Virus record (IMG/VR): IMGVR_UViG_3300023179_000009
Location: 1-64,000 of that record
Source of the DNA: a virus
Length of the DNA stretch: 64,000 nt
Reading direction: 5' to 3' (one strand)
The notes beneath the pieces are model-generated. The model worked only from the letters and a program-made list of their open reading frames with translations, did no database searches and was not told where the DNA came from. Both the position numbers and the translations under genes were made by a program. Shown here one piece after another: positions 1 through 64,000 of the stretch. How positions within the stretch are numbered: the stretch's first letter is position 1; every line of letters begins with the position of its first letter.

Positions 1-333
1 CGAGTTTGACGAAAACAATTATTACTATGAGCAATCTGTGGAGGGATGCAAAGTTGGTGGTAGTTTTGCTGTCACCTACGTCTCTGGAGCAAGTGGCGTA
101 AAATTAGGCGGAACCTCGCAACCGGTAACCAACAGGTTATACAATTACATAGTTTCCACCAAGCGACAAAATAGATTGTCTCTTGGAAGCAATTCCGAGT
201 TTGACGAAAACAATTATTACTATGAGCAATCTGTGGAGGGATGCAAAGTTGGTGGTAGTTTTGCTGTCACCTACGTCTCTGGAGCAAGTGGCGTAAAATT
301 AGGCGGAACCTCGCAACCGGTAGCCAACAGGTT
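1..333 (+). repeat. Tandem direct repeat, 138-bp copies at 195-bp period
   Basis: Bases 1-138 and 196-333 are identical except at one position (128 versus 323), which changes Thr to Ala. The 57 bases between them are unique. Because the first copy begins at the window edge, more copies may lie upstream. The near identity, including silent positions, points to a recent duplication or ongoing recombination. Confidence 0.9.
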
Positions 334-694
334 TTTTGCTTTCAAATCTCAGGGACAAATTGCCATTAGTGGTCTTGTTTCCGGCAAAAGGAATAGTTAT
401 CGTAATGAATTTTTGGGTCAATTTAAATTATCCGGTCTTGCCGATTGCCGACTGGTTTGTCAAAAATTGGCATGCGATGAAGGCGGCTTAAAGTGCAAAA
501 CAAAAACGCCTTGCGATTCAATTGTTTGTGATTATTCTAAAGAGTATTTTGCCAATTGCAAATATAATAAACAAAATATAAGAAGGTGCAAAACAACTTC
601 GGCCTTACTCCCTGCAATTTCAAATTGTAGACAAAAAGGATATTTGCCTGTTAAGAATAGAACCAGAGAGGCAAAGGAAAGGGTCGCCCTCTAA
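2..694 (+). CDS. Partial repeat-containing protein, probably structural (5' end outside window)
   Basis: The reading frame is open from the first bases, so the true start lies upstream; 230 residues are visible. It holds two copies of a 46-residue module (about residues 1-46 and 66-111) with motifs EGCKVGGSFAVTYVSG and GVKLGGTSQPV, separated by a 19-residue linker. The C-terminal half is rich in cysteine and lysine and ends in a basic tail. I do not recognise a family. Gly/Ser/Thr-rich beta-type repeats of this kind are common in phage fibres and decoration proteins, so a virion role is inferred, not shown. The stop overlaps the convergent HTH gene by 4 bases. Confidence 0.7.
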   Translation, partial: EFDENNYYYEQSVEGCKVGGSFAVTYVSGASGVKLGGTSQPVTNRLYNYIVSTKRQNRLSLGSNSEFDENNYYYEQSVEGCKVGGSFAVTYVSGASGVKLGGTSQPVANRFFAFKSQGQIAISGLVSGKRNSYRNEFLGQFKLSGLADCRLVCQKLACDEGGLKCKTKTPCDSIVCDYSKEYFANCKYNKQNIRRCKTTSALLPAISNCRQKGYLPVKNRTREAKERVAL

Positions 695-1026
695 TCAACT
701 GGAGGACGATAAATCACATTTATTGTTGCTGTGTTTTTTTCTTTCTCTTTATAAATTTTATTATTAATAATTCGACTTATAGTTGTAATTGTCACGCCGA
801 ATTTTTTTGCCAAATCTTTGATTTTAAATTTATTACCTTGATAAAGAAATCTTATCTGCTCTGCTTTATCAAAGTCTAGTTTGTTGCAACCATAATTTAA
901 TTTTGGATTATAAATTTTATATTTTTTCATCCAATTTATTATAGTTCTCTCTGTTACGTTATATTTTTCAGCCGCTTCTTTGGTATTTTTTAAAAATTTA
1001 ATTAATTCTTCTTTTTTTGGCATCAT
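691..1026 (-). CDS. Helix-turn-helix DNA-binding protein
   Basis: A 111-residue basic protein with two HTH-like segments: one near residues 14-36 (KEAAEKYNVTERTIINWMKK) and one near residues 68-92 (KIKDLAKKFGVTITTISRII). The second resembles resolvase/MerR-type recognition helices. Together they suggest a small transcriptional regulator or a site-specific DNA-binding protein similar to terminase-small-subunit or transposase-type HTHs. The gene stands alone on the minus strand between two rightward genes. Function beyond DNA binding cannot be assigned. Confidence 0.75.
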   Translation of the reverse strand: MMPKKEELIKFLKNTKEAAEKYNVTERTIINWMKKYKIYNPKLNYGCNKLDFDKAEQIRFLYQGNKFKIKDLAKKFGVTITTISRIINNKIYKEKEKNTATINVIYRPPVD

Positions 1027-1179
1027 ATTTTTCCAAGTTAAATAAGTATTTTGAAAAAATTTTTTTACTTTGATGTCTAAATATTTTAGAATTTTTGTTC
1101 ATAGCATTAATTCAATCAAATAAAAATCATTATACTATACTAAATTAGTTTGTGATAATTCAAATAAAAGGAGATAATT

Positions 1180-1599
1180 ATGCCGTTAATAGTACCTGAT
1201 GCTGGTGAGTTGAGAATGTTAGACACTTTGCTCAAGCTTGCTTTGTCAACAAATGAAAATCAAATTCTTAAACTTTACCAAAATAACGTAACCCCAACCC
1301 AAGCATCCGTTCCTGCCTCTTTCACAGAAGCCAACTTTACTGGATATGCAGCAAGAACGCTTCTTCGTTCTGGTTGGAATAGTGCCGTTACTGTTTCAAA
1401 TAAGGCCGAAAGTTCTTATGGCAGCACACCGCAATCTTGGACCTGCGGAACCACCGGTAATACCATTTACGGATATTGGGTCGAAGGATCAACTTCGTCT
1501 AAATGTTTGTGGGCCGAGCGATTCTCAACAAGCCGTGTTTTAGCAAGCGGCGACGTTTTGAATATCACTCCTAAATTTACTCTATCAAGCGAAACTTGA
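1180..1599 (+). CDS. Small virion-type protein, paralogue of 23263-23664
   Basis: A 139-residue protein with a strong ribosome site (AAAGGAG, 7 bases before ATG). It shares its layout with the gene at 23263: start MPLIVPDxxE/MALVCPDxxxE, an early L(K/H)LYxN(N/D)(V/I)TP motif, a central (F)TGYAxxTLL-type segment, YGYxV, and (L)W(A/L)ERFS near the end. I recall short proteins of this pattern next to tail genes in marine phages, usually annotated as hypothetical structural proteins. It has no signal peptide and no visible catalytic motif. It sits alone between an AT-rich promoter-like region and a strong terminator, which fits high, separate expression of a virion component. Confidence 0.7.
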   Translation: MPLIVPDAGELRMLDTLLKLALSTNENQILKLYQNNVTPTQASVPASFTEANFTGYAARTLLRSGWNSAVTVSNKAESSYGSTPQSWTCGTTGNTIYGYWVEGSTSSKCLWAERFSTSRVLASGDVLNITPKFTLSSET

Positions 1600-1623
1600 T
1601 ATATTTAATTTTTAACCTCGTTT

Positions 1624-1665
1624 ATACTCTTGGACAAACTTTATTTGTCCAAGAGTATTTTTTTT
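1624..1665 (+). terminator. Rho-independent terminator
   Basis: A perfect 15-bp stem (ATACTCTTGGACAAA at 1624-1638, complement at 1644-1658) with a 5-base loop is followed directly by a run of T. It lies 24 bases after the stop of the 1180-1599 gene, and the next start codon follows at 1668. Confidence 0.9.
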
Positions 1666-1667
1666 AA

Positions 1668-2477
1668 ATGTTTAAAAAATTTTTGCTTACTTTTAATATT
1701 GTTTTTTTATTTTTAATTTTATTCTTTTTTAATTTTAAGAAGGAGTTTAAAGATTTAAATTTAGAAAAACTAAAAAATCAATTAGAAAAACACCCTAGTT
1801 GTGAAATATTAAAACACCCTTGCGTAGATCATATAAATAATTTTAATTCAAAAATTACAACCTTTAGCTCCGGAGATTGTTTTGTAGAATTTTTTCAAAA
1901 TAAATTAAGGCTCAAATGTAGCATAGACTACAAAAAAAATCTAAATTTTCACATGAAAATTTATTCTTTTTTAGGAAAAGAACTAGATCTGGGTTCGAAC
2001 GAAGAGATATTTTGGTATTGGTCTAAAAGAGATTCTCCACCAACAGTTTATTGGTCTAATCATCGAGATTTTACAAAAACAAGACTAAAAGATCCGTTCA
2101 ATCCGATTTTTATAAAATCTACTTTGTGCTTGGATGAAATAAACACAACAGATGCTGATATTTTTGAAGATCAAAACAACTTAATGATATCAAAAAAACA
2201 ATTAAATTCATTGAGCCAATATGTAAATTTTTCAATTTTAATTGATAAAAATAAAAAACAAATATCGGGATTCATCTTATCTGATCTTGGAGGCGATATC
2301 TTGGCTGAGTGTCAAATTATTTCTAGAATAGATAATATTCCTCAAGAAATAATTTATTATTGGAAAAAAGAAAACAAAAAAATGAAACTAATTATTGAAA
2401 AATATAAAATAAATCAAAATATAAAAAACTTTTTTGAAATGCCTGATGGTAAAAAAATTAATATAGCCGAAGATTAG
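1668..2477 (+). CDS. Secreted or membrane-anchored LolA-like protein of planctomycetal type
   Basis: A 269-residue protein. Residues 5-22 form a hydrophobic signal anchor after a basic start (MFKKF), so the body should lie outside the cytoplasm. The centre carries DLGSNEEIFWYWSKRD followed by a P-P-x-x-Y segment. I associate a motif of this form (LGSND/E-E-x-FW-F/Y-W) with LolA-like exported proteins of Planctomycetes; that link is from memory and not searched. Four or more cysteines could form disulfides. There is no clear Shine-Dalgarno because the start follows a terminator T-run, so expression may need read-through or an upstream promoter. A host-derived gene acting in the periplasm is the best guess. 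Confidence 0.55.
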   Translation: MFKKFLLTFNIVFLFLILFFFNFKKEFKDLNLEKLKNQLEKHPSCEILKHPCVDHINNFNSKITTFSSGDCFVEFFQNKLRLKCSIDYKKNLNFHMKIYSFLGKELDLGSNEEIFWYWSKRDSPPTVYWSNHRDFTKTRLKDPFNPIFIKSTLCLDEINTTDADIFEDQNNLMISKKQLNSLSQYVNFSILIDKNKKQISGFILSDLGGDILAECQIISRIDNIPQEIIYYWKKENKKMKLIIEKYKINQNIKNFFEMPDGKKINIAED

Positions 2478-2707
2478 CCCTTATTTAATCTTTTTTTTAT
2501 TGCATCTCTTCTTACTCTCTCGGCTTTCAATCGCTGATCGTCCATCCTGCGAGTTTCTCCAATGGATGTAGACTTTTGCATGCCCAAAGCTCTTATTTGA
2601 GAAGGAGTTGGCCCAGAGGCCAACCCCCCCTGAACTGGTCTTGGCCCTAAAGCTGGCCTGTATCGACCTCTGGAAATGCTTGATCCTTTGTTGCAACCAC
2701 ATCCCAT
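2474..2707 (-). CDS. Small Cys-Gly N-terminal protein, unknown function
   Basis: A 77-residue basic protein starting MGCGCNKG and ending in a charged helix (DDQRLKAERVRRDAIKKR). This frame is preferred over an overlapping one because AGGAGG lies 6 bases before this ATG. Short proteins beginning with MGCGC are common near virion genes of large phages, but I know no function. It converges with the 1668 gene and overlaps its end by 4 bases. Confidence 0.7.
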   Translation of the reverse strand: MGCGCNKGSSISRGRYRPALGPRPVQGGLASGPTPSQIRALGMQKSTSIGETRRMDDQRLKAERVRRDAIKKRLNKG

Positions 2708-2756
2708 TTTGCCTCCTAAATTTAATCAAAAATATATATGCATAAAATTTTTTTTG

Positions 2757-2765
2757 TGTTATAAT
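2757..2765 (+). promoter_or_regulatory. Extended -10 promoter before the sugar-transfer cluster
   Basis: TGTTATAAT at 2757-2765 is a perfect extended -10 element (TGn-TATAAT). No good -35 is present. It lies 28 bases before the ATG of the TPR-glycosyltransferase gene, with GAAAGG as ribosome site in between. It could be read by host sigma70 or by the phage late sigma factor. Confidence 0.5.
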
Positions 2766-2792
2766 TAAGAAAATTATTTTGAAAGGTAAAAA

Positions 2793-4409
2793 ATGTCAAA
2801 CGCCACTGAATCCTGCGAGTCGAACGAAAGCCTTTTTCTCAGAGCGAATGAGATTATGAATGACTCTGTTGCCAAGGCAGGGGATCTTTTAATGGAAAAA
2901 CCAGAAATATCTGAGATAATTCTAAAACAAGTTTTAAAATGCGACCCAGAGCATCTGTCTGCTTTGCAACTACTTGGTTTGTGTAAACACAGGATGGGTC
3001 AAAACGCAGAGGCGATAGAAATAATACAAGCCGCTTTAGATATCGATCCAGACAACGCAGATAACTGGAATAATCTAGGTTTATCCTACGGTGCTTTAGG
3101 CAACCAAAAAAAAGCAATAGAATGTATACAAAAAGCAATATCGTTAAAGCCCCAGCAATTTTTATTTAAAAACAATATAGCTTTACAGTATCGATCCTTA
3201 GGTGATTATGAAAATGCAATTAAATACATCAGGGAAGCAATCAACACAGAGGAGCAGCCACAATTGTGGCTTAATCTTGGTGGGATGTATGGGGAAATGA
3301 AAAATCTTGATGAAGCCGAAATTTGTTTTAATAATGCTTTAAAAATAAATCCTGAGTATGCTGCCGCTCATGTTGATTTAGCTTTTGTAAATCACCTTAA
3401 TGGCAAATGGAAAGAAGGATTTCGCTCATATGAGTGGAGATTTTATTATTATCCTCAAATGAAATTTTATCACAATGCTTATGATATGAACAAATTTTGG
3501 GATGGAAAATCAGACCTGTGTGGTAAAAAAGTTTTGATATACGGAGAACAAGGTCTGGGAGATATAATTCAATTTTCAAGATATATTCCAGATCTTAAAA
3601 AATTGGGCGCATATGTTATTGTTCATTGCCCGGTAAGTTTGGATGCTGTTATAAGAAGAATCGAGGGGGTGGATGAAACTACCAATAAAGATATAGTTAA
3701 TCCAAATAATGAAAAATTTCCGGATTATGATTATCAGTTTGCTATAATGAGTTTTCCTTATTTGCTAAATATACAAAAAATAGAGGGAAAACCTTATCTC
3801 AAACCAGCAACGTATAAGTTTAAAGATTACATCAAGTCTGAGTATCCAAAATCATTTAATGTTGGAATTGTCTGGGCCGGAAGCCCCGCTCATCCTCATG
3901 ATAAAAAAAGATCAATACCCTTGAAATTTTTCAGATCTTTACACGATATTGAAGGAGTCAAATTATTCAGTCTTCAATTAGAGAGTGCAAAAAGACAATA
4001 TGGAGTCACATACAGAAACATGGAGTCTGACGTTGCAAAAATTACGGATACTTGTGTTGAAAAATTTCACGCCGAAAGTGACTTGGTTGATTATAATGAA
4101 GATTGTGATGATATGAAAATAATTGATTTGACCAATATGATTCAGTCTTTTGATGACACATGTACAATTTTAGCTGGGTTGGATTTACTGATATGCTGCG
4201 ACACAGCGACTGCACATATTGCAGGCGCTATGGGCGTTCCCGTATGGGTTGCGATTCCTTATAATCCTGATTGGCGTTGGACAATATCTGGCAACTCTAC
4301 GCATTGGTATGATAGCATGAAAATTTATCGACAAATTGAGCGTGACAATTGGCAGACTGTGTTCGAAGAGATAAAAATTGATTTAGAAAAAATTATTAAC
4401 AAAAAATGA
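2793..4409 (+). CDS. TPR protein fused to a GT9-like glycosyltransferase
   Basis: A 538-residue protein. About residues 35-215 are tetratricopeptide repeats (for example PDNADNWNNLGLSYGALGNQ). From about residue 240 the sequence turns into a GT-B domain related to the heptosyltransferase family GT9, with GEQGLGDIIQFSRYIP at about 250, GIVWAGSP at about 357, and CCDTATAHIAGAMGVPVWV near 470, which is the nucleotide-sugar-binding region. This TPR-GT9 architecture is known in bacteria and some large phages, usually for protein or surface glycan glycosylation. It heads the rightward cluster and its stop overlaps the next start (ATGA), so the two are probably co-translated. The acceptor is unknown. 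Confidence 0.85.
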   Translation: MSNATESCESNESLFLRANEIMNDSVAKAGDLLMEKPEISEIILKQVLKCDPEHLSALQLLGLCKHRMGQNAEAIEIIQAALDIDPDNADNWNNLGLSYGALGNQKKAIECIQKAISLKPQQFLFKNNIALQYRSLGDYENAIKYIREAINTEEQPQLWLNLGGMYGEMKNLDEAEICFNNALKINPEYAAAHVDLAFVNHLNGKWKEGFRSYEWRFYYYPQMKFYHNAYDMNKFWDGKSDLCGKKVLIYGEQGLGDIIQFSRYIPDLKKLGAYVIVHCPVSLDAVIRRIEGVDETTNKDIVNPNNEKFPDYDYQFAIMSFPYLLNIQKIEGKPYLKPATYKFKDYIKSEYPKSFNVGIVWAGSPAHPHDKKRSIPLKFFRSLHDIEGVKLFSLQLESAKRQYGVTYRNMESDVAKITDTCVEKFHAESDLVDYNEDCDDMKIIDLTNMIQSFDDTCTILAGLDLLICCDTATAHIAGAMGVPVWVAIPYNPDWRWTISGNSTHWYDSMKIYRQIERDNWQTVFEEIKIDLEKIINKK

Positions 4410-5287
4410 AATTAATTTATCGAATAAGTGACGGTAGTTATAAAAAACCTAAATTAATTGGAGCCACAAAAGAATCTTGTTTAAGCAATTTTCTAAATGT
4501 GTTCAAAGAAAATTTATTTTTTGAAAACAAGCCACAAATATTGATAATAGCGGATAGTTGTGGTGAAAAAACCAAGGATATAGTTTGTAAGACCAATCTG
4601 CCAATTGATTTTACAAATCTTGGGAACGCTGGCTCTTTAATTTATTCAATCAAAAAATCGATTGAAGAATTTGAAGACAATGAGATTGTTTATTTTTGTG
4701 AAGACGATTACTTGCACCTTCCGATATCACCCCAATTAATAAAAGAAGGAATGAAAAGATCTGACTACTTGAGTCTTTATGACCACCCAGATAAGTATAC
4801 TTTTCAGTATAATGGAGGAGAATTTTCTAAAGTTATCAAAACAAATTCCAGTCACTGGAGGTTCACTGTGAGTACATGTATGACATTTGCTTCTACAGTA
4901 GGAATATTAAAAAAAGATTTAAACATTTGGGAAAAATATACAAAAGAAAATCACCCTCATGACCATCAAATATTCACAGATCTTGGAAAAGAAAACAAAA
5001 GAAGATTGGCTGTTTGTGTTCCAGGCTGTGCTTGCCACACAGATCTTGAATATTCGAATAGAGTGCAGCGGGTGTTGATTGAGCCTTGGGCTATTTCAAT
5101 GATGATCAAAGAAGTTAAAAATAAAATCAATTTTAGTTTGAATAATTCTAAAAATCCAAAAATTAATGTTTTTGGATTTTTAGAATTTGAGCAATTCTTG
5201 GCAAGTGATTGGTTTAATTTAAAAAATGATTGGGAAAAACTAACAACACTTGATGCTATTCTCCAAAATCAAAACATTTTGGAGTGA
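4406..5287 (+). CDS. Putative GT-A glycosyltransferase
   Basis: A 293-residue protein with a GT-A layout. An N-terminal strand-turn region (PQILIIADSCGEKT) is followed by an acidic DxD-type site, YFCEDDYLHLP, near residue 108, and a downstream HPHDHQIFTDLG segment that could carry the catalytic base. It has no membrane segment. It overlaps the upstream TPR-GT by 4 bases, which implies joint translation and a shared pathway. The donor sugar cannot be told from sequence. The 3' end overlaps the convergent gene by 32 bases. Confidence 0.7.
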   Translation: MKLIYRISDGSYKKPKLIGATKESCLSNFLNVFKENLFFENKPQILIIADSCGEKTKDIVCKTNLPIDFTNLGNAGSLIYSIKKSIEEFEDNEIVYFCEDDYLHLPISPQLIKEGMKRSDYLSLYDHPDKYTFQYNGGEFSKVIKTNSSHWRFTVSTCMTFASTVGILKKDLNIWEKYTKENHPHDHQIFTDLGKENKRRLAVCVPGCACHTDLEYSNRVQRVLIEPWAISMMIKEVKNKINFSLNNSKNPKINVFGFLEFEQFLASDWFNLKNDWEKLTTLDAILQNQNILE

Positions 5288-5897
5288 AATTTTTTGTTTT
5301 TTCTAAAAAATTTCTCTCGTTTATTGATGAAGGGTCTTCTATTGTTGGTATCAAAAATCTTTTATTTTTTGGTCTCTTTCTTTGAAAATAAAATAAATCT
5401 AGAGATTTCTCAAATTTAATCCAAAGATTTTTTTCTACTTGTGCGTTAATTTTTTTATTTATTTCAAATATTTTAAAAATATTTTTTAATATATTTTTGA
5501 CTTCAACAAATGAGAATTCTTTTTTATTGCCAATATAGTTAAAATTTAAATACCACATGAATGTTTCTTCGTCGTAAGACAAAATTGGACATTCTAAACC
5601 TATTAATTTGTGTTTTTTTATAATATCTTTAATTTCATTGTTCTTGCTATTTTTATAAAATTTATAAAAATAATAACCGATTATAGACCTAAAAGAAAAA
5701 GGTAAAATATTCCTACAAGATTTGTGGTGATGTTTATTCCTAATGCAAAAAGGGCAGTATATCTTTGAGTTATTCAATTTTTTATAAAAACAATAATTCA
5801 AGCCTGTGATAGTAAAACTTTTTTCACAATAGCTGCAAAAAGTGTTTATATCACTATTTTCTTTGATTTTAACAATTTTAATTTTTTGAAATTCCAT
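5256..5897 (-). CDS. Zinc-binding protein of unknown function
   Basis: A 213-residue basic protein. The N-terminal 60 residues hold two CxxC pairs (CSYC near 22 and CPFC near 48), plausibly one zinc site, followed by HHHKSC. The rest is rich in Lys/Asn/Phe with the motif SYDEETFMWYLNFNYIG. I do not recognise the family; a phage nuclease-associated or DNA-binding zinc protein is possible. It faces the 5963 gene across a 65-base divergent intergenic region and ends inside the 3' end of the upstream glycosyltransferase gene. Confidence 0.6.
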   Translation of the reverse strand: MEFQKIKIVKIKENSDINTFCSYCEKSFTITGLNYCFYKKLNNSKIYCPFCIRNKHHHKSCRNILPFSFRSIIGYYFYKFYKNSKNNEIKDIIKKHKLIGLECPILSYDEETFMWYLNFNYIGNKKEFSFVEVKNILKNIFKIFEINKKINAQVEKNLWIKFEKSLDLFYFQRKRPKNKRFLIPTIEDPSSINERNFLEKTKNFTPKCFDFGE

Positions 5898-5962
5898 AAA
5901 TAAAAAATAAAATTACACGCCTATATAAGTTATCGAATATCTTTGATTTTTAGAGGTAAAAC

Positions 5963-6190
5963 ATGCTTGATTTTGTAAATTGGTGTTCTTCAAATAGTTT
6001 GCAATTGCCAGAGTTAACCACTTCAGAGAATGCAACCCGAAATGCACCGAAGCAACAATATCCTGATGCCGCTGGTCGTGCCCAGTATCCTGATGCTTAT
6101 TTTGCTCCAACTTCGGCCACAGCATATTTGGATCTTAAAAATTCTAAAAATGTTAAAATGGTTAAAGACGCAGGCAATACTCAGGCTTGA
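5963..6190 (+). CDS. Small protein, possible capsid-targeted peptide
   Basis: A 75-residue protein with AGAGG 8 bases before the ATG, which decides this strand over an overlapping antisense frame. The start MLDFVNWCSSNSLQLPE resembles the short N-terminal leader seen on several other genes here (MxxF-x-x-[FW]...xE), and LPE could be a prohead-protease site, but the match is weaker than for the others. The rest is Ala/Tyr/Pro-rich with a repeat-like QYPDA. Probably a minor virion component. Confidence 0.55.
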   Translation: MLDFVNWCSSNSLQLPELTTSENATRNAPKQQYPDAAGRAQYPDAYFAPTSATAYLDLKNSKNVKMVKDAGNTQA

Positions 6191-6195
6191 AAAAA

Positions 6196-6573
6196 TCATT
6201 GATCAAAATTGACCATAATCCATTCAATTTTTGTATTAGTTGATGAGTGTTGGTCTATTCTTTTGTCTTTGTCTTTTTCCGACAAAGATCTTTTGTCTTT
6301 TTTTAAAACTTCTGGGCATCTTTCCCAATAACCCCAATGTTCGTCATTCGTTGAATGCGGATAAATTAATGGTGGTTTAGTTTTGTTAACATATTTGTCG
6401 ATTATTTCTTCTACTCTTTCTCGACTTAGCCCAGTTTCTTTGACTATAGCTCCTGTGCTTCTATATTCAAACTTATTGTGTCTCGCTAAGGCACGAAAGA
6501 ATTTAGCCTCTTCGTCGCCTTCCTTTGTCCCATAAGGGTATAACTCTGTCCATCTTTTTGGATTATCGGTCAT
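6196..6573 (-). CDS. Small winged-helix-like protein, early gene
   Basis: A 125-residue protein. The start at MTDNPKRW is chosen because AGGAG lies 5 bases upstream; a longer frame exists but lacks a ribosome site and crosses the promoter. Residues about 25-70 (FRALARHN, STGAIVKETGLSRERVEEII) look like a winged helix-turn-helix. The tail is charged. It has its own perfect-spacing sigma70 promoter, so it is likely expressed immediately after infection, perhaps as a regulator of host takeover. The exact role is unknown. Confidence 0.7.
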   Translation of the reverse strand: MTDNPKRWTELYPYGTKEGDEEAKFFRALARHNKFEYRSTGAIVKETGLSRERVEEIIDKYVNKTKPPLIYPHSTNDEHWGYWERCPEVLKKDKRSLSEKDKDKRIDQHSSTNTKIEWIMVNFDQ

Positions 6574-6604
6574 TTTTTCTCCTAGATATAATTTCCAAGA
6601 AATA

Positions 6605-6633
6605 ACTATACTAAGTATAAGACCAAAAGTCAA
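6605..6633 (-). promoter_or_regulatory. Sigma70 early promoter
   Basis: On the minus strand TTGACT (6628-6633) and TATAGT (6605-6610) are separated by exactly 17 bases. The predicted start of transcription is about 25 bases before the ATG at 6573, leaving room for the AGGAG ribosome site. Confidence 0.8.
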
Positions 6634-6656
6634 CAAAAACAGATCGGCTTTATAAA

Positions 6657-7124
6657 ATGAAATATAGAAAATTTAACAAGTTAGAAAAAAAAGAGGTTAG
6701 ATCTCAAATGTTAGAGAACGCACTTAAAGGCGAAGGTTTGTATCTATATAGAAACAGCACCAATGCTGATCTAAAGTTGCCAAAGCCAACAAATAGCGGT
6801 GTAAGAGTAGTTGGTCCAAAAAAAGAGTTTCAAGGTGATAATTATTATATGCAGTTGGTGCGAGCGGGCTTACTTACTCTTGTTAAAGAATTGCAATCCC
6901 CAAATATTCAAGAAAATGTTGAAGTTTTAAAAGAGGAAAAAATGAGCGAAGAAAAATTAATTTTAGACCAACCCGATACGGTAACCGAAGAAGGAAAAGT
7001 AGAGCATGTTGTTTCGAAAAAAAAGAAAAAATTAAATGAAACAAAGTCTACGGAAGAGCAACAACCCGATGTTTTGTTAAACGAAGGCCCGATTGAAGGT
7101 GGTTTTGTAATAGTTAAAAAATAA
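6657..7124 (+). CDS. Phage protein of unknown function
   Basis: A 155-residue protein. The conserved-looking part is near residues 18-80 (GEGLYLYRNSTNADLKLPKP, then GDNYYMQLV). I recall similar small proteins in large myoviruses without a known role. The C-terminal third is charged and Glu/Lys-rich. The start is uncertain: TATAAA directly precedes this ATG with no ribosome site, whereas an internal ATG at 6708 (MLENALKGEG) has GAGG 11 bases upstream. The stop overlaps the next ATG (TAATG), so the two genes are translationally coupled. Confidence 0.6.
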   Translation: MKYRKFNKLEKKEVRSQMLENALKGEGLYLYRNSTNADLKLPKPTNSGVRVVGPKKEFQGDNYYMQLVRAGLLTLVKELQSPNIQENVEVLKEEKMSEEKLILDQPDTVTEEGKVEHVVSKKKKKLNETKSTEEQQPDVLLNEGPIEGGFVIVKK

Positions 7125-7483
7125 TGTACGTTGTTTTTTCTAAAAATACGATTTTTTATTTAGGATCAAATCAAGACAATGCTATAAAAATTTTTTATTC
7201 TTTTTCTAATGTTGAACTTTTTAAAATTCAATCAAAAAAAGAATTAATTGATTTATTGAATTGTAAAAAATTAGATCCGATTGCCAGCGAAGAAAATTCT
7301 ATTTGTGTATCAAATTTAATAAAAAGAATTGAAAAATTAAATTTAGATAAAATAGATTCTAGCGATATTTTAAAAGAAAACACGGCAACCCAGCAAATCA
7401 GCACAAGGATTCCAAAGACTGTCTGTGCTGATTTTGTGGATCCCAACAAATCTTCTAGCCAGTATCAAGATTCGGATAACTAA
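7124..7483 (+). CDS. Hypothetical protein coupled to the giant glycosyltransferase
   Basis: A 119-residue protein of unknown family. It has an N-terminal beta-rich segment (MYVVFSKNTIFYLGS) and a Ser/Thr/Asn-rich tail. It starts within the stop codon of the upstream gene and ends 16 bases before the likely start of the 1705-residue glycosyltransferase. No signal peptide, cysteine motif or catalytic signature is visible. Confidence 0.5.
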   Translation: MYVVFSKNTIFYLGSNQDNAIKIFYSFSNVELFKIQSKKELIDLLNCKKLDPIASEENSICVSNLIKRIEKLNLDKIDSSDILKENTATQQISTRIPKTVCADFVDPNKSSSQYQDSDN

Positions 7484-7499
7484 AGATAGTGCGGTTGAG

Positions 7500-10400
7500 A
7501 TGATAAGATCATCAATATTACAAAATTTTACTTATCATTCTTGGCAATCAAGAAGTTTTCAAACAATTAAAGTAGAGGCAAAAGACGACTATAGTTTTGA
7601 GTCTACCTCAAGGCAATCTAGTAACTTTTTTTCTAAAGAAAAAGAAAAAAAGCAATTGCGGGGAGATATTTTAATATGCTCTCTGTACGCTGGAGGATTA
7701 AGCGGAACCGAGCAATACGTATACAGTTTGGCCAAGGAATTAGATCAACAAGGGTATGACGTTACAATTGCCAGCGAACATACAAAAGACATCAAGAGGT
7801 TACATAATGTAAAATATATCTCTATATCTGATCTTAGTGGTGATTCTTGCTTTAACATAATACACTTAAATCAATACACCGTTGCCCAGAGTATTTGCGA
7901 GATTCTTCCTCATACGCCAAAAGTTTACACTATCCATTCGGAGGTGATTCCTGGGGAGCTTCCTTATTTACATAGTTCTATAAAAAAATACATAGCAACT
8001 AGACCAAAAATTGTTGATTTACTGAATCAACAATTAAAGATACCTTTGGAAAAAATTGAATTAATTTATAATCCTATAGACGATAATATTTTTAACCAAA
8101 AAGATATCTCTCAAGATAATTATGTTGTTTTTTTTGAAACAATAAACAATCTCTCAAAAGAGGCAATTAAGGTTCTTGTTGACATGACAAGACAAGAGAG
8201 AAAACAACTTATATTAATAGGCTCAAATCAAGGAGATTTTTTAGATGAAATTTTGAAAAAAAATACTCATGTTCAACATTTTGAAGAAGATGAGTCATTG
8301 TATATCACTATGTTAAAGAAATGTAGTTATTCTGCAAGTTTATTAGTTGGAAGAGGTGCATTAGAGTCCTGGATGTGTGGTAAAAAATGTTTAATATTTG
8401 ACATAGATCAAAATGGAAAAATATTAAGCAAGTCTTTAATTGAAAAAAACAAAAGTGAAATTTGTGATTTTAAATTAAAAAATGTAGTTTCAAAAATTAA
8501 AAATTTATATTTTGATTTAAAAGTTTTGGTTAAGATACCAACAAAAAACAGAACGATTGATTTTCTTAAAGTTTTTGAGAAATATTATAAATTTACATCG
8601 GATCACAACAATACGCATTTTTTAATTTCTTTAGACACAAGTGATTCGGACGCTATTTTTGTGTCAAACAAAATGAAAGAATACCCAAATGTCACCGTGA
8701 TTGTTGATGAAAGCTACAGTAAAGTAAATGCCATAAACAGGGATATAAATGAATTTTCTAAATCATTTAATTGGGATATTATCATAGTGGGATCCGATGA
8801 TATGATTCCCCAAAAAGAAGGTTATGACAATATTGTAAGATCTAAAATAAAAGAAATTAACACAACCGATGCGGTTTTATTTTTTAACGATGGATTCAGG
8901 CAGGACACCCTTAATACGATTCCCATAATGGGCAGGAAGTATTATGATAGATTTGATTATGTTTATTCTGAGTCCTATCTATGTAATTATTGTGATAATG
9001 AATTTACTAAAATATCCAAGAAATTAAATAAAAGTCATTATTTTGAAGATGTAATTTTTAAACACGATCATCCTTTTAACTCCAAGGGCTTAAAGGGAGA
9101 AGATTTTGTTCATAACAATAATAAGAAATATGAAAATATAGATTTTAACACTTATCAAAAAAGAAAACAAACCTTATCTTTTATTCCAAAATTAATAAAT
9201 TGTGATTATCGTAAACCTTTTCAGTATCCAGGAATAACTGAAAAACAGTCTTTTTATAATCATTCTAATATTTTTGGACACCATGAAAATAAAGATTCCA
9301 TAAATATTTATTTTTCTTTTCCTTGGGCTAGTTTTTTGGATGATTTAAATAATGAATACATATCAAGCGATCAGTTTGATTATTTTTTCAATAAACACAT
9401 TAAAAAAATACAACACTACAAAGAACTTTGCATTGCATATAATAAAGAAATAAAAATACACACTGTCTGCCAACACATAGAATGGTTTAAATTAATCGAA
9501 GTTTGGGAACAAATAGGAATTAATCACGCTCATGTTTCGCATTTAACAAATAAATTCAAAAATAAAAATATTAAATTTTATCCATGGACTTTGATAGCTT
9601 GCAATGTAGAGAACGAAGCATCCAACAAGCAATTGAGCGTACTAGAAGTGGATCAAAAAGAATTTCTTTTTTCTTTTATTGGTAGTTATATTGAAAGCCA
9701 CCGATCCGATATCCGTTTGAGGATCAAGAGTTTGCTGTCTAAGTTGGTTGAAAAAAATGATTTTTATTTTGAACTCACAAACAAATGGTTTTTAGAAGAT
9801 ATAGTTTATGAAGAGCAACTAAAAAGTATTTTTTTAAATGAATCTTTTTATGAAAAGCAAGAAAAAAACATAATAAAATATAATGAAGTTTTATCTAAAT
9901 CTATTTTTTCATTATGCCCAGAAGGAACTGGGCCAAACACTTTAAGGCTATGGGAGAGCATGAGCGTTGGAGCAATTCCAGTTTTGTTTGAAAACGATTG
10001 GATTCCTCCATGTGTTGAGGGCTATGAATGGGAAGATCTTGTTGTGAAAGTATCTCACAAAGATTTTGAAAAATTTCCTGAGTTGTTAAGGAGTTTTTCA
10101 AAAGAAAAAATTCATCAAATGAGAAACAACTGTATAAACGCTTATATCAAATTTAGATTGTTGAATTGTTTTGATCAAAAATATAACAAATTAGAAGAAG
10201 AAGACAAAGAAGAAAAAATTATAGATTGTGATAAAATAATTAATTTATATACAACTTATTTTTGCCCAAAAGAAGAAGAAAGAAAAAAAGAATTAGACTA
10301 TTGTATAACAAAAAACATCAACAATCCTTATATTAATAATATATTTTTATTTTTAGATGATAAAACAAAAGAGTCCGATCTGTCCGATATTTTAGAAAAA

Positions 10401-12617
10401 AACCAACCTTTTTCTAGTAAAGTTTCTTTTATAAAAATAGACAAAATTCCAACCTATAAAGATTGGATAGACAATAAGACAAATGACGACTCAGTATCAG
10501 TTTTTACAAATGCTGATATTTATTTTGATGAAACAATTACAAAGATACCAGAATATTTAAAGAACGCAAAAAGTTTTGTTTGTGTATCACGTTATGAAGA
10601 CCTAAATGAAGGTGTAGAACTACACAAAACACCCCACTGGTCTCAAGATGTTTGGGCAATTAGATCTAATGATATAATTGATGATAATTTTAAAAAATCA
10701 TTAGATATTCCTACCGGCAAATATAGGTGTGATAATAAAATTGCATATGTTTTCACAATAAATGGTTGGGATTTATATAATCCTTGTAGAGATATAAAAT
10801 GCTATCATAAACATGAATCCAATTTAAGAAAATATGATGAATTAGATACTTCTATTTTTGGAGCAATAGCATTTGTCCACCCAACAGACAACCCGGACAA
10901 GCCATCCGATGTTGATATTGAAATAATGTCGCTTAAAACTAAAAATATTAAAAATTATAAAGTTAATTCATGGTTGGAGTCAGAAATTGATAAAAGAAAA
11001 AGTAATTTGCCTACAATAACAATTCCCCTGTACGGTGTGGAGGATAAATATTTTTATAGAACTAAAAAATGTGCTTTTTATGATTTTGTAAAATCTTGGA
11101 AAGATAGAGGCTATATCAATACCATTGAGTCGAATGAGTCAAATTATTTTTGGTGGGGCGGCAAAAATAATATACTATTATTCGACAGGGATTTGATAAT
11201 TAATTTAAAAGATGGAAAAAAAGATCCTCCTAGATGGATTGGTGAAATTGATTATAAATTTGGTTTTTTTGGAAATCAATATAATTTGATAAATGACAAA
11301 AATTTTAAATTTAGTGGATATTTTTCGTACAACCCTGTCGGCCTGGAGGAATTTAGAAAAAAGATAAGAAAAAATTTTGAACAAAAAAAATATGAGAGTG
11401 TTTTTATTGGGTCGATAGAGAATGAAACACAAGAGTATTTCCGACAGGAGTTTGTTGATTGGGGTCAGGAGATAGAATTTTATCATATAAGTGATAAATT
11501 AAATAAAAATGAAAAAAACAAATTTCAATTTGATGAATATCTTGAAATTATAAGTGATTCAAAATTTGGAGTTTGCTTTAGAGGAAATGGACCAAAGTGT
11601 TATCGAGACATGGAATATTTGGCACTTGGAGTCCCACTCATAATTACTGAGGGCGTAGAGGTTGATTATCCTGATTCTCTTCTTGAGGGGGTTCATTATT
11701 TTAAAGCAAAAAACAAAAGTGAAATAAAAAAAATAATTAAAGATGTCGGTCCAGATGATTGGCAAAAAATGTCTGCCGCTTGCTGGGAGTGGTTTGAAAA
11801 AAATGGTTCCATAGATGGCATTTTTAATAATTTAAAAAATTCGATAGATTCTTTAAACACAAAAGAAAAAAGACACAATGTTGTTTTTGTTAACGCCAAT
11901 CGTGGCGATGGTTTAGAAAGTGTTTCTTGCAAAAGTTGTTTAATTTTCAACCCTAAAGCAAAAATTATTTTTAATGATGACGATGAAGATCTAAGAGGAG
12001 ACGAGATAAAACTAGAAAAGAACGATATTATAGTAAATGATTTGCCAACTATTGGCGGTGAAGAAAATTATACTTTTTTAATAAAAGAAAAAGATGTTTT
12101 TAAATATTTAGAAAAAATTAAAGATTGCAACTTAGAAAAAAATAAAGATTTATTAAAATTATTCAATTTAAGATTTAATAATTTTAAAATAACAATATTT
12201 GATAACAAAAATCAGTTGGTTAAAAACCACACCAGATTGTTTAATAAATCAAATGGAAAATGCCTTTATTTAAACAAGGATGAAAAAGCAACGGCGATCT
12301 CTGATTTTGATTGGTCTAGAAGGTGTTCTTTAAAGTACAAACAAGTTTCAAAAGAATTTGAAGGCAAGTGTCAAATAATCTTTCCTGAGGTCTTTGCAAC
12401 TTTAATTTATAAAAAATATAATGAAATATACAATTTTGATTTAAGCAATCATTTTAATGATTTTTATTGCATTAACGAAAAAATTATACCAAAAGAAAGA
12501 GTTTTTGAAATTTGTAAATTATGGGAATTTGAAAATTGTGATTTAAAAATGATTAAAGGAAAAATAATAATAAATAAAGAAGTTACAAATTTTAATTATA
12601 ATTTAGAAAATGATTAA
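7500..12617 (+). CDS. Giant multi-domain glycosyltransferase
   Basis: A 1705-residue protein if it starts at ATG 7500; a GTG at 7425 would add 25 residues but overlap the previous gene by 59 bases. Domains in order: GT4-like GT-B half (about 55-330, LYAGGLSGTEQYVYSLAKEL); GT-A domain (about 341-560, with GSDDMIP as the DxD site near 432); exostosin-like GT47 domain (about 600-880, CPEGTGPNTLRLWESMSVGA near 805-825); another GT-A-like domain (about 950-1165, TNADIYFDE near 1001); a second exostosin-like domain (about 1170-1440, FRGNGPKCYRDMEYLALGVP near 1357); and an unassigned C-terminal region. It probably builds a defined oligosaccharide in one polypeptide. It has no membrane segment. A ribosome site is weak. 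Confidence 0.8.
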   Translation: MIRSSILQNFTYHSWQSRSFQTIKVEAKDDYSFESTSRQSSNFFSKEKEKKQLRGDILICSLYAGGLSGTEQYVYSLAKELDQQGYDVTIASEHTKDIKRLHNVKYISISDLSGDSCFNIIHLNQYTVAQSICEILPHTPKVYTIHSEVIPGELPYLHSSIKKYIATRPKIVDLLNQQLKIPLEKIELIYNPIDDNIFNQKDISQDNYVVFFETINNLSKEAIKVLVDMTRQERKQLILIGSNQGDFLDEILKKNTHVQHFEEDESLYITMLKKCSYSASLLVGRGALESWMCGKKCLIFDIDQNGKILSKSLIEKNKSEICDFKLKNVVSKIKNLYFDLKVLVKIPTKNRTIDFLKVFEKYYKFTSDHNNTHFLISLDTSDSDAIFVSNKMKEYPNVTVIVDESYSKVNAINRDINEFSKSFNWDIIIVGSDDMIPQKEGYDNIVRSKIKEINTTDAVLFFNDGFRQDTLNTIPIMGRKYYDRFDYVYSESYLCNYCDNEFTKISKKLNKSHYFEDVIFKHDHPFNSKGLKGEDFVHNNNKKYENIDFNTYQKRKQTLSFIPKLINCDYRKPFQYPGITEKQSFYNHSNIFGHHENKDSINIYFSFPWASFLDDLNNEYISSDQFDYFFNKHIKKIQHYKELCIAYNKEIKIHTVCQHIEWFKLIEVWEQIGINHAHVSHLTNKFKNKNIKFYPWTLIACNVENEASNKQLSVLEVDQKEFLFSFIGSYIESHRSDIRLRIKSLLSKLVEKNDFYFELTNKWFLEDIVYEEQLKSIFLNESFYEKQEKNIIKYNEVLSKSIFSLCPEGTGPNTLRLWESMSVGAIPVLFENDWIPPCVEGYEWEDLVVKVSHKDFEKFPELLRSFSKEKIHQMRNNCINAYIKFRLLNCFDQKYNKLEEEDKEEKIIDCDKIINLYTTYFCPKEEERKKELDYCITKNINNPYINNIFLFLDDKTKESDLSDILEKNQPFSSKVSFIKIDKIPTYKDWIDNKTNDDSVSVFTNADIYFDETITKIPEYLKNAKSFVCVSRYEDLNEGVELHKTPHWSQDVWAIRSNDIIDDNFKKSLDIPTGKYRCDNKIAYVFTINGWDLYNPCRDIKCYHKHESNLRKYDELDTSIFGAIAFVHPTDNPDKPSDVDIEIMSLKTKNIKNYKVNSWLESEIDKRKSNLPTITIPLYGVEDKYFYRTKKCAFYDFVKSWKDRGYINTIESNESNYFWWGGKNNILLFDRDLIINLKDGKKDPPRWIGEIDYKFGFFGNQYNLINDKNFKFSGYFSYNPVGLEEFRKKIRKNFEQKKYESVFIGSIENETQEYFRQEFVDWGQEIEFYHISDKLNKNEKNKFQFDEYLEIISDSKFGVCFRGNGPKCYRDMEYLALGVPLIITEGVEVDYPDSLLEGVHYFKAKNKSEIKKIIKDVGPDDWQKMSAACWEWFEKNGSIDGIFNNLKNSIDSLNTKEKRHNVVFVNANRGDGLESVSCKSCLIFNPKAKIIFNDDDEDLRGDEIKLEKNDIIVNDLPTIGGEENYTFLIKEKDVFKYLEKIKDCNLEKNKDLLKLFNLRFNNFKITIFDNKNQLVKNHTRLFNKSNGKCLYLNKDEKATAISDFDWSRRCSLKYKQVSKEFEGKCQIIFPEVFATLIYKKYNEIYNFDLSNHFNDFYCINEKIIPKERVFEICKLWEFENCDLKMIKGKIIINKEVTNFNYNLEND

Positions 12618-13269
12618 ATTTAATAAAAAAATTAAAAATATTGATAAAATTTTTTTATTAAATTTAAAAAACAGAACTGATCGTTTATCTTTTCAGAAAC
12701 AGCAGTTTTTAGAATTAGGAATCGAAAGATTCACAAGAATAGACCCTGTTTTTGTTGACTGTTCGAATAATTTTCAAAACAAAAATGTTCATTCCTGTTT
12801 TTTATCTCATTTAAAAATTTTAGAATTAATCAAAAATAATTGTATTTTTGCAATAATTTTAGAAGATGATGCAAAGATATCAAATATTACAAGTATAGAA
12901 AATTGTTTAAATTTATTATTTGAAAATATTGTTGATTGGGATATGTTTTATTTTTATTATGAAAACCCCCACAAATACTCTGGTGGTGTTAAAGAAGTTA
13001 GCGATGGTTTGCTTCAAGTTCAATCTTGTATAAATACTCACGCTTACTTATTAAATACAAATAAAATTGATTTTATTTACGAAGAATTATTATCTTGCAG
13101 AGACGAAATTTACAAATCCGACCATAAGCATGGTTGGGATTCTCATATTGACCAAATTTTTGCTATGAAAATACATCCAAAAATAAAAGTTTATGCTTCT
13201 AAAAAAAATTTAATTTATCAAAAAAGAGACGTTTTTAAAAGCGATATAGACTGGAATTTAGAGAATTAA
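12610..13269 (+). CDS. GT25-family glycosyltransferase
   Basis: A 219-residue protein matching the LPS-glycosyltransferase family GT25: KIFLLNLKNRTDRLSFQKQQ at the start, an SCFLSHLKILE segment near residue 60, and the DxD-type site FAIILEDDAKIS near residue 80. A late HGWDSHIDQIFAMK segment fits the family's C-terminal acidic site. Members transfer galactose or other hexoses to lipooligosaccharide or protein-bound glycans. It overlaps the stop of the giant glycosyltransferase by 8 bases and has no ribosome site of its own, so translational coupling is likely. Confidence 0.85.
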   Translation: MIKFNKKIKNIDKIFLLNLKNRTDRLSFQKQQFLELGIERFTRIDPVFVDCSNNFQNKNVHSCFLSHLKILELIKNNCIFAIILEDDAKISNITSIENCLNLLFENIVDWDMFYFYYENPHKYSGGVKEVSDGLLQVQSCINTHAYLLNTNKIDFIYEELLSCRDEIYKSDHKHGWDSHIDQIFAMKIHPKIKVYASKKNLIYQKRDVFKSDIDWNLEN

Positions 13270-13288
13270 ATCACTCTAATATAATGTT

Positions 13289-14254
13289 ATGAAATTTGAA
13301 CCCTGTTATGTTTGGCCGAATGAATATTTTCCTTTTAGGGTGTTTTTTAAAAATGAAAAATTAACAATTTTTATAATAGAAGGAATAGTACACAATTTTA
13401 ATTGGCTAAATAAATATAAAAATTTTATAAACGATAAACATTTTTTCTTTGTTTCTTGTCCTTGGTACATGAGCGAATTTCACGCTCATCATTATAATGA
13501 AATGTTCGAATTTTTGAATTTAAATAAAGATAATTTCTTTTTTCTTTTCAATTCAAATCAAGAAGAAAATTTTCTAAAAAATAAAGGATTTTTTGGAGAG
13601 GTTATAAACCAAAATTGCTGGATAAATGAAAATTTATATAAAGTTTGCGATAATGTGATCAAAAAATACAATGCAATTTTGATAGCATGCAAGGTTGCTT
13701 ACAAAAGACACTATTTGGCCAATAAAATAAAAAAATTAGCGATACTAAATGAAGGTTGGGGAGATGAAAAACAATTGAACTATAAAATGCCCGAGTGTGA
13801 TTATCAAAATAAAAATAATTTAAGTGTTGAAGAGATTGTTTTAAAGATAAATGAATCCTACTGCGGTTTATTCTTGTCAGCCGAGGATGGATCTTGTGGA
13901 TCTTCAAGTGAATGTTTACTGTGTGGCATACCAGTTGTCTCCACGCAGTCTGTTGGGGGCAGAGATCTATGGTATAACGAATATAATTCTTATGTTTGTG
14001 AGTCTGACGAGGAGGATGAGGTTTGGGAAGGTGTTGAATATTTTCTAAGAAATAATCGTGATCCTAATAAAATTAGAAATGATCACATAATATTAGCCAA
14101 AGAACAAAGGAAAAAATTTATTAATTGCCTTCAAAAAGTTTTTGACAATCATCAAATAGACTTTGATGCTAAAACTTATCTTAATTTAAACTATTTTAAT
14201 AAAATGTTAAAATCACAAAAACCTAATTTTGGTGAAATTTTTGCAAAGGAATAA
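13289..14254 (+). CDS. GT4-like glycosyltransferase (GT-B fold)
   Basis: A 321-residue protein. The C-terminal half has the GT4 donor-binding region: LFLSAEDGSCGSSSECLLCG followed by IPVVSTQSVGGRD, the usual E-x7-E-type region. The N-terminal half is a divergent acceptor domain with FFVSCPWYMSEFHAHHYNE. It has no membrane segment. No ribosome site is visible; a TATAAT box sits only 3 bases before the ATG. It is part of the rightward sugar cluster. Confidence 0.75.
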   Translation: MKFEPCYVWPNEYFPFRVFFKNEKLTIFIIEGIVHNFNWLNKYKNFINDKHFFFVSCPWYMSEFHAHHYNEMFEFLNLNKDNFFFLFNSNQEENFLKNKGFFGEVINQNCWINENLYKVCDNVIKKYNAILIACKVAYKRHYLANKIKKLAILNEGWGDEKQLNYKMPECDYQNKNNLSVEEIVLKINESYCGLFLSAEDGSCGSSSECLLCGIPVVSTQSVGGRDLWYNEYNSYVCESDEEDEVWEGVEYFLRNNRDPNKIRNDHIILAKEQRKKFINCLQKVFDNHQIDFDAKTYLNLNYFNKMLKSQKPNFGEIFAKE

Positions 14255-14256
14255 TT

Positions 14257-15081
14257 GTGGAAGTAATTTTAGTAGAAAGTTTGACAAGATCGGGCAATCA
14301 TTTGGTTTGTTCTTGGGTTCAATCTTTATATAATTCTTGTTATTATTGGCAAAATGTGAGTCCACAAATATCTCGTGGACCTTTAAACGATTACTACAAA
14401 ACTGGGTTGGTTGAGAGCAAAATAGAATCAAGTGAGCAAGCTTGGAATTATTTTAACAACTCACACTCTGTCAGCCCTCAGGCTTCCGGATACGCCCTCT
14501 CAGATTCTTTAGATGCTTCTTTGTTGTTGAATGTTGAATGTTTATTGTTTTCTTTTGATGGTATTTTGAGCCACGATGATTTAAATGAAATAAACAAACT
14601 ATGTGAAGAAAAAAATATAAAATTTTATCACATTTCTATTATAAGAGATTTTTTTAATTGGTGTAGTGATTATATGAGATACCAAAAACAAATTAATGAA
14701 AAAAATCAAGAAGATTCATATGAAGGTGCTTGCTATCTTTGGGAAAAAATGGCAAATTTATGGCTGGACAATAATTTAATTTTTTCTAATTCAATTCGTT
14801 ATGATAATTTTGTATCAGATTATCAATATAGGAACACGTTATCTAAATCACTTGGCAAAAAAAATGATCAAATAAAAGATTTTGAAATAATAAAAAAAAC
14901 TCCAAAAGATAATTTAGAATTGAATTGGCAAAACATAAAAATTCAAAATAATAAAAATCCAATAGATCAAAATAGACACCACCAGTATAGAATATTTTTT
15001 AAACTCAATATGCCAAATAAAAATATAGAAAATTTAAATTCAAAAATATTTGGTCCAAATGCAAACTATTTTAGCATATAA
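14257..15081 (+). CDS. Sulfotransferase-like protein
   Basis: A 274-residue protein starting at GTG, 2 bases after the previous stop. Residues 7-20 (ESLTRSGNHLVCSW) resemble the 5'-phosphosulfate-binding loop of PAPS-dependent sulfotransferases, and HISIIRDFFNWCSDYMRYQ near 128-145 resembles the 3'-phosphate loop (RDxxxxxxSxY/W). This would move a sulfate group onto a sugar or protein made by the surrounding glycosyltransferases. The N-terminal loop is shorter than in typical members, so activity is inferred only. Confidence 0.6.
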   Translation: MEVILVESLTRSGNHLVCSWVQSLYNSCYYWQNVSPQISRGPLNDYYKTGLVESKIESSEQAWNYFNNSHSVSPQASGYALSDSLDASLLLNVECLLFSFDGILSHDDLNEINKLCEEKNIKFYHISIIRDFFNWCSDYMRYQKQINEKNQEDSYEGACYLWEKMANLWLDNNLIFSNSIRYDNFVSDYQYRNTLSKSLGKKNDQIKDFEIIKKTPKDNLELNWQNIKIQNNKNPIDQNRHHQYRIFFKLNMPNKNIENLNSKIFGPNANYFSI

Positions 15082-15085
15082 AATC

Positions 15086-16708
15086 ATGGAACATTTTTAT
15101 AAAGATATACAAGGGTGGTTTAATTTTAAAAGCTTTTATTCTTATGTTTTGTCATTGTTTGAAAATGGTAAGTTTGTTGAAATAGGTTGTTGGAAGGGAT
15201 GCTCGGCAGCCTACATGGCAGTTGAGATACTAAATTCTAGTAAAAATATTGATTTTTATTGTGTGGATTCTTGGGCTGGGGATTTAGATGGATCATTAAA
15301 AAACAAAGATGTGTTTGAAGATTTTATAAAAAATTTAAATCCTGTTTTGGATAAAATCAAAATAATTAAAAAATCGTCTGCTGAGTCTGCTAAGTTTTTC
15401 CAAGATGAAAGTTTAGATTTTGTTTTTTTAGATGCCTCTCATGATTATGAAAGTGTAAAGTCAGATTTGTCTTCTTGGTTTCCTAAAATAAAAATAAACG
15501 GAGTGCTAGGGGGTCACGATTACAATCATTTTGGAGTTAAAAAAGCGGTTGATGAGTGGGCTGAATCTTTTGATGTTGAAATTGATTCAACTTCTTATGA
15601 AAATGTTTGGTACACAAAAATAAAAACAAAAGCATTTAAAGATTTTTTTGAAAATATGCCAATTGAATCTTGTGTCAACTTTCTAAATTCTAAAAAACAC
15701 AACTTTTATGGTCACGATAATTTAAGTTATGAAATTGATGATGCTATAATGTTGAATGGATTGGGTAAAAATTCAAATCTATCCATTGTTTGTGACAAAA
15801 ACAAAAAAACAATAAATCAAACCTTAGATGAACATATTTTTTGGAACCCTGACTGTATTTGTGAATATTACAAAGACGAAAACTTGTTAAAAAAACAAAT
15901 TTTTTCTAGGTATGAATTTTTAATAGATTGTTGCAAAAAAAAAGATATTTTTGGAAAAATTGATTTAAATTCAAGTTTTGAAAATATTGAATACTCATGT
16001 TTTGACCTGACTCATTCTTTTGGGTTTTATGCTTATGGTCATTTGTTTGACACACTACAAAGGTTACATGCTTTTAAAAATATATTAAAAAACAAAGAAA
16101 TTAAATTTATAGTTAGTGATTACCAAAGAGTCAAAAATTTTGACAAACACTTATCGGCCTTGTGTCAACGTGAAATAAATGAAAAAGATTTAATATTGGC
16201 CAAAAGAAATGTTAATTTCAATATTAAAAAATTATATTACGGGCTATCACCAGCCATTCCTACTCAATTAACCAAAGAAACTTATTGTTGGATATTAAAT
16301 CGTTATTTTAAATATTTTAATATCAAAAACCCTGAGCCTAAGTTTAATCTTTACCTTTCTAGGAATCATGTTGTTCCAAAAAAGAGAGGGGTTAAAAATG
16401 AGAATCAAATTTATGACTTTTTATTTCACAAAGATTTTATTTTTTTAACCGGCGAGGAATCTTTAAGTGATATAATTTATTATTTCGCTAATGCAAAATT
16501 AATTTTTGGTCCTCATGGATCACTATTTGCAAACTGTATGTTTTGCAACAAAAAAACAAAAATAATAGAAATTTGTCCAAATAATAGAATTGATTATAGT
16601 TTTAAAAATAAATATAAAGTGTGTCAAAACTATCATCACATATTAGTTGATGGAGACGAAGATTACAACATTAACATAGACTTAAATTTAATTAAAATTT
16701 TAGATTAG
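15086..16708 (+). CDS. Methyltransferase fused to a GT61-like glycosyltransferase
   Basis: A 540-residue protein starting MEHFYKDIQ, 4 bases after the previous stop; a longer frame from 15050 overlaps that gene and is less likely. Residues about 25-190 are a class I SAM-dependent methyltransferase (FVEIGCWKGCSAAYMAVEI for motif I, DFVFLDASHDYESVKSDL for the acidic loop), of the type found in sugar O-methylation. The C-terminal part (about 300-540) resembles DUF563/GT61 enzymes, with ANAKLIFGPHGSLFANCMFC near 475. Fusing both suggests addition and capping of one sugar. It is the last gene of the first sugar cluster. Confidence 0.75.
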   Translation: MEHFYKDIQGWFNFKSFYSYVLSLFENGKFVEIGCWKGCSAAYMAVEILNSSKNIDFYCVDSWAGDLDGSLKNKDVFEDFIKNLNPVLDKIKIIKKSSAESAKFFQDESLDFVFLDASHDYESVKSDLSSWFPKIKINGVLGGHDYNHFGVKKAVDEWAESFDVEIDSTSYENVWYTKIKTKAFKDFFENMPIESCVNFLNSKKHNFYGHDNLSYEIDDAIMLNGLGKNSNLSIVCDKNKKTINQTLDEHIFWNPDCICEYYKDENLLKKQIFSRYEFLIDCCKKKDIFGKIDLNSSFENIEYSCFDLTHSFGFYAYGHLFDTLQRLHAFKNILKNKEIKFIVSDYQRVKNFDKHLSALCQREINEKDLILAKRNVNFNIKKLYYGLSPAIPTQLTKETYCWILNRYFKYFNIKNPEPKFNLYLSRNHVVPKKRGVKNENQIYDFLFHKDFIFLTGEESLSDIIYYFANAKLIFGPHGSLFANCMFCNKKTKIIEICPNNRIDYSFKNKYKVCQNYHHILVDGDEDYNINIDLNLIKILD

Positions 16709-17139
16709 ACACATTGTCTTATGTTTTGCCAATCAGAGAATTTTTTTGTGCTTTTTAATATTTTTTTTAAATAAAAAACTAAATTTTCTTGTAGTTTTGG
16801 GTGTATTTTTTTTTCTTTAAGTTCTTCGAATTTTATCCAATCATATTTGGAATGTTCATTACTTATTTTTACTTTAAATTTATTTTCAACTTTGTAAAAA
16901 TAACACGTATACTCCCTGTTATCTTCTTTGGTTTTTAAAAAATTAATTAAAACCCCAGGTATTTCTTCTAGACCTGTTTCTTCCTTAGTTTCTCTTTGAG
17001 CATTTTCTAACTCAGTTTCGCCTTTAATCGATTTACCTCCAGGTAAATCCCAAAAACCATTAAAGTTTTTTTTGTCTTTTCTTTTCATCAAAAGAACACT
17101 ACAACCATCAGTAAAAAAAATTCCAGCCGATTTTTTCAC
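16705..17139 (-). CDS. Nudix hydrolase
   Basis: A 144-residue MutT-like protein. The Nudix box is complete: GGKSIKGETELENAQ followed by RETKEETGLE (GX5EX7REUXEEXGU) near residues 35-58. It hydrolyses nucleoside diphosphates linked to another group, such as oxidised dNTPs, nucleotide sugars or capped ends; the substrate cannot be told. Next to a nucleotide-sugar-consuming cluster, but on the other strand and overlapping the end of the 17136 gene by 4 bases, so it belongs to the leftward operon that begins with the neck-type gene. Confidence 0.9.
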   Translation of the reverse strand: MKKSAGIFFTDGCSVLLMKRKDKKNFNGFWDLPGGKSIKGETELENAQRETKEETGLEEIPGVLINFLKTKEDNREYTCYFYKVENKFKVKISNEHSKYDWIKFEELKEKKIHPKLQENLVFYLKKILKSTKKFSDWQNIRQCV

Positions 17140-17603
17140 TTTGGCCCTCTTCTCAAAGGAACCTTTTTTAATTGTTGAATTTTTCTATCTGGCTTGTCTT
17201 TTAATTCGTGCATCATATTTTTTACCTGAGCAAATATCTCTGACGCATTTTCGGCTTCGCATTTTTTTGTATTCTGTATCGAAACTGACTTTCTGTCTTT
17301 GTTGTAAAATCCTTTAGATATTACGTAACAATTATGTTGTGGATTCCAAGAAACTAAACCAACCCATTCTCCATTATCCCAATTTCTGGAAGATATTAAA
17401 ATTCTCAAAGGATCTTCTTCGAAAACTTGCTTTACATGATAATTAATTTTTTTTAAAGCAGCCGACACGTATCCTAAAGTTATTTTGGCTGCTTGCTTTA
17501 AAACCTCATCGGTTTTTGTGCGAAAATTCACCTCAACACTATACCTAGTGTTGTTTTCGTTTAAATCGGATTTTTGTTTTAACCAAGAAATAAAAGATAT
17601 CAT
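17136..17603 (-). CDS. Putative capsid-targeted internal protein
   Basis: A 155-residue protein starting MISFISWLKQKSDLNE. This has the shape of the T4 capsid-targeting leader (T4 internal proteins start MKTYQEFIAE), and LNE fits the (L/I)-x-E site of the gp21-type prohead protease, so cleavage after residue 16 is predicted. The body is a mixed alpha/beta domain (SVEVNFRTKTDEVLKQAAKI, RILISSRNWDNGEW) with a basic C-terminus, unrecognised. It lies between the neck-type gene and the Nudix gene in one leftward operon. Confidence 0.6.
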   Translation of the reverse strand: MISFISWLKQKSDLNENNTRYSVEVNFRTKTDEVLKQAAKITLGYVSAALKKINYHVKQVFEEDPLRILISSRNWDNGEWVGLVSWNPQHNCYVISKGFYNKDRKSVSIQNTKKCEAENASEIFAQVKNMMHELKDKPDRKIQQLKKVPLRRGPK

Positions 17604-17605
17604 TT

Positions 17606-18508
17606 TTAATCCAAACTTATATAAAGCAAATCTCCAAATTTATAAATTAATTCTTCTTGAAGTTTTTCTTTTAACTCCCAGCCCTTTGTTTTCATGTATT
17701 CTCCATCGAGAGCCATACCGCCACCTGGACCTGGGGGTTGTGCATATTTTCCTCTTATGTGGCCCAACATAATCATTGCGTGTGCCAAGGATAACTCTTG
17801 CATTGCTTGGTTTACTTCTTTCCAATCTTTGCATTTTTGCATATAGTGAACTATAACCTTAACAGACCTGTAAGGAATTGGGTATAATTTTATATAATCT
17901 TTATCTGATACCCACTCCCATCCCCCTATGTTGCTTGATAATCTACTAAACATTTGTTCGTATTGTTTGTATAAAACCCACTCGCCAGCACGGCCCCAAA
18001 TGGGTTGAGTTGGGTTCAGCATGCCTCCCATGGCACCTTCGCCACCGCCTGGGTAAAAATACTCCAAAGGGATTGCTCCACCTAAATCGGCGGCTTGAAA
18101 ACCCATCTGTCCAGTTTCTTTATAGAAAACATTTCTAATAATGCCAACATCATCGGGCATTTTGTAAACGCTTTTTCCTGGGCTTGTAAAAAAAGTATAA
18201 TAATCAAAATATTCACGACCAGCATATTCTTCAAATATTTTCATCGATTGATCAACTGCCAGGTCTAGTTGTTGTTGATCAAGTTCCACCTTTACAACTG
18301 GAGCACCCAACATTAACAAAACATAATCTTTTAAATCCTCTCTAACTTTTTCTCTTGTTTTTCTAGGAGAAAGTTTTTTATCATGAGGTGAAACGGGCGA
18401 ATTGCAAGCGGGTGTACCACAACCTGCGGATGATGAGCCACAATTTTGGTCATATTGCTGTTGAGTTGGACGACCAACAAATAATGTATTAGATTTAGAA
18501 CAAGTCAT
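17606..18508 (-). CDS. Neck-type head-tail connector protein (gp13-like candidate)
   Basis: A 300-residue protein from ATG 18508; longer in-frame starts exist but would overlap the divergent 18553 gene. Typical phage virion features are a Cys/Ser/Pro-rich N-terminus, then VKVELDQQQLDLAVDQSMKI and a conserved-looking YYTFF...VYKMPDDVGIIRNV segment, and at the end AMIMLGHIRGKYAQPPGPGG before GDLLYISLD. I recall this pattern in marine T4-like phages as a neck or connector component. The assignment to gp13 is tentative. There is no clear ribosome site; a TATAAT box ends 3 bases before the ATG. Confidence 0.6.
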   Translation of the reverse strand: MTCSKSNTLFVGRPTQQQYDQNCGSSSAGCGTPACNSPVSPHDKKLSPRKTREKVREDLKDYVLLMLGAPVVKVELDQQQLDLAVDQSMKIFEEYAGREYFDYYTFFTSPGKSVYKMPDDVGIIRNVFYKETGQMGFQAADLGGAIPLEYFYPGGGEGAMGGMLNPTQPIWGRAGEWVLYKQYEQMFSRLSSNIGGWEWVSDKDYIKLYPIPYRSVKVIVHYMQKCKDWKEVNQAMQELSLAHAMIMLGHIRGKYAQPPGPGGGMALDGEYMKTKGWELKEKLQEELIYKFGDLLYISLD

Positions 18509-18552
18509 AGTATTATATATATAATTAGCAATTCTTAAAACATAAGGAAGCT

Positions 18553-21500
18553 GTGTTGAAAAGTTTTTACAATCATAAAAATTCATTGTTATTAAACGAG
18601 GTAGCGGGATCAAGTTCTGCTGTTGTTGAGGTTTCCACAGATTTTAGACCGCTAACCGATTTACTTTTTTTAGTGAGCGGCAATAAAAAAATAAGGGCCA
18701 GAGTCTTGATGTGGATCATGGGACAAGGTCTTATGGAGGCTTCTTTTGCTAGAGAAAAATTGCTAGAAGAAGTAAAAAAAGTTGCTAATGGTTTAGAATC
18801 GGTTGATGATGCAAAACTAACACCTAAATCTGCGAGCAGTAGCAGGAGAGCAGTTGGGATGAGAATGGAGCACGCTCGCTTCTCTAATTTTGGAAGTTTT
18901 TATGGAAAAGATTCTGATGATTTGGATATAGATTCAATGGATTTGTTTTCTCCGGAAGCTTATAAAAGAATTCCAATATTAAAACTAATTGATCAAGAGA
19001 AAAAAATGAATGGACGATCAATTTTTGAGTATTGGTTGGAAAAATATGAGCCAAAAAAATGCTTAGTAAATCAAGGCGATACAAAAAATCGTCATTTTGT
19101 TTATGATTTTGAGGAAATTAGAAAAGCAGCTTTAAGTTTAGGTTTGAAACCATTTTATTTTGGTGGTTTTAATGGTTTGATTCAATTCATGGAAAAAGGC
19201 GATTGGAAAAGCGATGTTGAAAAAAAATCATACCTATCAAGTAGAAACAATCAATTTGGAATCGATTTGAGACCAGAATTTGAACAAAATAAGGAAGGAA
19301 AAAGAATAAAAAAAGGCGATCTGATCAGTTTCGATGAGGACGGGAAAGGAAAAAGGCCGGTTTATCATTTTCAGGGTGGGGGCATTGTTTCCGATGAGGT
19401 TGCATCCACATCACTTGTTAATAGTCTGAATAATCATTTTTCGGACCTATCTGCCGCAGTGCAAAGAAAAGAGTCGGAACATCCTGATATAAAGGATTAT
19501 GATTCAATTGTTCAATCTGACGCACGTTCTTTGAAATCAAAGTCTGACGACGAGGATGATGAGGATGCTATAATTCTTGGAGATCATAGGTTTGCCAATG
19601 CTTTAGGATTTGACAATGCCATAGGTGGATCAAGGTGGAAAAAATTACCAAATTTAACAAATTTGCCTCAAGAAAAATGGAAAGAAGTTTTTAAAAATAT
19701 ATTAATTGCTGGTCTACAACTGCCGATTACAAAAAAAAGAGGAATGATCGATACTGATGAGTTGTATTATAAAACTTTTGGAAATGAAAAATTTTCGGAT
19801 ACAAAAGAAGATTATGATGGTTGGTTTTCCTTCTCTGAGTACAGCGGTCTGGTTACTTTTAAATTAAGCAAACAACAGCAAAAAGAAGTTTTCGATGCTG
19901 TTACAGCAAGGCTTGACAACAATGAATATCTTTCAAGAGTTCAACTATCACACATACCATCATTAAAAAATTTAGCAATCAAAAAAGATGGAAAAGTTGC
20001 CCATAATCAAAGATTGTCAATAAATGTAATTATAAATAATGCTCTTAAAAATAACCCCGGTCTGTTAAAAGATTTTAATATTTACATTGCCAGTCCCAAA
20101 AAAGATCTTAGTCAAATAAGAAATAAATTTGAATTTGTGGCAAATGATGAAAAATTCGAACTTCAAGATGTAAACCCCGACAAGGATGATTTAGATAATC
20201 CTATAATTAGAAATTTATTTACCAAAGGTTTTAGATGGAATAGCCCCTCCGACAAACCTTTTGAGGGTTTAATTGCAAAATTAGATTCGCCAAAAAAACA
20301 AATCATGGCGGATCCTAGTTCCGATGATCCCGACATGGGTAGCCCTGATATACGATCATTGATGAGAATGGGTTTTAATTGGAAGGATATTAACAAAAAA
20401 CCTCATCCTTTCAAAAATGCAAGAAATTATGACAAAATAATTACAAAAGAATTTTTAGTTAAAGAGGCCGAGCAGTATGAGGTTACTTTCAACAAAAAAG
20501 AAAACAAGTTTTATCTTAAACCAATAATTAAAACCTCTTTTTCTTTAACCAACGGACCAGACTCTTTTAAAGTTTCCTTGGAGCGTGACGAAAACAATGT
20601 TTTAAAATTTTATTTTTATAAACCTTCTTTTAAAGACGACATTATTTCTTTAGTACCCAGGTCTGTTGTTGCTTCTCCAAAATCTAAATCTCGTGAATTT
20701 CCTTTCGTGGGATCAAAAGATATCATGTTCAAGGGAGGCAACAAAACAAGTCATTTCACCGGAAATGTTGCTGGCCCACAGGATTGGCAAACTTTATTAC
20801 AAAGATTGAAACAGGGTCGGAAAGGTGGGTTGCATGAATTTGAAAAAGGAGACTCTGGTGATAAAAATTATGATGAATTAAATCTACCTTCGGTGGTTGG
20901 GGGAGTGGCTTTGGCCAAAAAATGGTTTAATTCATCCAAGTCTGGCCAAGATAAGTTTCTTCAATTAATAGGATCACAATTGGGAGGCCGTGGCGGAAAA
21001 TGGGCTTCGGACTGGTTCGTCGATGATGATCTATTGCAATGGGGCTTTGAAAGTCTAAAACAATTTAGTGGCACACGTTGGTTTCAAATTGGTTGGATAA
21101 GTGATGATGAGTTGAAACAATACATAGGAGAATTTCATTCAAAAGGAATCAAAAAAACCAACAATATTGATCAAGAAATAGAACTTTTAAAAGCGCAAAA
21201 AGTTTATCATGGTGATTATTTTGATGACATCACAGAATTAAATTTAGCAAGAAAATCAAGATTGAGTGGGGATGCCACAATCGGAATAAAGCCGTTGCTA
21301 TTGAAGTATGGTGCCATTGATGGTTCGAATAATGGTGAAACACCAGAGGAAAGAAATGAACTCTTAAAAGCCTTAGAAAAAGTTATAGAACAAATTCAAG
21401 AAAGGCAAAATAAATCTAGAGAAACAGGAAAAATCCTCATAGATTACATCCGTGAGATGGCCCCCGAGTCAGCAGATGCTTTAGCCGAGAATGGATTCAA

Positions 21501-22284
21501 GTTTAGGCAACGGATGATTGGAAAATATGTACTTGACCAAATGACCAGAAGGGTAAAAGAATTAAGCAAAAAAACAACCATGACCGGTCTTGGTGGCGGA
21601 GACGATGAAGAAGAAGGGGGTGGTTTTGAAATTGATTCTGGAATGATGGTCAGTCGGTCGTCCAGTGACACATACGATACAGGCAGACAGAGGGTGTCTG
21701 CTTCTGATTTGCCCTCTGGAGAAATTGTTTCTCCAGAGACACAGTCTAAAAACAAAACACCTAAAAAAGATGGATTAAAGCAGCAAAATACCAAAGTTAA
21801 AAGACCGACAACATCCGCCTTGTCTGGTGCTGGTGAGTCTAATCCTCCTAAACAACAAGTGTCTAAAGTTATAAGGCCGACAGTGTCCACCGTATCTGTT
21901 GCTGGTGGGGCCAGTCCACCTAACCGACAAGAGCCTGCAAATATAGCAGCAACATCTACTGTCGTAACAGATACTGGTGCTAGAGGTGTTACAAACCAAG
22001 TGGGTTCCTTGGTTAAGAGGCCGCAATTATCTAATTTTCCCATCACTACTAAAAAAGAAAATTTTAACATAAATCTGCTAAGTTACTCTGCTTGGAAAAA
22101 AATTCAAGAAACTACAGGAACTTATGCAATAGTTTCTAAAAAACCAAAAGATGGCGATGGATACAATGTGTGGGGATCATTAGGAAAAACCGATGGAGTC
22201 TCGATTGCTGGAGATGCCAACACATCAAAAATTGATCCAATTGGAAAGAAAGGCTCGAATGTCTCAAGAAAAAGAAAAACCTAA
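18553..22284 (+). CDS. Giant putative internal virion protein with capsid-targeting leader
   Basis: About 1242 residues. The start is GTG 18553 or TTG 18556, both behind AAGGAAG. From the TTG the leader reads MKSFYNHKNSLLLNE, very like a T4 capsid-targeting sequence with an LNE protease site. The body contains two related 22-residue segments near 550-610 (IIRNLFTKGFRW and DIRSLMRMGFNW), acidic linkers, and a Ser/Pro/Gly-rich C-terminal region with two repeats (KVKRPTTSALSGAGE and KVIRPTVSTVSVAGG). No enzymatic motif is recognised. The length and leader suggest a protein packaged in the head and perhaps injected. The next gene starts inside its 3' end. Confidence 0.65.
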   Translation: MLKSFYNHKNSLLLNEVAGSSSAVVEVSTDFRPLTDLLFLVSGNKKIRARVLMWIMGQGLMEASFAREKLLEEVKKVANGLESVDDAKLTPKSASSSRRAVGMRMEHARFSNFGSFYGKDSDDLDIDSMDLFSPEAYKRIPILKLIDQEKKMNGRSIFEYWLEKYEPKKCLVNQGDTKNRHFVYDFEEIRKAALSLGLKPFYFGGFNGLIQFMEKGDWKSDVEKKSYLSSRNNQFGIDLRPEFEQNKEGKRIKKGDLISFDEDGKGKRPVYHFQGGGIVSDEVASTSLVNSLNNHFSDLSAAVQRKESEHPDIKDYDSIVQSDARSLKSKSDDEDDEDAIILGDHRFANALGFDNAIGGSRWKKLPNLTNLPQEKWKEVFKNILIAGLQLPITKKRGMIDTDELYYKTFGNEKFSDTKEDYDGWFSFSEYSGLVTFKLSKQQQKEVFDAVTARLDNNEYLSRVQLSHIPSLKNLAIKKDGKVAHNQRLSINVIINNALKNNPGLLKDFNIYIASPKKDLSQIRNKFEFVANDEKFELQDVNPDKDDLDNPIIRNLFTKGFRWNSPSDKPFEGLIAKLDSPKKQIMADPSSDDPDMGSPDIRSLMRMGFNWKDINKKPHPFKNARNYDKIITKEFLVKEAEQYEVTFNKKENKFYLKPIIKTSFSLTNGPDSFKVSLERDENNVLKFYFYKPSFKDDIISLVPRSVVASPKSKSREFPFVGSKDIMFKGGNKTSHFTGNVAGPQDWQTLLQRLKQGRKGGLHEFEKGDSGDKNYDELNLPSVVGGVALAKKWFNSSKSGQDKFLQLIGSQLGGRGGKWASDWFVDDDLLQWGFESLKQFSGTRWFQIGWISDDELKQYIGEFHSKGIKKTNNIDQEIELLKAQKVYHGDYFDDITELNLARKSRLSGDATIGIKPLLLKYGAIDGSNNGETPEERNELLKALEKVIEQIQERQNKSRETGKILIDYIREMAPESADALAENGFKFRQRMIGKYVLDQMTRRVKELSKKTTMTGLGGGDDEEEGGGFEIDSGMMVSRSSSDTYDTGRQRVSASDLPSGEIVSPETQSKNKTPKKDGLKQQNTKVKRPTTSALSGAGESNPPKQQVSKVIRPTVSTVSVAGGASPPNRQEPANIAATSTVVTDTGARGVTNQVGSLVKRPQLSNFPITTKKENFNINLLSYSAWKKIQETTGTYAIVSKKPKDGDGYNVWGSLGKTDGVSIAGDANTSKIDPIGKKGSNVSRKRKT

Positions 22285-22561
22285 AGAAGAAGGAAATCTT
22301 ATAAAGTATATGTCCAACCCAAGGGCATTTACTTTAAGAAAATGGTTTTATGATTTATTAAAATTAAATTATATTGAACATGATCCAATAATTGAAAGAG
22401 TAGGAACTTCTTTAGCTACTCAAAAAGATTTGGAAGATTTTGGAAAATTAATTGGTCAGGTTTATGACATAGGATACAGAAAGGCTGTAGAAGATTACAA
22501 AAAAGAAATAGAAAAACTCGGACTTAAAGTTCAAGTTGTTGCCCCAGAATCTGTTAACTGA
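22259..22561 (+). CDS. Hypothetical small protein coupled to the giant virion protein
   Basis: A 100-residue protein starting MSQEKEKPKEEG, with AAAGG 6 bases upstream and overlapping the giant gene by 26 bases. After a charged N-terminus it is helical, with RAFTLRKWFYDLLKLNYIEH and DLEDFGKLIGQVYDIGYR. Family unknown. Being translationally linked to the giant protein, it may be its partner or chaperone. It converges with the 22554 gene (8-base overlap). Confidence 0.6.
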   Translation: MSQEKEKPKEEGNLIKYMSNPRAFTLRKWFYDLLKLNYIEHDPIIERVGTSLATQKDLEDFGKLIGQVYDIGYRKAVEDYKKEIEKLGLKVQVVAPESVN

Positions 22562-23192
22562 AGTCTGGATTGATATCTGATGTGTTGGCGACACAGAGCC
22601 ATCCTTTAGTTTTTTCTTCTATTTTTGTTATTTTCCACCATCTTTCTCCTCCTTGTTTGTTTTTTTTATAAATGATCGAATCTTTTTCCAATTCCACCGG
22701 AGACCAAACTTGTATTTGCAGGTCTGAGGAGTCAACTATTACTAATTTAAACAAAAAAGGAGTTCCATATTTGGGTTTTTTATAAGAACTTCCATAAAGT
22801 TCATCTACTATTTTTTTAAAACCTATAACTGGAGCGCAGAAGAATTCGACTCCTTTTTCTCCAATTATTTGATCAATTTCATTGTTTTCTTTTTTTTCTT
22901 CAATTATTTCAATTTTATTATTGTTTTCTTTATTTTTATCTTCGTCATCCGCAATATCTTTAAGAAAATCATCCGGCTTTACAACTTTAGACTCTTCTTT
23001 TCTATTTTCTTTTTCAATTTGATTTTTCTTAACATTATTTAATTTTTTCTCTATGTCTTTAACTATTTCTTCTTTTAGATGATCAAAATTTATAAGTTTT
23101 ATTTTAGAACTATCCCAATCAGACTTATTTTTGACTAATGGGTTTGGACCACGGAGTTTATAAACATTTCCATCTTTGTCTTTTATAGCCAT
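22554..23192 (-). CDS. Virion-associated protein sharing N-terminus with the neck gene
   Basis: A 212-residue protein with AGGA 6 bases before the ATG. The N-terminus MAIKDKDGNVYKLRGPNPLV matches in pattern the start of the 27493 neck-type gene (MAIKNPDGSAYKTSG). Residues about 50-105 are a low-complexity Lys/Glu/Asp linker. The C-terminal half (about 115-210) is a compact domain with YGTPFLFKLVIVDSSDLQI and GGERWWKITKIEEKTKGWLC, beta-rich and possibly an SH3-like fold. Probably a structural or assembly protein; no enzyme motif is seen. Confidence 0.6.
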   Translation of the reverse strand: MAIKDKDGNVYKLRGPNPLVKNKSDWDSSKIKLINFDHLKEEIVKDIEKKLNNVKKNQIEKENRKEESKVVKPDDFLKDIADDEDKNKENNNKIEIIEEKKENNEIDQIIGEKGVEFFCAPVIGFKKIVDELYGSSYKKPKYGTPFLFKLVIVDSSDLQIQVWSPVELEKDSIIYKKNKQGGERWWKITKIEEKTKGWLCVANTSDINPDFS

Positions 23193-23262
23193 TTTAAATC
23201 CTAAAAATAAATTACTACTATAACATATCTATATTGTAGACGAAAAAGAAAGGTTAAATTTT

Positions 23263-23664
23263 ATGGCACTAGTTTGTCCTGACGTTTGGGGTGAAATTCT
23301 TCTTTTGCAATACATTGTTGGAATGGTAAATGCCGACAACCCAGTTTTGCATCTTTACGCAAACGACATTACGCCATCCGACTCTACGGTTGGAACAGAT
23401 TTGACAGAGGTTCCCACCAGCAAAGGGTATGCTCCAATAACTCTTTTGTCATCAAATTGGACAACAACTCAAAGCAATGGCGTAACAACCGCTGTTTATT
23501 CTGAGCAAACTTTTACCTTTACTACAGACGCTACTGCATACGGTTATTATGTAACTGATCAATCTAACAGATTGTTGTGGCTTGAAAGATTTAGTGGTGC
23601 TCCATTCGATATCCCCGAAGGCGGCGGAACAATAAGTGTCACAGCAAAATTAACATTAAGTTAA
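23263..23664 (+). CDS. Small virion-type protein, paralogue of 1180-1599
   Basis: A 133-residue protein with GAAAGG 10 bases before ATG. It shares with the 1180 gene the start pattern, LHLYANDITP, a SKGYAPITLL segment, YGYYV, and LLWLERFSG before a beta-rich C-terminal stretch (TISVTAKLTLS versus VLNITPKFTLS). Such proteins occur near tail genes in marine phages and are likely virion components. It has its own TATA-like upstream region, facing the divergent 22554 gene. Confidence 0.7.
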   Translation: MALVCPDVWGEILLLQYIVGMVNADNPVLHLYANDITPSDSTVGTDLTEVPTSKGYAPITLLSSNWTTTQSNGVTTAVYSEQTFTFTTDATAYGYYVTDQSNRLLWLERFSGAPFDIPEGGGTISVTAKLTLS

Positions 23665-23707
23665 AAATTGGTTTTTTCTAATAACATTTTTTTAAGAAAT
23701 TTGCAAC

Positions 23708-24661
23708 TTATTCAAATGTAAAATCGATTTTAAACTCTTCTTCCATATAGGCTTCTCCACATTTTTGTTTCAAGAAATAGTCTCCAAATTCATTTCTCAT
23801 AAAATTTCTTAAATTATCTGATTCTTTTTCGTTCAAAAAAGAATTTAGTAATTTATCTTGTTTAGAAGATCTGAAGGCGTCTTTTCCCAACAAAAAAGTA
23901 TTTTCTGCTCTTTGTAAATTAAACTTAATAAATTCTCTAAGATTTGGATTTTCAATCCAGTAGTTCGGCTCCAAATCCTTAACAGCCATAGCCATTGCTA
24001 TCGAGTAAATGCTGAAATCTAAACAACCAGAAACTGCGTCAGATACTGGTTTTTGCAAACCTTTTTCATAATCTTCAACGGCACACATCGATCCAAGAAT
24101 ATAGGCTGTCCATTCATCTAAAATATACGTGGGCATATCATTCCAATTTTTTATTTGATCTACAAAATAAAGTTGATATCTGTAAGATCTGAGGTTGGGT
24201 GGAATGTATTTGGTTACATCTTTAATTGTTATTTTTGGTTCTCTAAGAACCACGGCTTTGCCTTTCAAACAATAAAAAGTATTACATTTATATTTTAATT
24301 TTTTTTGATATTCGTTTCTTAAATCAGAATGAATTCCGTGTGCTGTTTCGTGTACATTTATGTGCCTACCAGCACTATCTCCAAATGGATACTTGTGCCT
24401 ACTTGTTACATCATTGTAAACTGTGTAGTCGTCTATGTTAGACTTTTTTGGCACATCTATAAATTCTAAAATTTCTTTTTTACCATCATCTGCCTGCTGT
24501 ATTTTATTTTTAATATTTTCTAATATTTTTTTATTTTCGTTTATTTCATTTATAACATCTTTAACTTCTTGTTTTATGTAATAAAATTTAAAATAATTAT
24601 AATTTTTATAAAAATAACAAGAAATAAACAAAATAAACAAAAAAAATATAAACTTTTTCAC
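23708..24661 (-). CDS. Zinc metallopeptidase lipoprotein (HExxH)
   Basis: A 317-residue protein. The start is GTG 24661, chosen because AAGGAG lies 6 bases upstream and because it yields a lipoprotein signal MKKFIFFLFILFISC with the lipobox cysteine at 15; a longer frame has neither. A coiled region (about 30-60) leads to NVHETAHGIH, an HExxH zinc site (104-108), and LDEWTAY (182-188) offers Glu183 as third ligand, as in gluzincins. Several Cys pairs suggest disulfides. It should act on the outer side of the inner membrane or in the outer membrane. It follows the CAP lipoprotein and a 26-residue membrane peptide. Confidence 0.75.
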   Translation of the reverse strand: MKKFIFFLFILFISCYFYKNYNYFKFYYIKQEVKDVINEINENKKILENIKNKIQQADDGKKEILEFIDVPKKSNIDDYTVYNDVTSRHKYPFGDSAGRHINVHETAHGIHSDLRNEYQKKLKYKCNTFYCLKGKAVVLREPKITIKDVTKYIPPNLRSYRYQLYFVDQIKNWNDMPTYILDEWTAYILGSMCAVEDYEKGLQKPVSDAVSGCLDFSIYSIAMAMAVKDLEPNYWIENPNLREFIKFNLQRAENTFLLGKDAFRSSKQDKLLNSFLNEKESDNLRNFMRNEFGDYFLKQKCGEAYMEEEFKIDFTFE

Positions 24662-24686
24662 AATAAACTCCTTTTTACTAAATTTT

Positions 24687-24767
24687 TTAATCTTCAAAAA
24701 CAGAAACTAGAGCTAACAAAAAACTAAATATAATTGGAACAACAATAAAGTTTAAAAAAATATACAT
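24687..24767 (-). CDS. 26-residue single-pass membrane peptide
   Basis: A short frame with AGGTG 7 bases before its ATG, coding MYIFLNFIVVPIIFSFLLAL plus VSVFED. It is almost entirely a transmembrane helix. It fills the gap between the CAP lipoprotein and the zinc peptidase lipoprotein and overlaps neither coding region. It may be a small regulator or a partner of the two lipoproteins, but only the position and hydrophobicity support that. Confidence 0.45.
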   Translation of the reverse strand: MYIFLNFIVVPIIFSFLLALVSVFED

Positions 24768-24777
24768 TTGTAAACAC

Positions 24778-25254
24778 CTAGTCAGAGAATACTGTACACC
24801 AATACTTTCTTTCATTTTTGTCTAAAATCATTCCAAAGCCAACTTTTTTGTATCCTGCTCCTAGTATGTTCCATCTATGCCCTGGACTCCACATCCAAGA
24901 ATTAACTACGCTTTCTTCATTGTCTTGCCCCAAAGCAATATTTTCCCCGACCAAATTTGTGCCGCTATTTACTTTTCTTAAATCGCTCATCTTGGAATGG
25001 TAAAGAGAATTTTTTTCTACCATTTTTTTAACATGAACTTCTGCGTATTTGCACAAATTCTTATCTATTACCAAGGGTTTGTAACCCTTTTCTACTCTCA
25101 TTTTGTTGTGTAGTTCTAATAGATTTATTTGGTATTTTTGATAAATTTTGTCTTGATTAAATAAAAAATCACTTTTAGATTTGTCTTGATGAACATTGTT
25201 TTTATTACATCCAAAAAATGCAATAAAAACAATTATAAAAAAAAGTCTAAACAT
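24778..25254 (-). CDS. CAP/SCP-domain lipoprotein
   Basis: A 158-residue protein with AGGAGG 5 bases before the start. The signal MFRLFFIIVFIAFFGC has a lipobox cysteine at 16. The mature part is a CAP (YkwD-like) domain: LLELHNKMRVEKGYKPLVI, GENIALGQ, WMWSPGHRWNILGAGYKKVG and a final YWCTVFSD. Bacterial CAP proteins are exported; roles are unclear, though cell-wall or protease functions are proposed. It sits in a leftward operon with the zinc peptidase lipoprotein and the 25332 gene. Confidence 0.88.
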   Translation of the reverse strand: MFRLFFIIVFIAFFGCNKNNVHQDKSKSDFLFNQDKIYQKYQINLLELHNKMRVEKGYKPLVIDKNLCKYAEVHVKKMVEKNSLYHSKMSDLRKVNSGTNLVGENIALGQDNEESVVNSWMWSPGHRWNILGAGYKKVGFGMILDKNERKYWCTVFSD

Positions 25255-25331
25255 ATTAGCCTCCTACTAAAAATTAATTTAAGCCCAATGGTATTCCGAA
25301 AAATTTAACATGTAATTTAATCCATTGAGAC

Positions 25332-25757
25332 TCAATTTGTCCTTTGTCTTTTTTTTTTCCAATCGCCTTCTCTGTATTTTTGAACAATCCAATCTATCGC
25401 CGCCGATATTAAAACTTGAATGATATAGTCACGTATAACATTAGCAAAAGGAACCAACCACACAGGAAGAGCTTCTCTTACTATGTAATCGTACAATTTA
25501 GATACGGCGCTCAACACTGTAGCTTTTTTATCAGCACCTGAAGCAAAAGTTATTGTGTCTACATAAGCAATCAAATCATCCAAGCAATTTAGAAGAAAAT
25601 TTGTTATTTTGATAAAATTAACTTTTTTCCATAATTGCCAAGACTTGCTTTTTTCTTGAGTAGAGTCCCACAAAGCTTTCATGGACTCAATAAATTGATC
25701 TATTAAATCACTTGGTATTACTTTTCCAACCGGGTTCGTATTTTCCTTAATATTCAC
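25332..25757 (-). CDS. Membrane-associated phage protein, possibly frameshift-extended
   Basis: A 141-residue protein from a GTG start with AAGGAGG close upstream. The N-terminal half is charged. The C-terminal half is amphipathic to hydrophobic (REALPVWLVPFANVIRDYII, QVLISAAIDWIVQKY). A holin-like or membrane role is possible, though I have no firm match. The frame ends just after a run of ten A (25349-25358 on this strand). A one-base shift there continues with a protein-like stretch ending QWIKLHVKFFGIPLGLN and a stop at 25274, directly before the ribosome site of the CAP gene. Confidence 0.55.
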   Translation of the reverse strand: MNIKENTNPVGKVIPSDLIDQFIESMKALWDSTQEKSKSWQLWKKVNFIKITNFLLNCLDDLIAYVDTITFASGADKKATVLSAVSKLYDYIVREALPVWLVPFANVIRDYIIQVLISAAIDWIVQKYREGDWKKKRQRTN

Positions 25758-25797
25758 TTCCCCTCCTTGGGTAAATTCTATAACTATTTACTGTTGA

Positions 25798-25960
25798 TAA
25801 TTTTCTTTATGTAGTGAATGCTCCCACCCTCTAAAGGGAGTGGGCTTCTAAGACATTACTGTCTAAAGAGTTCATTCCAACTCTTAATATGTTTTTTGCA
25901 GCATTAAGGTCACGGCTTAACTTTAAACCGCAAGCGAAACAGTCGTGTTTTCGCTCACCC
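25798..25960 (-). ncRNA. Predicted omega/reRNA of TnpB
   Basis: In TnpB elements the guide RNA scaffold comes from the 3' end of tnpB through the right end, with the guide copied from flanking DNA. Here the hairpin at 25823-25844 and the CATTCAC end (about 25814-25820) mark the scaffold end, so the guide would be the flanking bases 25798-25813 read on the minus strand. The 5' boundary is a guess. Confidence 0.4.
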
Positions 25961-27015
25961 AGTTCTTTTTTGACCTTAATTCCACAACCACTGCATATTT
26001 GACTCGTGTATTCTGGCTTCACTTCCGCTACCACACAACCAGCCTCTTCCGCTTTGTAATGTAGCATATTGCGAAAATTAGTCCAGCCACTATCAAGTAT
26101 GCTTTTGTTCAGTTTTCTCCAGTTATCCTTGAGCATGTTTTTTACGCTTAATTTCTCAACGCAGATGACTGAATATTTGTCAACCAGACTTCTACTTGTC
26201 TTGTGTAGAAAGTCTTTTCTTTGATTCTTTACCTTTAGGTGAAGGTTCACAAGTTGCTTTTTGGTCTTGATCTTCTTCTTGTCTTCTCTAGGTAAAGTCT
26301 TCAACTTGCTGTATTTTGATTGAACCTTTTTAAGTTTATCTTCTGATTGTCGTAGGTAGTGCGGGTTTTTTATTGTTGAACCATCGCTCATGGTGGCGAA
26401 GTCTATACAGCCTACATCAATCCCAACTGCCTTTGTCTCAATCCTTTCTTGCGGTGTTATTTCCATATCACAAGAAAAAATAGCATACCAATCGTTCGCT
26501 TCCCGTTTGATGGTACAAGTCTTTACTTTGCCAATTAGTTCTCTGTGTTTGATTAACTTTACCTCACCGATCTTTGAAAGGTAAAGTTTGTTGCCTGTGA
26601 GTTTAAAACCAGATTGAGGAAAGCAGAAAGAATCATACCTGTCGTAACTTTTGAATCTTGGATATCCAGCTTTGTCTTTGCTTTCTTTTAACCTTCGGAA
26701 GAATCCTTGAAACGCAAGGTCAACTCTTGCTGATACATTTTGTAAAACTTGTGAGTGGACACCTTCTATTTTCCAAGTTTTAATCAAGTTGTGGCAGTCG
26801 TAAACACCAAGGCTTTTCTTGTCTTTTTCCCAACTGTTTTTTCGTGTTTCCAAAACTTTGTTGTAGGCATTTCGGCAAACACCAAGGGTTTGTTGCAACC
26901 TTTTTAACTTGCCATTTTTGGCATATATCCTATACTTGATGTTCCGTGTGACCTTCATACCCTTTATATAGTAAGATTTATGTAAAATTTCCAAAGAATT
27001 TTTACTACATAAAAC
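25814..27015 (-). mobile_element. IS200/IS605-type element carrying only tnpB
   Basis: The unit comprises a tnpB gene and a right-end hairpin overlapping its stop codon (25823-25844), followed by CATTCAC, typical of IS605-group right ends. No tnpA is present, so mobility would need a transposase in trans. The left boundary is uncertain; a 9-base sequence at 25806-25814 (TTTATGTAG) recurs inverted at 27005-27013. It sits between the secreted-protein operon and the ADP-ribosyltransferase gene. Confidence 0.7.
25831..26958 (-). CDS. tnpB: TnpB RNA-guided endonuclease
   Basis: A 375-residue IS605 OrfB/TnpB starting MKVTRNIKYRIYAKNGKL behind AAGGG. All key RuvC residues are visible: Asp in VGIDVGCIDFATMSDG, Glu in VICVEKLSVKNM, and Asp in LSRDLNAAKNI. 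The zinc ribbon has CSGCG and CFACG. Known TnpB proteins cut DNA under guidance of an RNA made from the right end of the element, which keeps the element in place. Nothing suggests inactivation. The stop codon lies within the right-end hairpin, as usual for this family. Confidence 0.95.
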   Translation of the reverse strand: MKVTRNIKYRIYAKNGKLKRLQQTLGVCRNAYNKVLETRKNSWEKDKKSLGVYDCHNLIKTWKIEGVHSQVLQNVSARVDLAFQGFFRRLKESKDKAGYPRFKSYDRYDSFCFPQSGFKLTGNKLYLSKIGEVKLIKHRELIGKVKTCTIKREANDWYAIFSCDMEITPQERIETKAVGIDVGCIDFATMSDGSTIKNPHYLRQSEDKLKKVQSKYSKLKTLPREDKKKIKTKKQLVNLHLKVKNQRKDFLHKTSRSLVDKYSVICVEKLSVKNMLKDNWRKLNKSILDSGWTNFRNMLHYKAEEAGCVVAEVKPEYTSQICSGCGIKVKKELGERKHDCFACGLKLSRDLNAAKNILRVGMNSLDSNVLEAHSL

Positions 27016-27384
27016 TTACTTTCTACTAATGTTAACTATTTTTTTTACTGTTGCTTCTGAACACCGATAGTTTCCGATATATCCTGTAAATTCACTTTCT
27101 GGATCTTCTTCTAAATCTTTTTTTGGTTCCACCTCGTAAACATATACATTTTGACCTTTTAGTGCTTTGTTCATTCCAAAATGTTTTGCATTGTCTAAAT
27201 TTGAAGTTAAGTAAACATAATTATAATTGTGAAACTCAGCAGGATCTATGTCGGGATGAGAGTAAAAATCTGAGCCGGTTATGCTTGGTGGCAATAAACT
27301 TTCGCCAATTTGTAATTTTTTTGTGGTTCCGTGATATAATTTTAAAGAAGACTTTTCCTCCATCCACTCATTAAAACTTTTCAT
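27016..27384 (-). CDS. Arr-like ADP-ribosyltransferase with capsid-targeting leader
   Basis: A 122-residue protein; the start MKSFNEWMEE is chosen because AAGGTGA lies just upstream. The leader resembles T4 capsid-targeting sequences, with a possible protease site after Glu10. The rest matches the rifampin ADP-ribosyltransferase (Arr) fold: LKLYHGTTKKLQIGESLLPP, then YVYLTSNLDNAKHFG, then NVYVYEVEPKKDLEEDPESE. The H-Y-D triad would be His18, Tyr58 and Asp94. It would transfer ADP-ribose from NAD to a protein or small molecule. T4 packages a different ART (Alt) that modifies host RNA polymerase, so a similar injected effector is inferred here. Confidence 0.8.
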   Translation of the reverse strand: MKSFNEWMEEKSSLKLYHGTTKKLQIGESLLPPSITGSDFYSHPDIDPAEFHNYNYVYLTSNLDNAKHFGMNKALKGQNVYVYEVEPKKDLEEDPESEFTGYIGNYRCSEATVKKIVNISRK

Positions 27385-27442
27385 AATTTCACCTTTCTTG
27401 AACGACACCATATATAGTGTGTGTAATTTTACCGCCATTCAT

Positions 27443-27465
27443 CCCAGCCCCTAAAGGGGACTGGG
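27443..27465 (-). repeat. Solo IS605-type right-end hairpin (relic)
   Basis: On the minus strand CCCAGTCCCCTTTAGGGG and CTGGG form a stem closely like the TnpB right end at 25823-25844, with the flanking sequence also alike (AGAAAACCCAGT versus AGAAGCCCACT; GGGATGAATGG versus GGGAGCATTCA). The in-frame AGA-AAA-CCC-AGT-CCC-CTT-TAG would encode a TnpB-like C-terminus. No second tnpB body is present. An alternative is a plus-strand hairpin followed by TTTT acting as a terminator. Confidence 0.5.
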
Positions 27466-27492
27466 TTTTCTGGCGGGAGGCGTATAAACATT

Positions 27493-28086
27493 ATGGCAAT
27501 AAAAAACCCCGATGGATCTGCTTACAAAACTTCTGGATCTTTAAATCAATTTGACCCAACAAATTTAGAACATGATCTTTTTAATGTTTGGGATCAAGAA
27601 GTTATAGAAATAGGCGGGTCGCCTCTTTATTATTATGATGTTTTTATAAACATAAATAATATCGATGACTTATACATTGAAGCAAGAGATAAAATCTATA
27701 GTCAAAATCCAATAATAATTTATGGATATTATGAACCTATACCATCTCAAAACATCATCGGAGTTTTTGGAATAGACTCTCCGGATGAGATGATGTTTGA
27801 GTTTAATTACCGACACGTTTTAAAAACACTGGGACACGCTCCAAAGATCGGATCGAGAATTTTTTCTCCACACAAAAAAGAAAATTGGATGGTCACTCAA
27901 AGAAACGTTGAAGTTTTTAAATTATGGGGAGAATTAAGATTACAAGTAATGTGCATTAGGTATCAAGAGTCGCTCACGACGGGAGAAGGCAAGGTCACAC
28001 AATCCCAGCCAGATTTTGGCTTAAATAGTGTCAAAGATTTATCGAATAAAAAAATGAATTTAGCTGGCGGGCAGAGTATTGACTAA
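27493..28086 (+). CDS. Neck protein (gp14-like candidate)
   Basis: A 197-residue protein. After a short N-terminal motif shared with the 22554 gene it has features I associate with the neck protein of T4-like marine phages: GGSPLYYYDVFI, IFGVFGIDSPDEMMFEFNYR-type text (VFGIDSPDEMMFEFNYR), GHAPKIGSRIFSPHKKENW and LWGELRLQVMC near the C-terminus. It precedes the gp15-like and sheath genes, the place of gp13/gp14 in T4. The ribosome site (GGGAGG) is 13 bases upstream. The assignment rests on pattern memory and position. Confidence 0.6.
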   Translation: MAIKNPDGSAYKTSGSLNQFDPTNLEHDLFNVWDQEVIEIGGSPLYYYDVFININNIDDLYIEARDKIYSQNPIIIYGYYEPIPSQNIIGVFGIDSPDEMMFEFNYRHVLKTLGHAPKIGSRIFSPHKKENWMVTQRNVEVFKLWGELRLQVMCIRYQESLTTGEGKVTQSQPDFGLNSVKDLSNKKMNLAGGQSID

Positions 28087-28218
28087 TATTTCTTTCTTTT
28101 TTGGAGTAAAAACATTCTTAAAGAAAGTTAATGGAATTTTTTTTGATTCCAAAGGCAAAATTAATTTATTTTTTTTAATTAAATTTCCTTTAGACTTTAT
28201 AATTTTATAAGGCTTCAT
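28060..28218 (-). CDS. Possible small basic protein
   Basis: A 52-residue frame, MKPYKIIKSKGNLIKKNKL to a stop overlapping the neck gene's 3' end. It occupies a 166-base gap between two rightward virion genes that is otherwise empty. TATAAT lies 9 bases upstream and no ribosome site is seen. It is strongly basic. It may equally be chance reading frame over a leader region. Confidence 0.3.
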   Translation of the reverse strand: MKPYKIIKSKGNLIKKNKLILPLESKKIPLTFFKNVFTPKKKEILVNTLPAS

Positions 28219-28252
28219 GATACTATAATTATAGATAAAGAAAAATAATTTT

Positions 28253-29266
28253 ATGAGCGAACCAAATTTAAATCCATGTGGGGAATCTAATTTTGTTGAA
28301 GATTTAAATATTGACAAACCTCCTCCTTTTTGCAGGGAACAAAAAGTAGAAACCAGTTCCGGCACCATACACAGCAAACCTTATTTGGAGTCTCAAAAAG
28401 ATGTTGCACAAGATTTATCTTGGCTGCAAGATGCAACTCAAAGCAAACTAGGACAAGGCGCAAGTGCCTTATGTGACCCGCAACAGTCTGGTCATATAAT
28501 AAACGAACAAGGAATGTCCCCGCCCAATAGAAATGTGGTATATCGTTATGCCAAATCTATAAGAGGCACCGATGAGGCTGTTAAAGATCTCTTTAAGGAT
28601 CTTGTTGTCATAGATGAAAATGGAAGAGCACATAGTGTGCCTATTATATGGGCCACACAAGAACGTGCTGTAGCTTATATTTTGCAAGAAAATATGAGAA
28701 AAGATGAAAGCTTGGTGGTGGATAGAATTCGATTGCCTATATTGGCAATTCACAACTCAGAGTTTAATTTTAATCAAGACCGTTACATTTATCACAAAGC
28801 AATAGATTATTTAAGAGATCCAAAAAATAATTTTAGACCAAATTTTACCACAAGTGAAAGATTTGAAAAAGACACTATTTTCGGAGTAACACGTGGAATT
28901 CCAATAGATATTGGTTACACTTTATATGCTTGGACTATGTACGAAGAAGATATGAATCAAATTCTTACACAAGTATTAACAAAATTTTCTCCCATAGCAT
29001 ATATAAGGGTGAAAGGAATTTCTTGGGAAATCGGAGTTAAGTTATCAAGCATAGCAAATAACGTTAACTACGAACCTGGGGATAAAGCGATTAGAGTTTT
29101 TAAATATCAATTTGGTCTGACAGCAGAGACATTTGTTGCCCAACCAATTGTAAGAAGAAAAGCAGTTTTAAAAACTAGAATTGATATAACTGATTCACCC
29201 AATGAAGAAGATATAACAGAAGTATTGACTCAATTGGAACAAGCAGTAAAGGAATTGGAAGAATGA
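28253..29266 (+). CDS. Tail sheath stabiliser and completion protein (gp15-like)
   Basis: A 337-residue protein. Segments match the T4 gp15 family: FKDLVVIDENGRAHSVPIIW, VDRIRLPILAIHNSEFNFNQ, GIPIDIGYTLYAWTMYEEDM followed by QILTQVLTKFSPIAYIRV (T4: a YELSIFTRYEDDM...QILPYFQPHF-type stretch), and FKYQFGLTAETFV. gp15 caps the tail end so that it can join the neck. It is longer than T4 gp15 (272) because of a Ser/Gln-rich N-terminus. It overlaps the next gene by 4 bases (ATGA) and lies directly before the sheath. Confidence 0.88.
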   Translation: MSEPNLNPCGESNFVEDLNIDKPPPFCREQKVETSSGTIHSKPYLESQKDVAQDLSWLQDATQSKLGQGASALCDPQQSGHIINEQGMSPPNRNVVYRYAKSIRGTDEAVKDLFKDLVVIDENGRAHSVPIIWATQERAVAYILQENMRKDESLVVDRIRLPILAIHNSEFNFNQDRYIYHKAIDYLRDPKNNFRPNFTTSERFEKDTIFGVTRGIPIDIGYTLYAWTMYEEDMNQILTQVLTKFSPIAYIRVKGISWEIGVKLSSIANNVNYEPGDKAIRVFKYQFGLTAETFVAQPIVRRKAVLKTRIDITDSPNEEDITEVLTQLEQAVKELEE

Positions 29267-29487
29267 TCGAAATAAAAAACAAAACAAAAAGCCCAGTGCA
29301 GCTAGTGGTGAGATCTCGGAAGGCTCCCCGTGCTTTCACAACCTTAATTATTCCAGGCATAGGAAAAGGAAATAACATAAGAATAATTGAGGATGAGTTG
29401 GTAACTGAATACATAGAAAGAGTTGAGAAAATGGGCCTTATTTCAACTAAATATGTACCAAACAATGAAATTCGTAAGGGAGACTAA
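29263..29487 (+). CDS. Small conserved-type protein between gp15 and sheath
   Basis: A 74-residue protein, MIEIKNKTKSPVQLVVRSRK, then PRAFTTLIIPGIG and a C-terminal EYIERVEKMGLISTKYV. It overlaps the gp15-like gene by 4 bases and ends 3 bases before the sheath gene, so the three are one translation unit. I recall similar proteins before sheath genes in marine myoviruses; function unknown, perhaps in tail-end assembly. Confidence 0.7.
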   Translation: MIEIKNKTKSPVQLVVRSRKAPRAFTTLIIPGIGKGNNIRIIEDELVTEYIERVEKMGLISTKYVPNNEIRKGD

Positions 29488-29490
29488 AAA

Positions 29491-31857
29491 ATGGCTATTC
29501 TAAGAGGATTTCCACCATCTAACACAATTTCGCCAAGCGTTAGAATCACTGAGAAGGACTTGAGCTTTATAGCTCCCGAACAGTCTTTTCATCGTTCTGG
29601 ACTTGTCGGATTCGCAAGCAAGGGACCGATTGATATCCCAACCCTAATATCAACACAGCGTCAATTAAACACCGTGTTTGGATACCCACATCCAGAATCT
29701 GGTGATCCTTACTTGATATATGCCGCAGAGCAATATCTTTTAGTTGCTAACGAACTTTATGTAGTTCGTGTTGCCGATGTTGACAACGTAAGTGATGAGA
29801 AAGCAGAGATTGCAACCGTGGACGTTCCTTCTGCTGGTGGTCGCATAAGCGTGATGTCTCAACAACAAGGCCCATATACTTTTTCTAAAGATTCTTTCTT
29901 TAGATGGAAATTAAATGGCGTTGTTCACTCCAAGACACTTGTGGTTTTGGCTGGAACCTACACTGCTGCACAATTAGCCGAGGAATTAAATCTTCAAGTT
30001 AATGGAGATGTTGATGGTATTGAGTTTATCACCGACGAAGGCGACGATTACATCGGCGTTCAAACAACTTGGGCATTCGGTCCAGACTCGGAATTAGAAT
30101 TCTTATCGGTTCAGGATGCTATTTATGGTGGACCCGTTGGTGGCGGTGAAGGTGGCAACAATGTCACCGGTCTTGGCACTGGCATGACTCAAGCAGAACT
30201 CACTGGAAGCAAAGATCGCTTTCCTGAAAGTTATCAAACCTCTGGTGAGTATGACCTCACGGGTCTCAGTGATCTCAATATTCAAATCGTAGTTGACGGC
30301 ACTGATAATGTTCTAATTGATAACGTTGTTCAGGTCGTGGATCTTGTTGATCTTGAAGGCGGAGAAGTTACTGTTTCTCAAGTGGTTAATGAAATCAACA
30401 GCCAACTAGTAGAAAACGGTGGATCGCTCCCAGGTGGTTGGGAAGCATATGCTGATGGCGATAATCTAGCATTCAGAACGATGCACCATGGTCGTGATGC
30501 AAGATTGTTAATTAAGCCAGATAGCACCGCTGCTGGTATTTTCGGATTGGAAAGCGTGACAAAATCTGGCTTGAGTCCAATTGGCACTAGCGGAGACGGA
30601 TCAGACGATACCTACGGCAGGATTAACGGTGATTCAAATGCCACGGGCGCTGTGAGTTTCACAATCAATGCCGACTCGGCTGGCATTGATGGAAACGCAA
30701 CCCAAGTTGTTATCGAAAACAACATTCGTGAAGGAAACTTTGTTTTGCAAGTTTATAATAACGGTGTTGAAGTTGAATCTTGGGGCGGATTAACCAAAGA
30801 TGAAAATTCAAGATTCTATGTTGAAACTTTCTTATCTTTGGTTTCCGATTGGGTTCGAGTTGAAGACAATACCTCAAATGCCGCTCCACCTCTAGATGGA
30901 ACCTATACCCTCTCTGGTGGATCCGATGGCATACCATCCGACCCAGATAAACAAGATCAACTTATAATTGGAAATTCAATAGGCTTTACTGGTATGTACG
31001 CCTTGTCCGAGCCAGAGCAAATCGATATCGATTTGATTGCTGCTCCAGGACACAGTAGCACAGCCGTGGTTACAGAGTTGTTGAACTTGTGTCAAAATGT
31101 TCGTAGCGATTGCTTAGCAATCGTTGACCCACCATTCGGATTAACTGTTAAAGAAATAGTTCATTGGCAGAATGGTTCGCACCCACTGAACACCACTCGC
31201 TTCGATAGTGACTTTGGTGCTCTCTACTGGCCTTGGGTTAAGATACGTGATAATTTTAATCGTGTTGATATATGGGCACCCCCATCAGGATCAGTAATGG
31301 CAACAATTGCAAGATCCGATCAACTGTCTGCTCCTTGGTACGCACCAGCAGGTGTTAATCGTGGAACAGTGCCAAACATCACAGATGTTTTTAGTCGTCC
31401 AACACTGGAAGAAAGAGACTTGATGTACGGCTACAGAAATGCGATTAACCCCATAGTTCAATTCGTTGATTTCGAAGGATTCGTCATCTGGGGTCAGAAA
31501 ACGTTGCAGAGGAGGCCAACTGCTCTTGATCGTGTAAACGTTAGACGATTAATGTTTGTGATTGAAAAACGCATAAGAGCTGCTTCTCGCCAACTGTTGT
31601 TCGATCCACATGACGACATTCTCCGCCAAAAATTCATCAGAATAGCTACAGCCATTCTGTCAGAAATTCAGGTGGGTCGTGGTGTCAACGACTTCCGTGT
31701 CAAGTGCGATACAGAACTCAACACACCAGATGTGATCGATAGAAATGAAATGCGTGCTAGAATCGGCGTACAGCCAATTCGTGCCGCTGAGTTCATATTC
31801 ATTGAATTCTCTATCCACAGAACTGGAAGCTTTGGAGAAAACGCAGATACGTTCTAA
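29491..31857 (+). CDS. Contractile tail sheath protein (gp18-like)
   Basis: A 788-residue protein. The N-terminus has the sheath signature (SPSVRITEKDLSF, GLVGFASKGPIDIPTLISTQ, FGYPHPESGDPYLIYAAEQY) and the C-terminus the conserved polymerisation domain (GFVIWGQKTLQRRPTALDRV, NVRRLMFVIEKRIRAASRQL, FRVKCDTELNTPDVIDRNEM). It is longer than T4 gp18 (659), with Gly/Ser/Asp-rich inserts between about 200 and 480 that probably face outward. It forms the contractile outer tail. Its codon choice looks more GC-rich than that of its neighbours, as expected for a very highly expressed gene. Confidence 0.97.
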   Translation: MAILRGFPPSNTISPSVRITEKDLSFIAPEQSFHRSGLVGFASKGPIDIPTLISTQRQLNTVFGYPHPESGDPYLIYAAEQYLLVANELYVVRVADVDNVSDEKAEIATVDVPSAGGRISVMSQQQGPYTFSKDSFFRWKLNGVVHSKTLVVLAGTYTAAQLAEELNLQVNGDVDGIEFITDEGDDYIGVQTTWAFGPDSELEFLSVQDAIYGGPVGGGEGGNNVTGLGTGMTQAELTGSKDRFPESYQTSGEYDLTGLSDLNIQIVVDGTDNVLIDNVVQVVDLVDLEGGEVTVSQVVNEINSQLVENGGSLPGGWEAYADGDNLAFRTMHHGRDARLLIKPDSTAAGIFGLESVTKSGLSPIGTSGDGSDDTYGRINGDSNATGAVSFTINADSAGIDGNATQVVIENNIREGNFVLQVYNNGVEVESWGGLTKDENSRFYVETFLSLVSDWVRVEDNTSNAAPPLDGTYTLSGGSDGIPSDPDKQDQLIIGNSIGFTGMYALSEPEQIDIDLIAAPGHSSTAVVTELLNLCQNVRSDCLAIVDPPFGLTVKEIVHWQNGSHPLNTTRFDSDFGALYWPWVKIRDNFNRVDIWAPPSGSVMATIARSDQLSAPWYAPAGVNRGTVPNITDVFSRPTLEERDLMYGYRNAINPIVQFVDFEGFVIWGQKTLQRRPTALDRVNVRRLMFVIEKRIRAASRQLLFDPHDDILRQKFIRIATAILSEIQVGRGVNDFRVKCDTELNTPDVIDRNEMRARIGVQPIRAAEFIFIEFSIHRTGSFGENADTF

Positions 31858-31868
31858 GAAATAAAAAT

Positions 31869-31906
31869 AACTGGGTGGTTTTGGATTAACCCAAAACCAC
31901 CCAGTT
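31869..31906 (+). terminator. Strong hairpin after the sheath gene
   Basis: A perfect 16-bp stem (AACTGGGTGGTTTTGG at 31869-31884, complement at 31891-31906) with a 6-base loop starts 12 bases after the sheath stop. No T-run follows, so it may act as an RNA-stabilising structure or attenuator between sheath and tube genes instead of a full terminator. Confidence 0.75.
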
Positions 31907-31932
31907 AACAATATCAAGAAAGAGGCTCTTTC

Positions 31933-32487
31933 ATGCAGATGGGCATAGGCAAACTGGGTCAACCAGGAGTCATAATAAAAAGAAAATTTAGATGGACACT
32001 AGAAATTTCAACTCCAGCAGGACCAGTGCCTAGGCATTATGTGAAAACATCAGGAAGACCACAACTTGACATAGATGAAGTAGAATTGAATTTTTTGAAT
32101 GGAACAACTTGGATTCCCGGCAAGGGTAAATGGCAACAACTAACGGTCACTTATATCGATGTTAACGATCAAGAAATGAAACCTTTGTATGATTGGGTGG
32201 CCAGAGTTTTTGATTACACTGCTCAAAATCCAATAGATCATATAGGGCAATCTGAAAAGGCTGGGTATAGCGGAACAGCTACACTAAAAATGTATGATGG
32301 TTGTGGAAATGAAATAGACCAATGGATACTAAGATCTTGCTGGCCTCAGGCTATAAACTTTGGAGACCTTGATTACGCCTCATCAGACGAGGCTACAATT
32401 GATTTAACATTAAGATTTTCAGAAGTTACTTATAGTGGTCTTGCTTGTGGATTTACTCCTCAAGGAAATTGCCAAGGTTGTGCGTGA
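31933..32487 (+). CDS. Tail tube protein paralogue 1 (gp19-like)
   Basis: A 184-residue protein with AGAGG 7 bases upstream. It has the gp19 fold pattern: FRWTLEISTP, RPQLDIDEVELNFLNG, WIPGKGKWQQLTVTYIDV, TLKMYDGCGNEIDQWIL, WPQAINFGDLDYASSD and LTLRFSEVTY. gp19 hexamers form the inner tail tube. The C-terminus ends in a Cys pair motif (CQGCA). It is the first of four tandem paralogues, and its similarity to the next two is high throughout. Confidence 0.92.
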   Translation: MQMGIGKLGQPGVIIKRKFRWTLEISTPAGPVPRHYVKTSGRPQLDIDEVELNFLNGTTWIPGKGKWQQLTVTYIDVNDQEMKPLYDWVARVFDYTAQNPIDHIGQSEKAGYSGTATLKMYDGCGNEIDQWILRSCWPQAINFGDLDYASSDEATIDLTLRFSEVTYSGLACGFTPQGNCQGCA

Positions 32488-32526
32488 TAAGCATATATAA
32501 AATAAACTTTAAACAGGAGAGTTAAA

Positions 32527-33129
32527 ATGGCTGACAAAAAACCAATGGGTATCGGAGTTATTGGACAACCAGACGTTGTGTTCAAACGTAAGTTTCGTTG
32601 GACATTCGAAATTCTTGGTTTCTGCGATAATGAGAAAAATGTTGTTCCGGAACACTTTGTGAGTGTTGCATCAAGACCAAACTTGGCAATCGAAGAAACT
32701 GAAGTTAATCACTTGAATGCCAAAACATTTATCCCAGGAAAAGCAACATGGGAAACAATCACGGTTACCTATCTCGATGTTGCTCATTCGGAGATGAGAA
32801 CATTGTGGAATTGGTTAGCAACAGTGTATGACTTTACCGATCCAATTAATTTAAGACAAGGCGAAAGAAGAGATTGGGATGCAACTGGCTTGCTCAATAT
32901 GTACGATGGTTGCGGAACTCTGATAGAGACTTGGCAGATGCAAAAAGTTTTTCCAACAGCCATTAATTTTGGAGATCTGGATTACTCATCTTCTGACATA
33001 GCGACAATAGAGTTAACTCTTCGTTACTCGGATGTCAAATACAGAAGTTACTGCCCAGATTATCAACCAGAGCCTTGCTGTGGTGGTTGCGGCACTCAAG
33101 TAAAATATGCAAACAAAACATATATTTGA
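32527..33129 (+). CDS. Tail tube protein paralogue 2 (gp19-like)
   Basis: A 200-residue protein with a CAGGAG ribosome site. Same order of motifs as its neighbours: MGIGVIGQPDVVFKRKFRWT, RPNLAIEETEVNHLNAKTFI, WETITVTYLDV, LNMYDGCGTLIETWQM, INFGDLDYSSSD, LTLRYSDVKY. The C-terminal tail CCGGCG is a possible metal or disulfide site. Its ribosome site and codon choice make it a strong candidate for the major tube protein along with paralogue 3. Confidence 0.93.
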   Translation: MADKKPMGIGVIGQPDVVFKRKFRWTFEILGFCDNEKNVVPEHFVSVASRPNLAIEETEVNHLNAKTFIPGKATWETITVTYLDVAHSEMRTLWNWLATVYDFTDPINLRQGERRDWDATGLLNMYDGCGTLIETWQMQKVFPTAINFGDLDYSSSDIATIELTLRYSDVKYRSYCPDYQPEPCCGGCGTQVKYANKTYI

Positions 33130-33160
33130 AAATAATTAAACACAAAGACAGGAGAAAGAA

Positions 33161-33775
33161 ATGGCTGAAAAGATACCCATGGGAATTGGTCAACTTGGTT
33201 TTAAAAACCTTGTTTTCAAAAGAAAGTTTCGATACACATTAGAGTTGCAAGATATATGCGCTGGCTCCGGTCAGCCACAGTCTGTTCCCAAGCATTATGT
33301 TAAAGTTGCCGCAAGGCCAAATCTCTCTGTCGAGGAGACCGAGGTTAATTTCCTTAATGCAAAAACTTGGATTCCAGGAAAAGCTTCTTGGGAATCCATA
33401 ACAGTGACTTATATCGATGTTGCGACCGCCGATAACTTACCGTTATTCAACTGGCTTGCATCTGTGTATAATTTTACCGACCCTGTTAACCTTCAAATGG
33501 GTGCCGTTCGCAACGATTATGCTTGCACGGCTATATTAAAACTTTGGGATGGTTGCGGAAACTTGATGGAGACTTGGGAACTTAAAGATGTTTGGCCAAC
33601 ATCTATAGATTTCGGAGATTTGGATTATGCCACATCAGACGAATGCACCATTCAGTTAACTCTTAGATATTCTGACGTTAAGTACACCAACCAATGCCCC
33701 GGATTTGAAATATCCCCGTGCTGCACTGGTTGTGGCACAAACGAGAATAATCCAGAGCCTCAGCCTCAAAATTAG
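33161..33775 (+). CDS. Tail tube protein paralogue 3 (gp19-like)
   Basis: A 204-residue protein with CAGGAG 8 bases upstream of the ATG. It is closest to paralogue 2: MGIGQLGFKNLVFKRKFRYT, RPNLSVEETEVNFLNAKTWI, WESITVTYIDV, LKLWDGCGNLMETWEL, SIDFGDLDYATSD, LTLRYSDVKY, then CCTGCG near the end and an acidic/Gln tail. A strong terminator follows, so the sheath-to-tube transcription unit ends here. Confidence 0.93.
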   Translation: MAEKIPMGIGQLGFKNLVFKRKFRYTLELQDICAGSGQPQSVPKHYVKVAARPNLSVEETEVNFLNAKTWIPGKASWESITVTYIDVATADNLPLFNWLASVYNFTDPVNLQMGAVRNDYACTAILKLWDGCGNLMETWELKDVWPTSIDFGDLDYATSDECTIQLTLRYSDVKYTNQCPGFEISPCCTGCGTNENNPEPQPQN

Positions 33776-33803
33776 TAATATTCATTATCAAACTATATTA
33801 TTT

Positions 33804-33832
33804 AAAGGGGCAGCGATTGCTGCCCCTTTTTT
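33804..33832 (+). terminator. Rho-independent terminator
   Basis: AAAGGGGCAGC (33804-33814) pairs perfectly with GCTGCCCCTTT (33819-33829) around a GATT loop, and a run of six T follows. It is a textbook terminator for the tube gene cluster. A start-like ATG at 33833 touches its T-run and is not used for that reason. Confidence 0.95.
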
Positions 33833-33850
33833 ATGAAAATAGGTTTTATC

Positions 33851-34363
33851 ATGGCAAAAATGGGTTTTCAATTCGGTTTGGAGTCAGGTTCTTATTGCAA
33901 ACGACAATTTCGTTGGCTCTTGGAAATACCCGATGTGGTTGCAGATACAAAAAACGGTGGAGTAAATGCCTTGCCACCAGAGAAGGGTGCTAGACCAAAT
34001 CTATCTTTTAAAGAAATGGAAGCAAAACACCTACACGAGGATGCTTACTACCCAGCCAAACCAGAGTGGAAACCGATCACAATTACGGTGTTTGATCTAG
34101 TAAAGAACAAGCATCCCGTTTTTGAATGGGTTAAAAAAATCTATACTCCAAACGCAAACAGTGTTTTTAAAGAACCAAACAGCCCTGGTTTCATAAAGAC
34201 ATGCACGCTTTCCATGTATGATGGTTGCGGAAACACTGTTGAGTCTTGGATTTTTGAAGATTCTTGGTGCAGTGCTGCTAATTTTCAAACTTTGGACATG
34301 ACTTCAAACGGGGTGATGATGTGCGAAATAACGCTACGATACATGAGAGCTTATATTAATTAA
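33851..34363 (+). CDS. Tail tube-like protein paralogue 4 (divergent gp19)
   Basis: A 170-residue protein starting MAKMGFQFGLESG, with ATAGG 6-8 bases upstream; an upstream ATG in the terminator is rejected. It keeps the gp19 motif order (RQFRWLLEIP, ARPNLSFKEMEAKHLHEDAY, LSMYDGCGNTVESWIF, ITLRYM) but has diverged and lacks the Cys-rich tail. Since it lies after a terminator it is expressed separately. It may be a tail-terminal or baseplate-proximal tube protein, comparable to T4 gp54/gp48 roles, but that is inference. Confidence 0.82.
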   Translation: MAKMGFQFGLESGSYCKRQFRWLLEIPDVVADTKNGGVNALPPEKGARPNLSFKEMEAKHLHEDAYYPAKPEWKPITITVFDLVKNKHPVFEWVKKIYTPNANSVFKEPNSPGFIKTCTLSMYDGCGNTVESWIFEDSWCSAANFQTLDMTSNGVMMCEITLRYMRAYIN

Positions 34364-34370
34364 TTTCCGA

Positions 34371-34649
34371 TCACTCATCCTCATCCTCATCTTCTAATTC
34401 TAAATTAATGAAGTCGAATTCATTTTTTAAAAGTTCTCTAAGATGTTGGAGAGCATCTTCTAATTGCTTCCCCTTCCAATTTAGCCTGCGACAAGTGCTG
34501 CTTTTGTTAAGTCTTCCTTTTTTTGTATAGCATTCCTTTTCGTTATCCAAAAGACACTCTATCAGATCCGCATAACCTGCGTCTTTTATTTTTTGAAGAA
34601 TTTCTTGTATTTCTAATGCATTGGTTGGATTTGAGTTTGATCTTATCAT
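34371..34649 (-). CDS. Small acidic-tailed protein beside the late sigma factor
   Basis: A 92-residue protein with IQEILQKIKDAGYADLIECL, CYTKKGRLNKSSTCRRL and WKGKQLEDALQHLRELL, then an acidic tail DEDEDE. The middle resembles a small winged helix. Because it lies next to a gp55-like sigma factor and ends in an acidic tail, it could be a gp33-like late-transcription co-activator, but I see no direct match to T4 gp33. The only Met is the first, 10 bases after the -10 box, so the message would be almost leaderless. Confidence 0.6.
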   Translation of the reverse strand: MIRSNSNPTNALEIQEILQKIKDAGYADLIECLLDNEKECYTKKGRLNKSSTCRRLNWKGKQLEDALQHLRELLKNEFDFINLELEDEDEDE

Positions 34650-34659
34650 AATAAATATT

Positions 34660-34687
34660 ATTATATTAAATTTTTAATTTTTGTCAA
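34660..34687 (-). promoter_or_regulatory. Consensus sigma70 promoter
   Basis: On the minus strand TTGACA (34682-34687) and TATAAT (34660-34665) are both perfect and are separated by 16 bases. It reads leftward into the 34371-34649 gene, which starts at 34649, only about 4-5 bases after the expected transcription start. Confidence 0.88.
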
Positions 34688-35220
34688 TTTTTTTTGTTAT
34701 GTATAACCGTCTCTTTTCCATTTCTTATGAAAATAGTATCAAACTTATCTGACATAAAGTTTTGATATCTTTTCTTTAATTCGTTATAGTTTCTTGCACT
34801 ACGATACAATTGTCTAAAGTGATTTAAAATACAAGTAGTCATATAATTAAAGGCTTTTCCTTTTCTTGCGTCAAATCTATTTATTTTTTCAAAGCAGATG
34901 AGGACGCCCTCTTGTATTGCATCGTCTATGTCTATGCCACTAAATTTTGCGTAATTGGCAATATTCTCTGAGAGTATATAAAATGCGTATGCTAATTGAT
35001 TTTGAAAATCTTTATGGCGATCACACGATTCTCTATAAAGTTTTTCGTTTTCTTCTAATTTCTCTTTTTTTAGATTGTCTTTATATTTTTTTTTTCTTCT
35101 ATCATTTGTTTCTTTTAAATCGCTTATAATTAATTCATATTTCAACTTCTGTCTTTGGAAGTATTGGAATCCATGAATTACGGATTCAAAAGTTTTATTA
35201 TTAATATATTCGTTGGCCAT
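34684..35220 (-). CDS. Late-transcription sigma factor (gp55-like)
   Basis: A 178-residue protein with AGGAG just before the start. A long Lys/Glu-rich helical N-terminus leads to a sigma region 2 core near residues 75-160: AYAFYILSENIANYAKFSG, DIDDAIQEGVLICFEKINRF, then KAFNYMTTCILNHFRQLY. This matches T4 gp55, which has region 2 but no region 4 and therefore reads a TATA-like -10 without a -35. It should direct host RNA polymerase to the virion genes late in infection. Length is close to T4 gp55 (185). Confidence 0.85.
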   Translation of the reverse strand: MANEYINNKTFESVIHGFQYFQRQKLKYELIISDLKETNDRRKKKYKDNLKKEKLEENEKLYRESCDRHKDFQNQLAYAFYILSENIANYAKFSGIDIDDAIQEGVLICFEKINRFDARKGKAFNYMTTCILNHFRQLYRSARNYNELKKRYQNFMSDKFDTIFIRNGKETVIHNKKN

Positions 35221-35290
35221 AATCTCCTAATTTTTATAAATTCATATTAAATAGGCCAAAAAATCCTTTAATTGACTATTTTAAAATAGT

Positions 35291-35464
35291 ATGAATTTAA
35301 CGGAATTATACTCAAAAATACAAAAAAACCCTTTAAACAAAGCAATCTATTGGAAGCTGATTGATGTTTACAAATCTCTGGGCATGAATAATGAGTCGGC
35401 TGCTTTCGAATATTTAATTAAAAATAAATTTAATGATAACAATACAAATATTGACAAAAAATAA
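35291..35464 (+). CDS. 57-residue TPR-like miniprotein
   Basis: A short gene, MNLTELYSKIQKNPLNKAIY and KLIDVYKSLGMNNESAAFEY, that forms one TPR-like helix pair. Its 3' end overlaps the start of the 35433 glycosyltransferase by 32 bases in another frame, which implies translational coupling. It has no clear ribosome site. TPR units occur in the C-terminal part of the downstream protein too, so it may be a partner or a split-off N-terminal module. Confidence 0.55.
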   Translation: MNLTELYSKIQKNPLNKAIYWKLIDVYKSLGMNNESAAFEYLIKNKFNDNNTNIDKK

Positions 35465-36380
35465 CGACAAAACAATTAGGAAAACACTAGAGTCGGTTTT
35501 GTTTTTGAAGCCAAGAATTATTGTGATTGATTACGGCAGCATTGATGATACCTTAAATATATGTGAAGAATTTAAAGCAAAAATCATACCCGCCTCTGGA
35601 ATTGATAGAAACGAAGCCAGAATTATGGCTTCGAGCGATTCTGGGTGGAATTTATGGTTAGAACCATGGGAAATTTTACTTAAAAAAATAGACATGACCA
35701 AAATGATGGATAGTAATTTTGGTTATGTGAGAATTATTCAAAACAATATTTTAAATTGGGAAATAAGACTTTGGAATAAAAAGTGTAAAATTATAAATCC
35801 AGTTTTTGAAACTATAGAGACAAAACAAAAAATAGAGTTCACATCAGGGATCTTTTCTTCAATTGGTGGTGTTAATCTATCGGAACATGTTGATTTGTTG
35901 GAAAAATGGATATCGTTTGACCCGTTATCAAAAAGTCCTTACTACTACAAATGTTGTTTTTTACTATCTGAGGGTAGGTATGATGAATTTATAGAAATGT
36001 CTAAATACTACTTATTTTTAGATAAAACCAATAGTGTGTCTTCTTTGATGATAAGATATTATTTATCGATTGTTTTTTTAACACAAAAAAAAATGGTAGT
36101 TCCAACCTTACAAAATATAAACATATGTTTGTGCAAAAAACCATTAATGGCGGAGTTTTGGTGTGTATTGGGAGATGTTTATTATCATCTAATGAATAAT
36201 TTTTATTTTGCAAAAGAATTTTATGAAAATGCTATCGTTTTAGGATCAAAAAGATTAGATAAAGATATTTTTCCTATGGATATTAAAAAATATAAAAAAT
36301 ATCCAGAGTTGATGATTGATAGTTGTAATAAAATTTTAAAAAAAGAATCTAATTACAAGAAACTAAAAAATACCGTCTAA
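35433..36380 (+). CDS. GT2 glycosyltransferase with TPR-like C-terminus
   Basis: A 315-residue protein. It begins with the GT2 pattern seen in SunS-type and related enzymes: MITIQILTKNNDKTIRKTLE, RIIVIDYGSIDDTLNICEEF, DRNEARIMASSDSGWNLWLE, with the metal-binding site replaced by WLEPWE. The C-terminal half is helical, TPR-like (MAEFWCVLGDVYYHLMNNFY). Such proteins often glycosylate peptides or proteins, so it may act on virion proteins. The ends overlap the small TPR gene (5') and the convergent 36363 gene (3'). Confidence 0.78.
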   Translation: MITIQILTKNNDKTIRKTLESVLFLKPRIIVIDYGSIDDTLNICEEFKAKIIPASGIDRNEARIMASSDSGWNLWLEPWEILLKKIDMTKMMDSNFGYVRIIQNNILNWEIRLWNKKCKIINPVFETIETKQKIEFTSGIFSSIGGVNLSEHVDLLEKWISFDPLSKSPYYYKCCFLLSEGRYDEFIEMSKYYLFLDKTNSVSSLMIRYYLSIVFLTQKKMVVPTLQNINICLCKKPLMAEFWCVLGDVYYHLMNNFYFAKEFYENAIVLGSKRLDKDIFPMDIKKYKKYPELMIDSCNKILKKESNYKKLKNTV

Positions 36381-36752
36381 ATGATTGATGACTACGGTAA
36401 CTTGGTCTTGCCATCTTGCTATCTCTAATTGTTTTCTGCCCGGTCCCAAATCTTTTAATTTATCTCCCAGTTCGGACACGCTACAATTTATAACTTCCCA
36501 GTTGTTTTTAGATAGTTGCTCTATTTCTTTTTCAAAATCCGGTAGGGAAGGCTCTTCTTTCGAAGGAAAATATTCCGATAATTGCTTGGTGGCCTTCTTT
36601 AGAACATTAAGATATATTGGGTGATTACAAGAACAAGATGGATTTTTTAAAAAATTTGCAATGTCCGTTGATAGTTCTTCTGGCAAAGAAGACCTAAATC
36701 TTTCATCCAATAGAGCTTGTTTGATATCGTGTATTGTTATTCGCTTCTTCAA
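36363..36752 (-). CDS. Paralogous CxCxH protein, copy 1
   Basis: A 129-residue protein starting at TTG 36752, chosen because GAGG lies 6 bases upstream. The N-terminal 60 residues (ITIHDIKQALLDERFRSSLP, NPSCSCNHPIYLNVLKKATK) match the 36859 gene in pattern, including the CxCxH motif. The C-terminal half (WEVINCSVSELGDKLKDLGP, GRKQLEIARWQDQVTVVINH) is extra. Function unknown; the Cys/His cluster could bind zinc. Confidence 0.65.
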   Translation of the reverse strand: MKKRITIHDIKQALLDERFRSSLPEELSTDIANFLKNPSCSCNHPIYLNVLKKATKQLSEYFPSKEEPSLPDFEKEIEQLSKNNWEVINCSVSELGDKLKDLGPGRKQLEIARWQDQVTVVINHLDGIF

Positions 36753-36858
36753 TTTTAACCTCAAAAAATAGGCTGGTGTGTGATTAAAACCCAGACCTTA
36801 AGCAACTGTTACTCTGTCGCAGTCATCTTTTCTTCTTCTGTTTCTTCGTATTGTTCTT

Positions 36859-37077
36859 CTATTTTTTTTGAACTTGTGGGATTATAGTTTTTTTACTTAA
36901 ATGTTCAATAATTTGATCGTGTGCTTCTTTTAAAACTTTAAAATATAAATTATGATGACATGGACAGTCTGGTTTTTCTTCAAATTTTTTTAAACCTTCT
37001 GAGAACTTATCTGGCAATTTTTTTGTGAACTCTTTGTCTTTTAATAATTTTTTAATTGTATTAATATTAATCTTCAT
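36859..37077 (-). CDS. Paralogous CxCxH protein, copy 2
   Basis: A 72-residue protein, MKININTIKKLLKDKEFTKK and CPCHHNLYFKVLKEAHDQII. It is a short paralogue of the 36363 protein. The ATG overlaps the upstream gene by 11 bases. The frame stops at TAG right after eight A (36862-36869 on this strand). A -1 shift there would add an acidic tail (IEEQYEETEEEKMTATE) to 36806, filling the otherwise empty gap to the next gene. Confidence 0.6.
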   Translation of the reverse strand: MKININTIKKLLKDKEFTKKLPDKFSEGLKKFEEKPDCPCHHNLYFKVLKEAHDQIIEHLSKKTIIPQVQKK

Positions 37078-37426
37078 GATCAAATTCTTTTTTGTTTATT
37101 GGCTTGCCATCTTCTATTCTTTTTTTAAATTCATTCTCTTCTTTTTCTTTTTGTTCTTTTTCTTTTATTTTATTAATTGTTTCAAGATGAGATCCATTTA
37201 AATTTTTTACAAGTATGCCACGACCACAATTAGGACATTTTATCATGTCTTTATTATTTTTTGTAGATATTTTTTTGTTTTTAATATCTGGTAACTTGGA
37301 TTGAATTTTTGCATTTTTAATAATATTAAAATTTTTTAAATCATCAGCATTGTTTAATATTTTTCTAAATGAACAAAAGTCACAAAAAATTAATTTTTTT
37401 TGTGACTTTTGATTATAATTAATCAT
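37067..37426 (-). CDS. Zinc-ribbon protein
   Basis: A 119-residue protein starting MINYNQKSQKK with GAGG 8 bases upstream. Two Cys pairs, CDFC near residue 15 and CPNCG near residue 64, are far apart but fit a single zinc-ribbon with a long loop. The second half is a charged coiled segment (KIKEKEQKEKEENEFKKR). Likely binds nucleic acid or a protein partner. Part of a leftward operon of small proteins. Confidence 0.6.
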   Translation of the reverse strand: MINYNQKSQKKLIFCDFCSFRKILNNADDLKNFNIIKNAKIQSKLPDIKNKKISTKNNKDMIKCPNCGRGILVKNLNGSHLETINKIKEKEQKEKEENEFKKRIEDGKPINKKEFDHED

Positions 37427-37748
37427 CTTTTTCCTCATTCAACACAAAGTCTGTTTTGCTTCGTATTAAATATATAATTTCGCTATAAAATTGAGACACC
37501 AGACTTGTGGCGAATCCATAAATAAGTACATTCCAATCAAAAGTTTTAAAATATATTAAACCCAAGAAAATGCCAACCCAAAAACCAGCACATTCGTAAC
37601 AATTCAACATCTCTGCTAAAAATTTTGGAGTAGTGAGCCAACTCCTTAAACTTTTTCCAAACACCTTTATTACATCTAATATTTTTCCATGAACTAAAAT
37701 ATTAGTCATTCCTATGCAAGCCAATAAAAAAATAAAAAAGTTCATCAT
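37419..37748 (-). CDS. Small membrane protein, DUF1360-like
   Basis: A 109-residue protein with two or three membrane segments (FFIFLLACIGMTNILVHG; GFWVGIFLGLIYF; VLIYGFATSLVSQFYSEIIY). The motif CYECAGFWVG fits the CxxCxGFW signature of DUF1360-type phage and Bacillus membrane proteins. Function unknown. It overlaps the previous stop (ATGATG...TGA) and ends just inside the zinc-ribbon gene. Confidence 0.65.
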   Translation of the reverse strand: MMNFFIFLLACIGMTNILVHGKILDVIKVFGKSLRSWLTTPKFLAEMLNCYECAGFWVGIFLGLIYFKTFDWNVLIYGFATSLVSQFYSEIIYLIRSKTDFVLNEEKDD

Positions 37749-38425
37749 TCATCTTCCTTGTCTATATTGTCGCTTGAATCTTGAAGGTCATTTGATTGTT
37801 CATTCTTAACATCCTCTTCTTCTTCGTTTTCTTCCTCTTCATCTGATATTACAGTCACAACTTTTTTGGGAACTGTATTTCTTTTTCCTTGCATTTTTGG
37901 TACAAATCTTGGGAAAGGCATGTCCCAATCAACTTTTTCAGCTCTACTTGCTTCTTTTGTTGTGGGTATTAATAAAACTTGGTATTGCCCATCTTGTTGA
38001 ATTGCACTTAATGATTCACTGTTAATTTTTTGTATCATATTCATAATATCTGGTATATCTAAGTTCATTTCTGGGTGAAAATTAACAAATATAGAAATAA
38101 CACCCTTTAAAATATCATTTTGTTGTTTAAAGATATTATTTTTTGCTTTTTTGATTCCATCTTGTAGTCCAACTTTCATAATATCATGACTTTTTGCCAT
38201 GTATCGAGGAAAAGGAGCGTCGTAGTCAATTTTTTCAACACGAGTGGCTTCTTTGTGCGTTGGAATAAATACTGGCAGATATCTGCCATCTTCATTCAGA
38301 CTGTCAACAAGGGGCTTGTGCATATCTTTCACTAAATTCATAGTCGCATGCACATCTTGACCCAAATCTGGGTAAAGATTAATGAAAAAAACCATTATAC
38401 CTTTTAATTTTTTATTCTCTGACAT
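37745..38425 (-). CDS. Internally duplicated protein with acidic tail
   Basis: A 226-residue protein with AAAGG upstream of the ATG. It is built of two homologous 65-70-residue modules: (LKG)IMVFFINLYPDLGQDVHAT ... FIPTHKEATRVEKIDYDAPF and (LKG)VISIFVNFHPEMNLDIPDI ... LIPTTKEASRAEKVDWDMPF. The C-terminal 50 residues are nearly all Glu/Asp/Ser. I do not know the family. The duplication suggests a pseudo-dimeric binding protein. Confidence 0.65.
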   Translation of the reverse strand: MSENKKLKGIMVFFINLYPDLGQDVHATMNLVKDMHKPLVDSLNEDGRYLPVFIPTHKEATRVEKIDYDAPFPRYMAKSHDIMKVGLQDGIKKAKNNIFKQQNDILKGVISIFVNFHPEMNLDIPDIMNMIQKINSESLSAIQQDGQYQVLLIPTTKEASRAEKVDWDMPFPRFVPKMQGKRNTVPKKVVTVISDEEEENEEEEDVKNEQSNDLQDSSDNIDKEDE

Positions 38426-38437
38426 TTTGCCTTTCTT

Positions 38438-38812
38438 TTATCTCCAAAAAGTTATATACAAAAAACTTTCATCTCTCCATGTTTTATAATAATTGTAATC
38501 TACTATATTGCAAAATTCTTCACAAATTTTATTTTGGTCTATGGGTATCTTGAAATTATCTACAATACTATAGTTCAGTCTTTCTATAAAAATTCTTTGA
38601 TCAAAATATTTTTCCAATACATTAATATGATCATCATTTACTGTGTTTAGAAAATCTAGGATGGCTGCTTGCCCCAAAGACTTTAAATAAGGAATCCTTT
38701 TTGACATTTTCCATTGTTCAAAAATAGCAAACATGTCATGCGGTAAAGATTGTCTAATATTTTCATCATAGAAAATTAATTCTTCAACGTTTGAAAAATT
38801 CAATATAAGCAT
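38438..38812 (-). CDS. Third member of the 36363/36859 paralogue family
   Basis: A 124-residue protein. The N-terminal half follows the same pattern as the 36363 and 36859 products: VEELIFYDENIRQSLPHDMF, then RIPYLKSLGQAAILDFLN, but lacks the CxCxH motif. The C-terminal half is different (FIERLNYSIVDNFKIPIDQN). It is the first gene of a leftward operon, 24 bases after an extended -10 promoter. Confidence 0.55.
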   Translation of the reverse strand: MLILNFSNVEELIFYDENIRQSLPHDMFAIFEQWKMSKRIPYLKSLGQAAILDFLNTVNDDHINVLEKYFDQRIFIERLNYSIVDNFKIPIDQNKICEEFCNIVDYNYYKTWRDESFLYITFWR

Positions 38813-38843
38813 ACTCTATTACATTTGAAAGTTAAACCATCAT

Positions 38844-38852
38844 ATTATAGCA
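38844..38852 (-). promoter_or_regulatory. Extended -10 promoter for the leftward small-protein operon
   Basis: On the minus strand TGCTATAAT (38844-38852) is a perfect extended -10. It would start transcription about 25 bases before the 38812 start codon. It also lies in the leader of the rightward gp26-like gene, so the two units diverge from the same 57-base region. Confidence 0.6.
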
Positions 38853-38869
38853 AATAGGAGAAAAATATT

Positions 38870-40006
38870 ATGGCAGATGATGTTTTCCGACAAAATAGAA
38901 AAAAAGTAACGGCAGAAGAAGTTGGCGATGAGCAAACAACAGGTAGTGGACCTCTTGAAAGTATAAGATCTGTTCAAGAAGCGGTGGCCAAAGAAACCGG
39001 GAAGGATATGGCTAAACCTTTTGAACAAGCTCCTTTTGCTATTTCTGGTAATGTTCCACCTGAGTTTCGCTCTGCTTTGCAGCAAAAGATCAATGCTAGC
39101 CAACAAACTCCGGAGGATCCACAAGATGATGGTTTTGATTCTTTTGAATCTCCCCCAGAAAGAAAAAAACCACAACAATCAAAACAAGGTGCTGATGCAA
39201 AAATTCGTGTTCAAGGAAGCGATGCCTTGGAAGGGTTGTTATCACAACTTGCAGATAAGCATTCTTGGGAGGAGTTTGAATTTCCTTCCAAAGGAAAGTT
39301 TTACAACAACATACCAGCAGTAGTTCACGTAAGAGCAATGACTGGCGAGGAGGAGCAAATTTTAGCAACTCCACGTTGGGTTAGAAAAGGCAAAGCAATC
39401 GACATGATATTTAGACGCTGCATAAAAGAACCAATTAACACCGAAGAACTATTGTCGTCAGATAGGACTCATCTTTTAATATATCTTCGTGGCATTTCTT
39501 ACACGCCTGAGTATGACGTAGAAATTAAATGCCCAAACTGTAGTATAAAGTTCGCACATGTTGTGGATTTAAATGAATTAGAGGTTGAATCTTGTCCGGA
39601 TGATTTTAGTGTAGAAAGTTTGACAGGTGTTTTGCCCGTGAGCAAATTCCGATATAGATATCGACTTGCTTCTGGTCAAGATGAACAAGAAATATCAAGT
39701 TATCGTGAAAAAAGAATACAACAATGGGGAGATCAAGGAGAAGACGACACCTTGTTGTACAGAACGGCGTTGTTGTTAGATGAGATTGAAGGGGTATCTT
39801 TAAAGAAAGAATTGGCTTTATTGTTAAAGAAGTTGCCCATTCAAGATGTTGCTCATCTTAGAAATGAGATAAACACTCCACCATTTGGTGTAAGCACCGA
39901 GTTGTCAATCTTGTGTCCATCTTGTACGGAAGAATTCAAAATAGATTTGCCACTTGAGACAAATTTTTTCTTCCCAAGGAAGAAGGTAAAAGAGACCCAA
40001 GCGTAG
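38870..40006 (+). CDS. Baseplate protein (T4_baseplate family, gp26-like) with frameshift site
   Basis: A 378-residue protein with AGGAG upstream. An unstructured 110-residue N-terminus leads to the gp26-type core: EEFEFPSKGKFYN, VHVRAMTGEEEQILATPRWV, KGKAIDMIFRRCI. It also has a zinc-type pair of motifs, CPNC near residue 224 and CPSC near 350. gp26-like proteins act in baseplate hub assembly. Near the end the 0-frame holds overlapping slippery heptamers AAATTTT and TTTTTTC (39961-39970). A -1 shift bypasses the TAG at 40006 and fuses the protein to the 40024 product, giving about 437 residues. Confidence 0.88.
   Translation: MADDVFRQNRKKVTAEEVGDEQTTGSGPLESIRSVQEAVAKETGKDMAKPFEQAPFAISGNVPPEFRSALQQKINASQQTPEDPQDDGFDSFESPPERKKPQQSKQGADAKIRVQGSDALEGLLSQLADKHSWEEFEFPSKGKFYNNIPAVVHVRAMTGEEEQILATPRWVRKGKAIDMIFRRCIKEPINTEELLSSDRTHLLIYLRGISYTPEYDVEIKCPNCSIKFAHVVDLNELEVESCPDDFSVESLTGVLPVSKFRYRYRLASGQDEQEISSYREKRIQQWGDQGEDDTLLYRTALLLDEIEGVSLKKELALLLKKLPIQDVAHLRNEINTPPFGVSTELSILCPSCTEEFKIDLPLETNFFFPRKKVKETQA
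39961..39970 (+). promoter_or_regulatory. Predicted -1 programmed frameshift site
   Basis: In the frame of the baseplate gene, A-AAT-TTT (39961-39967) and T-TTT-TTC (39964-39970) are both X-XXY-YYZ slippery heptamers. The -1 frame has a TGA at 39955-39957 just upstream and then stays open through the 40024-40182 gene, so the shift must happen between that TGA and the 0-frame TAG at 40004-40006. The heptamers lie exactly in that window. Confidence 0.65.
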
Positions 40007-40023
40007 AACTTTGGCAAACGCTC

Positions 40024-40182
40024 ATGGAAGAGCTTTTCTTCTTCCAATATCATATGCACATGAGCAAACAGGATTGTATGTGTCTACCAGTGCATGAAAG
40101 AAAATGGTTAATACAAAGGTTTATAGAACAAAAGAAAAAAGAAAATGAAGCCATAGAAAGAGCCAAAAAAGCTAAAAAATAA
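40024..40182 (+). CDS. Small baseplate-assembly module, probably made as -1 fusion
   Basis: 52 residues from ATG 40024: EELFFFQYHMHMSKQDCMCL, PVHERKWLIQRFIEQKK, then a basic helical tail. The same frame extends upstream without stop to the slippery site and reads KRDPSVELWQTLMEELFFFQ through the region between the two genes. A free-standing paralogue exists at 61252. I recall a small protein of this pattern right after gp26-type genes in T4-like phages. It has no ribosome site of its own, which favours production by frameshifting. Confidence 0.75.
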   Translation: MEELFFFQYHMHMSKQDCMCLPVHERKWLIQRFIEQKKKENEAIERAKKAKK

Positions 40183-40191
40183 TAAAATAAA

Positions 40192-40941
40192 ATGACACCA
40201 AATATTAAAGAAAGATATCAAAATCCATCGGTAGGAGATGTCATTAAGCTTAGGCTTTTGACATATAATGGAAATTCTTTAAGTAATTTAAATAAAATAG
40301 AAAAAGTAGATATTTTTTTTCTAGATGAAAATTCTGTAACTTCTGAAAATCCTGATGGTCTAACTTTAAAAGATTCTTTTGATGAATCTTCAATAACGCA
40401 AGAAGACACCGGAACTTATTTGCTTAATTTAGGTACAGAGGATTTAAGGTATACTATAGGTAAGTATTATGATGTTTGGACAGTGCGAGTGGATCCTGAT
40501 CAGCCGCCACATGCTATAAAAAATAAATTTGAAATATATCCAAATCTCTGGTATAGCACCCCCATACCTGTTGTTTATGATTTTAATTTTAGATTTCAAC
40601 CAAATAAAATGAGGAAAGGATCCAAACAATTTATTGTAATCGAAATCTTGCCAAACGTTCCAACGGCGGGGGATCTCAGGCAATATTATGAAAACTTAGC
40701 CATAGTGTCTGATGTGAGAATATCCATGGAGCAAACAGAGTGTCACGGTTGCACTCCAATTGAGCAAGATCTAAGGTTGATAATTGACAATGAATTAGTA
40801 GATTATCGTGAAAAAAGATATGGATATTATAAAATAAACACTGAGGATTTGGAATGTGGAATATATGATATTTGGTTTAAGATGGATTTTGGTGGGAACA
40901 CTTACATATCCGATAGGTATAAATTTCAAATTTACGATTAG
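40192..40941 (+). CDS. Probable virion protein, beta-rich
   Basis: A 249-residue protein starting 9 bases after the small module. It has a repeated beta-sandwich appearance (VGDVIKLRLLTYNGN, EDTGTYLLNLGTEDLRYTIG, VWTVRVDP, then DVRISMEQTECHG and GYYKINTEDLECGIYDIWFK), suggesting two Ig-like domains. This type is typical of tail-fibre-attachment or baseplate-decoration proteins. Family not recognised. It sits in a rightward operon between the baseplate gene and 40951. Confidence 0.6.
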   Translation: MTPNIKERYQNPSVGDVIKLRLLTYNGNSLSNLNKIEKVDIFFLDENSVTSENPDGLTLKDSFDESSITQEDTGTYLLNLGTEDLRYTIGKYYDVWTVRVDPDQPPHAIKNKFEIYPNLWYSTPIPVVYDFNFRFQPNKMRKGSKQFIVIEILPNVPTAGDLRQYYENLAIVSDVRISMEQTECHGCTPIEQDLRLIIDNELVDYREKRYGYYKINTEDLECGIYDIWFKMDFGGNTYISDRYKFQIYD

Positions 40942-40950
40942 GAGATTTTT

Positions 40951-41499
40951 ATGAATAAAAATGAAAAAGTGGTTATAAAAATAAAAGAAAAAAACTTAAA
41001 CCCTCCGGTTAAATGCGATATCCTAAAAAACCCAAGACCGTCAGAGAATTTTTTTAAGGTCAAACCTAGAGCCTTTCCACAATTAAGCAATTTTATTAAG
41101 TGCGTTAAATGGAAAGCTGTAGAAAAAAAAATATACATGAAAGTTTCGGAGACTGCTTTTTTTGAATGTTACAAGTGGATGAATTATATTAAAGAAAAAA
41201 ATCAAGAGTTAGAAAAAATTCCATTTAATGATCTTGACGCCAACTGTCTAGATTTAATATTTCAGGATAATGGAGAAAATGATGTAGCCACACTCAGATT
41301 GAAGAATTTATCCTTGGTTGATCATAGTTGTATTTTAAATTTGAGAAAAAATTCACAAGTTTTTGAAAATTCATTAAAATACAATATTGTTTTGTCATAT
41401 CAATATGAAGAATTTTTCACTACAAAACCAAAAAACAACTTAAATAATCCTGGAGAAAGCGAATCGGATGAAGAGTGGCAAACAGTGGATGCTCCATGA
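40951..41499 (+). CDS. Hypothetical virion-operon protein
   Basis: A 182-residue protein with AGGAG upstream. Basic N-terminus with ENFFKVKPRAFPQLSNFIKC, a central charged helix, and VATLRLKNLSLVDHSCILNL near residue 125, which suggests a beta-sheet core. The acidic tail ends EWQTVDAP. It overlaps the next gene's start (ATGA). It may be a tail accessory protein; nothing specific is recognised. Confidence 0.55.
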   Translation: MNKNEKVVIKIKEKNLNPPVKCDILKNPRPSENFFKVKPRAFPQLSNFIKCVKWKAVEKKIYMKVSETAFFECYKWMNYIKEKNQELEKIPFNDLDANCLDLIFQDNGENDVATLRLKNLSLVDHSCILNLRKNSQVFENSLKYNIVLSYQYEEFFTTKPKNNLNNPGESESDEEWQTVDAP

Positions 41500-42275
41500 A
41501 GTGGTCGGTAGGAATCACCACCTGCCCAAGAGAGCAAGGATATTATCTAGAAGAAACCTTATCTTCTTTATTTAAAGCCGGTTTTGAAGAACCAATAATA
41601 TATGCCGAACCCAATTCTGTAATTCCGGGGTGGTTTTCTGGTCAAGTTGTTCATAGAAGAAAAAAATATGGGGATTGGTCTAATTGGGCAACTGGAGTTT
41701 TCGATTTATTACATAGTGAAATTGACACAGATTATTTTTTGTTAATAGAAGATGATGTAATTTTTTGTAAATCATTTAAAAAATATATCGAACACTCTCT
41801 GTCTTCTTTGGGAGATTTTGCTTCTTTATCTTTGTATACTCCGAGCATTTATCATAAAGTCAATTTTAGAGGTTTTCACAATGAGTTGAAAGACCATAGG
41901 ACTTGGTCAACTGTTGCTATTATTATGAAAAAAAATATGTTAATAAATTTCTTTTCGGATTATGACGTTCAAAGACATCGATTTGAAAATATCTTTCCTG
42001 AGTTTGAAGAAAGATATTGGTGCTTAAATGTTAACCCAAAAAATTCTATAAAAGATGCCGTTATTGGAAAGTGGGCCAGCAAAAAAAATTTACCAATATA
42101 TTATCATACCCCCTCCTTGGCAGAGCACATTGGAGAACACTCGAACATATCTTCTAAAAACAACTCTGTTGAGTTTGGCAGGAAGTCTTTTGATTTTGTT
42201 GGAGAAGACTTTGATACATCTGCGTGGCTTGACGAGCCTGTTGTGATTAAAAAATATGCTAAGTACTTAATGTAG
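41496..42275 (+). CDS. GT2/GT-A glycosyltransferase
   Basis: A 259-residue protein starting MKWSVGITTCPREQGYYLEE, a typical GT-A N-terminus. The DxD-type site is FLLIEDDVIFC near residue 85. A later PSLAEHIGEHSNIS segment provides His residues often found near the catalytic site. It overlaps the stop of the 40951 gene (ATGA), so it is expressed with baseplate genes, which suggests that the virion itself is glycosylated. It converges with the 42259 gene with a 17-base overlap. Confidence 0.75.
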   Translation: MKWSVGITTCPREQGYYLEETLSSLFKAGFEEPIIYAEPNSVIPGWFSGQVVHRRKKYGDWSNWATGVFDLLHSEIDTDYFLLIEDDVIFCKSFKKYIEHSLSSLGDFASLSLYTPSIYHKVNFRGFHNELKDHRTWSTVAIIMKKNMLINFFSDYDVQRHRFENIFPEFEERYWCLNVNPKNSIKDAVIGKWASKKNLPIYYHTPSLAEHIGEHSNISSKNNSVEFGRKSFDFVGEDFDTSAWLDEPVVIKKYAKYLM

Positions 42276-42747
42276 TTTGAAATATTATTGATGGGACTTT
42301 TTTTATTCCTAAAACTTTTGCACAACAAAGTCTATGACAGCCGTCAAATCTAAAATACTTAAAGCCCAAATCCAAACAGGATACATCAGCAACCCAAACT
42401 CTTTTTGTTATTCCATTTTTTTTTATATCTAAAAATATGCTCTCAAAAGTTTCCATTCTATTTTTTTGAGTTTCTTCATCATATCTTGTCTCCAAATACT
42501 CTTTTTTATAATAAGTTTTATTTCCTTTCAAAAAATTTATATGCCATCTTAAGGTTTCTTTTTTATTTTTTGCTAAAGCCTCATCAACATCCACATAATC
42601 AAATTTGTAACCTACAATTGCACACTCTTTATACTCTAAAGAGGGACCAAATCTTGTCCACCCTCCTTCTTTTGGGCCTCCCAAAAACCAATCTCTAAGA
42701 TTTTGATCAAATCTGGAGTGAACTTTTCTTGTAATTAAAAAAATCAT
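42259..42747 (-). CDS. ParB/Srx-like domain protein in sugar cluster
   Basis: A 162-residue protein starting MIFLITRKVHSR, overlapping the upstream stop (ATGA). Near the C-terminus YFRFDGCHRLCCAKVLGIKK followed by VPSIIF is like the DGxHR-x-A-x6-G-x3-vPv box of ParB/sulfiredoxin-like proteins. Here the second residue is Cys instead of the usual Gly-His order, so activity is uncertain. Similar domains occur in surface-polysaccharide clusters with unknown roles. It is the last gene of the leftward second glycosyltransferase cluster. Confidence 0.55.
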   Translation of the reverse strand: MIFLITRKVHSRFDQNLRDWFLGGPKEGGWTRFGPSLEYKECAIVGYKFDYVDVDEALAKNKKETLRWHINFLKGNKTYYKKEYLETRYDEETQKNRMETFESIFLDIKKNGITKRVWVADVSCLDLGFKYFRFDGCHRLCCAKVLGIKKVPSIIFQTTLST

Positions 42748-43637
42748 ATTTTCATATCTATGTCGTAATTTAAACACATTTTTTTACAACAATTTATCAT
42801 ATCTATTTTATCGCAGGACCACTCAAACACACCCTCTTCAGATGTTTTGATGTCCGACTCTGGGTTAAAATTTTTTAAACACAACCATCTTTTTTTGTAA
42901 TTTCTACTTCCATGCCATAAATGTTTTATAACCCCTTCTCTAAAATAAACATTTTGATTTATATATTTATTAAACTCTATAGCCCAATTCATGTAATGCT
43001 TTGTCATATCGGGGTTTAATCTAGTTTCAAAAAAAGAATTTTCCCAATCACCCCATATGCCTAGAACCCAGGCATTGTCAGAACTTCCTGTAATCCAGTA
43101 ATCGTAAATTGTAAATTTTTCAACAACTTCACGTTGAACACCCCAAGAAAAACCAGTCCCGAATCTAGCCGCCATATTTAAAGCACTAGAAAATTGTTTC
43201 ACCTCTGGATTTTTTAAATTATCAAAAGCCTGTGCTGAAACCGCTCTTCTTTCCTCACAAACGGAACCGTCTGCGTGTAGCAACTCCACTGATGAATAGT
43301 TTTGGACTATTTTGAAATCATCTAGCATATCATCCAAAACTTTAAACCAATTATCGTCTTCAAACAAAATATCTGCGTCTATCCAAACAACTTTAGAATA
43401 TTTTTCTGGTATTTTTTTTATTACTAAATTTATTAGTCTATATTGTTGCCATATGTAATCTTTAGATCTAACATGAAAAACATTTGATCCCTTGTCTATT
43501 TTAAAAGACTGATCTCCGAAAGCACACTCTATTACATATAAGGGTATATTTTTTAAATTTTTTTTAAATTTTAAAAAATTTTCCCACTTTATTTGCTTAT
43601 TGGCTGGGTTGTAAAAGTTAGTCACAGCGGCAATCAT
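42744..43637 (-). CDS. GT-A glycosyltransferase
   Basis: A 297-residue protein. MIAAVTNFYNPANKQIKWEN starts a GT-A fold, and KVVWIDADILFEDDNWF (near residue 86) is the DxD metal-binding site. A GFSWGVQREVVEKFTIYDYW segment and GVIKHLWHGSRNYKKRW near 255 fit the acceptor side of hexosyltransferases related to GT2/GT8. The 3' end is linked (ATGA) to the 42259 gene, and the 5' end overlaps the methyltransferase by 20 bases. Confidence 0.75.
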   Translation of the reverse strand: MIAAVTNFYNPANKQIKWENFLKFKKNLKNIPLYVIECAFGDQSFKIDKGSNVFHVRSKDYIWQQYRLINLVIKKIPEKYSKVVWIDADILFEDDNWFKVLDDMLDDFKIVQNYSSVELLHADGSVCEERRAVSAQAFDNLKNPEVKQFSSALNMAARFGTGFSWGVQREVVEKFTIYDYWITGSSDNAWVLGIWGDWENSFFETRLNPDMTKHYMNWAIEFNKYINQNVYFREGVIKHLWHGSRNYKKRWLCLKNFNPESDIKTSEEGVFEWSCDKIDMINCCKKMCLNYDIDMKI

Positions 43638-44271
43638 AGATGTATCTAATTCCGCCTTTCTCGGCTATTGCTTGATATTTTCCAAGCAAATTTATAGATG
43701 TGTAATATTTTAATACAATGTTTTTAAAAAAATTATTATTCCAATTTTCTCCAAATTTATATTGATAATCTTCACAAAATTCAATAATTGAACCTTTTTC
43801 GCTCATCAATCTAATCTTTTTTATTATTTCTTCTAAATTTAAATTTTCAACTTGGTGAAGCATAGCTAAGGATAAAACGTAATCGAATCGGGGAGTATTT
43901 TTTTCCTCAAAAAAATTTTTGTTTAATGGAATAATATTTTTCCATTTCATGGTTTTGCATAAAAAAACTAAATAATCATATAATTTTTGGTTTACATCAT
44001 TGGCCACAACTGTGGAGGCTCCTGATTTCATAGAAAACCAAGAAAAATATCCTTTATCACAACCCAAATCTATTATGCTTTTATTTTTAAATTCCGACTG
44101 TATGAAGGGTTCTATGAATTTTCTTTTTATATCAAGTTTTGTATTTGGGTGAGGAATCAGATTTTTATTTTTTACGTCAATATCATACCATTGATATCCT
44201 TCTTTTGTTGAAAGCCCCCTGTTTGCTTTGTGTTTATAGTTATTTATAGAATATAAAAGATCATTTATCAT
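43618..44271 (-). CDS. Class I SAM-dependent methyltransferase
   Basis: A 217-residue protein with motif I SIIDLGCDKGYFSWFSMKSG near residue 66, an acidic motif II (VVANDVNQKLYDYLV), and motif IV FDYVLSLAMLHQVENL. A C-terminal CRCD ends it. It resembles sugar or small-molecule methyltransferases of glycan clusters. It overlaps both neighbours and so belongs to the leftward operon. Confidence 0.85.
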   Translation of the reverse strand: MINDLLYSINNYKHKANRGLSTKEGYQWYDIDVKNKNLIPHPNTKLDIKRKFIEPFIQSEFKNKSIIDLGCDKGYFSWFSMKSGASTVVANDVNQKLYDYLVFLCKTMKWKNIIPLNKNFFEEKNTPRFDYVLSLAMLHQVENLNLEEIIKKIRLMSEKGSIIEFCEDYQYKFGENWNNNFFKNIVLKYYTSINLLGKYQAIAEKGGIRYIYDCRCD

Positions 44272-45097
44272 TTTTTAACATGCTTATGTTGGGGCTTCTT
44301 ATTTTTTCTGCCACAGAGAAAAAGAGATTGAGATAATCTTTGGACCACTCTAGGCCACTTATCACATCTGGTTTTATTAATTCTCTAGACGATATTCTAT
44401 ACAATTCATCTATTCCTCTTTTCAAGATTGTTTCTACTAAAAAATCTATTTCCCCCACGTGCCTGCAATACAAACTTAGAGTTTCGTCAATTATTTCCCA
44501 AGAATATTTTGGTACATTTTTTATAATAATGCTCTCCGATTTTTTATGTGGCAAAAAAAGAATTTGCTTTACAAGATCTAAGTTAATGGTCTTTAAAAAA
44601 GATTTTCTAATTGCCCAAGAATTAGATTTTAAAGAAAAACCTTCGCAGATTTCTAAATTAAATTTGGTTATAGAGTGAAATATTGTTTTTTTCCAAACAA
44701 TGAAATTTTTATTTTTTAAAAATTTCATTGCTTCTAATGTTGTTGATATTTTTTCAAGTATATTATCATGTAATAAATCATCATCATTTATTGGCAAAAT
44801 AAAATAATCTAAATGTTCTGGTACATTTTTAAACCATTCGTCGAATTCATTTTCCCCATATATTATATTGCATTTTGTTGATCTCAAATTACTTGAACAT
44901 ATATCAGCTATCTCTTGTCTATATTGGAAAAAATTCAAATAAAAAGAGTCATTCCAATTCTTTAAAAAATCATTAGATTTTAAAAAATCTATATCTTCTT
45001 TTGTTGAATAATTTTTTAAATTATCATAATTATAAAAATTATTATTATTTAAATTTTTATAGTCTGGCAAAGATCTTATAAGTATAATTAATTCCAT
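44261..45097 (-). CDS. Putative GT-A glycosyltransferase
   Basis: A 278-residue protein starting MELIILIRSLPDYKN. It has YFILPINDDDLLHDNILEKI near residue 98, which matches the DxD region of GT2-like enzymes, and SWAIRKSFLK near 165, as in acceptor-side segments of GT2. The rest is divergent. It overlaps the methyltransferase by 11 bases and follows the next gene by 1 base. Donor and acceptor unknown. Confidence 0.55.
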   Translation of the reverse strand: MELIILIRSLPDYKNLNNNNFYNYDNLKNYSTKEDIDFLKSNDFLKNWNDSFYLNFFQYRQEIADICSSNLRSTKCNIIYGENEFDEWFKNVPEHLDYFILPINDDDLLHDNILEKISTTLEAMKFLKNKNFIVWKKTIFHSITKFNLEICEGFSLKSNSWAIRKSFLKTINLDLVKQILFLPHKKSESIIIKNVPKYSWEIIDETLSLYCRHVGEIDFLVETILKRGIDELYRISSRELIKPDVISGLEWSKDYLNLFFSVAEKIRSPNISMLKNDK

Positions 45098-45098
45098 T

Positions 45099-45962
45099 TT
45101 AAATCTCTATTTTTTCTTTAAAATTTTTTATTAACGTTGCCTTGCCCCAATGTCTATTTTTATTTACTATCGTTGTGCCTGTTTTTAGTTTTTCCCAAGT
45201 TATTGTCCCATTATTTCTTTTTGTAAATTCAATATCTTTGTTTTTTATATACAAAACCTTCTGATCATCGGGTGTGTCAATCCTATCTTCTGTGAATTTG
45301 CTTTCATAGCGTATTATTTTAAAACCTCGCAAAAAACACCTAAAAACAAAGTTTACATCGTCATTTCCAAAACCGCCATCTAAATCTTCATCGAAGCCTC
45401 TTAAATTTTCAATATCTTCTTTATACAAACAAAATCTACCTTTTAAATAAAGAAATGTTGAGTTTGGCAGAAGGAAATTGTCGGGGACCACCAAAATGTT
45501 TTTTTCATAAAGACAAGCACACTCATTTAATCTTTTGGCATAATTTTTGTGGGTAAAATTATCTGTGTCGATGTTGGCAATAAGTTTATTTTTTGCCAAT
45601 CTAAAAGTTACATTTTGGGAATGATTTGGACAAAAAAATTCAGGCTCTTCTGTTCTGTAATAGTTTAGTCTCCCAGAATTTATCTGGTGCATCATTTCTT
45701 TTTTAATCCATTCTTCTAGACCATCTTTACTGTTGTAGTCTAATATTACAAATTCTAAATTTTTATAATCTTTGTTATCTTCTATATTTTTTGGCAGTGT
45801 TTCTTTTAAATCATGAAGTCTATTCATACATCTTGTCACAAAACTTATTGGAATTTCTTCAATTGGTTGTGTTTGTGGGTTAAAAATATTTCTATTAATA
45901 TATTTTTTACTATATCTAAAATAATCTATGTCAGTTTTTAGATGATGACTATAAAATATCAT
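45099..45962 (-). CDS. GT2 glycosyltransferase with galactosyltransferase-like C-terminus
   Basis: A 287-residue protein. EIPISFVTRCMNRLHDLKET begins the GT2 domain, NLEFVILDYNSKDGLEEWIK is the nucleotide-binding turn, KLIANIDTDNFTHKNYAKRL holds the DxD site near 130, and LRGFDEDLDGGFGNDDVNFV near 190 matches the C-terminal motif of GT27/GT7-type enzymes. It overlaps the GT32-like gene by 14 bases. Well-preserved motifs make activity likely. Confidence 0.85.
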   Translation of the reverse strand: MIFYSHHLKTDIDYFRYSKKYINRNIFNPQTQPIEEIPISFVTRCMNRLHDLKETLPKNIEDNKDYKNLEFVILDYNSKDGLEEWIKKEMMHQINSGRLNYYRTEEPEFFCPNHSQNVTFRLAKNKLIANIDTDNFTHKNYAKRLNECACLYEKNILVVPDNFLLPNSTFLYLKGRFCLYKEDIENLRGFDEDLDGGFGNDDVNFVFRCFLRGFKIIRYESKFTEDRIDTPDDQKVLYIKNKDIEFTKRNNGTITWEKLKTGTTIVNKNRHWGKATLIKNFKEKIEI

Positions 45963-46689
45963 TTTTTAATTTTTCAAATAAACAATTTTCACTAAATTTT
46001 GCGTTTTTATCTATTTTTTTTCTTCTCCACATTTCGTGCCACATGTGAACGGCGTAGCTATTATCTATATTTGGAAATTTTTCCACCAAAGGATTCTCCT
46101 CGGCATCAAACCAATTGATGGGACAGAAGCATTCTGGCGATAGAACGCAATCTTCCAACCAATTATCAAATACTGCTTTTGACAACAATTTTGGTCCTAT
46201 AGTTGACCATTCTAAATTTTCTTTATTTATATTTTCTGCCGTTTTTAAACAATAACTCATAACCCCACTGTTTTTTTCGCATTTAAAAACACAAGTTGTT
46301 GGAACGCAAAAAAGATTTCTGGTCCTTTCTGAGGCGAACACATATGGTTTGTCGAAATTAAATTTTTTTAAAACTACCACATCTGTATCCGACCACCATC
46401 CTCCGTATTTATAAATCAAACGATATCTAAATAAATTAGAACAAGCCGAAAAACTTCCTTTACCTTCACCTATTTGGTATGAAAAAATATCTTTTTTTTC
46501 TAATATTTCGGCCGCATTTTTAAAAATTACACCATCGGGGACATTTTTTATTTTTTCATAACACCATAAAAAAACTTTATGGCCAACTTTTAAATGAGAT
46601 TTAATAGACAACAATTCTAAATTAGATAATTCATCTCCAATCCAAAACATGTTAATGTTTATGGTTTTTTTATCATTGACAAAAAACAT
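45949..46689 (-). CDS. GT32-family glycosyltransferase
   Basis: A 246-residue protein. MFWIGDELSNLELLSIKSHL at the start, FRYRLIYKYGGWWSDTDVVV near residue 90 (the GGxxxDxD site of the DXD sugar-binding family), then VHMWHEMWRRK near 220, the His-Trp end motif of GT32 enzymes such as alpha-1,4-galactosyl- and mannosyltransferases. It starts within the stop of the nuclease gene (TAATG). Confidence 0.88.
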   Translation of the reverse strand: MFFVNDKKTININMFWIGDELSNLELLSIKSHLKVGHKVFLWCYEKIKNVPDGVIFKNAAEILEKKDIFSYQIGEGKGSFSACSNLFRYRLIYKYGGWWSDTDVVVLKKFNFDKPYVFASERTRNLFCVPTTCVFKCEKNSGVMSYCLKTAENINKENLEWSTIGPKLLSKAVFDNWLEDCVLSPECFCPINWFDAEENPLVEKFPNIDNSYAVHMWHEMWRRKKIDKNAKFSENCLFEKLKNDIL

Positions 46690-47231
46690 TATTTAAACCA
46701 AAAATCTTTTTTTGTAAAATTAAGCAAATCTTCTAATTTTATTATCAGCCAGTCTCTGTAATGAATTCTATATTCAAAAATTTCGCAATTTACAAATTCA
46801 AGATCTTTCAAAAGAATCATAGACAACCATGGTTTTCGATTTCTTTTCCAGCAAATTAAAGGCTTCCTGCCGCAATATTCAGAGTCTTTTAAAGATTGTT
46901 CTATAAAAAAATCTAAACGACTAATTCCACCATCACAAACACCATTTAAATCTATATCTTTTTCATATCCCCCTTTAGACTCTATAACCCATTTAAATCC
47001 TTCTGGAACACAAATGTCTCCAGTAAAAACTTGTTTCGCATTGTCTGAGAGTTTGACCTGACCCCAACGGTTACCGGATCCTATCGAGCGAGTAAAACTT
47101 AAATTAAAAAAACTGGTTAGTATTTTACATAAATTAAGTTCTGTCCTGTTGCCTTTCGATTTGCCGTCGATTTTTTTTTGCTTTTTTTTATCTTCTAATA
47201 AATTTTCAATTTGCAAATCTTTTTCATTCAT
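46689..47231 (-). CDS. PD-(D/E)XK nuclease, Holliday-junction-resolvase-like
   Basis: A 180-residue protein. KSKGNRTELNLCKILTSFF carries the first Glu, VFTGDICVPEGFKWVIESKG carries the Asp and the E-x-K pair (GD...ESK), with SIGSGNRWGQ before it. This is the layout of phage endonucleases of the RecU/VRR-like resolvase group. It may process recombination or packaging intermediates together with gp46/gp47. It lies in the operon of the glutamine amidotransferase. Confidence 0.75.
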   Translation of the reverse strand: MNEKDLQIENLLEDKKKQKKIDGKSKGNRTELNLCKILTSFFNLSFTRSIGSGNRWGQVKLSDNAKQVFTGDICVPEGFKWVIESKGGYEKDIDLNGVCDGGISRLDFFIEQSLKDSEYCGRKPLICWKRNRKPWLSMILLKDLEFVNCEIFEYRIHYRDWLIIKLEDLLNFTKKDFWFK

Positions 47232-47245
47232 GTTTCTCCATACTT

Positions 47246-48415
47246 TTAATCTATAATTTTTTCTATATAATCTAAATCAAGTTTATTTTGAATTAAATAA
47301 TCCAAAATTTGATCATATTGATTTATTTCAATATTGTTATCTATAATATAGTCTAATTTAGACTCTATATTTTTTGTTTTTAGTATTATTTCTTCGCATA
47401 TTTTTTTATAATTTTTGTTATCGCAAAAATATTCATTTTTTTCTTCTTTGAATTTCCACAAATTTTCATCATAATTTAACAAATTTGTAGACTCTGGCTG
47501 GCTTTTTAAATTTGTTATTATTTTTAAATTTAATTTACTTGGTTTTATACTAATAAATTCATTTTTTTCTAATTCTATTTTAGATTCTATATTTATTTTA
47601 AATCTATACAACTGTTCATCGGAAGGATGCCTGTTTTTTTCATCAATATAAAAATGCCAAATTTCTCCGTGGGGTATCTCTATTAATTTTTGATTATTTT
47701 TTAGTTGATTTTTTAAAATATCATTTGAATATATTGACCTAGTCCATATATCGGGAGAAGAAAAAAAGAAAATTTGACCTAATTCATTTCTCAAATCTGC
47801 TATCCAAAGTGGTCGTTGCTCGTTTCTAAATAAAAATAATCCTCTTTTGTGTTCATCTATTCTTTCACCTATGGCAACAGCCATAGCCCCAGAGTGAACA
47901 TAAGACCATATTTTTTCAATGCCACCTACTCTGCTACAAAGATAATCCGGGGTGTCTTGTATGGCTTCAAAATCTGACTCCAAACCATGCTCAAATATCC
48001 TCAATAAACACTCTGAGTCTGTGTCTGACTGGGTTTCATAAATGGCTTTTATTTCGTTTGCTTCTCCAATTGTTCCATTGTGAACCAGACCTATGGATCT
48101 ATCGTTGCTTACAAAAGGATGATTATTTATATTGTTGTTGGGGTCTCCTCCATCTTTTGAAGTTGCCCTAGCATGCACTAAAAGCATGTCTGTTTTTATT
48201 TTTTTTAATTTATACCAAAAAGGTTTTCGAATAAATTCACTAGATCTTGTGGGTTCTTTGTGATAAACGATCCTTCCGTCTTCTCCGAATTCTGTTCCCC
48301 AAACACCAGCGGCGTCTGTGCCTCTAATTTCTAAATGATCAAAAATACTCGTTATTAATTTAAAACTTAACTTGGGTCTTTTAGAATGACCTATATAACC
48401 GGCTATTCCACACAT
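47246..48415 (-). CDS. Class II glutamine amidotransferase
   Basis: A 389-residue protein. The catalytic cysteine is Cys2 after Met removal (MCGIAGYIGHS), and LEIRGTDAAGVWG, LLVHARATSKDGGDPNNN, NNHPFVSNDRSIGLVHNGTI and SDTDSECLLRIFEHG mark the Ntn-type glutaminase domain (about 1-230), as in GlmS, PurF and AsnB. The C-terminal 150 residues are low-complexity and unrecognised, with no synthase domain, so the ammonia acceptor partner is unknown. It is transcribed from a strong sigma70 promoter. Confidence 0.9.
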   Translation of the reverse strand: MCGIAGYIGHSKRPKLSFKLITSIFDHLEIRGTDAAGVWGTEFGEDGRIVYHKEPTRSSEFIRKPFWYKLKKIKTDMLLVHARATSKDGGDPNNNINNHPFVSNDRSIGLVHNGTIGEANEIKAIYETQSDTDSECLLRIFEHGLESDFEAIQDTPDYLCSRVGGIEKIWSYVHSGAMAVAIGERIDEHKRGLFLFRNEQRPLWIADLRNELGQIFFFSSPDIWTRSIYSNDILKNQLKNNQKLIEIPHGEIWHFYIDEKNRHPSDEQLYRFKINIESKIELEKNEFISIKPSKLNLKIITNLKSQPESTNLLNYDENLWKFKEEKNEYFCDNKNYKKICEEIILKTKNIESKLDYIIDNNIEINQYDQILDYLIQNKLDLDYIEKIID

Positions 48416-48438
48416 TATTTGTATTGTCTCCGATATTA

Positions 48439-48467
48439 ATTATATTCTATTTCGTATATATTTTCAA
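48439..48467 (-). promoter_or_regulatory. Sigma70 promoter for the amidotransferase operon
   Basis: On the minus strand TTGAAA (48462-48467) and TATAAT (48439-48444) are separated by exactly 17 bases. The predicted start is about 17 bases before the ATG at 48415. It faces the divergent rightward gene at 48472. Confidence 0.85.
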
Positions 48468-48471
48468 CAAT

Positions 48472-49080
48472 ATGAGTGAAAAATTATCAAATAAGTTTTT
48501 TGAAATGCCTTTTTCTAAAGGAGATATTGTTTATTTTGGGATTCACGATCTCTCAAAAAGGTATCGTGAAGATAATTGTTTGCCAAAGTTAAGTTTATAC
48601 GATGTTTTTAATAAAAAAGGTGAGATATCCGGAGTGGATCCGATAAGCCAAATGTTAATTGTTTCTTTGGAGGAATCTCCTTTTAATTTAGGATATCGAA
48701 GACTAAACACTTGTCAAAATTATAATTCAAAAAGATTACAGTTAAAAATTCCATCTAGTTATTTACAAAATATAACACATATTATGGAAGATGATTCAAT
48801 CAATGTTTATTTAATAATAGATGGAGAAACAAAATATCAAAATAAATTATTAAAATATTTAAAAAGAAAAGAAATTGAGAGATTAAAAAATTCTAATCAC
48901 AAACAATTTGCAACTAGACATTATGATGAATTTGAGGGTGATGATTTTTATTTAGATGACCCGGAAATATCGAAAAACGAGAACACATCTTGTTTTGATT
49001 ATAATCCCAATTTATTAAGCAAACAAAGAGGTTGGAAATATTTTAAAGATAGTAAAGTGTATAAAACCTACAACTGCTGA
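48472..49080 (+). CDS. Hypothetical protein
   Basis: A 202-residue protein starting MSEKLSNKFFEMPFSKGD; the TTG at 48424 would be a worse start. The N-terminal part (GDIVYFGIHDLSKRYRED, PISQMLIVSLEESP) looks like a compact beta domain. The C-terminal half is charged, with KYLKRKEIERLKNSNHKQF and acidic DEFEGDDFYLDDPEI. No family recognised. It is a lone rightward gene between leftward operons. Confidence 0.55.
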   Translation: MSEKLSNKFFEMPFSKGDIVYFGIHDLSKRYREDNCLPKLSLYDVFNKKGEISGVDPISQMLIVSLEESPFNLGYRRLNTCQNYNSKRLQLKIPSSYLQNITHIMEDDSINVYLIIDGETKYQNKLLKYLKRKEIERLKNSNHKQFATRHYDEFEGDDFYLDDPEISKNENTSCFDYNPNLLSKQRGWKYFKDSKVYKTYNC

Positions 49081-49442
49081 GATTCGACCTCGGGTGCTGT
49101 CAGGTCGTTTATTTTTGCCCCAATTTTGCCAGCAAGTTCTTCAAGTGCTTTTGTTGCCGCTGGAATAGTTTGTTTTAAATCGCCTCTTTCTTCTATTGTT
49201 TTGGCTATAAAAACTCCTATCTTTTGAAGTTCTTTTAAATATTTTATATTTTTTAAATTCCAATTAGAATGAAGTATTGTTCTTATTTGGTTAATTATAC
49301 TCTCGGACAGTTTTGATAAATGTCTTGATCCCAAATTATCTATATCTCCTTGTATTTCCTGCAAAGCGGATAGGACATCACTGACTTTGTTGCCTAGATA
49401 ATTTTTATCTTCATTTAGTAAAAAATTTTCAAATTTATTCAT
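49068..49442 (-). CDS. Putative capsid-targeted internal protein
   Basis: A 124-residue protein starting MNKFENFLLNEDKN, an excellent match to the capsid-targeting pattern (MxxF-x-x-F/W-L...), with LNE as predicted prohead-protease site after Glu11. The rest is helical (LSALQEIQGDIDNLGSRHLS, KALEELAGKIGAKINDL) and would be the mature 113-residue cargo or scaffold-like protein. It overlaps the upstream membrane-protein gene by 4 bases. Confidence 0.65.
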   Translation of the reverse strand: MNKFENFLLNEDKNYLGNKVSDVLSALQEIQGDIDNLGSRHLSKLSESIINQIRTILHSNWNLKNIKYLKELQKIGVFIAKTIEERGDLKQTIPAATKALEELAGKIGAKINDLTAPEVESQQL

Positions 49443-49648
49443 TGTGATTTAGATCCTAAACGTATACCGTGAATAAGTGCTGTGAGCCACGCAGCGGCAC
49501 ACCAACTCTCAAAATTAACTTTTAATTCACTTGATTTAAAAAGAATTTGAATAGACCATATTGTAAATATTGGTCCCAAAACAACAAGTGGCACAAAAAG
49601 CAAAAATATTAAAACAAATACAATTATTTTTTTATCATTATTATTCAT
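49439..49648 (-). CDS. Small two-helix membrane protein
   Basis: A 69-residue protein: after MNNNDKK a long hydrophobic helix (IIVFVLIFLLFVPLVVLGPI) continues to about residue 35, and a second weaker one (WCAAAWLTALIHGI) lies near 50-62. It could be a holin-like or accessory membrane protein. It overlaps the trypsin-like protease by 8 bases and the 49068 gene by 4, so the three are co-expressed. Confidence 0.6.
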   Translation of the reverse strand: MNNNDKKIIVFVLIFLLFVPLVVLGPIFTIWSIQILFKSSELKVNFESWCAAAWLTALIHGIRLGSKSQ

Positions 49649-50387
49649 TTTTTATTTTTTCTTTAATCCAATTTTTAAACAAACTTAATCTTGTGTGGCC
49701 TGATTCATCAGTGTAGTTTGAGTTGGGCATTTTGTCAACAGCCATAACACAAGAGTTAATACCTGCCAGTTTGTTTCCTAAAAACAAACCCCCTCCACTA
49801 TCTCCACTACAAATTAAAAATTCTAAAGAAGTTTTATTAGATACCGATGGGGAGCAAACTAACAAATGACGATCAATATAGTCTACTTTGTTTGATCCAG
49901 ATCTTCTTTTTCCGTCATCTTTTGTGGCCCCGGTAGAGAAGTTTCCAGTTAACCCCCAGCCAGATATTGAGCATATTTGCCCAACTTCATCATTGTTATC
50001 ATAGATATCTGGATAAAAATTTAAACCTATTTCTCTTTCTGATTTGCATATTGCCAAGTCATAGTGACCAAATTTATTTTCTTCAAAATCTTCATGACAT
50101 ATAATTTTTTCAAGTTGAATTATTTTTTCATCAACTTTTATTAAAGATGATTTAGAGTTTTTTACAACGTGTGCTGCGGTAAGAACCCATCTAGGAGATA
50201 TTGCAACCGCCGAAGCGCAATATTTTTTACCATCCTGGTATTCTCCGCAAATTTTTAGAATATAATAAAATTTTTTACCATATTCAACATAATTTGAGTC
50301 CGGGGTGTTGGGATCAATTGTTCCCCCAAACAAATTGTTTGGTTGAATCCAAAAACAAAAGAATAAAGCAATTAAAAATCTTGCCAT
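49641..50387 (-). CDS. Secreted trypsin-fold serine protease (S1)
   Basis: A 248-residue protein with a Sec signal (MARFLIALFFCFWIQPNNLF). The catalytic triad is complete: His73 in VLTAAHVV, Asp110 in HYDLAICK and Ser197 in CSGDSGGG. The position equivalent to the specificity residue 189 of chymotrypsin is Leu, so trypsin-like Lys/Arg cleavage is unlikely. Several Cys fit disulfides. It would act in the periplasm or outside. S1 proteases are rare in phages. Upstream on the minus strand is CATAAATATAGGAT, which resembles a T4 late promoter. Confidence 0.92.
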   Translation of the reverse strand: MARFLIALFFCFWIQPNNLFGGTIDPNTPDSNYVEYGKKFYYILKICGEYQDGKKYCASAVAISPRWVLTAAHVVKNSKSSLIKVDEKIIQLEKIICHEDFEENKFGHYDLAICKSEREIGLNFYPDIYDNNDEVGQICSISGWGLTGNFSTGATKDDGKRRSGSNKVDYIDRHLLVCSPSVSNKTSLEFLICSGDSGGGLFLGNKLAGINSCVMAVDKMPNSNYTDESGHTRLSLFKNWIKEKIKNE

Positions 50388-50445
50388 ATCCTATATTTAT
50401 GCAAACAACCACAGGAATTGGCGGGCTTTTTTGCTTGAGTTTGAA

Positions 50446-50811
50446 TCAAATCACATAAGGCTCTAGGTTTGGAGGTTGCCAACCTTCCGGCTTCAACACT
50501 TTCCCGTCAGAACGTTTTCTAACTTTACCAGTTTCTGAGTCTATTTTTGCAAAATTAGTTCGCATCACTTCGTTCCAAGCAGACTCTCCGTTGGCCCCCA
50601 TGCTGTTAATAGCACCCACTGTGACCACTATAATGTCTATTAAAGCATCTAATATTTCGACTTTATCATTTTTATCAAAAGCCTCTTGTAGCTCTGTTGT
50701 TTCTTCTTTGATGAGATTGTGATACATATCTAATTGTTGTTTATTATACTCACAAACAGTCTGGTCGCAGGCTGTCATGAACCGTGTTTGATCTTGAAAT
50801 ACATTTGTCAT
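50446..50811 (-). CDS. MazG-like NTP pyrophosphohydrolase
   Basis: A 121-residue all-alpha protein. YHNLIKEETTELQEAFDKND (EExxE) followed by EILDALIDIIVVTVGAINSM (ExxD) is the metal-binding pattern of the MazG/dUTPase-like all-alpha NTP-PPase superfamily. WNEVMRTNFAKIDSETGKV near the end fits the phosphoribosyl-ATP pyrophosphohydrolase-like subgroup common in phages. It likely adjusts the dNTP pool next to ribonucleotide reductase. Confidence 0.85.
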   Translation of the reverse strand: MTNVFQDQTRFMTACDQTVCEYNKQQLDMYHNLIKEETTELQEAFDKNDKVEILDALIDIIVVTVGAINSMGANGESAWNEVMRTNFAKIDSETGKVRKRSDGKVLKPEGWQPPNLEPYVI

Positions 50812-50838
50812 AATTAATTTTCACTTTCTTTTTTAATT

Positions 50839-53619
50839 TCACGATTCGCACGAAGCACAAGCAAGAATCGATCTGGTTAGTTCTTGTGCTGGGTTGGCAC
50901 TTCTTTGATAATAAAAAGTTTTTATTCCCATCTCCCAACCTTCTATCAACAAGGAATTAACTTGTTTTGGAGGAGTTGCTGGTGGAATCATCAAATTCAG
51001 AGACTGTGCTTGGTCTATGTATTTTTGACGCTGTGCGGCTTGTATTATTATCTCTTTTTGACTTATTTCTCCAAAAGTCTTAAATACATTTTTTTCTTCT
51101 TGAGTTAAAAAATCCAAATGCTGCACTGAGCCTCCTCTTATAAGGATGCTTTTCCACACTTCATCATTGTGTTTGTCATATTTTTTAAGAAGTTCTTTTA
51201 AATATGGATTTTTGTAAGTAAATTTACCTTTAGCAAGATTTTTAACAAAATAATTGCTATTTAACGGTTCGATGCTTGGACTTACTTGTCCCAAAATAAA
51301 TGAACTTGATGTCGTTGGAGCAACGGCAAGAGTTGTAACGTTTCTTCTACCGTAACCCTTTAACAATTCCGGCTCCCCAAAAATTTTTGCCAATTCTTGG
51401 GTTGCATTGTCAGCTCTTTCTTTTATTGTTTTCCAGATGTCTACGTTCAACAACTTTGCTTGCATTGATTCAAAAGATATCATCTTAGATTGAAGCAAAC
51501 TATGCCAGCCTAAAACGCCCATACCTAATGCTCTTTGATTTTTTGCAAAGTTATGAGCCGCAGACATAAATTTAACGTCTTTGGTTTTATTTATAAACTC
51601 TTCGTTAACGGCGTCTAAGAAATAGATCAAGGTTTCTACTGCGTCGGTTTCTTTGATTTCATCCCAATGAAGGAGATTTAAAGATGACAGGACACAAACA
51701 AAACTATTGTTTTCATCGGAAAAAAGTTGGATTTCTGAGCAGTTGTGTGTTAAAAAACCATTGCAAACCCACAGGTGTTCTGGCGTGTTCACTTTGCAAC
51801 AATAAACATCTTCTCTTCCAATATACTCTATAGAATTTATTTTATAGAATTTTTTTGTATTATCTCGATATTTTTTTTCTTCTAATTCAATGCCTTTTCT
51901 ATCTAAAAATCCGGTGTTTTTATTAAATTTTAAGGCATTATTTTTATTTCCTATAATTAATCTCCAACAATCTTTAGTTTCGTAATATTGATACGAACCT
52001 TTTCCATTTGGCAAAAATTGTTTTCCTTTTTTTCTTAAAATTCTTATACTTGATTGCATTCCAAGATTGGCTAAAATAATTTGAACTTCTCTAAGGAATT
52101 CTTTATTCACATTTGCCAGAGAGATTGTCATTGGGTTACCAGCGGATTTAGATTTAAATGCTGTTCCATCGGTATAGAATAGCCCCCTGATGTATTGCCA
52201 TTGAGTTTCTTCGTTTGATTCCCAGATCCAGTTAGGGACGCAACCTTTTTTAAAATTCAAAGATTTGCTAAGAGCATTACTGCTTAGCCTTTTCTTTTTA
52301 ACTTTACTTTGTAAAACTTTACAATCGGTAAAGTTTGCATTATCGTATGTTCTATTTGTTCTCTCAGAGAATTGGGTGTTATATTTTTCACAAATATAAT
52401 TATGACAATCTTGAATTTCTTTGATTAAATCAAAGTCTTTTTCCCAAACATCTAGCATAATTCTATCTTTATTTTGGGTTCCATCTCCTTGATAAATTCC
52501 TAACAAAAAAGCTTCTTTGGGCATATTTTTATTACCAAATAGACCTTTTTGAGTTTGAATTGCAACCTTTTGACCTATTTTGAGATCTTTGCATTCGACG
52601 CTCTTAACGTGTACTATTTGTTTGTTTTCACTTTTTAGATGCTCTCTTCTATCCAATACACAAATTTTGTGATGTCTCGTAACGGTGTGTGTCATACCGT
52701 TGTCAAGTGTTATTTTGTAAACTTTTGCATTTTTTTCTATTAATTTCATTTCTGAGGCTGAGACTATATTTTTATTATCAAAAAGTTTTAATTCTCCGCC
52801 CTGTTTGTGGAGTTCTTTTGCAGTTAATAATCCCCTGTTTGAGGGAACTCTTTGATCGCCGGTTACACACAAATTACTAGCTTTTATCTTTAATTTTTTA
52901 TCTTTGTATACTTGTGGAGCATTTTTATTTGCCGTATCGACAAACATAATGTATGGATACCCAGTTTCGAATCTTTTTTGAATTACTTTTGCCCAAATTT
53001 TTCTTTTTTCTTTATCTCCTTCAATAAGTTCTTTCATAAACTTATCTGTTACGGTGATCCCTATGCTCATATCTTGAATAGGATGACCTTCTGAGCGTAT
53101 TTGTAAGAACTCATCAATATCAGGGTGTTCTATAGGCAAATAAGCAGCAAATGATCCACGCCTAGCTGAGCCTTGGGAAATAACATTGGCAACTTTATCG
53201 TATATTTCCATGAAATGAACAGCACCGCTTGATTCTCCTCCTACGCTAATCTTAGCTCCTCGTTCTCTTAAATCTCCAAAATATCCAGATGTTCCCCCTC
53301 CTAGTTTGCTCATCATTCCAACCTCAGAAGCTTTATCTAAAATTGCTTCCATTTGATCTTTGACTAGACTTCCAAAACAAGAAACGGGCAATCCACGCTT
53401 ATTACCAAAGTTTGTCCAAATGGGCGTTGCGAGGCTGTAGAAGCCCTTGCTCATGTAATTTTGAAATTTTGCTGAGAATCCTTTTATTTTTAAGATTTTT
53501 TCAGCATTGTCTGAAATTTGCTTAATTCTTTCTTCAGGAGAAACCCCTTCTTCAAGGTATCCTCTTTCCAAAAATAAACGACTGTGGCTATTAAGCCAAT
53601 AGTATTCTTTGTCTGACAT
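50839..53619 (-). CDS. nrdA: Ribonucleotide reductase alpha subunit (NrdA) with intein
   Basis: 926 residues as translated; 550 after removal of a 376-residue intein. The reductase lacks the N-terminal ATP-cone. Conserved active-site parts are Cys81 (GLPVSCFGSL), the N-L-C-x-E thiyl site (Asn249-Leu250 joined to Cys627 and Glu629), FVCVLSSLNLLHW with the partner Cys, RRNVTTLAVAPTTSSSFILG, KTFYYQRS with the radical-path tyrosines, and C-terminal CASCES for re-reduction. The intein is at 251-626. It makes dNDPs for phage DNA. No ribosome site is seen near its ATG. Confidence 0.96.
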   Translation of the reverse strand: MSDKEYYWLNSHSRLFLERGYLEEGVSPEERIKQISDNAEKILKIKGFSAKFQNYMSKGFYSLATPIWTNFGNKRGLPVSCFGSLVKDQMEAILDKASEVGMMSKLGGGTSGYFGDLRERGAKISVGGESSGAVHFMEIYDKVANVISQGSARRGSFAAYLPIEHPDIDEFLQIRSEGHPIQDMSIGITVTDKFMKELIEGDKEKRKIWAKVIQKRFETGYPYIMFVDTANKNAPQVYKDKKLKIKASNLCVTGDQRVPSNRGLLTAKELHKQGGELKLFDNKNIVSASEMKLIEKNAKVYKITLDNGMTHTVTRHHKICVLDRREHLKSENKQIVHVKSVECKDLKIGQKVAIQTQKGLFGNKNMPKEAFLLGIYQGDGTQNKDRIMLDVWEKDFDLIKEIQDCHNYICEKYNTQFSERTNRTYDNANFTDCKVLQSKVKKKRLSSNALSKSLNFKKGCVPNWIWESNEETQWQYIRGLFYTDGTAFKSKSAGNPMTISLANVNKEFLREVQIILANLGMQSSIRILRKKGKQFLPNGKGSYQYYETKDCWRLIIGNKNNALKFNKNTGFLDRKGIELEEKKYRDNTKKFYKINSIEYIGREDVYCCKVNTPEHLWVCNGFLTHNCSEIQLFSDENNSFVCVLSSLNLLHWDEIKETDAVETLIYFLDAVNEEFINKTKDVKFMSAAHNFAKNQRALGMGVLGWHSLLQSKMISFESMQAKLLNVDIWKTIKERADNATQELAKIFGEPELLKGYGRRNVTTLAVAPTTSSSFILGQVSPSIEPLNSNYFVKNLAKGKFTYKNPYLKELLKKYDKHNDEVWKSILIRGGSVQHLDFLTQEEKNVFKTFGEISQKEIIIQAAQRQKYIDQAQSLNLMIPPATPPKQVNSLLIEGWEMGIKTFYYQRSANPAQELTRSILACASCES
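51742..52869 (-). mobile_element. Intein with LAGLIDADG homing endonuclease in nrdA
   Basis: Residues 251-626 of the nrdA product. It begins CVTGDQRVPSNRG (block A, Cys1) and has a block B-like THTVTRHHKI. Two LAGLIDADG motifs follow (LLGIYQGDG at 372 and IRGLFYTDG at 477), and it ends with VYCCKVNTPEHLWVCNGFLT and His-Asn before the extein Cys. It splits the gene exactly before the catalytic thiyl-radical cysteine, a typical intein choice of an invariant site. All splicing residues are present, so it should be active. Confidence 0.92.
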
Positions 53620-53643
53620 TATCGTTGTGTTCCAATCTAAAAA

Positions 53644-54615
53644 TTAAAAGAGATCTTCTTCGGAGAAACTTTGAGATTTTTTTGAGTAATTGGTATCTCT
53701 TGCGTGAAAAAAGTCTGAGGCATTATTTGCTAAAACTTGTTCTTCAAACCATTTTGTTTTGGATAAAACTTCTTGATCAACTTCAAAAATTGAATCATAA
53801 CCAATATTTTTTAGAGAATCGTTCATTCTATTTTTAATGAATTCTTTTAGTATATTGGAATTCAGTTTATCTGACGAGTAGCCGTTGACTATCCATTCTA
53901 TTATTTGCATTTCGTACTTTACAGCTTCTAGTGATTCGCTTAATATTTTTTCTTCAAGTTCTTTATCGAAAATTTCTGGATGTTCTTTTCTTATTACGTT
54001 TATTAGCTTCATGCCTATAAAAGCATGAAGATTTTCTTCTTTTGAAGTGTATTCAACTTGTTTGTTAGTGTCTTTTAATAAATTTTTGTATCTACCAAAC
54101 CAACTAATTGTGTAGAATTGCGAGAACAATGCTATGTTTTCAACAAATAAGGTAAAAAGTATCAAGGAGTATACGAATTGTTTCTTGTTGTCTGAGTGAA
54201 ACCTACGAAGGTGCTTTCTTAAATAATTAACCCTTCCTTTTATGATATCTAACTCTAATATCTTATCAAAAGCATCATCCATTCCCAGACATTCTAGGAG
54301 CCGTTCATAAGCATCACCGTGAATAACTTCGATATTTGCCATTACATAGCCCATATCATTGATGCTAGGGTGCGGTAAATTATCACCTAATTTAGCCCAA
54401 AATTTCTTTACTGATATTTCGAGTTGTCCTATTGTTGCTAAAGCCCTTATGATAATTTCTCTTTCTTGTTCTGTGAGAGAAACTTTAAAGTCTTGAACAT
54501 CGCTTGAAAAACTAAATTCTTTATCGGTCCAATGACCGTTATGCATCGCTTCAATAAAAGTCTGAGTCCAAGGATAATGATCTGGCTTTCTGCTGATTTG
54601 CTCTTCGAATATCAT
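53644..54615 (-). CDS. nrdB: Ribonucleotide reductase beta subunit (NrdB)
   Basis: A 323-residue protein starting MIFEEQISRK with AGGAG 9 bases upstream. It shows the ferritin-like di-iron ligands: GQLEISVKKF (acidic first ligand), EVIHGDAYERLLE (Glu, His and, four residues later, the radical Tyr), FVENIALFSQFYTISWF and SKEENLHAFIGMKL (Glu and His). The C-terminus ends in an acidic/Phe tail (EEDLF) that should dock on NrdA. It is 24 bases upstream of nrdA in transcription order. Confidence 0.96.
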   Translation of the reverse strand: MIFEEQISRKPDHYPWTQTFIEAMHNGHWTDKEFSFSSDVQDFKVSLTEQEREIIIRALATIGQLEISVKKFWAKLGDNLPHPSINDMGYVMANIEVIHGDAYERLLECLGMDDAFDKILELDIIKGRVNYLRKHLRRFHSDNKKQFVYSLILFTLFVENIALFSQFYTISWFGRYKNLLKDTNKQVEYTSKEENLHAFIGMKLINVIRKEHPEIFDKELEEKILSESLEAVKYEMQIIEWIVNGYSSDKLNSNILKEFIKNRMNDSLKNIGYDSIFEVDQEVLSKTKWFEEQVLANNASDFFHARDTNYSKKSQSFSEEDLF

Positions 54616-54701
54616 GACCAACTTCTCCTAATCTATTCTCTTTAAGTTCTGGTGATTTTAGATAAGCTTATCAAAATAAAATTTTTCTAATAATAAAAAA
54701 A

Positions 54702-56714
54702 TTATTTTATTTTTGAAAAATCATTTTGTTTTTCAATGGTTATAGATTCAAAACCTTGCAAAAGATTACAAAGACTTTCATTGTGAGTAGTAACAAAAAC
54801 TTGTCTTTCTTTAGATAATTCCAAAATCATATTATAAACAAAAGGAATGCCAGCTATGTCTATCCCTCCGCCTGTAATTTCGTCTAAAAAAACTAGACTA
54901 GGACAACTACCAGAACTGAGCATCATAATATACGAAAAACTTTGGGAAACTGCAAGGTTGATCCTTCTAATTTCTCCCTTGCTCATGTTGTGGTAAAATG
55001 CTTGGTTACCTTTACGAATTATTTTTTCTTCTAATGTATTGTCAAAACTTAATTCTATTAATCCATCTATCAGTATTTGCATCCAAAAAGATATTCTTTC
55101 ATTTAAGGACGGTATAATTCCATCTATTATGAATTTTCTAATTCCGTTGTCTCCAAAAGCGTCAATCCAAAAATCATAATAAGGATAATCTTTTTCTAAA
55201 ATTTCCAAATAGTCAGATTTATTTTTTAATTCTTTTTCTTTTTTTTCTTTTTCAATTTCAATTTGTTTGATTATTTCTTTGTAAGGAGAATCGCCATTAA
55301 ATTCTTCTTTTTTTTCTTTGAGTTGTTTTTTGAGTTCAACAATCTCAGTCTCCATTATTTGTTGTACCACATCGCCCTCTGGCTTTGGAATTTTTAATAA
55401 TTCACTTATTTCTTGTCTATATTTTTTAATCAAAGCATTTTCTTGCTTAATTTTTAACTCGGCTCCTCTTAGGGAAGCCTCTGTTTTTTCTATTAATTGT
55501 TTTTTTTGGTTTAGATTTTCTTTTTTTGAATTTATCAATAAATTTTTTTCTTGGATTGTTTTTTCACAACAATCCAATCTCTGTTTGCTATCTTCTGTTA
55601 CATGATCATAATTGACTCTGTTTATTATGCCATGACACGTTGGGCAAGTGGTTCCTTCTTTTAAATTTTCCAAATCATTTATCAAATTTAAAATATTTTT
55701 TTGTTCAAGTTTAACATTATTTAAATCAAAATTATTATCTTGAATAATATTTTCTAAATTTTGTTTGTCTGTTTTTATTTTTTCCAACTTTTCTAAAACT
55801 GCCTGGGATGTGGTCTCTAATTTTTTAATTTTTTCTTCTATAATAATTATTTCTTCATTTAATTTTTCTATATTTTCTTGTGATTGTTGCCAATTTATTA
55901 AACGAGAACTTTGATCAAAATCTTCTAGTTCTTTTTGTTTCAATTTAATTTTAGACATCAGAGATTTAAGATCATTTTCTTTATTTTTTTTCCAATTTTT
56001 TTCTTGTTCTTGGGTTAAAATAAATCTTTTATTTGCTTCATCTATATTGTCTTTTAGAAGTCTATATTCTGTCGAGGTTTCGGTTATTTTTTTCTTAAGA
56101 TCTTTTTGAATTTCTTTACAATTTTGATGAAACTGTCTGTATTGATCTAAATTTAAAAGATTTTCAACAATTTGTCTTTTAGTGGCGGCATCTGCTTCTA
56201 AAAATGAGTAGTTGTTTGAATCATCAAAAATTGCAACGTTACAAAAAGAATGATGATTTAATCCTATTTTAGATTCAATAAAATTTTGAGTTTCATCAAT
56301 TTTACCTAAAGAAATTTTTGTATCATCGTCCCAAACATCATTTTTACTTTGCCAAATATCGAGTTTCTGTGTGGCTCCTCCGTCCTTTGTTCTCTTAAAT
56401 GTTCTTATTAATCTAAAATCATCCCATTTGATCTCTATTTCGCCTTTATCAGCAAGAACATTTAGTATACGATTATTTTTATTTTTAGTTGGACTTTTTA
56501 TTGTTTTGCCAAATAAGCCTATAGAAATTATTTCTTGTATAGATGATTTACCAGCACCGTTGCTGGCAGGTAAATCTCCCGTTCCTGGCGCATCTAAATT
56601 TATTCCTTTTAATTGGACTATATTCCCATATTTTTGAAAATTGATTTCTACACCTTCTGGACCAAAGCATAGGATGTTCTCTGCTCTTATAGACTTGAAT
56701 TTTAAATTACGCAT
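54702..56714 (-). CDS. Recombination endonuclease subunit, Rad50/SbcC-like (gp46-like)
   Basis: A 670-residue protein starting MRNLKFKSIRAENILCFGPE, chosen because it aligns with the T4 gp46 start; upstream ATGs at 56723 and 56732 are possible. It has Walker A PASNGAGKSSIQEI near residue 55, long coiled coils with a CPTC zinc hook near 365, and Walker B PSLVFLDEITGGGID near 625. With gp47 it forms the phage Mre11-Rad50 complex that resects ends for recombination-dependent replication. It overlaps the gp47 stop. Confidence 0.95.
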   Translation of the reverse strand: MRNLKFKSIRAENILCFGPEGVEINFQKYGNIVQLKGINLDAPGTGDLPASNGAGKSSIQEIISIGLFGKTIKSPTKNKNNRILNVLADKGEIEIKWDDFRLIRTFKRTKDGGATQKLDIWQSKNDVWDDDTKISLGKIDETQNFIESKIGLNHHSFCNVAIFDDSNNYSFLEADAATKRQIVENLLNLDQYRQFHQNCKEIQKDLKKKITETSTEYRLLKDNIDEANKRFILTQEQEKNWKKNKENDLKSLMSKIKLKQKELEDFDQSSRLINWQQSQENIEKLNEEIIIIEEKIKKLETTSQAVLEKLEKIKTDKQNLENIIQDNNFDLNNVKLEQKNILNLINDLENLKEGTTCPTCHGIINRVNYDHVTEDSKQRLDCCEKTIQEKNLLINSKKENLNQKKQLIEKTEASLRGAELKIKQENALIKKYRQEISELLKIPKPEGDVVQQIMETEIVELKKQLKEKKEEFNGDSPYKEIIKQIEIEKEKKEKELKNKSDYLEILEKDYPYYDFWIDAFGDNGIRKFIIDGIIPSLNERISFWMQILIDGLIELSFDNTLEEKIIRKGNQAFYHNMSKGEIRRINLAVSQSFSYIMMLSSGSCPSLVFLDEITGGGIDIAGIPFVYNMILELSKERQVFVTTHNESLCNLLQGFESITIEKQNDFSKIK

Positions 56715-56715
56715 A

Positions 56716-57816
56716 TTAAGCATTGTCTCCATCAGATTCGTTGCTCAAACACTTTTTTCCAATTGACAAAAGTTTTTCTAAATCTAAATCTTTAGGAACA
56801 CCTTTTTTCCTAATATAATTTTCTAACATACCTTCGGTGTTTATTAGGATCGATTTTGCATTCTCTATATTATTTGAATCTTCTTGTGTTTTTGTTTTGT
56901 TTTGCTTTATATCAAAACTTAAAATTTTATTATTGTCTTCGGTTTCTTTTTTAATATCAATAATTTCTCTTGACGATAAACCATTAGAAACCAACCTAAT
57001 AAAATTTCCTTCTAAATCATAATTTTCATCTTTTAAATCTTTGGGAGTTACAATTAAATGTTTTGGACTAAAATTGTTTTTTACATATTTCTTTTTAAGT
57101 GTTTTTAGGTCAAGAATTATTATGTGTTTTTCTTGAAAAGATTCACCAAAACTTAACTCCAAAGGAGATCCAACATATTCTATTTTTTTATTAATGTTTT
57201 GAGGTCCATGATAGTGTCCCAAAAAAACCATATCCCAGTCCGAAAACACCGACGCATCTACCGGGACCATATCGTTATCGTGTTCTACAAAAACGTCTGA
57301 TTTTGTTTCGTAACATAAGTTCAAAAGAGCGCCATGAACCGACATGTGTCCAAAAAGAATATCTCCTGGCCCTGAGTTCTTTTCTTTTAATTCCTTTAAA
57401 TCATTTATGGGGTTTTCGGTGTAGGGCATCCAATCTATTTTTACATCATCTATCAAAGTTTGTTGAGGATACTCGACAACTGTAACTTGTGGAATCGCCC
57501 CCAAGGGCTTAACGCTATTTATATCCCACCGTTCTCTGTGGTACATATCGTGATTTCCAACAAGTAAATAAACCTTCAAATTATTTTTTTTATCAATTAG
57601 ATTTTTCTTAAAAACATCAAAAGTTTTCAAGTAATTTCTTACATCTATTTTTGATCTTTCATGAAATAGATCACCTAAAAAAAATATGTATTGGCATTCA
57701 TTCTCGAAGGCTTGTTCAAAAATCCAATCTAGAACTTTTATGCAATCTTCTAGGCGATCAACACGATCTTTGTGAGAATGAATATGAAGATCACTAAAAA
57801 TAAGTGCTTTGCTCAT
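56716..57816 (-). CDS. Recombination endonuclease subunit, Mre11/SbcD-like (gp47-like)
   Basis: A 366-residue calcineurin-like phosphoesterase: LIFSDLHIHSHKDR, FFLGDLFHERSKIDVRNY, VYLLVGNHDMYHRERWD, DILFGHMSVHGA and MVFLGHYHGPQ supply the metal ligands. The C-terminal 100 residues would bind gp46. AGGAAAAG lies 6 bases before the start, inside one arm of an 18-bp inverted repeat (57817-57868). Confidence 0.95.
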   Translation of the reverse strand: MSKALIFSDLHIHSHKDRVDRLEDCIKVLDWIFEQAFENECQYIFFLGDLFHERSKIDVRNYLKTFDVFKKNLIDKKNNLKVYLLVGNHDMYHRERWDINSVKPLGAIPQVTVVEYPQQTLIDDVKIDWMPYTENPINDLKELKEKNSGPGDILFGHMSVHGALLNLCYETKSDVFVEHDNDMVPVDASVFSDWDMVFLGHYHGPQNINKKIEYVGSPLELSFGESFQEKHIIILDLKTLKKKYVKNNFSPKHLIVTPKDLKDENYDLEGNFIRLVSNGLSSREIIDIKKETEDNNKILSFDIKQNKTKTQEDSNNIENAKSILINTEGMLENYIRKKGVPKDLDLEKLLSIGKKCLSNESDGDNA

Positions 57817-57868
57817 GAACTTTTCCTAAAAAACCATTCTATCACAACAAGTTTTTTAAGAAAAGTTC
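57817..57868 (-). promoter_or_regulatory. Inverted repeat covering the gp47 ribosome site
   Basis: On the minus strand GAACTTTTCTTAAAAAAC (57851-57868) pairs with GTTTTTTAGGAAAAGTTC (57817-57834), with one G-T pair and a 16-base loop. The second arm contains AGGA, the ribosome site of gp47, and ends at its ATG. The structure could hide the site in transcripts coming from the upstream Gly/Pro gene and be absent from a shorter message starting in the loop. Confidence 0.6.
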
Positions 57869-58220
57869 ACTTCATTAGAAATGATTTTTCTTGTTTTTTT
57901 TCTTTTAGTTTTGAATTTGAATCATCTAATTTTTTTGAAAAATTTTTATCTAAAAAATTAGATAATGCATCCCAAGCATTTAAATTTTTAGGAATAGGCG
58001 GGGCCGAATTTGCTGGAGGACCGCCCAAGCCACCTACTGGAGGACCACCTAAACCTGGAGGACCACCCAAGCCACCTCCTGGAGGACCACCTAAACCTGG
58101 AGGACCACCCAAGCCACCTCCTGGAGGACCACCTAAACCTGGAGGACCACCTAAACCTGGAGGACCGCCTGCTGGTGGATCTGCTTCGTTAAGAATTAGA
58201 AATTGTTTGAAATCCAACAT
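57867..58220 (-). CDS. Gly/Pro-rich protein with capsid-targeting leader
   Basis: A 117-residue protein starting MLDFKQFLILNEADPP. The leader has the same form as in 49068 and 60159, with LNE as predicted protease site after residue 12. Residues 13-70 are GGPPGLGGPPGGGL-type repeats (14-residue period), and the C-terminus is basic (DKNFSKKLDDSNSKLKEKKQ). The opposite strand is also open over the repeats, but lacks a leader and a good start. No ribosome site is seen; TATAAT ends 3 bases before ATG. Probably an unstructured packaged protein. Confidence 0.6.
   Translation of the reverse strand: MLDFKQFLILNEADPPAGGPPGLGGPPGLGGPPGGGLGGPPGLGGPPGGGLGGPPGLGGPPVGGLGGPPANSAPPIPKNLNAWDALSNFLDKNFSKKLDDSNSKLKEKKQEKSFLMK
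58020..58175. repeat. 42-bp tandem repeats in the Gly/Pro gene
   Basis: Units of the form GGAGGACCACCTAAACCTGG are repeated with shorter variants through about 58020-58175 and form a 42-base higher-order period near 58060-58145. They encode the GGPPGLGGPP series on the minus strand. Such repeats are prone to copy-number change. Confidence 0.75.
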
Positions 58221-58277
58221 ACTATTATATATCAAAACCCAGTTGAAAACTCGGTTGCTTATCGGAGATTATTGTTT

Positions 58278-59237
58278 ATGAATAAATTAAGTTACTCAAA
58301 GTTATTTTTATTTTTGTTTCCTTTAATATTGGGCTGTCAGGGTGGAGTAAACGAAAAAATTCAAAATTGTGGTCTTCCTTTTGATATGCAAGAAAATAAT
58401 ATAGCTGCTTTGTTTACAATGACCAATGAAAGCGGGAGGATGGAAAATTTAAAAATGATGGAAAGTATATTTGAAGATGGATCTTTAGGATTTAAAGTTG
58501 AATCTCACCACAACAAGCCATCCAAATACATTTATGACAAATTAAATGAATTATCTAAACAAGTTGGAGAATATGGAACTTTGTTGGTTTATTTGAATAG
58601 TCACGGAGGAGGAAGCGGCAGCAGATTTGGGATGACATCAAGTGATGGATCTTTTAAGTTCAGCAAAGCATTAAATTCAATAGCACAAGCCAATAAAGTT
58701 AAAAGACTTATAGTGTTAATAGACACTTGCCACGCATCTGGAGGAATACAAGAAGGATTTCAAGGAAAAGAAAAAAAAATAGAAAATTTAAAAACAAGAC
58801 TCCCCGAACTGCCCGATTATTATCCAAAGGAGGAGGGTGATTATTTGTCTAGTTTTTTTACAACTAAGAAAATTGGAGATGATTATTTTTTTGTTGATTA
58901 TGGCTCTAAGAGCGGTGCCTATAGTGAGTCTTTAATAATTGCTTCTTCAAGTGCGGAAGATCTTTCTATGAGGGGTGCTTTTGCATCTAGATTGAAAAAA
59001 ACTTTTGAAAAAATAAAAAATAATAAAGAAATATCTATTGCGGAATTTCTCAAAGAATTTGCAAATTTACACGGAAACACGAACCAAAAACCTCATTATA
59101 AAGTTATACCATTTGAGTCTATGTTAGAAGAGCCATTGTTTAAAAATCCACTTTTGAGAGAAATACCAATTATTGATAGGCAACATCCAGATTTGAAAAT
59201 ACCAAGAGGATTCATACCATCGCCTGAAGAGGATTGA
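58278..59237 (+). CDS. Caspase-like (C14) cysteine protease lipoprotein
   Basis: A 319-residue protein starting MNKLSYSKLFLFLFPLILGC, a lipoprotein signal with lipobox cysteine at 20; GGAG is upstream. The mature part has the caspase-fold dyad: a hydrophobic strand then LVYLNSHGGGSGSRFG (His near 109), and LIVLIDTCHASGGIQ (Cys near 151), spaced about 40 residues as in C14 and related clan CD peptidases. A segment IIASSSAEDLSMRGAFASRL resembles the region after the catalytic Cys in bacterial members. It would be tethered to the outer leaflet of the inner or outer membrane. Phage-borne lipoprotein caspases are unusual. Confidence 0.8.
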   Translation: MNKLSYSKLFLFLFPLILGCQGGVNEKIQNCGLPFDMQENNIAALFTMTNESGRMENLKMMESIFEDGSLGFKVESHHNKPSKYIYDKLNELSKQVGEYGTLLVYLNSHGGGSGSRFGMTSSDGSFKFSKALNSIAQANKVKRLIVLIDTCHASGGIQEGFQGKEKKIENLKTRLPELPDYYPKEEGDYLSSFFTTKKIGDDYFFVDYGSKSGAYSESLIIASSSAEDLSMRGAFASRLKKTFEKIKNNKEISIAEFLKEFANLHGNTNQKPHYKVIPFESMLEEPLFKNPLLREIPIIDRQHPDLKIPRGFIPSPEED

Positions 59238-59238
59238 T

Positions 59239-59430
59239 TTGGAACCATATTTTATATTTAATGAAAAATTAAAAAGTATTGATGTTGTGTTTGAAAAAGG
59301 AGAATTTCAAACACAAAAAATCAATGAAAAAATTGAAATTTTTAAATGCAATTCTAGCGATAAATTAGTTGGTTGCCGAATCTATATTGCTGGAGAATTT
59401 ATCAAAATAACCCCTGATGATTTCAAATAA
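59239..59430 (+). CDS. Small hypothetical protein downstream of the caspase gene
   Basis: A 63-residue protein from TTG 59239, 1 base after the caspase stop, with AGAGGA about 6 bases upstream. It is beta-rich (YFIFNEKLKSIDVVFEKGEF, KLVGCRIYIAGEFIKI), somewhat like DUF2283-type small proteins. It could be a cytoplasmic partner, but the link to the protease rests on spacing only. Confidence 0.5.
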   Translation: MEPYFIFNEKLKSIDVVFEKGEFQTQKINEKIEIFKCNSSDKLVGCRIYIAGEFIKITPDDFK

Positions 59431-59477
59431 TTGACTTTAATCGTAAAAATAATTAATTTACAATTAAAAGGAAAAAT

Positions 59478-60155
59478 ATGTGGGGCTATTACGGAAGTAA
59501 ATCAAAAGTTGCAAACAAATACCCAAAACCAATTTATGATAAAATCATAGAGCCCTTCGCAGGAACGGCTCAATATTCTTTACTATATTGGGAAAAAGAA
59601 GTTCATCTTATTGAAAAATATGAGGTGATAGTTAACTTGTGGAAATGGCTTCAAAATTGTACGCCAAACGATATATTGGGAATACGTCGTTTAAAATTTG
59701 GAGAAAGTACAGATGACTTTCAATGGGATTGTCAAGAGCAAAAAGATTTGGTTGGTTTTATAATTACTGGTGCCCCTTGTGTCCCAAAAAAAACAGCATC
59801 TAAGTGGAAAACAGTTATCAGGCCCAACACACAGAATTATAAACTAAAAAATATTGCAAACAATTTAAATAAAATTCGCCATTGGAAAATACAACTTGGG
59901 AATTACGATGAAATTAAAAATCAAAAAGCAACTTGGTTTGTAGACCCACCGTATATTGTTGCTGGCAAATACTACAAACACAGTTCCAAAAATATAGATT
60001 ATAAAGAGTTATCAACTTGGTGCGAATCAAGGATTGGTCAAGTCATCGTTTGCGAAGGAGAGGGTGCCGATTGGTTGCCCTTTGATAAGTTAACCGATTC
60101 TATGGGTAATAAAAAAATGTATAAAGAATTAATTTGGACAAAAAATGATAAATAA
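59478..60155 (+). CDS. DNA N6-adenine methyltransferase (D12 class)
   Basis: A 225-residue Dam-like enzyme with AAAGGA upstream. WGYYGSKSKVANKYPKP is the N-terminal motif, YDKIIEPFAGTAQYSLLYWE is motif I for SAM, and TWFVDPPYIVAGKYY is the DPPY catalytic motif IV near residue 156. It should methylate adenine in phage DNA, probably as protection against restriction. The target sequence cannot be read from the protein. Confidence 0.92.
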   Translation: MWGYYGSKSKVANKYPKPIYDKIIEPFAGTAQYSLLYWEKEVHLIEKYEVIVNLWKWLQNCTPNDILGIRRLKFGESTDDFQWDCQEQKDLVGFIITGAPCVPKKTASKWKTVIRPNTQNYKLKNIANNLNKIRHWKIQLGNYDEIKNQKATWFVDPPYIVAGKYYKHSSKNIDYKELSTWCESRIGQVIVCEGEGADWLPFDKLTDSMGNKKMYKELIWTKNDK

Positions 60156-60158
60156 TTT

Positions 60159-60710
60159 ATGAGATTTAAAGAATTTTTATTTTTAGAGGCTGGGGGCGAC
60201 TCGGGTTCCGATTGGTTTTACGGCAACAGCACGTATCCATCAGACGCTTTTGATTGGCCTGATCAGTGGCCTTACCCAGCAGATTTTTTGTTTTTACAAA
60301 GTCGATGGAAAAAAGAAAGAGACATATGGGGTAGAAAGTTTCATGGATTAGATCCCCAATCAACAATAGACAATAAATTTACATCTGTCGAGTCTATCAC
60401 CATGCCCGATGAAAAAAAATGGGTTCACAAAAACAAAGAAAGAAAAAATTTAAAAATAAACAAAAATGCTGATTTGCAGCTTGTTGGAGTTGGGAAAAAT
60501 TCCAAAGTAGACGCCGTTTTATGGAAATCAAATAATCTTTTAGATAAAACCGATGAATTGAATAAAATATTTGGTAAGTTTTCTCCTAGTTTTGGCAATC
60601 TAGCCAGCAATTTTGATAAACCTTGGAGTCCATACTCTGGCGATGTAAAAATGAAAAAAACTAAGCAAAAAAAATGGGGTAAAAATCAAAATAATTTTCC
60701 ACAAAAATAA
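60159..60710 (+). CDS. Putative capsid-targeted internal protein
   Basis: A 183-residue protein starting MRFKEFLFLEAGGDSG, 3 bases after the methylase stop. The leader follows the capsid-targeting form, with a predicted cleavage after Glu10 giving an AGG start, much like T4 internal proteins (cleaved at E|A). The mature part has aromatic residues (DAFDWPDQWPYPADFLFLQS) and a Lys/Asn/Ser-rich end (KMKKTKQKKWGKNQNNF), suited to DNA binding inside the head. Confidence 0.62.
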   Translation: MRFKEFLFLEAGGDSGSDWFYGNSTYPSDAFDWPDQWPYPADFLFLQSRWKKERDIWGRKFHGLDPQSTIDNKFTSVESITMPDEKKWVHKNKERKNLKINKNADLQLVGVGKNSKVDAVLWKSNNLLDKTDELNKIFGKFSPSFGNLASNFDKPWSPYSGDVKMKKTKQKKWGKNQNNFPQK

Positions 60711-60745
60711 TTTGCCAAAAAACAAAATTATTATATAATTAATTT

Positions 60746-61243
60746 ATGTCACAAGCAAAATATTTTGAAGCCCCCGATGTCAAGCAAATAGCGGATGATT
60801 TAATACAAAAATATCATCAACATTTGATTGACTATGATATAAAAATTAGATACATTTTTACAGATAAGACTCCTAATAGTGGGGGCAAAGAAGTCTGGGG
60901 ATCTTGTAGAAAAATATCCGGGATCAATGCCTACTTAGAAAGCGAAGATTCCGAGTGCGAACCATTTTTTGTCATAACAATTAGTAAAGATATTTGGGAT
61001 GTTTTACCGCAAGATAAAAAAATTGCTTTGGTAGATCACGAACTTTGTCATGCGGTAGTTGAGTTAAAAAAATCAAAGAAAAAAGAAAATGAAGAAGAAG
61101 AAATGAACCCAGATTTTAAAATAGGGGTGAAACCACACGATCTTGAAGAATTTTCTTGCATAGTAAGAAGACATGGTCTTTGGAGAGACGACATAAAAGA
61201 CTTTGTAGAATCAGCATTAAAATCAAAAAATAAAGAAAGTTGA
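60746..61243 (+). CDS. Putative phage metallopeptidase
   Basis: A 165-residue protein. ALVDHELCHAVVELKKSK near residue 96 is an HExxH zinc site, and HDLEEFSCIVRRHGLWRDDI gives a possible third ligand. This is the pattern of the small PhageMetallopep family, common in phages, cytoplasmic and of unknown substrate. No signal peptide, in contrast to the secreted zinc peptidase at 23708. Confidence 0.85.
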   Translation: MSQAKYFEAPDVKQIADDLIQKYHQHLIDYDIKIRYIFTDKTPNSGGKEVWGSCRKISGINAYLESEDSECEPFFVITISKDIWDVLPQDKKIALVDHELCHAVVELKKSKKKENEEEEMNPDFKIGVKPHDLEEFSCIVRRHGLWRDDIKDFVESALKSKNKES

Positions 61244-61251
61244 GAATTAAA

Positions 61252-61518
61252 ATGAGTATAATTTTACCAGAGGACGATAATCAAAAAAGCGACAGCCAGT
61301 CTGAGGAGTTGAATTACAACGCCACCGAGGACGATGAGGAAAAGTTTTTCTTAATGTATCATATGAATTTTCAACCAAGTGAAGTTGATAAACTATCAAA
61401 TGATTATAGAAAATGGATTATAGCTAGATTTGTTGCTCAAAAGAATCTAGAGAGAGAAGCCATGGAAAGACATCGAATTATGTCTCAAATTGCTCCAAAT
61501 ATAAAAATGGGTTCATGA
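61252..61518 (+). CDS. Free-standing paralogue of the baseplate frameshift module
   Basis: An 88-residue protein starting MSIILPEDDNQ. After an acidic N-terminus, EEKFFLMYHMNFQPSEVDKL and RKWIIARFVAQKNLEREAME align with the 40024 product (EELFFFQYHMHMSKQD; RKWLIQRFIEQKKKENEAIE). This makes it a paralogue produced without frameshifting. A role in baseplate or tail assembly is inferred. Confidence 0.65.
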   Translation: MSIILPEDDNQKSDSQSEELNYNATEDDEEKFFLMYHMNFQPSEVDKLSNDYRKWIIARFVAQKNLEREAMERHRIMSQIAPNIKMGS

Positions 61519-61523
61519 AATGA

Positions 61524-61823
61524 ATGATTAAGATTTTTAAATATTTATTTAAAATTATTTTTGACAAAAAAACAATTAAACAAGAAAAGATAATTAAAAA
61601 AGTGAGTAATGAATCTATAAGAAATCGAATAAAAACACAGGGTTGGAAAATTTTAGAAATACCAATAAAAACAAAAAATAAAAAAACCCTGCAAACCGAA
61701 ATATCAAAATACAAAATAATAGCCTCTAAAGGAGAAAAATCTTTTGAGGTTAGCGGTAAAAATATAGATGATGCACTCAAAAATATAGGTTGCTTACTTG
61801 GTGTGATATCTAAAGAAAACTAA
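61524..61823 (+). CDS. Hypothetical basic protein
   Basis: A 99-residue protein with a basic, hydrophobic N-terminus (MIKIFKYLFKIIFDKKTIKQ), possibly membrane-binding, and a beta-alpha C-terminal domain (YKIIASKGEKSFEVSGKNID, DALKNIGCLLGVIS). Its stop overlaps the start of the methionine aminopeptidase gene. Family unknown. Confidence 0.5.
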   Translation: MIKIFKYLFKIIFDKKTIKQEKIIKKVSNESIRNRIKTQGWKILEIPIKTKNKKTLQTEISKYKIIASKGEKSFEVSGKNIDDALKNIGCLLGVISKEN

Positions 61824-62575
61824 TGAGCATAATATTAAAAAACAATCATCAAATTAATCAAATTAGAAAGTCCTGTAGGTTGGCAGCGGAGGCTCTAAGG
61901 TATGCTGAGCAGTTCGCTGTGTCTGGTAATTCTACAGAACTAATAAATTCTGAGGTCGAGAAATTCTTATATAAAAACAATGCAACGCCTGCACCTCTTA
62001 ATTATAATGGTTTCCCAAAATCAACATGTATTTCAATAAATGAAACAATTTGTCATGGCATACCTAAAGAAAGTGATATTTTAAAAGAAGGAGATATAGT
62101 AAAAATAGACATAGCCGTGATTCTTGATAATTATTTTGGAGATGTTTGCGGCACATTTAAAATTGGAGAAGTTTCGGAAGAGTGTCGCAATCTAGTAGAC
62201 GTTACTAAAAATTGTTTAGAAATAGGAATATCACAAGTTAGACCAAATAATGAATTTGGAATGATAGGAAGAGAAATATCAAAATATGCAAAAAATTTAG
62301 GATATGGAGTAGTTTATCAATTTGTTGGTCATGGCGTTGGCTTAAAATTTCACGAAGAGCCTATGGTTTGCCATGACGATCAAAAGTATGATCAAACCAA
62401 AATGAAGCCCGGAATGATTTTCACCATAGAGCCTATGATTTGCTTGGGAGACCCAAGGGCAGTCATAAGCGAAGAAGATAAGTGGACAGCCAAAACAATA
62501 GATGGAAAACTGTCTGCACAATTTGAACATACAGTTCTTGTGACAGATGCTGGTGTTGAGATTTTGACAAGGTAA
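61823..62575 (+). CDS. map: Methionine aminopeptidase, type I
   Basis: A 250-residue enzyme without N-terminal extension. Metal ligands are in place: KIDIAVILDNYFGDVCGTF (two Asp, near 95 and 106), FVGHGVGLKFHEEP (His near 172, substrate His), MIFTIEPMICLG (Glu near 205) and SAQFEHTVLVTDAG (Glu near 236). It removes the first Met from proteins. Phages rarely carry it; it may speed up processing of abundant virion proteins or Ntn-type enzymes such as the amidotransferase, whose Cys2 must be exposed. Confidence 0.95.
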   Translation: MSIILKNNHQINQIRKSCRLAAEALRYAEQFAVSGNSTELINSEVEKFLYKNNATPAPLNYNGFPKSTCISINETICHGIPKESDILKEGDIVKIDIAVILDNYFGDVCGTFKIGEVSEECRNLVDVTKNCLEIGISQVRPNNEFGMIGREISKYAKNLGYGVVYQFVGHGVGLKFHEEPMVCHDDQKYDQTKMKPGMIFTIEPMICLGDPRAVISEEDKWTAKTIDGKLSAQFEHTVLVTDAGVEILTR

Positions 62576-62579
62576 ACAA

Positions 62580-63152
62580 ATGATTTTGCTAATGTTTTCT
62601 GGTGGGCTTGACTCCACTGGTGTTTTTTGGAAATTAATTCAAGAAAAGGAAAAACTACACGTTCATCATCTCTACCTGTCCAATAAAGAAAATAGAGCAG
62701 AAGCTGAGGCGGTTGCTGTAAAAAATATTTTAGAATACATGAAAAAAATAAGAGAGTTCTCATATACCGAAAGTTATCACGAGTATCCCTCTTACAATGG
62801 CAACTTTATGTGGGATAGCGATATTTATAATTTTGTTGCTGGTACAATATGCCTCTCTGCAAAAAATATAAAAGAAGTGGCTGTGGGGAGGACAAAATCC
62901 GATAGTGGTTTTGAGAGAAGGGCCGAAAGAGGTAACAAAATACTAAATATTTTAGCACCAAATGTCAAAAAAATATATCCGGTCGGAGAGATGACCAAAA
63001 AAGAAATTTATGAAATGTTACCAGAGGATCTAAGACTTTTAACTTGGAGTTGTAGAAAGCCAATTTATAAAAATGACAATATTGAAATGTGCAAAAAATG
63101 CAAAACTTGTTTTGAAATTTTGAACATGAATAAAGGAAAAAATGGAATATAA
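62580..63152 (+). CDS. QueC-like PP-loop ATP pyrophosphatase
   Basis: A 190-residue protein. MILLMFSGGLDSTGVFWKLI is the SGGxDS ATP-binding loop. A late Cys cluster (WSCRKPIYK and CKKCKTCFE) matches the zinc site of 7-cyano-7-deazaguanine synthase (QueC), but the QueC core in between is divergent. Possible roles are deazaguanine synthesis for DNA or tRNA modification, or an amidation/thiolation reaction with another partner. It is translationally close to map (4 bases) and overlaps the next gene by 11. Confidence 0.7.
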   Translation: MILLMFSGGLDSTGVFWKLIQEKEKLHVHHLYLSNKENRAEAEAVAVKNILEYMKKIREFSYTESYHEYPSYNGNFMWDSDIYNFVAGTICLSAKNIKEVAVGRTKSDSGFERRAERGNKILNILAPNVKKIYPVGEMTKKEIYEMLPEDLRLLTWSCRKPIYKNDNIEMCKKCKTCFEILNMNKGKNGI

Positions 63153-63843
63153 AGAAATATTCAGACATAGGGGTGAGTCTTATGATCTAGCAATGAAAAA
63201 ATATCCTGATGCTAGAAAAAAAGAATTTGAACAACTATTTTACAAAATTCCTCTAAAAAAAAATGAAACAATATTAGACGTTCCTGCTTTGGGTGGTTAT
63301 TTAAAAAAATATTGTTTACCTGATACGAATGTACTTTTTTTAGATTTTTCTCAATCAATAAATGGCGTAGATGTTGTTTCCCCATATGAAAAATGGGACA
63401 TAGAGCCAGTTGACAGATTGGTGTGTTTAGCTGCTATGCATCATATTGAAAATTTAAATTCTTTTTTACATAACTTGTCTTTACATGTTAAGAAAAATGG
63501 ATTTATTCATATTGCTGATGTTTCTGTGGATAGCAAAATATCAAAATTTTTAGATGATTTTGTTGGACCAAACACCTCAACAGGCGAACACAAGGGTCAT
63601 TATTACGATTGGAAAAAAATAGATTTTCCTAAAAGTTTAAAAGTTATTGATATAGAAGAGCGACATTGTCCTTGGGTCTTTCAATCCGAGTCTGAGATGG
63701 TCGAATATTGCAAATTGTTATTTGATTTAAAATCCGTGAGTCACAGTGAGGTTCTATCTGCTTTAAGCCAATATGTTGGAATTGAAAATAATAACAATAT
63801 TCAAATAAAATGGCATTTGACTTATGTTGATCTAATTAATTAA
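63142..63843 (+). CDS. Class I SAM-dependent methyltransferase
   Basis: A 233-residue protein. NETILDVPALGGYLKKYCLP is a divergent motif I (DVPALGG), VLFLDFSQSINGVDVV gives the motif II acid, and DRLVCLAAMHHIENLNSFLH is the post-motif. The pattern resembles small-molecule O-methyltransferases. It overlaps the QueC-like gene, so the two may belong to one pathway. Confidence 0.8.
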   Translation: MEYKEIFRHRGESYDLAMKKYPDARKKEFEQLFYKIPLKKNETILDVPALGGYLKKYCLPDTNVLFLDFSQSINGVDVVSPYEKWDIEPVDRLVCLAAMHHIENLNSFLHNLSLHVKKNGFIHIADVSVDSKISKFLDDFVGPNTSTGEHKGHYYDWKKIDFPKSLKVIDIEERHCPWVFQSESEMVEYCKLLFDLKSVSHSEVLSALSQYVGIENNNNIQIKWHLTYVDLIN

Positions 63844-63885
63844 AAATGTTTAACAACAATACATAAATTTAAACATTTTTAATTA
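63837..63885 (+). terminator. AT-rich inverted repeat, likely bidirectional terminator
   Basis: TAATTAAAAATGTTTAA (63837-63853) and TTAAACATTTTTAATTA (63869-63885) are perfect complements over 17 bp with a 15-base loop and a T5 run in the second arm. It begins within the last codons of the methyltransferase gene and ends next to the AGGAG ribosome site of the next gene. Confidence 0.7.
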
Positions 63886-63895
63886 AGGAGAATTT

Positions 63896-64000
63896 ATGGG
63901 CTTATATATTGTAGCCAATGTAGACGGTCATGTTATTAGTTCTACAAACGGAACAAACTGGACTGCTCCATTTGATACGGGAATTGAAATTAGAAAAGTT
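63896..64000 (+). CDS. Partial gene, fibre- or adhesin-type protein (3' end outside window)
   Basis: The first 35 residues are visible, with AAGGAG 6 bases upstream of the ATG. GLYIVANVDGHVISSTNGTN followed by WTAPFD resembles a BNR/Asp-box repeat (S-x-[DN]-G-x-x-W) of beta-propeller proteins, which occur in phage tail fibres and surface-binding proteins. The identification rests on one short repeat. Confidence 0.6.
   Translation, partial: MGLYIVANVDGHVISSTNGTNWTAPFDTGIEIRKV

Follow-up and report, generated by a model that had tools for sequence, protein, structure and literature searches.

Most of what is known of caspase-like proteases in bacteria concerns cytoplasmic effectors of stress and anti-phage responses, and the caspases described from viruses belong mainly to viruses of eukaryotes. 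A search of the open literature, most subscription papers lying outside its scope, turned up no description of an exported caspase encoded by a phage. The gene compared with these systems here lies in a window of 64 kb, the first part of the 458,813-bp record IMGVR_UViG_3300023179_000009. The record comes from a large phage of the contractile-tailed type; genes for the tail sheath, the baseplate hub, SbcD/SbcC-like proteins and both ribonucleotide reductase subunits surround the caspase-like gene, and a terminase is encoded elsewhere in the 458.8-kb record. The gene runs from ATG to TGA on the plus strand (58278-59237) and encodes 319 amino acids. A Shine-Dalgarno-like GGAG (58264-58267, plus strand) 10 nt 5' of the ATG supports the start at 58278. 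The idea of a shared upstream promoter found no support. The preliminary description had reported an open reading frame here with the motifs NSHGGG and DTCHASGG behind a lipobox signal, and both the sequence and Pfam bear this out.

The gene between sbcD and the caspase-like gene (57867-58235, minus strand) is rich in Pro-Pro-Gly-Gly repeats, and a similar Met/Gly/Pro-rich gene adjoins sbcD in the related contig L002. On the other side lies a putative phage metallopeptidase (60746-61243, plus strand; PF18894, 6.6e-31). The gene for the ribonucleotide reductase large subunit (50839-53619, minus strand) is split by an intein bearing a LAGLIDADG endonuclease domain. A 1730-aa protein with a glycosyltransferase domain is encoded at 7425-12617 (plus strand), and glycosyltransferase-like genes are also found at 13289-14254 and 35433-36380. 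The gene at 24778-25254 (minus strand) encodes another exported protein, a predicted lipoprotein in which a CAP domain (cysteine-rich secretory protein) was recognised at 8e-19. The window further encodes a second exported protease, of the S1A (trypsin-like) serine-protease fold (49641-50387, minus strand; PF00089, 3e-21). It contains TAAHV and GDSGGG motifs but lacks the Asp that determines specificity in trypsin. Beyond the window, positions 277156-279772 of the record (L248:2157-4773) hold a compact Cas12-like protein of 541 amino acids, matched by Cas12f/Cas12u models at 4e-12 and containing a Cas12f1-like TNB domain, and then a CRISPR array of 10 repeats of about 36 nt (ATTGCAGTACTTAAAACAAAAGATGAGTATGTCAAG) with spacers of roughly 22-40 nt, one of them duplicated. 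Gene and array together are a phage-borne type V CRISPR system. Directly after the array comes a gene for an MscL-type mechanosensitive channel (279803-280138 of the record).

The earlier assignment of the 319-aa protein to the clan CD cysteine proteases is confirmed by Pfam and by profile-profile comparison, together with a predicted structure, and the protein is thus a caspase-fold (Peptidase_C14) relative. Pfam Peptidase_C14 (PF00656) matches residues 53-261 with E=2.4e-9, its 37.7 bits exceeding the curated cut-off of 21.4, and C14 is matched by 16 of 19 family members, the best at 4.2e-12. When the family profile was aligned by hhalign to an independent C14 profile built from nine bacterial caspases, the probability was 97.8% (E=1.2e-12), with His, Cys and the ASS strand lining up. 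An AlphaFold model based on the 19 members has a mean pLDDT of 75.5, above 90 in the core and low in an insert after the catalytic Cys (about residues 157-215). In this model H109-G110 and C151 come just after the strands 101-107 and 141-149, respectively. The comparison with metacaspase folds that had been proposed turned out positive: the best PDB matches found by Foldseek are Trypanosoma brucei metacaspase 2 (6.7e-7), GSU0716, MALT1, a fungal metacaspase and mammalian caspases, all with a probability of 1.00 and with moderate TM-scores of 0.3-0.6. A model from the single sequence (pLDDT 38) was meaningless, as was its fold search, and both were set aside. The caspase-like protein matched none of the families in the PADLOC defence models, which cover the known anti-phage caspase systems, and for the EACC1-associated caspase (NCBIfam NF047832) it reached 18.6 bits against a cut-off of 140.

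When it comes to the catalytic residues, NSHGGG (residues 107-112; 58596-58613, plus strand) contains the putative catalytic His109 and aligns with the C14 His-Gly motif, while DTCHASGG (residues 149-156; 58722-58745, plus strand) contains the putative catalytic Cys151 and the S1-pocket residue Asp149 and aligns with the DxCH of C14. In the p10-like part, LIIASSSAEDLSM (58932-58970, plus strand) is by alignment the counterpart of the C14 'ASS..E.S' strand. H109, D149 and C151 are invariant across 23 family sequences, and close pairs show strong purifying selection with dN/dS of 0.04-0.12; the motifs can therefore not be due to chance. Asp149, two residues before Cys151, occupies the position that in meta-, para- and orthocaspases favours a P1 Arg or Lys, and that is Gln in mammalian caspases. 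It is the sole S1 position safely assigned in the phage family, and because of its placement the protease probably cuts after Arg or Lys.

Signal peptides were assessed by motif and hydropathy. At the N-terminus, MNKLSYSKLFLFLFPLILGC, a hydrophobic core is followed by the lipobox ILG|C (residues 17-20), which makes this stretch a predicted type II signal peptide (58278-58337, plus strand) with Cys20 as the first residue after the cut. A comparably hydrophobic N-terminus is found in just six of the 70 ATG open reading frames of the window. A hydrophobic segment is present near the N-terminus of each of the 23 family members, with a mean hydropathy over 11 residues of 2.28-3.37. Behind it, 11 of the 23 have an A/G/S|Q cleavage-like site of the signal peptidase I type, and three proteins (L104-L106) have a signal ending in A|E. 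A clear lipobox occurs in the window member alone, and that of L122 is borderline. Since most relatives have ends of the signal peptidase I type, membrane anchoring is no property of the family; export appears to be its common feature and lipidation a local variant. Of the exported lipoprotein suggested in the preliminary description, the export is thus supported for the whole family, while the lipobox, judged by motif, holds for the window protein and not for most of its relatives. Under the Q-rule (PMC5837995), the signals ending in 'A|Q' could point to a Bacteroidota host. This assignment was kept as a lead only, because the window member has no such end and Shine-Dalgarno-like sites in the window exceed background (0.33 versus 0.10), a poor fit to such a host. 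Taken together, the invariant dyad, the selection and the export are best read as signs of an active cysteine protease located beyond the inner membrane, both the activity and the site of action being predicted from sequence.

Relatives of the protein, mostly at full length and with 43-58% identity, were found at 26 loci, all of them in viral contigs, the longest of which measures 381 kb. A scan of the viral contigs with the window protein alone gave nothing, and the family emerged only with alignment-guided searches of 2.9 million contigs, which yielded 6, then 21 and then 26 loci. Among 50,697 GenBank phage records, in contrast, tblastn found none, whether the query was the window protein or one of its relatives. 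Planctomycete genomes, which had also been suggested for a search, were covered by two pattern-then-tblastn scans of 84,980 bacterial and archaeal genomes (GTDB) using different motif patterns, and no close relative was found in any of them. Since both scans depend on an initial pattern of 8-10 residues, distant cellular relatives could escape them, and the family is for this reason described as phage-only so far. A plasmid search gave one distant caspase only. The single match to the motif pattern GAYACNTGYCAYGCNWSNGGNGG was a DTCHACGG antisense to a phage capsid-like open reading frame and was discarded as chance.

Among the 25 other caspase-bearing contigs searched, eight have a terminase-family match, one of them weak, and one further contig has RIIA. 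The tail sheath of the window is shared by just four of the 25 (62-66% identity), and the grouping of the window protein with these four has values of 58/29 in a tree that is poorly resolved at depth. None of the 48 contigs found via the tail sheath or SbcD contains the C14 gene, and the SbcD locus of L002 keeps a similar Pro/Gly-rich gene and lacks the caspase gene; many contigs are fragments, so that absence from a single one counts weakly. The neighbours of the gene vary among phage lineages. On these grounds the gene looks accessory, repeatedly moved or lost.

With neighbourhoods that differ in this way, no neighbour names a pathway. An MscL gene is present in 11 of the 26 caspase-bearing contigs (this genome and ten others) compared with one of 17 sheath relatives, these lineages not being independent, and a patatin-like phospholipase gene lies near seven loci. 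At eight loci the caspase gene is directly adjoined by a gene for a protein of about 210 residues with a zincin-like HELCH/HELAH motif and no confident Pfam match (L109:7405-8088, L111:8934-9578, L114:8352-8984, L122:8846-9565, L147:1190-1819, and downstream of the caspase gene in L104-L106). Together with the second exported protease these genes are weak pointers to work on the membrane or envelope. A fixed pair of caspase-like and S1A protease was considered and dropped, since an S1A homologue occurs in only six of the 26 contigs and the S1A protease has at least 372 relatives of its own in viral contigs; tblastn found none in GenBank phages. No lysis gene lies consistently beside the caspase gene among the loci, RIIA being about 4 kb away in one lineage only.

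The general reading of an exported protease acting on host envelope proteins during infection was adopted as the best explanation, and it is a reasonably likely one. The infected cell would export the caspase-fold cysteine protease through the Sec pathway, the window protein probably becoming lipid-anchored to the envelope and most of its relatives probably being soluble periplasmic enzymes. The enzyme would then cut after basic residues, host envelope proteins being the most likely substrates. The simplest benefits would be an envelope weakened or remodelled for release, or the removal of surface proteins. That the same phage also exports the S1A protease and the CAP-domain lipoprotein counts in favour of this reading. 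Within it, help in lysis ranks above superinfection exclusion, and the latter above counter-defence; the preliminary description had raised all three roles. As a lysis or release factor the protease would late in infection degrade proteins such as outer-membrane-anchoring lipoproteins or an S-layer, complementing endolysin and holin. This is a tentative proposal; the conserved export agrees with it, and MscL and the patatin-like phospholipase could act on membranes jointly with the protease, but no endolysin or spanin neighbour was seen at the loci and the MscL-bearing contigs do not represent independent lineages. Superinfection exclusion, in which the protease would cleave or mask the infected cell's surface receptors or its proteins of the injection channel, seems rather less likely. 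Superinfection-exclusion lipoproteins already known work by binding and not by proteolysis, and the lipobox that would fit such a role in the window member is missing from most of the family. Phage-encoded lipoproteins with a role in superinfection exclusion do, on the other hand, provide precedents (PMC3952083; PMC9586334).

Inactivation of an envelope defence protein, or of an exported host inhibitor or protease, would suit the accessory, patchy distribution over several large-phage lineages and the other arms-race genes of the genome, such as the compact Cas12 with its CRISPR array. However, no target is known, and the bacterial defences characterised so far are mostly cytoplasmic, which makes such counter-defence unlikely. 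It is quite improbable that the product is part of the virion, is injected, or serves as a maturation protease of the prohead type, its hydrophobic N-terminus having some purpose other than export. In one lineage (L143, L148) the gene does lie beside same-strand genes that may be structural, with an RNA ligase/tail-fibre attachment gene not far away, but a signal-peptide-like N-terminus in every one of the 23 members, many with cleavage-like sites, argues against it. Least probable of all is an inactive remnant or pseudo-protease with a binding or decoy role: bacterial orthocaspase variants devoid of the His/Cys dyad exist (PMC6426788), but in the phage family His, Cys and Asp never vary, and the low dN/dS of close pairs points the same way. 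The envelope-acting protease can also be taken further, in that several large-phage lineages may have gained and kept a caspase-like executioner of their own, which would be made during infection, exported to the periplasm and there take the host envelope apart or reprogram it. This bolder version is doubtful; if true, viruses of bacteria would be using the caspase fold in a way that mirrors the anti-phage caspases on the host side.

A conserved, exported and apparently active family, confined so far to large phages, suggests that phages also use the caspase fold, in another compartment. It offers a testable protein for the action of large phages on the envelope, a little-explored side of phage biology, and biochemists may gain from it a simple Arg/Lys-specific protease with a single domain.

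Compared with the prokaryotic caspase homologues (orthocaspases, PF00656), the phage family likewise has a p20-type fold, a His/Cys dyad, D-x-C-H and the ASS strand, at about 14-21% aligned identity to bacterial caspases. It differs from the orthocaspases in having no adaptor, EAD, WD40 or TPR domain, in being exported according to its N-termini, and in being found in phages only so far. Metacaspases and paracaspases, which have an acidic residue two positions before the catalytic Cys just as the phage family does, provide the best fold matches of the model (T. brucei MCA2, 4afp; MALT1), but the identity is 9-16% and the phage protein adds an insert of about 60 residues after the catalytic Cys and a signal peptide. 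Peptidase C13 (legumain, GPI transamidase) gives weak matches in 17 of 19 members, the best at 8.4e-4, and GPI transamidase chains match the family around the His and Cys motifs (0.0056); the window protein itself scores under the C13 cut-off, and C14 fits much better. In the viral structure library BFVD the significant matches come almost entirely from caspases that eukaryote-infecting viruses encode. The caspases of giant viruses, ascovirus and baculovirus are likewise virus-encoded caspase folds, but they share only 10-15% identity with the phage family, which sits in tailed phages and is predicted to be exported. The sole tailed-phage-labelled protein among the BFVD matches at E<=0.001 is the uncharacterised A0A8S5MXG5 of Myoviridae sp. 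ctWaE18 (5.1e-4), with 11% identity and a TM-score of 0.37. The fold itself is thus already known, and the novelty lies in the family, a subfamily of C14 that is exported and belongs to large phages.
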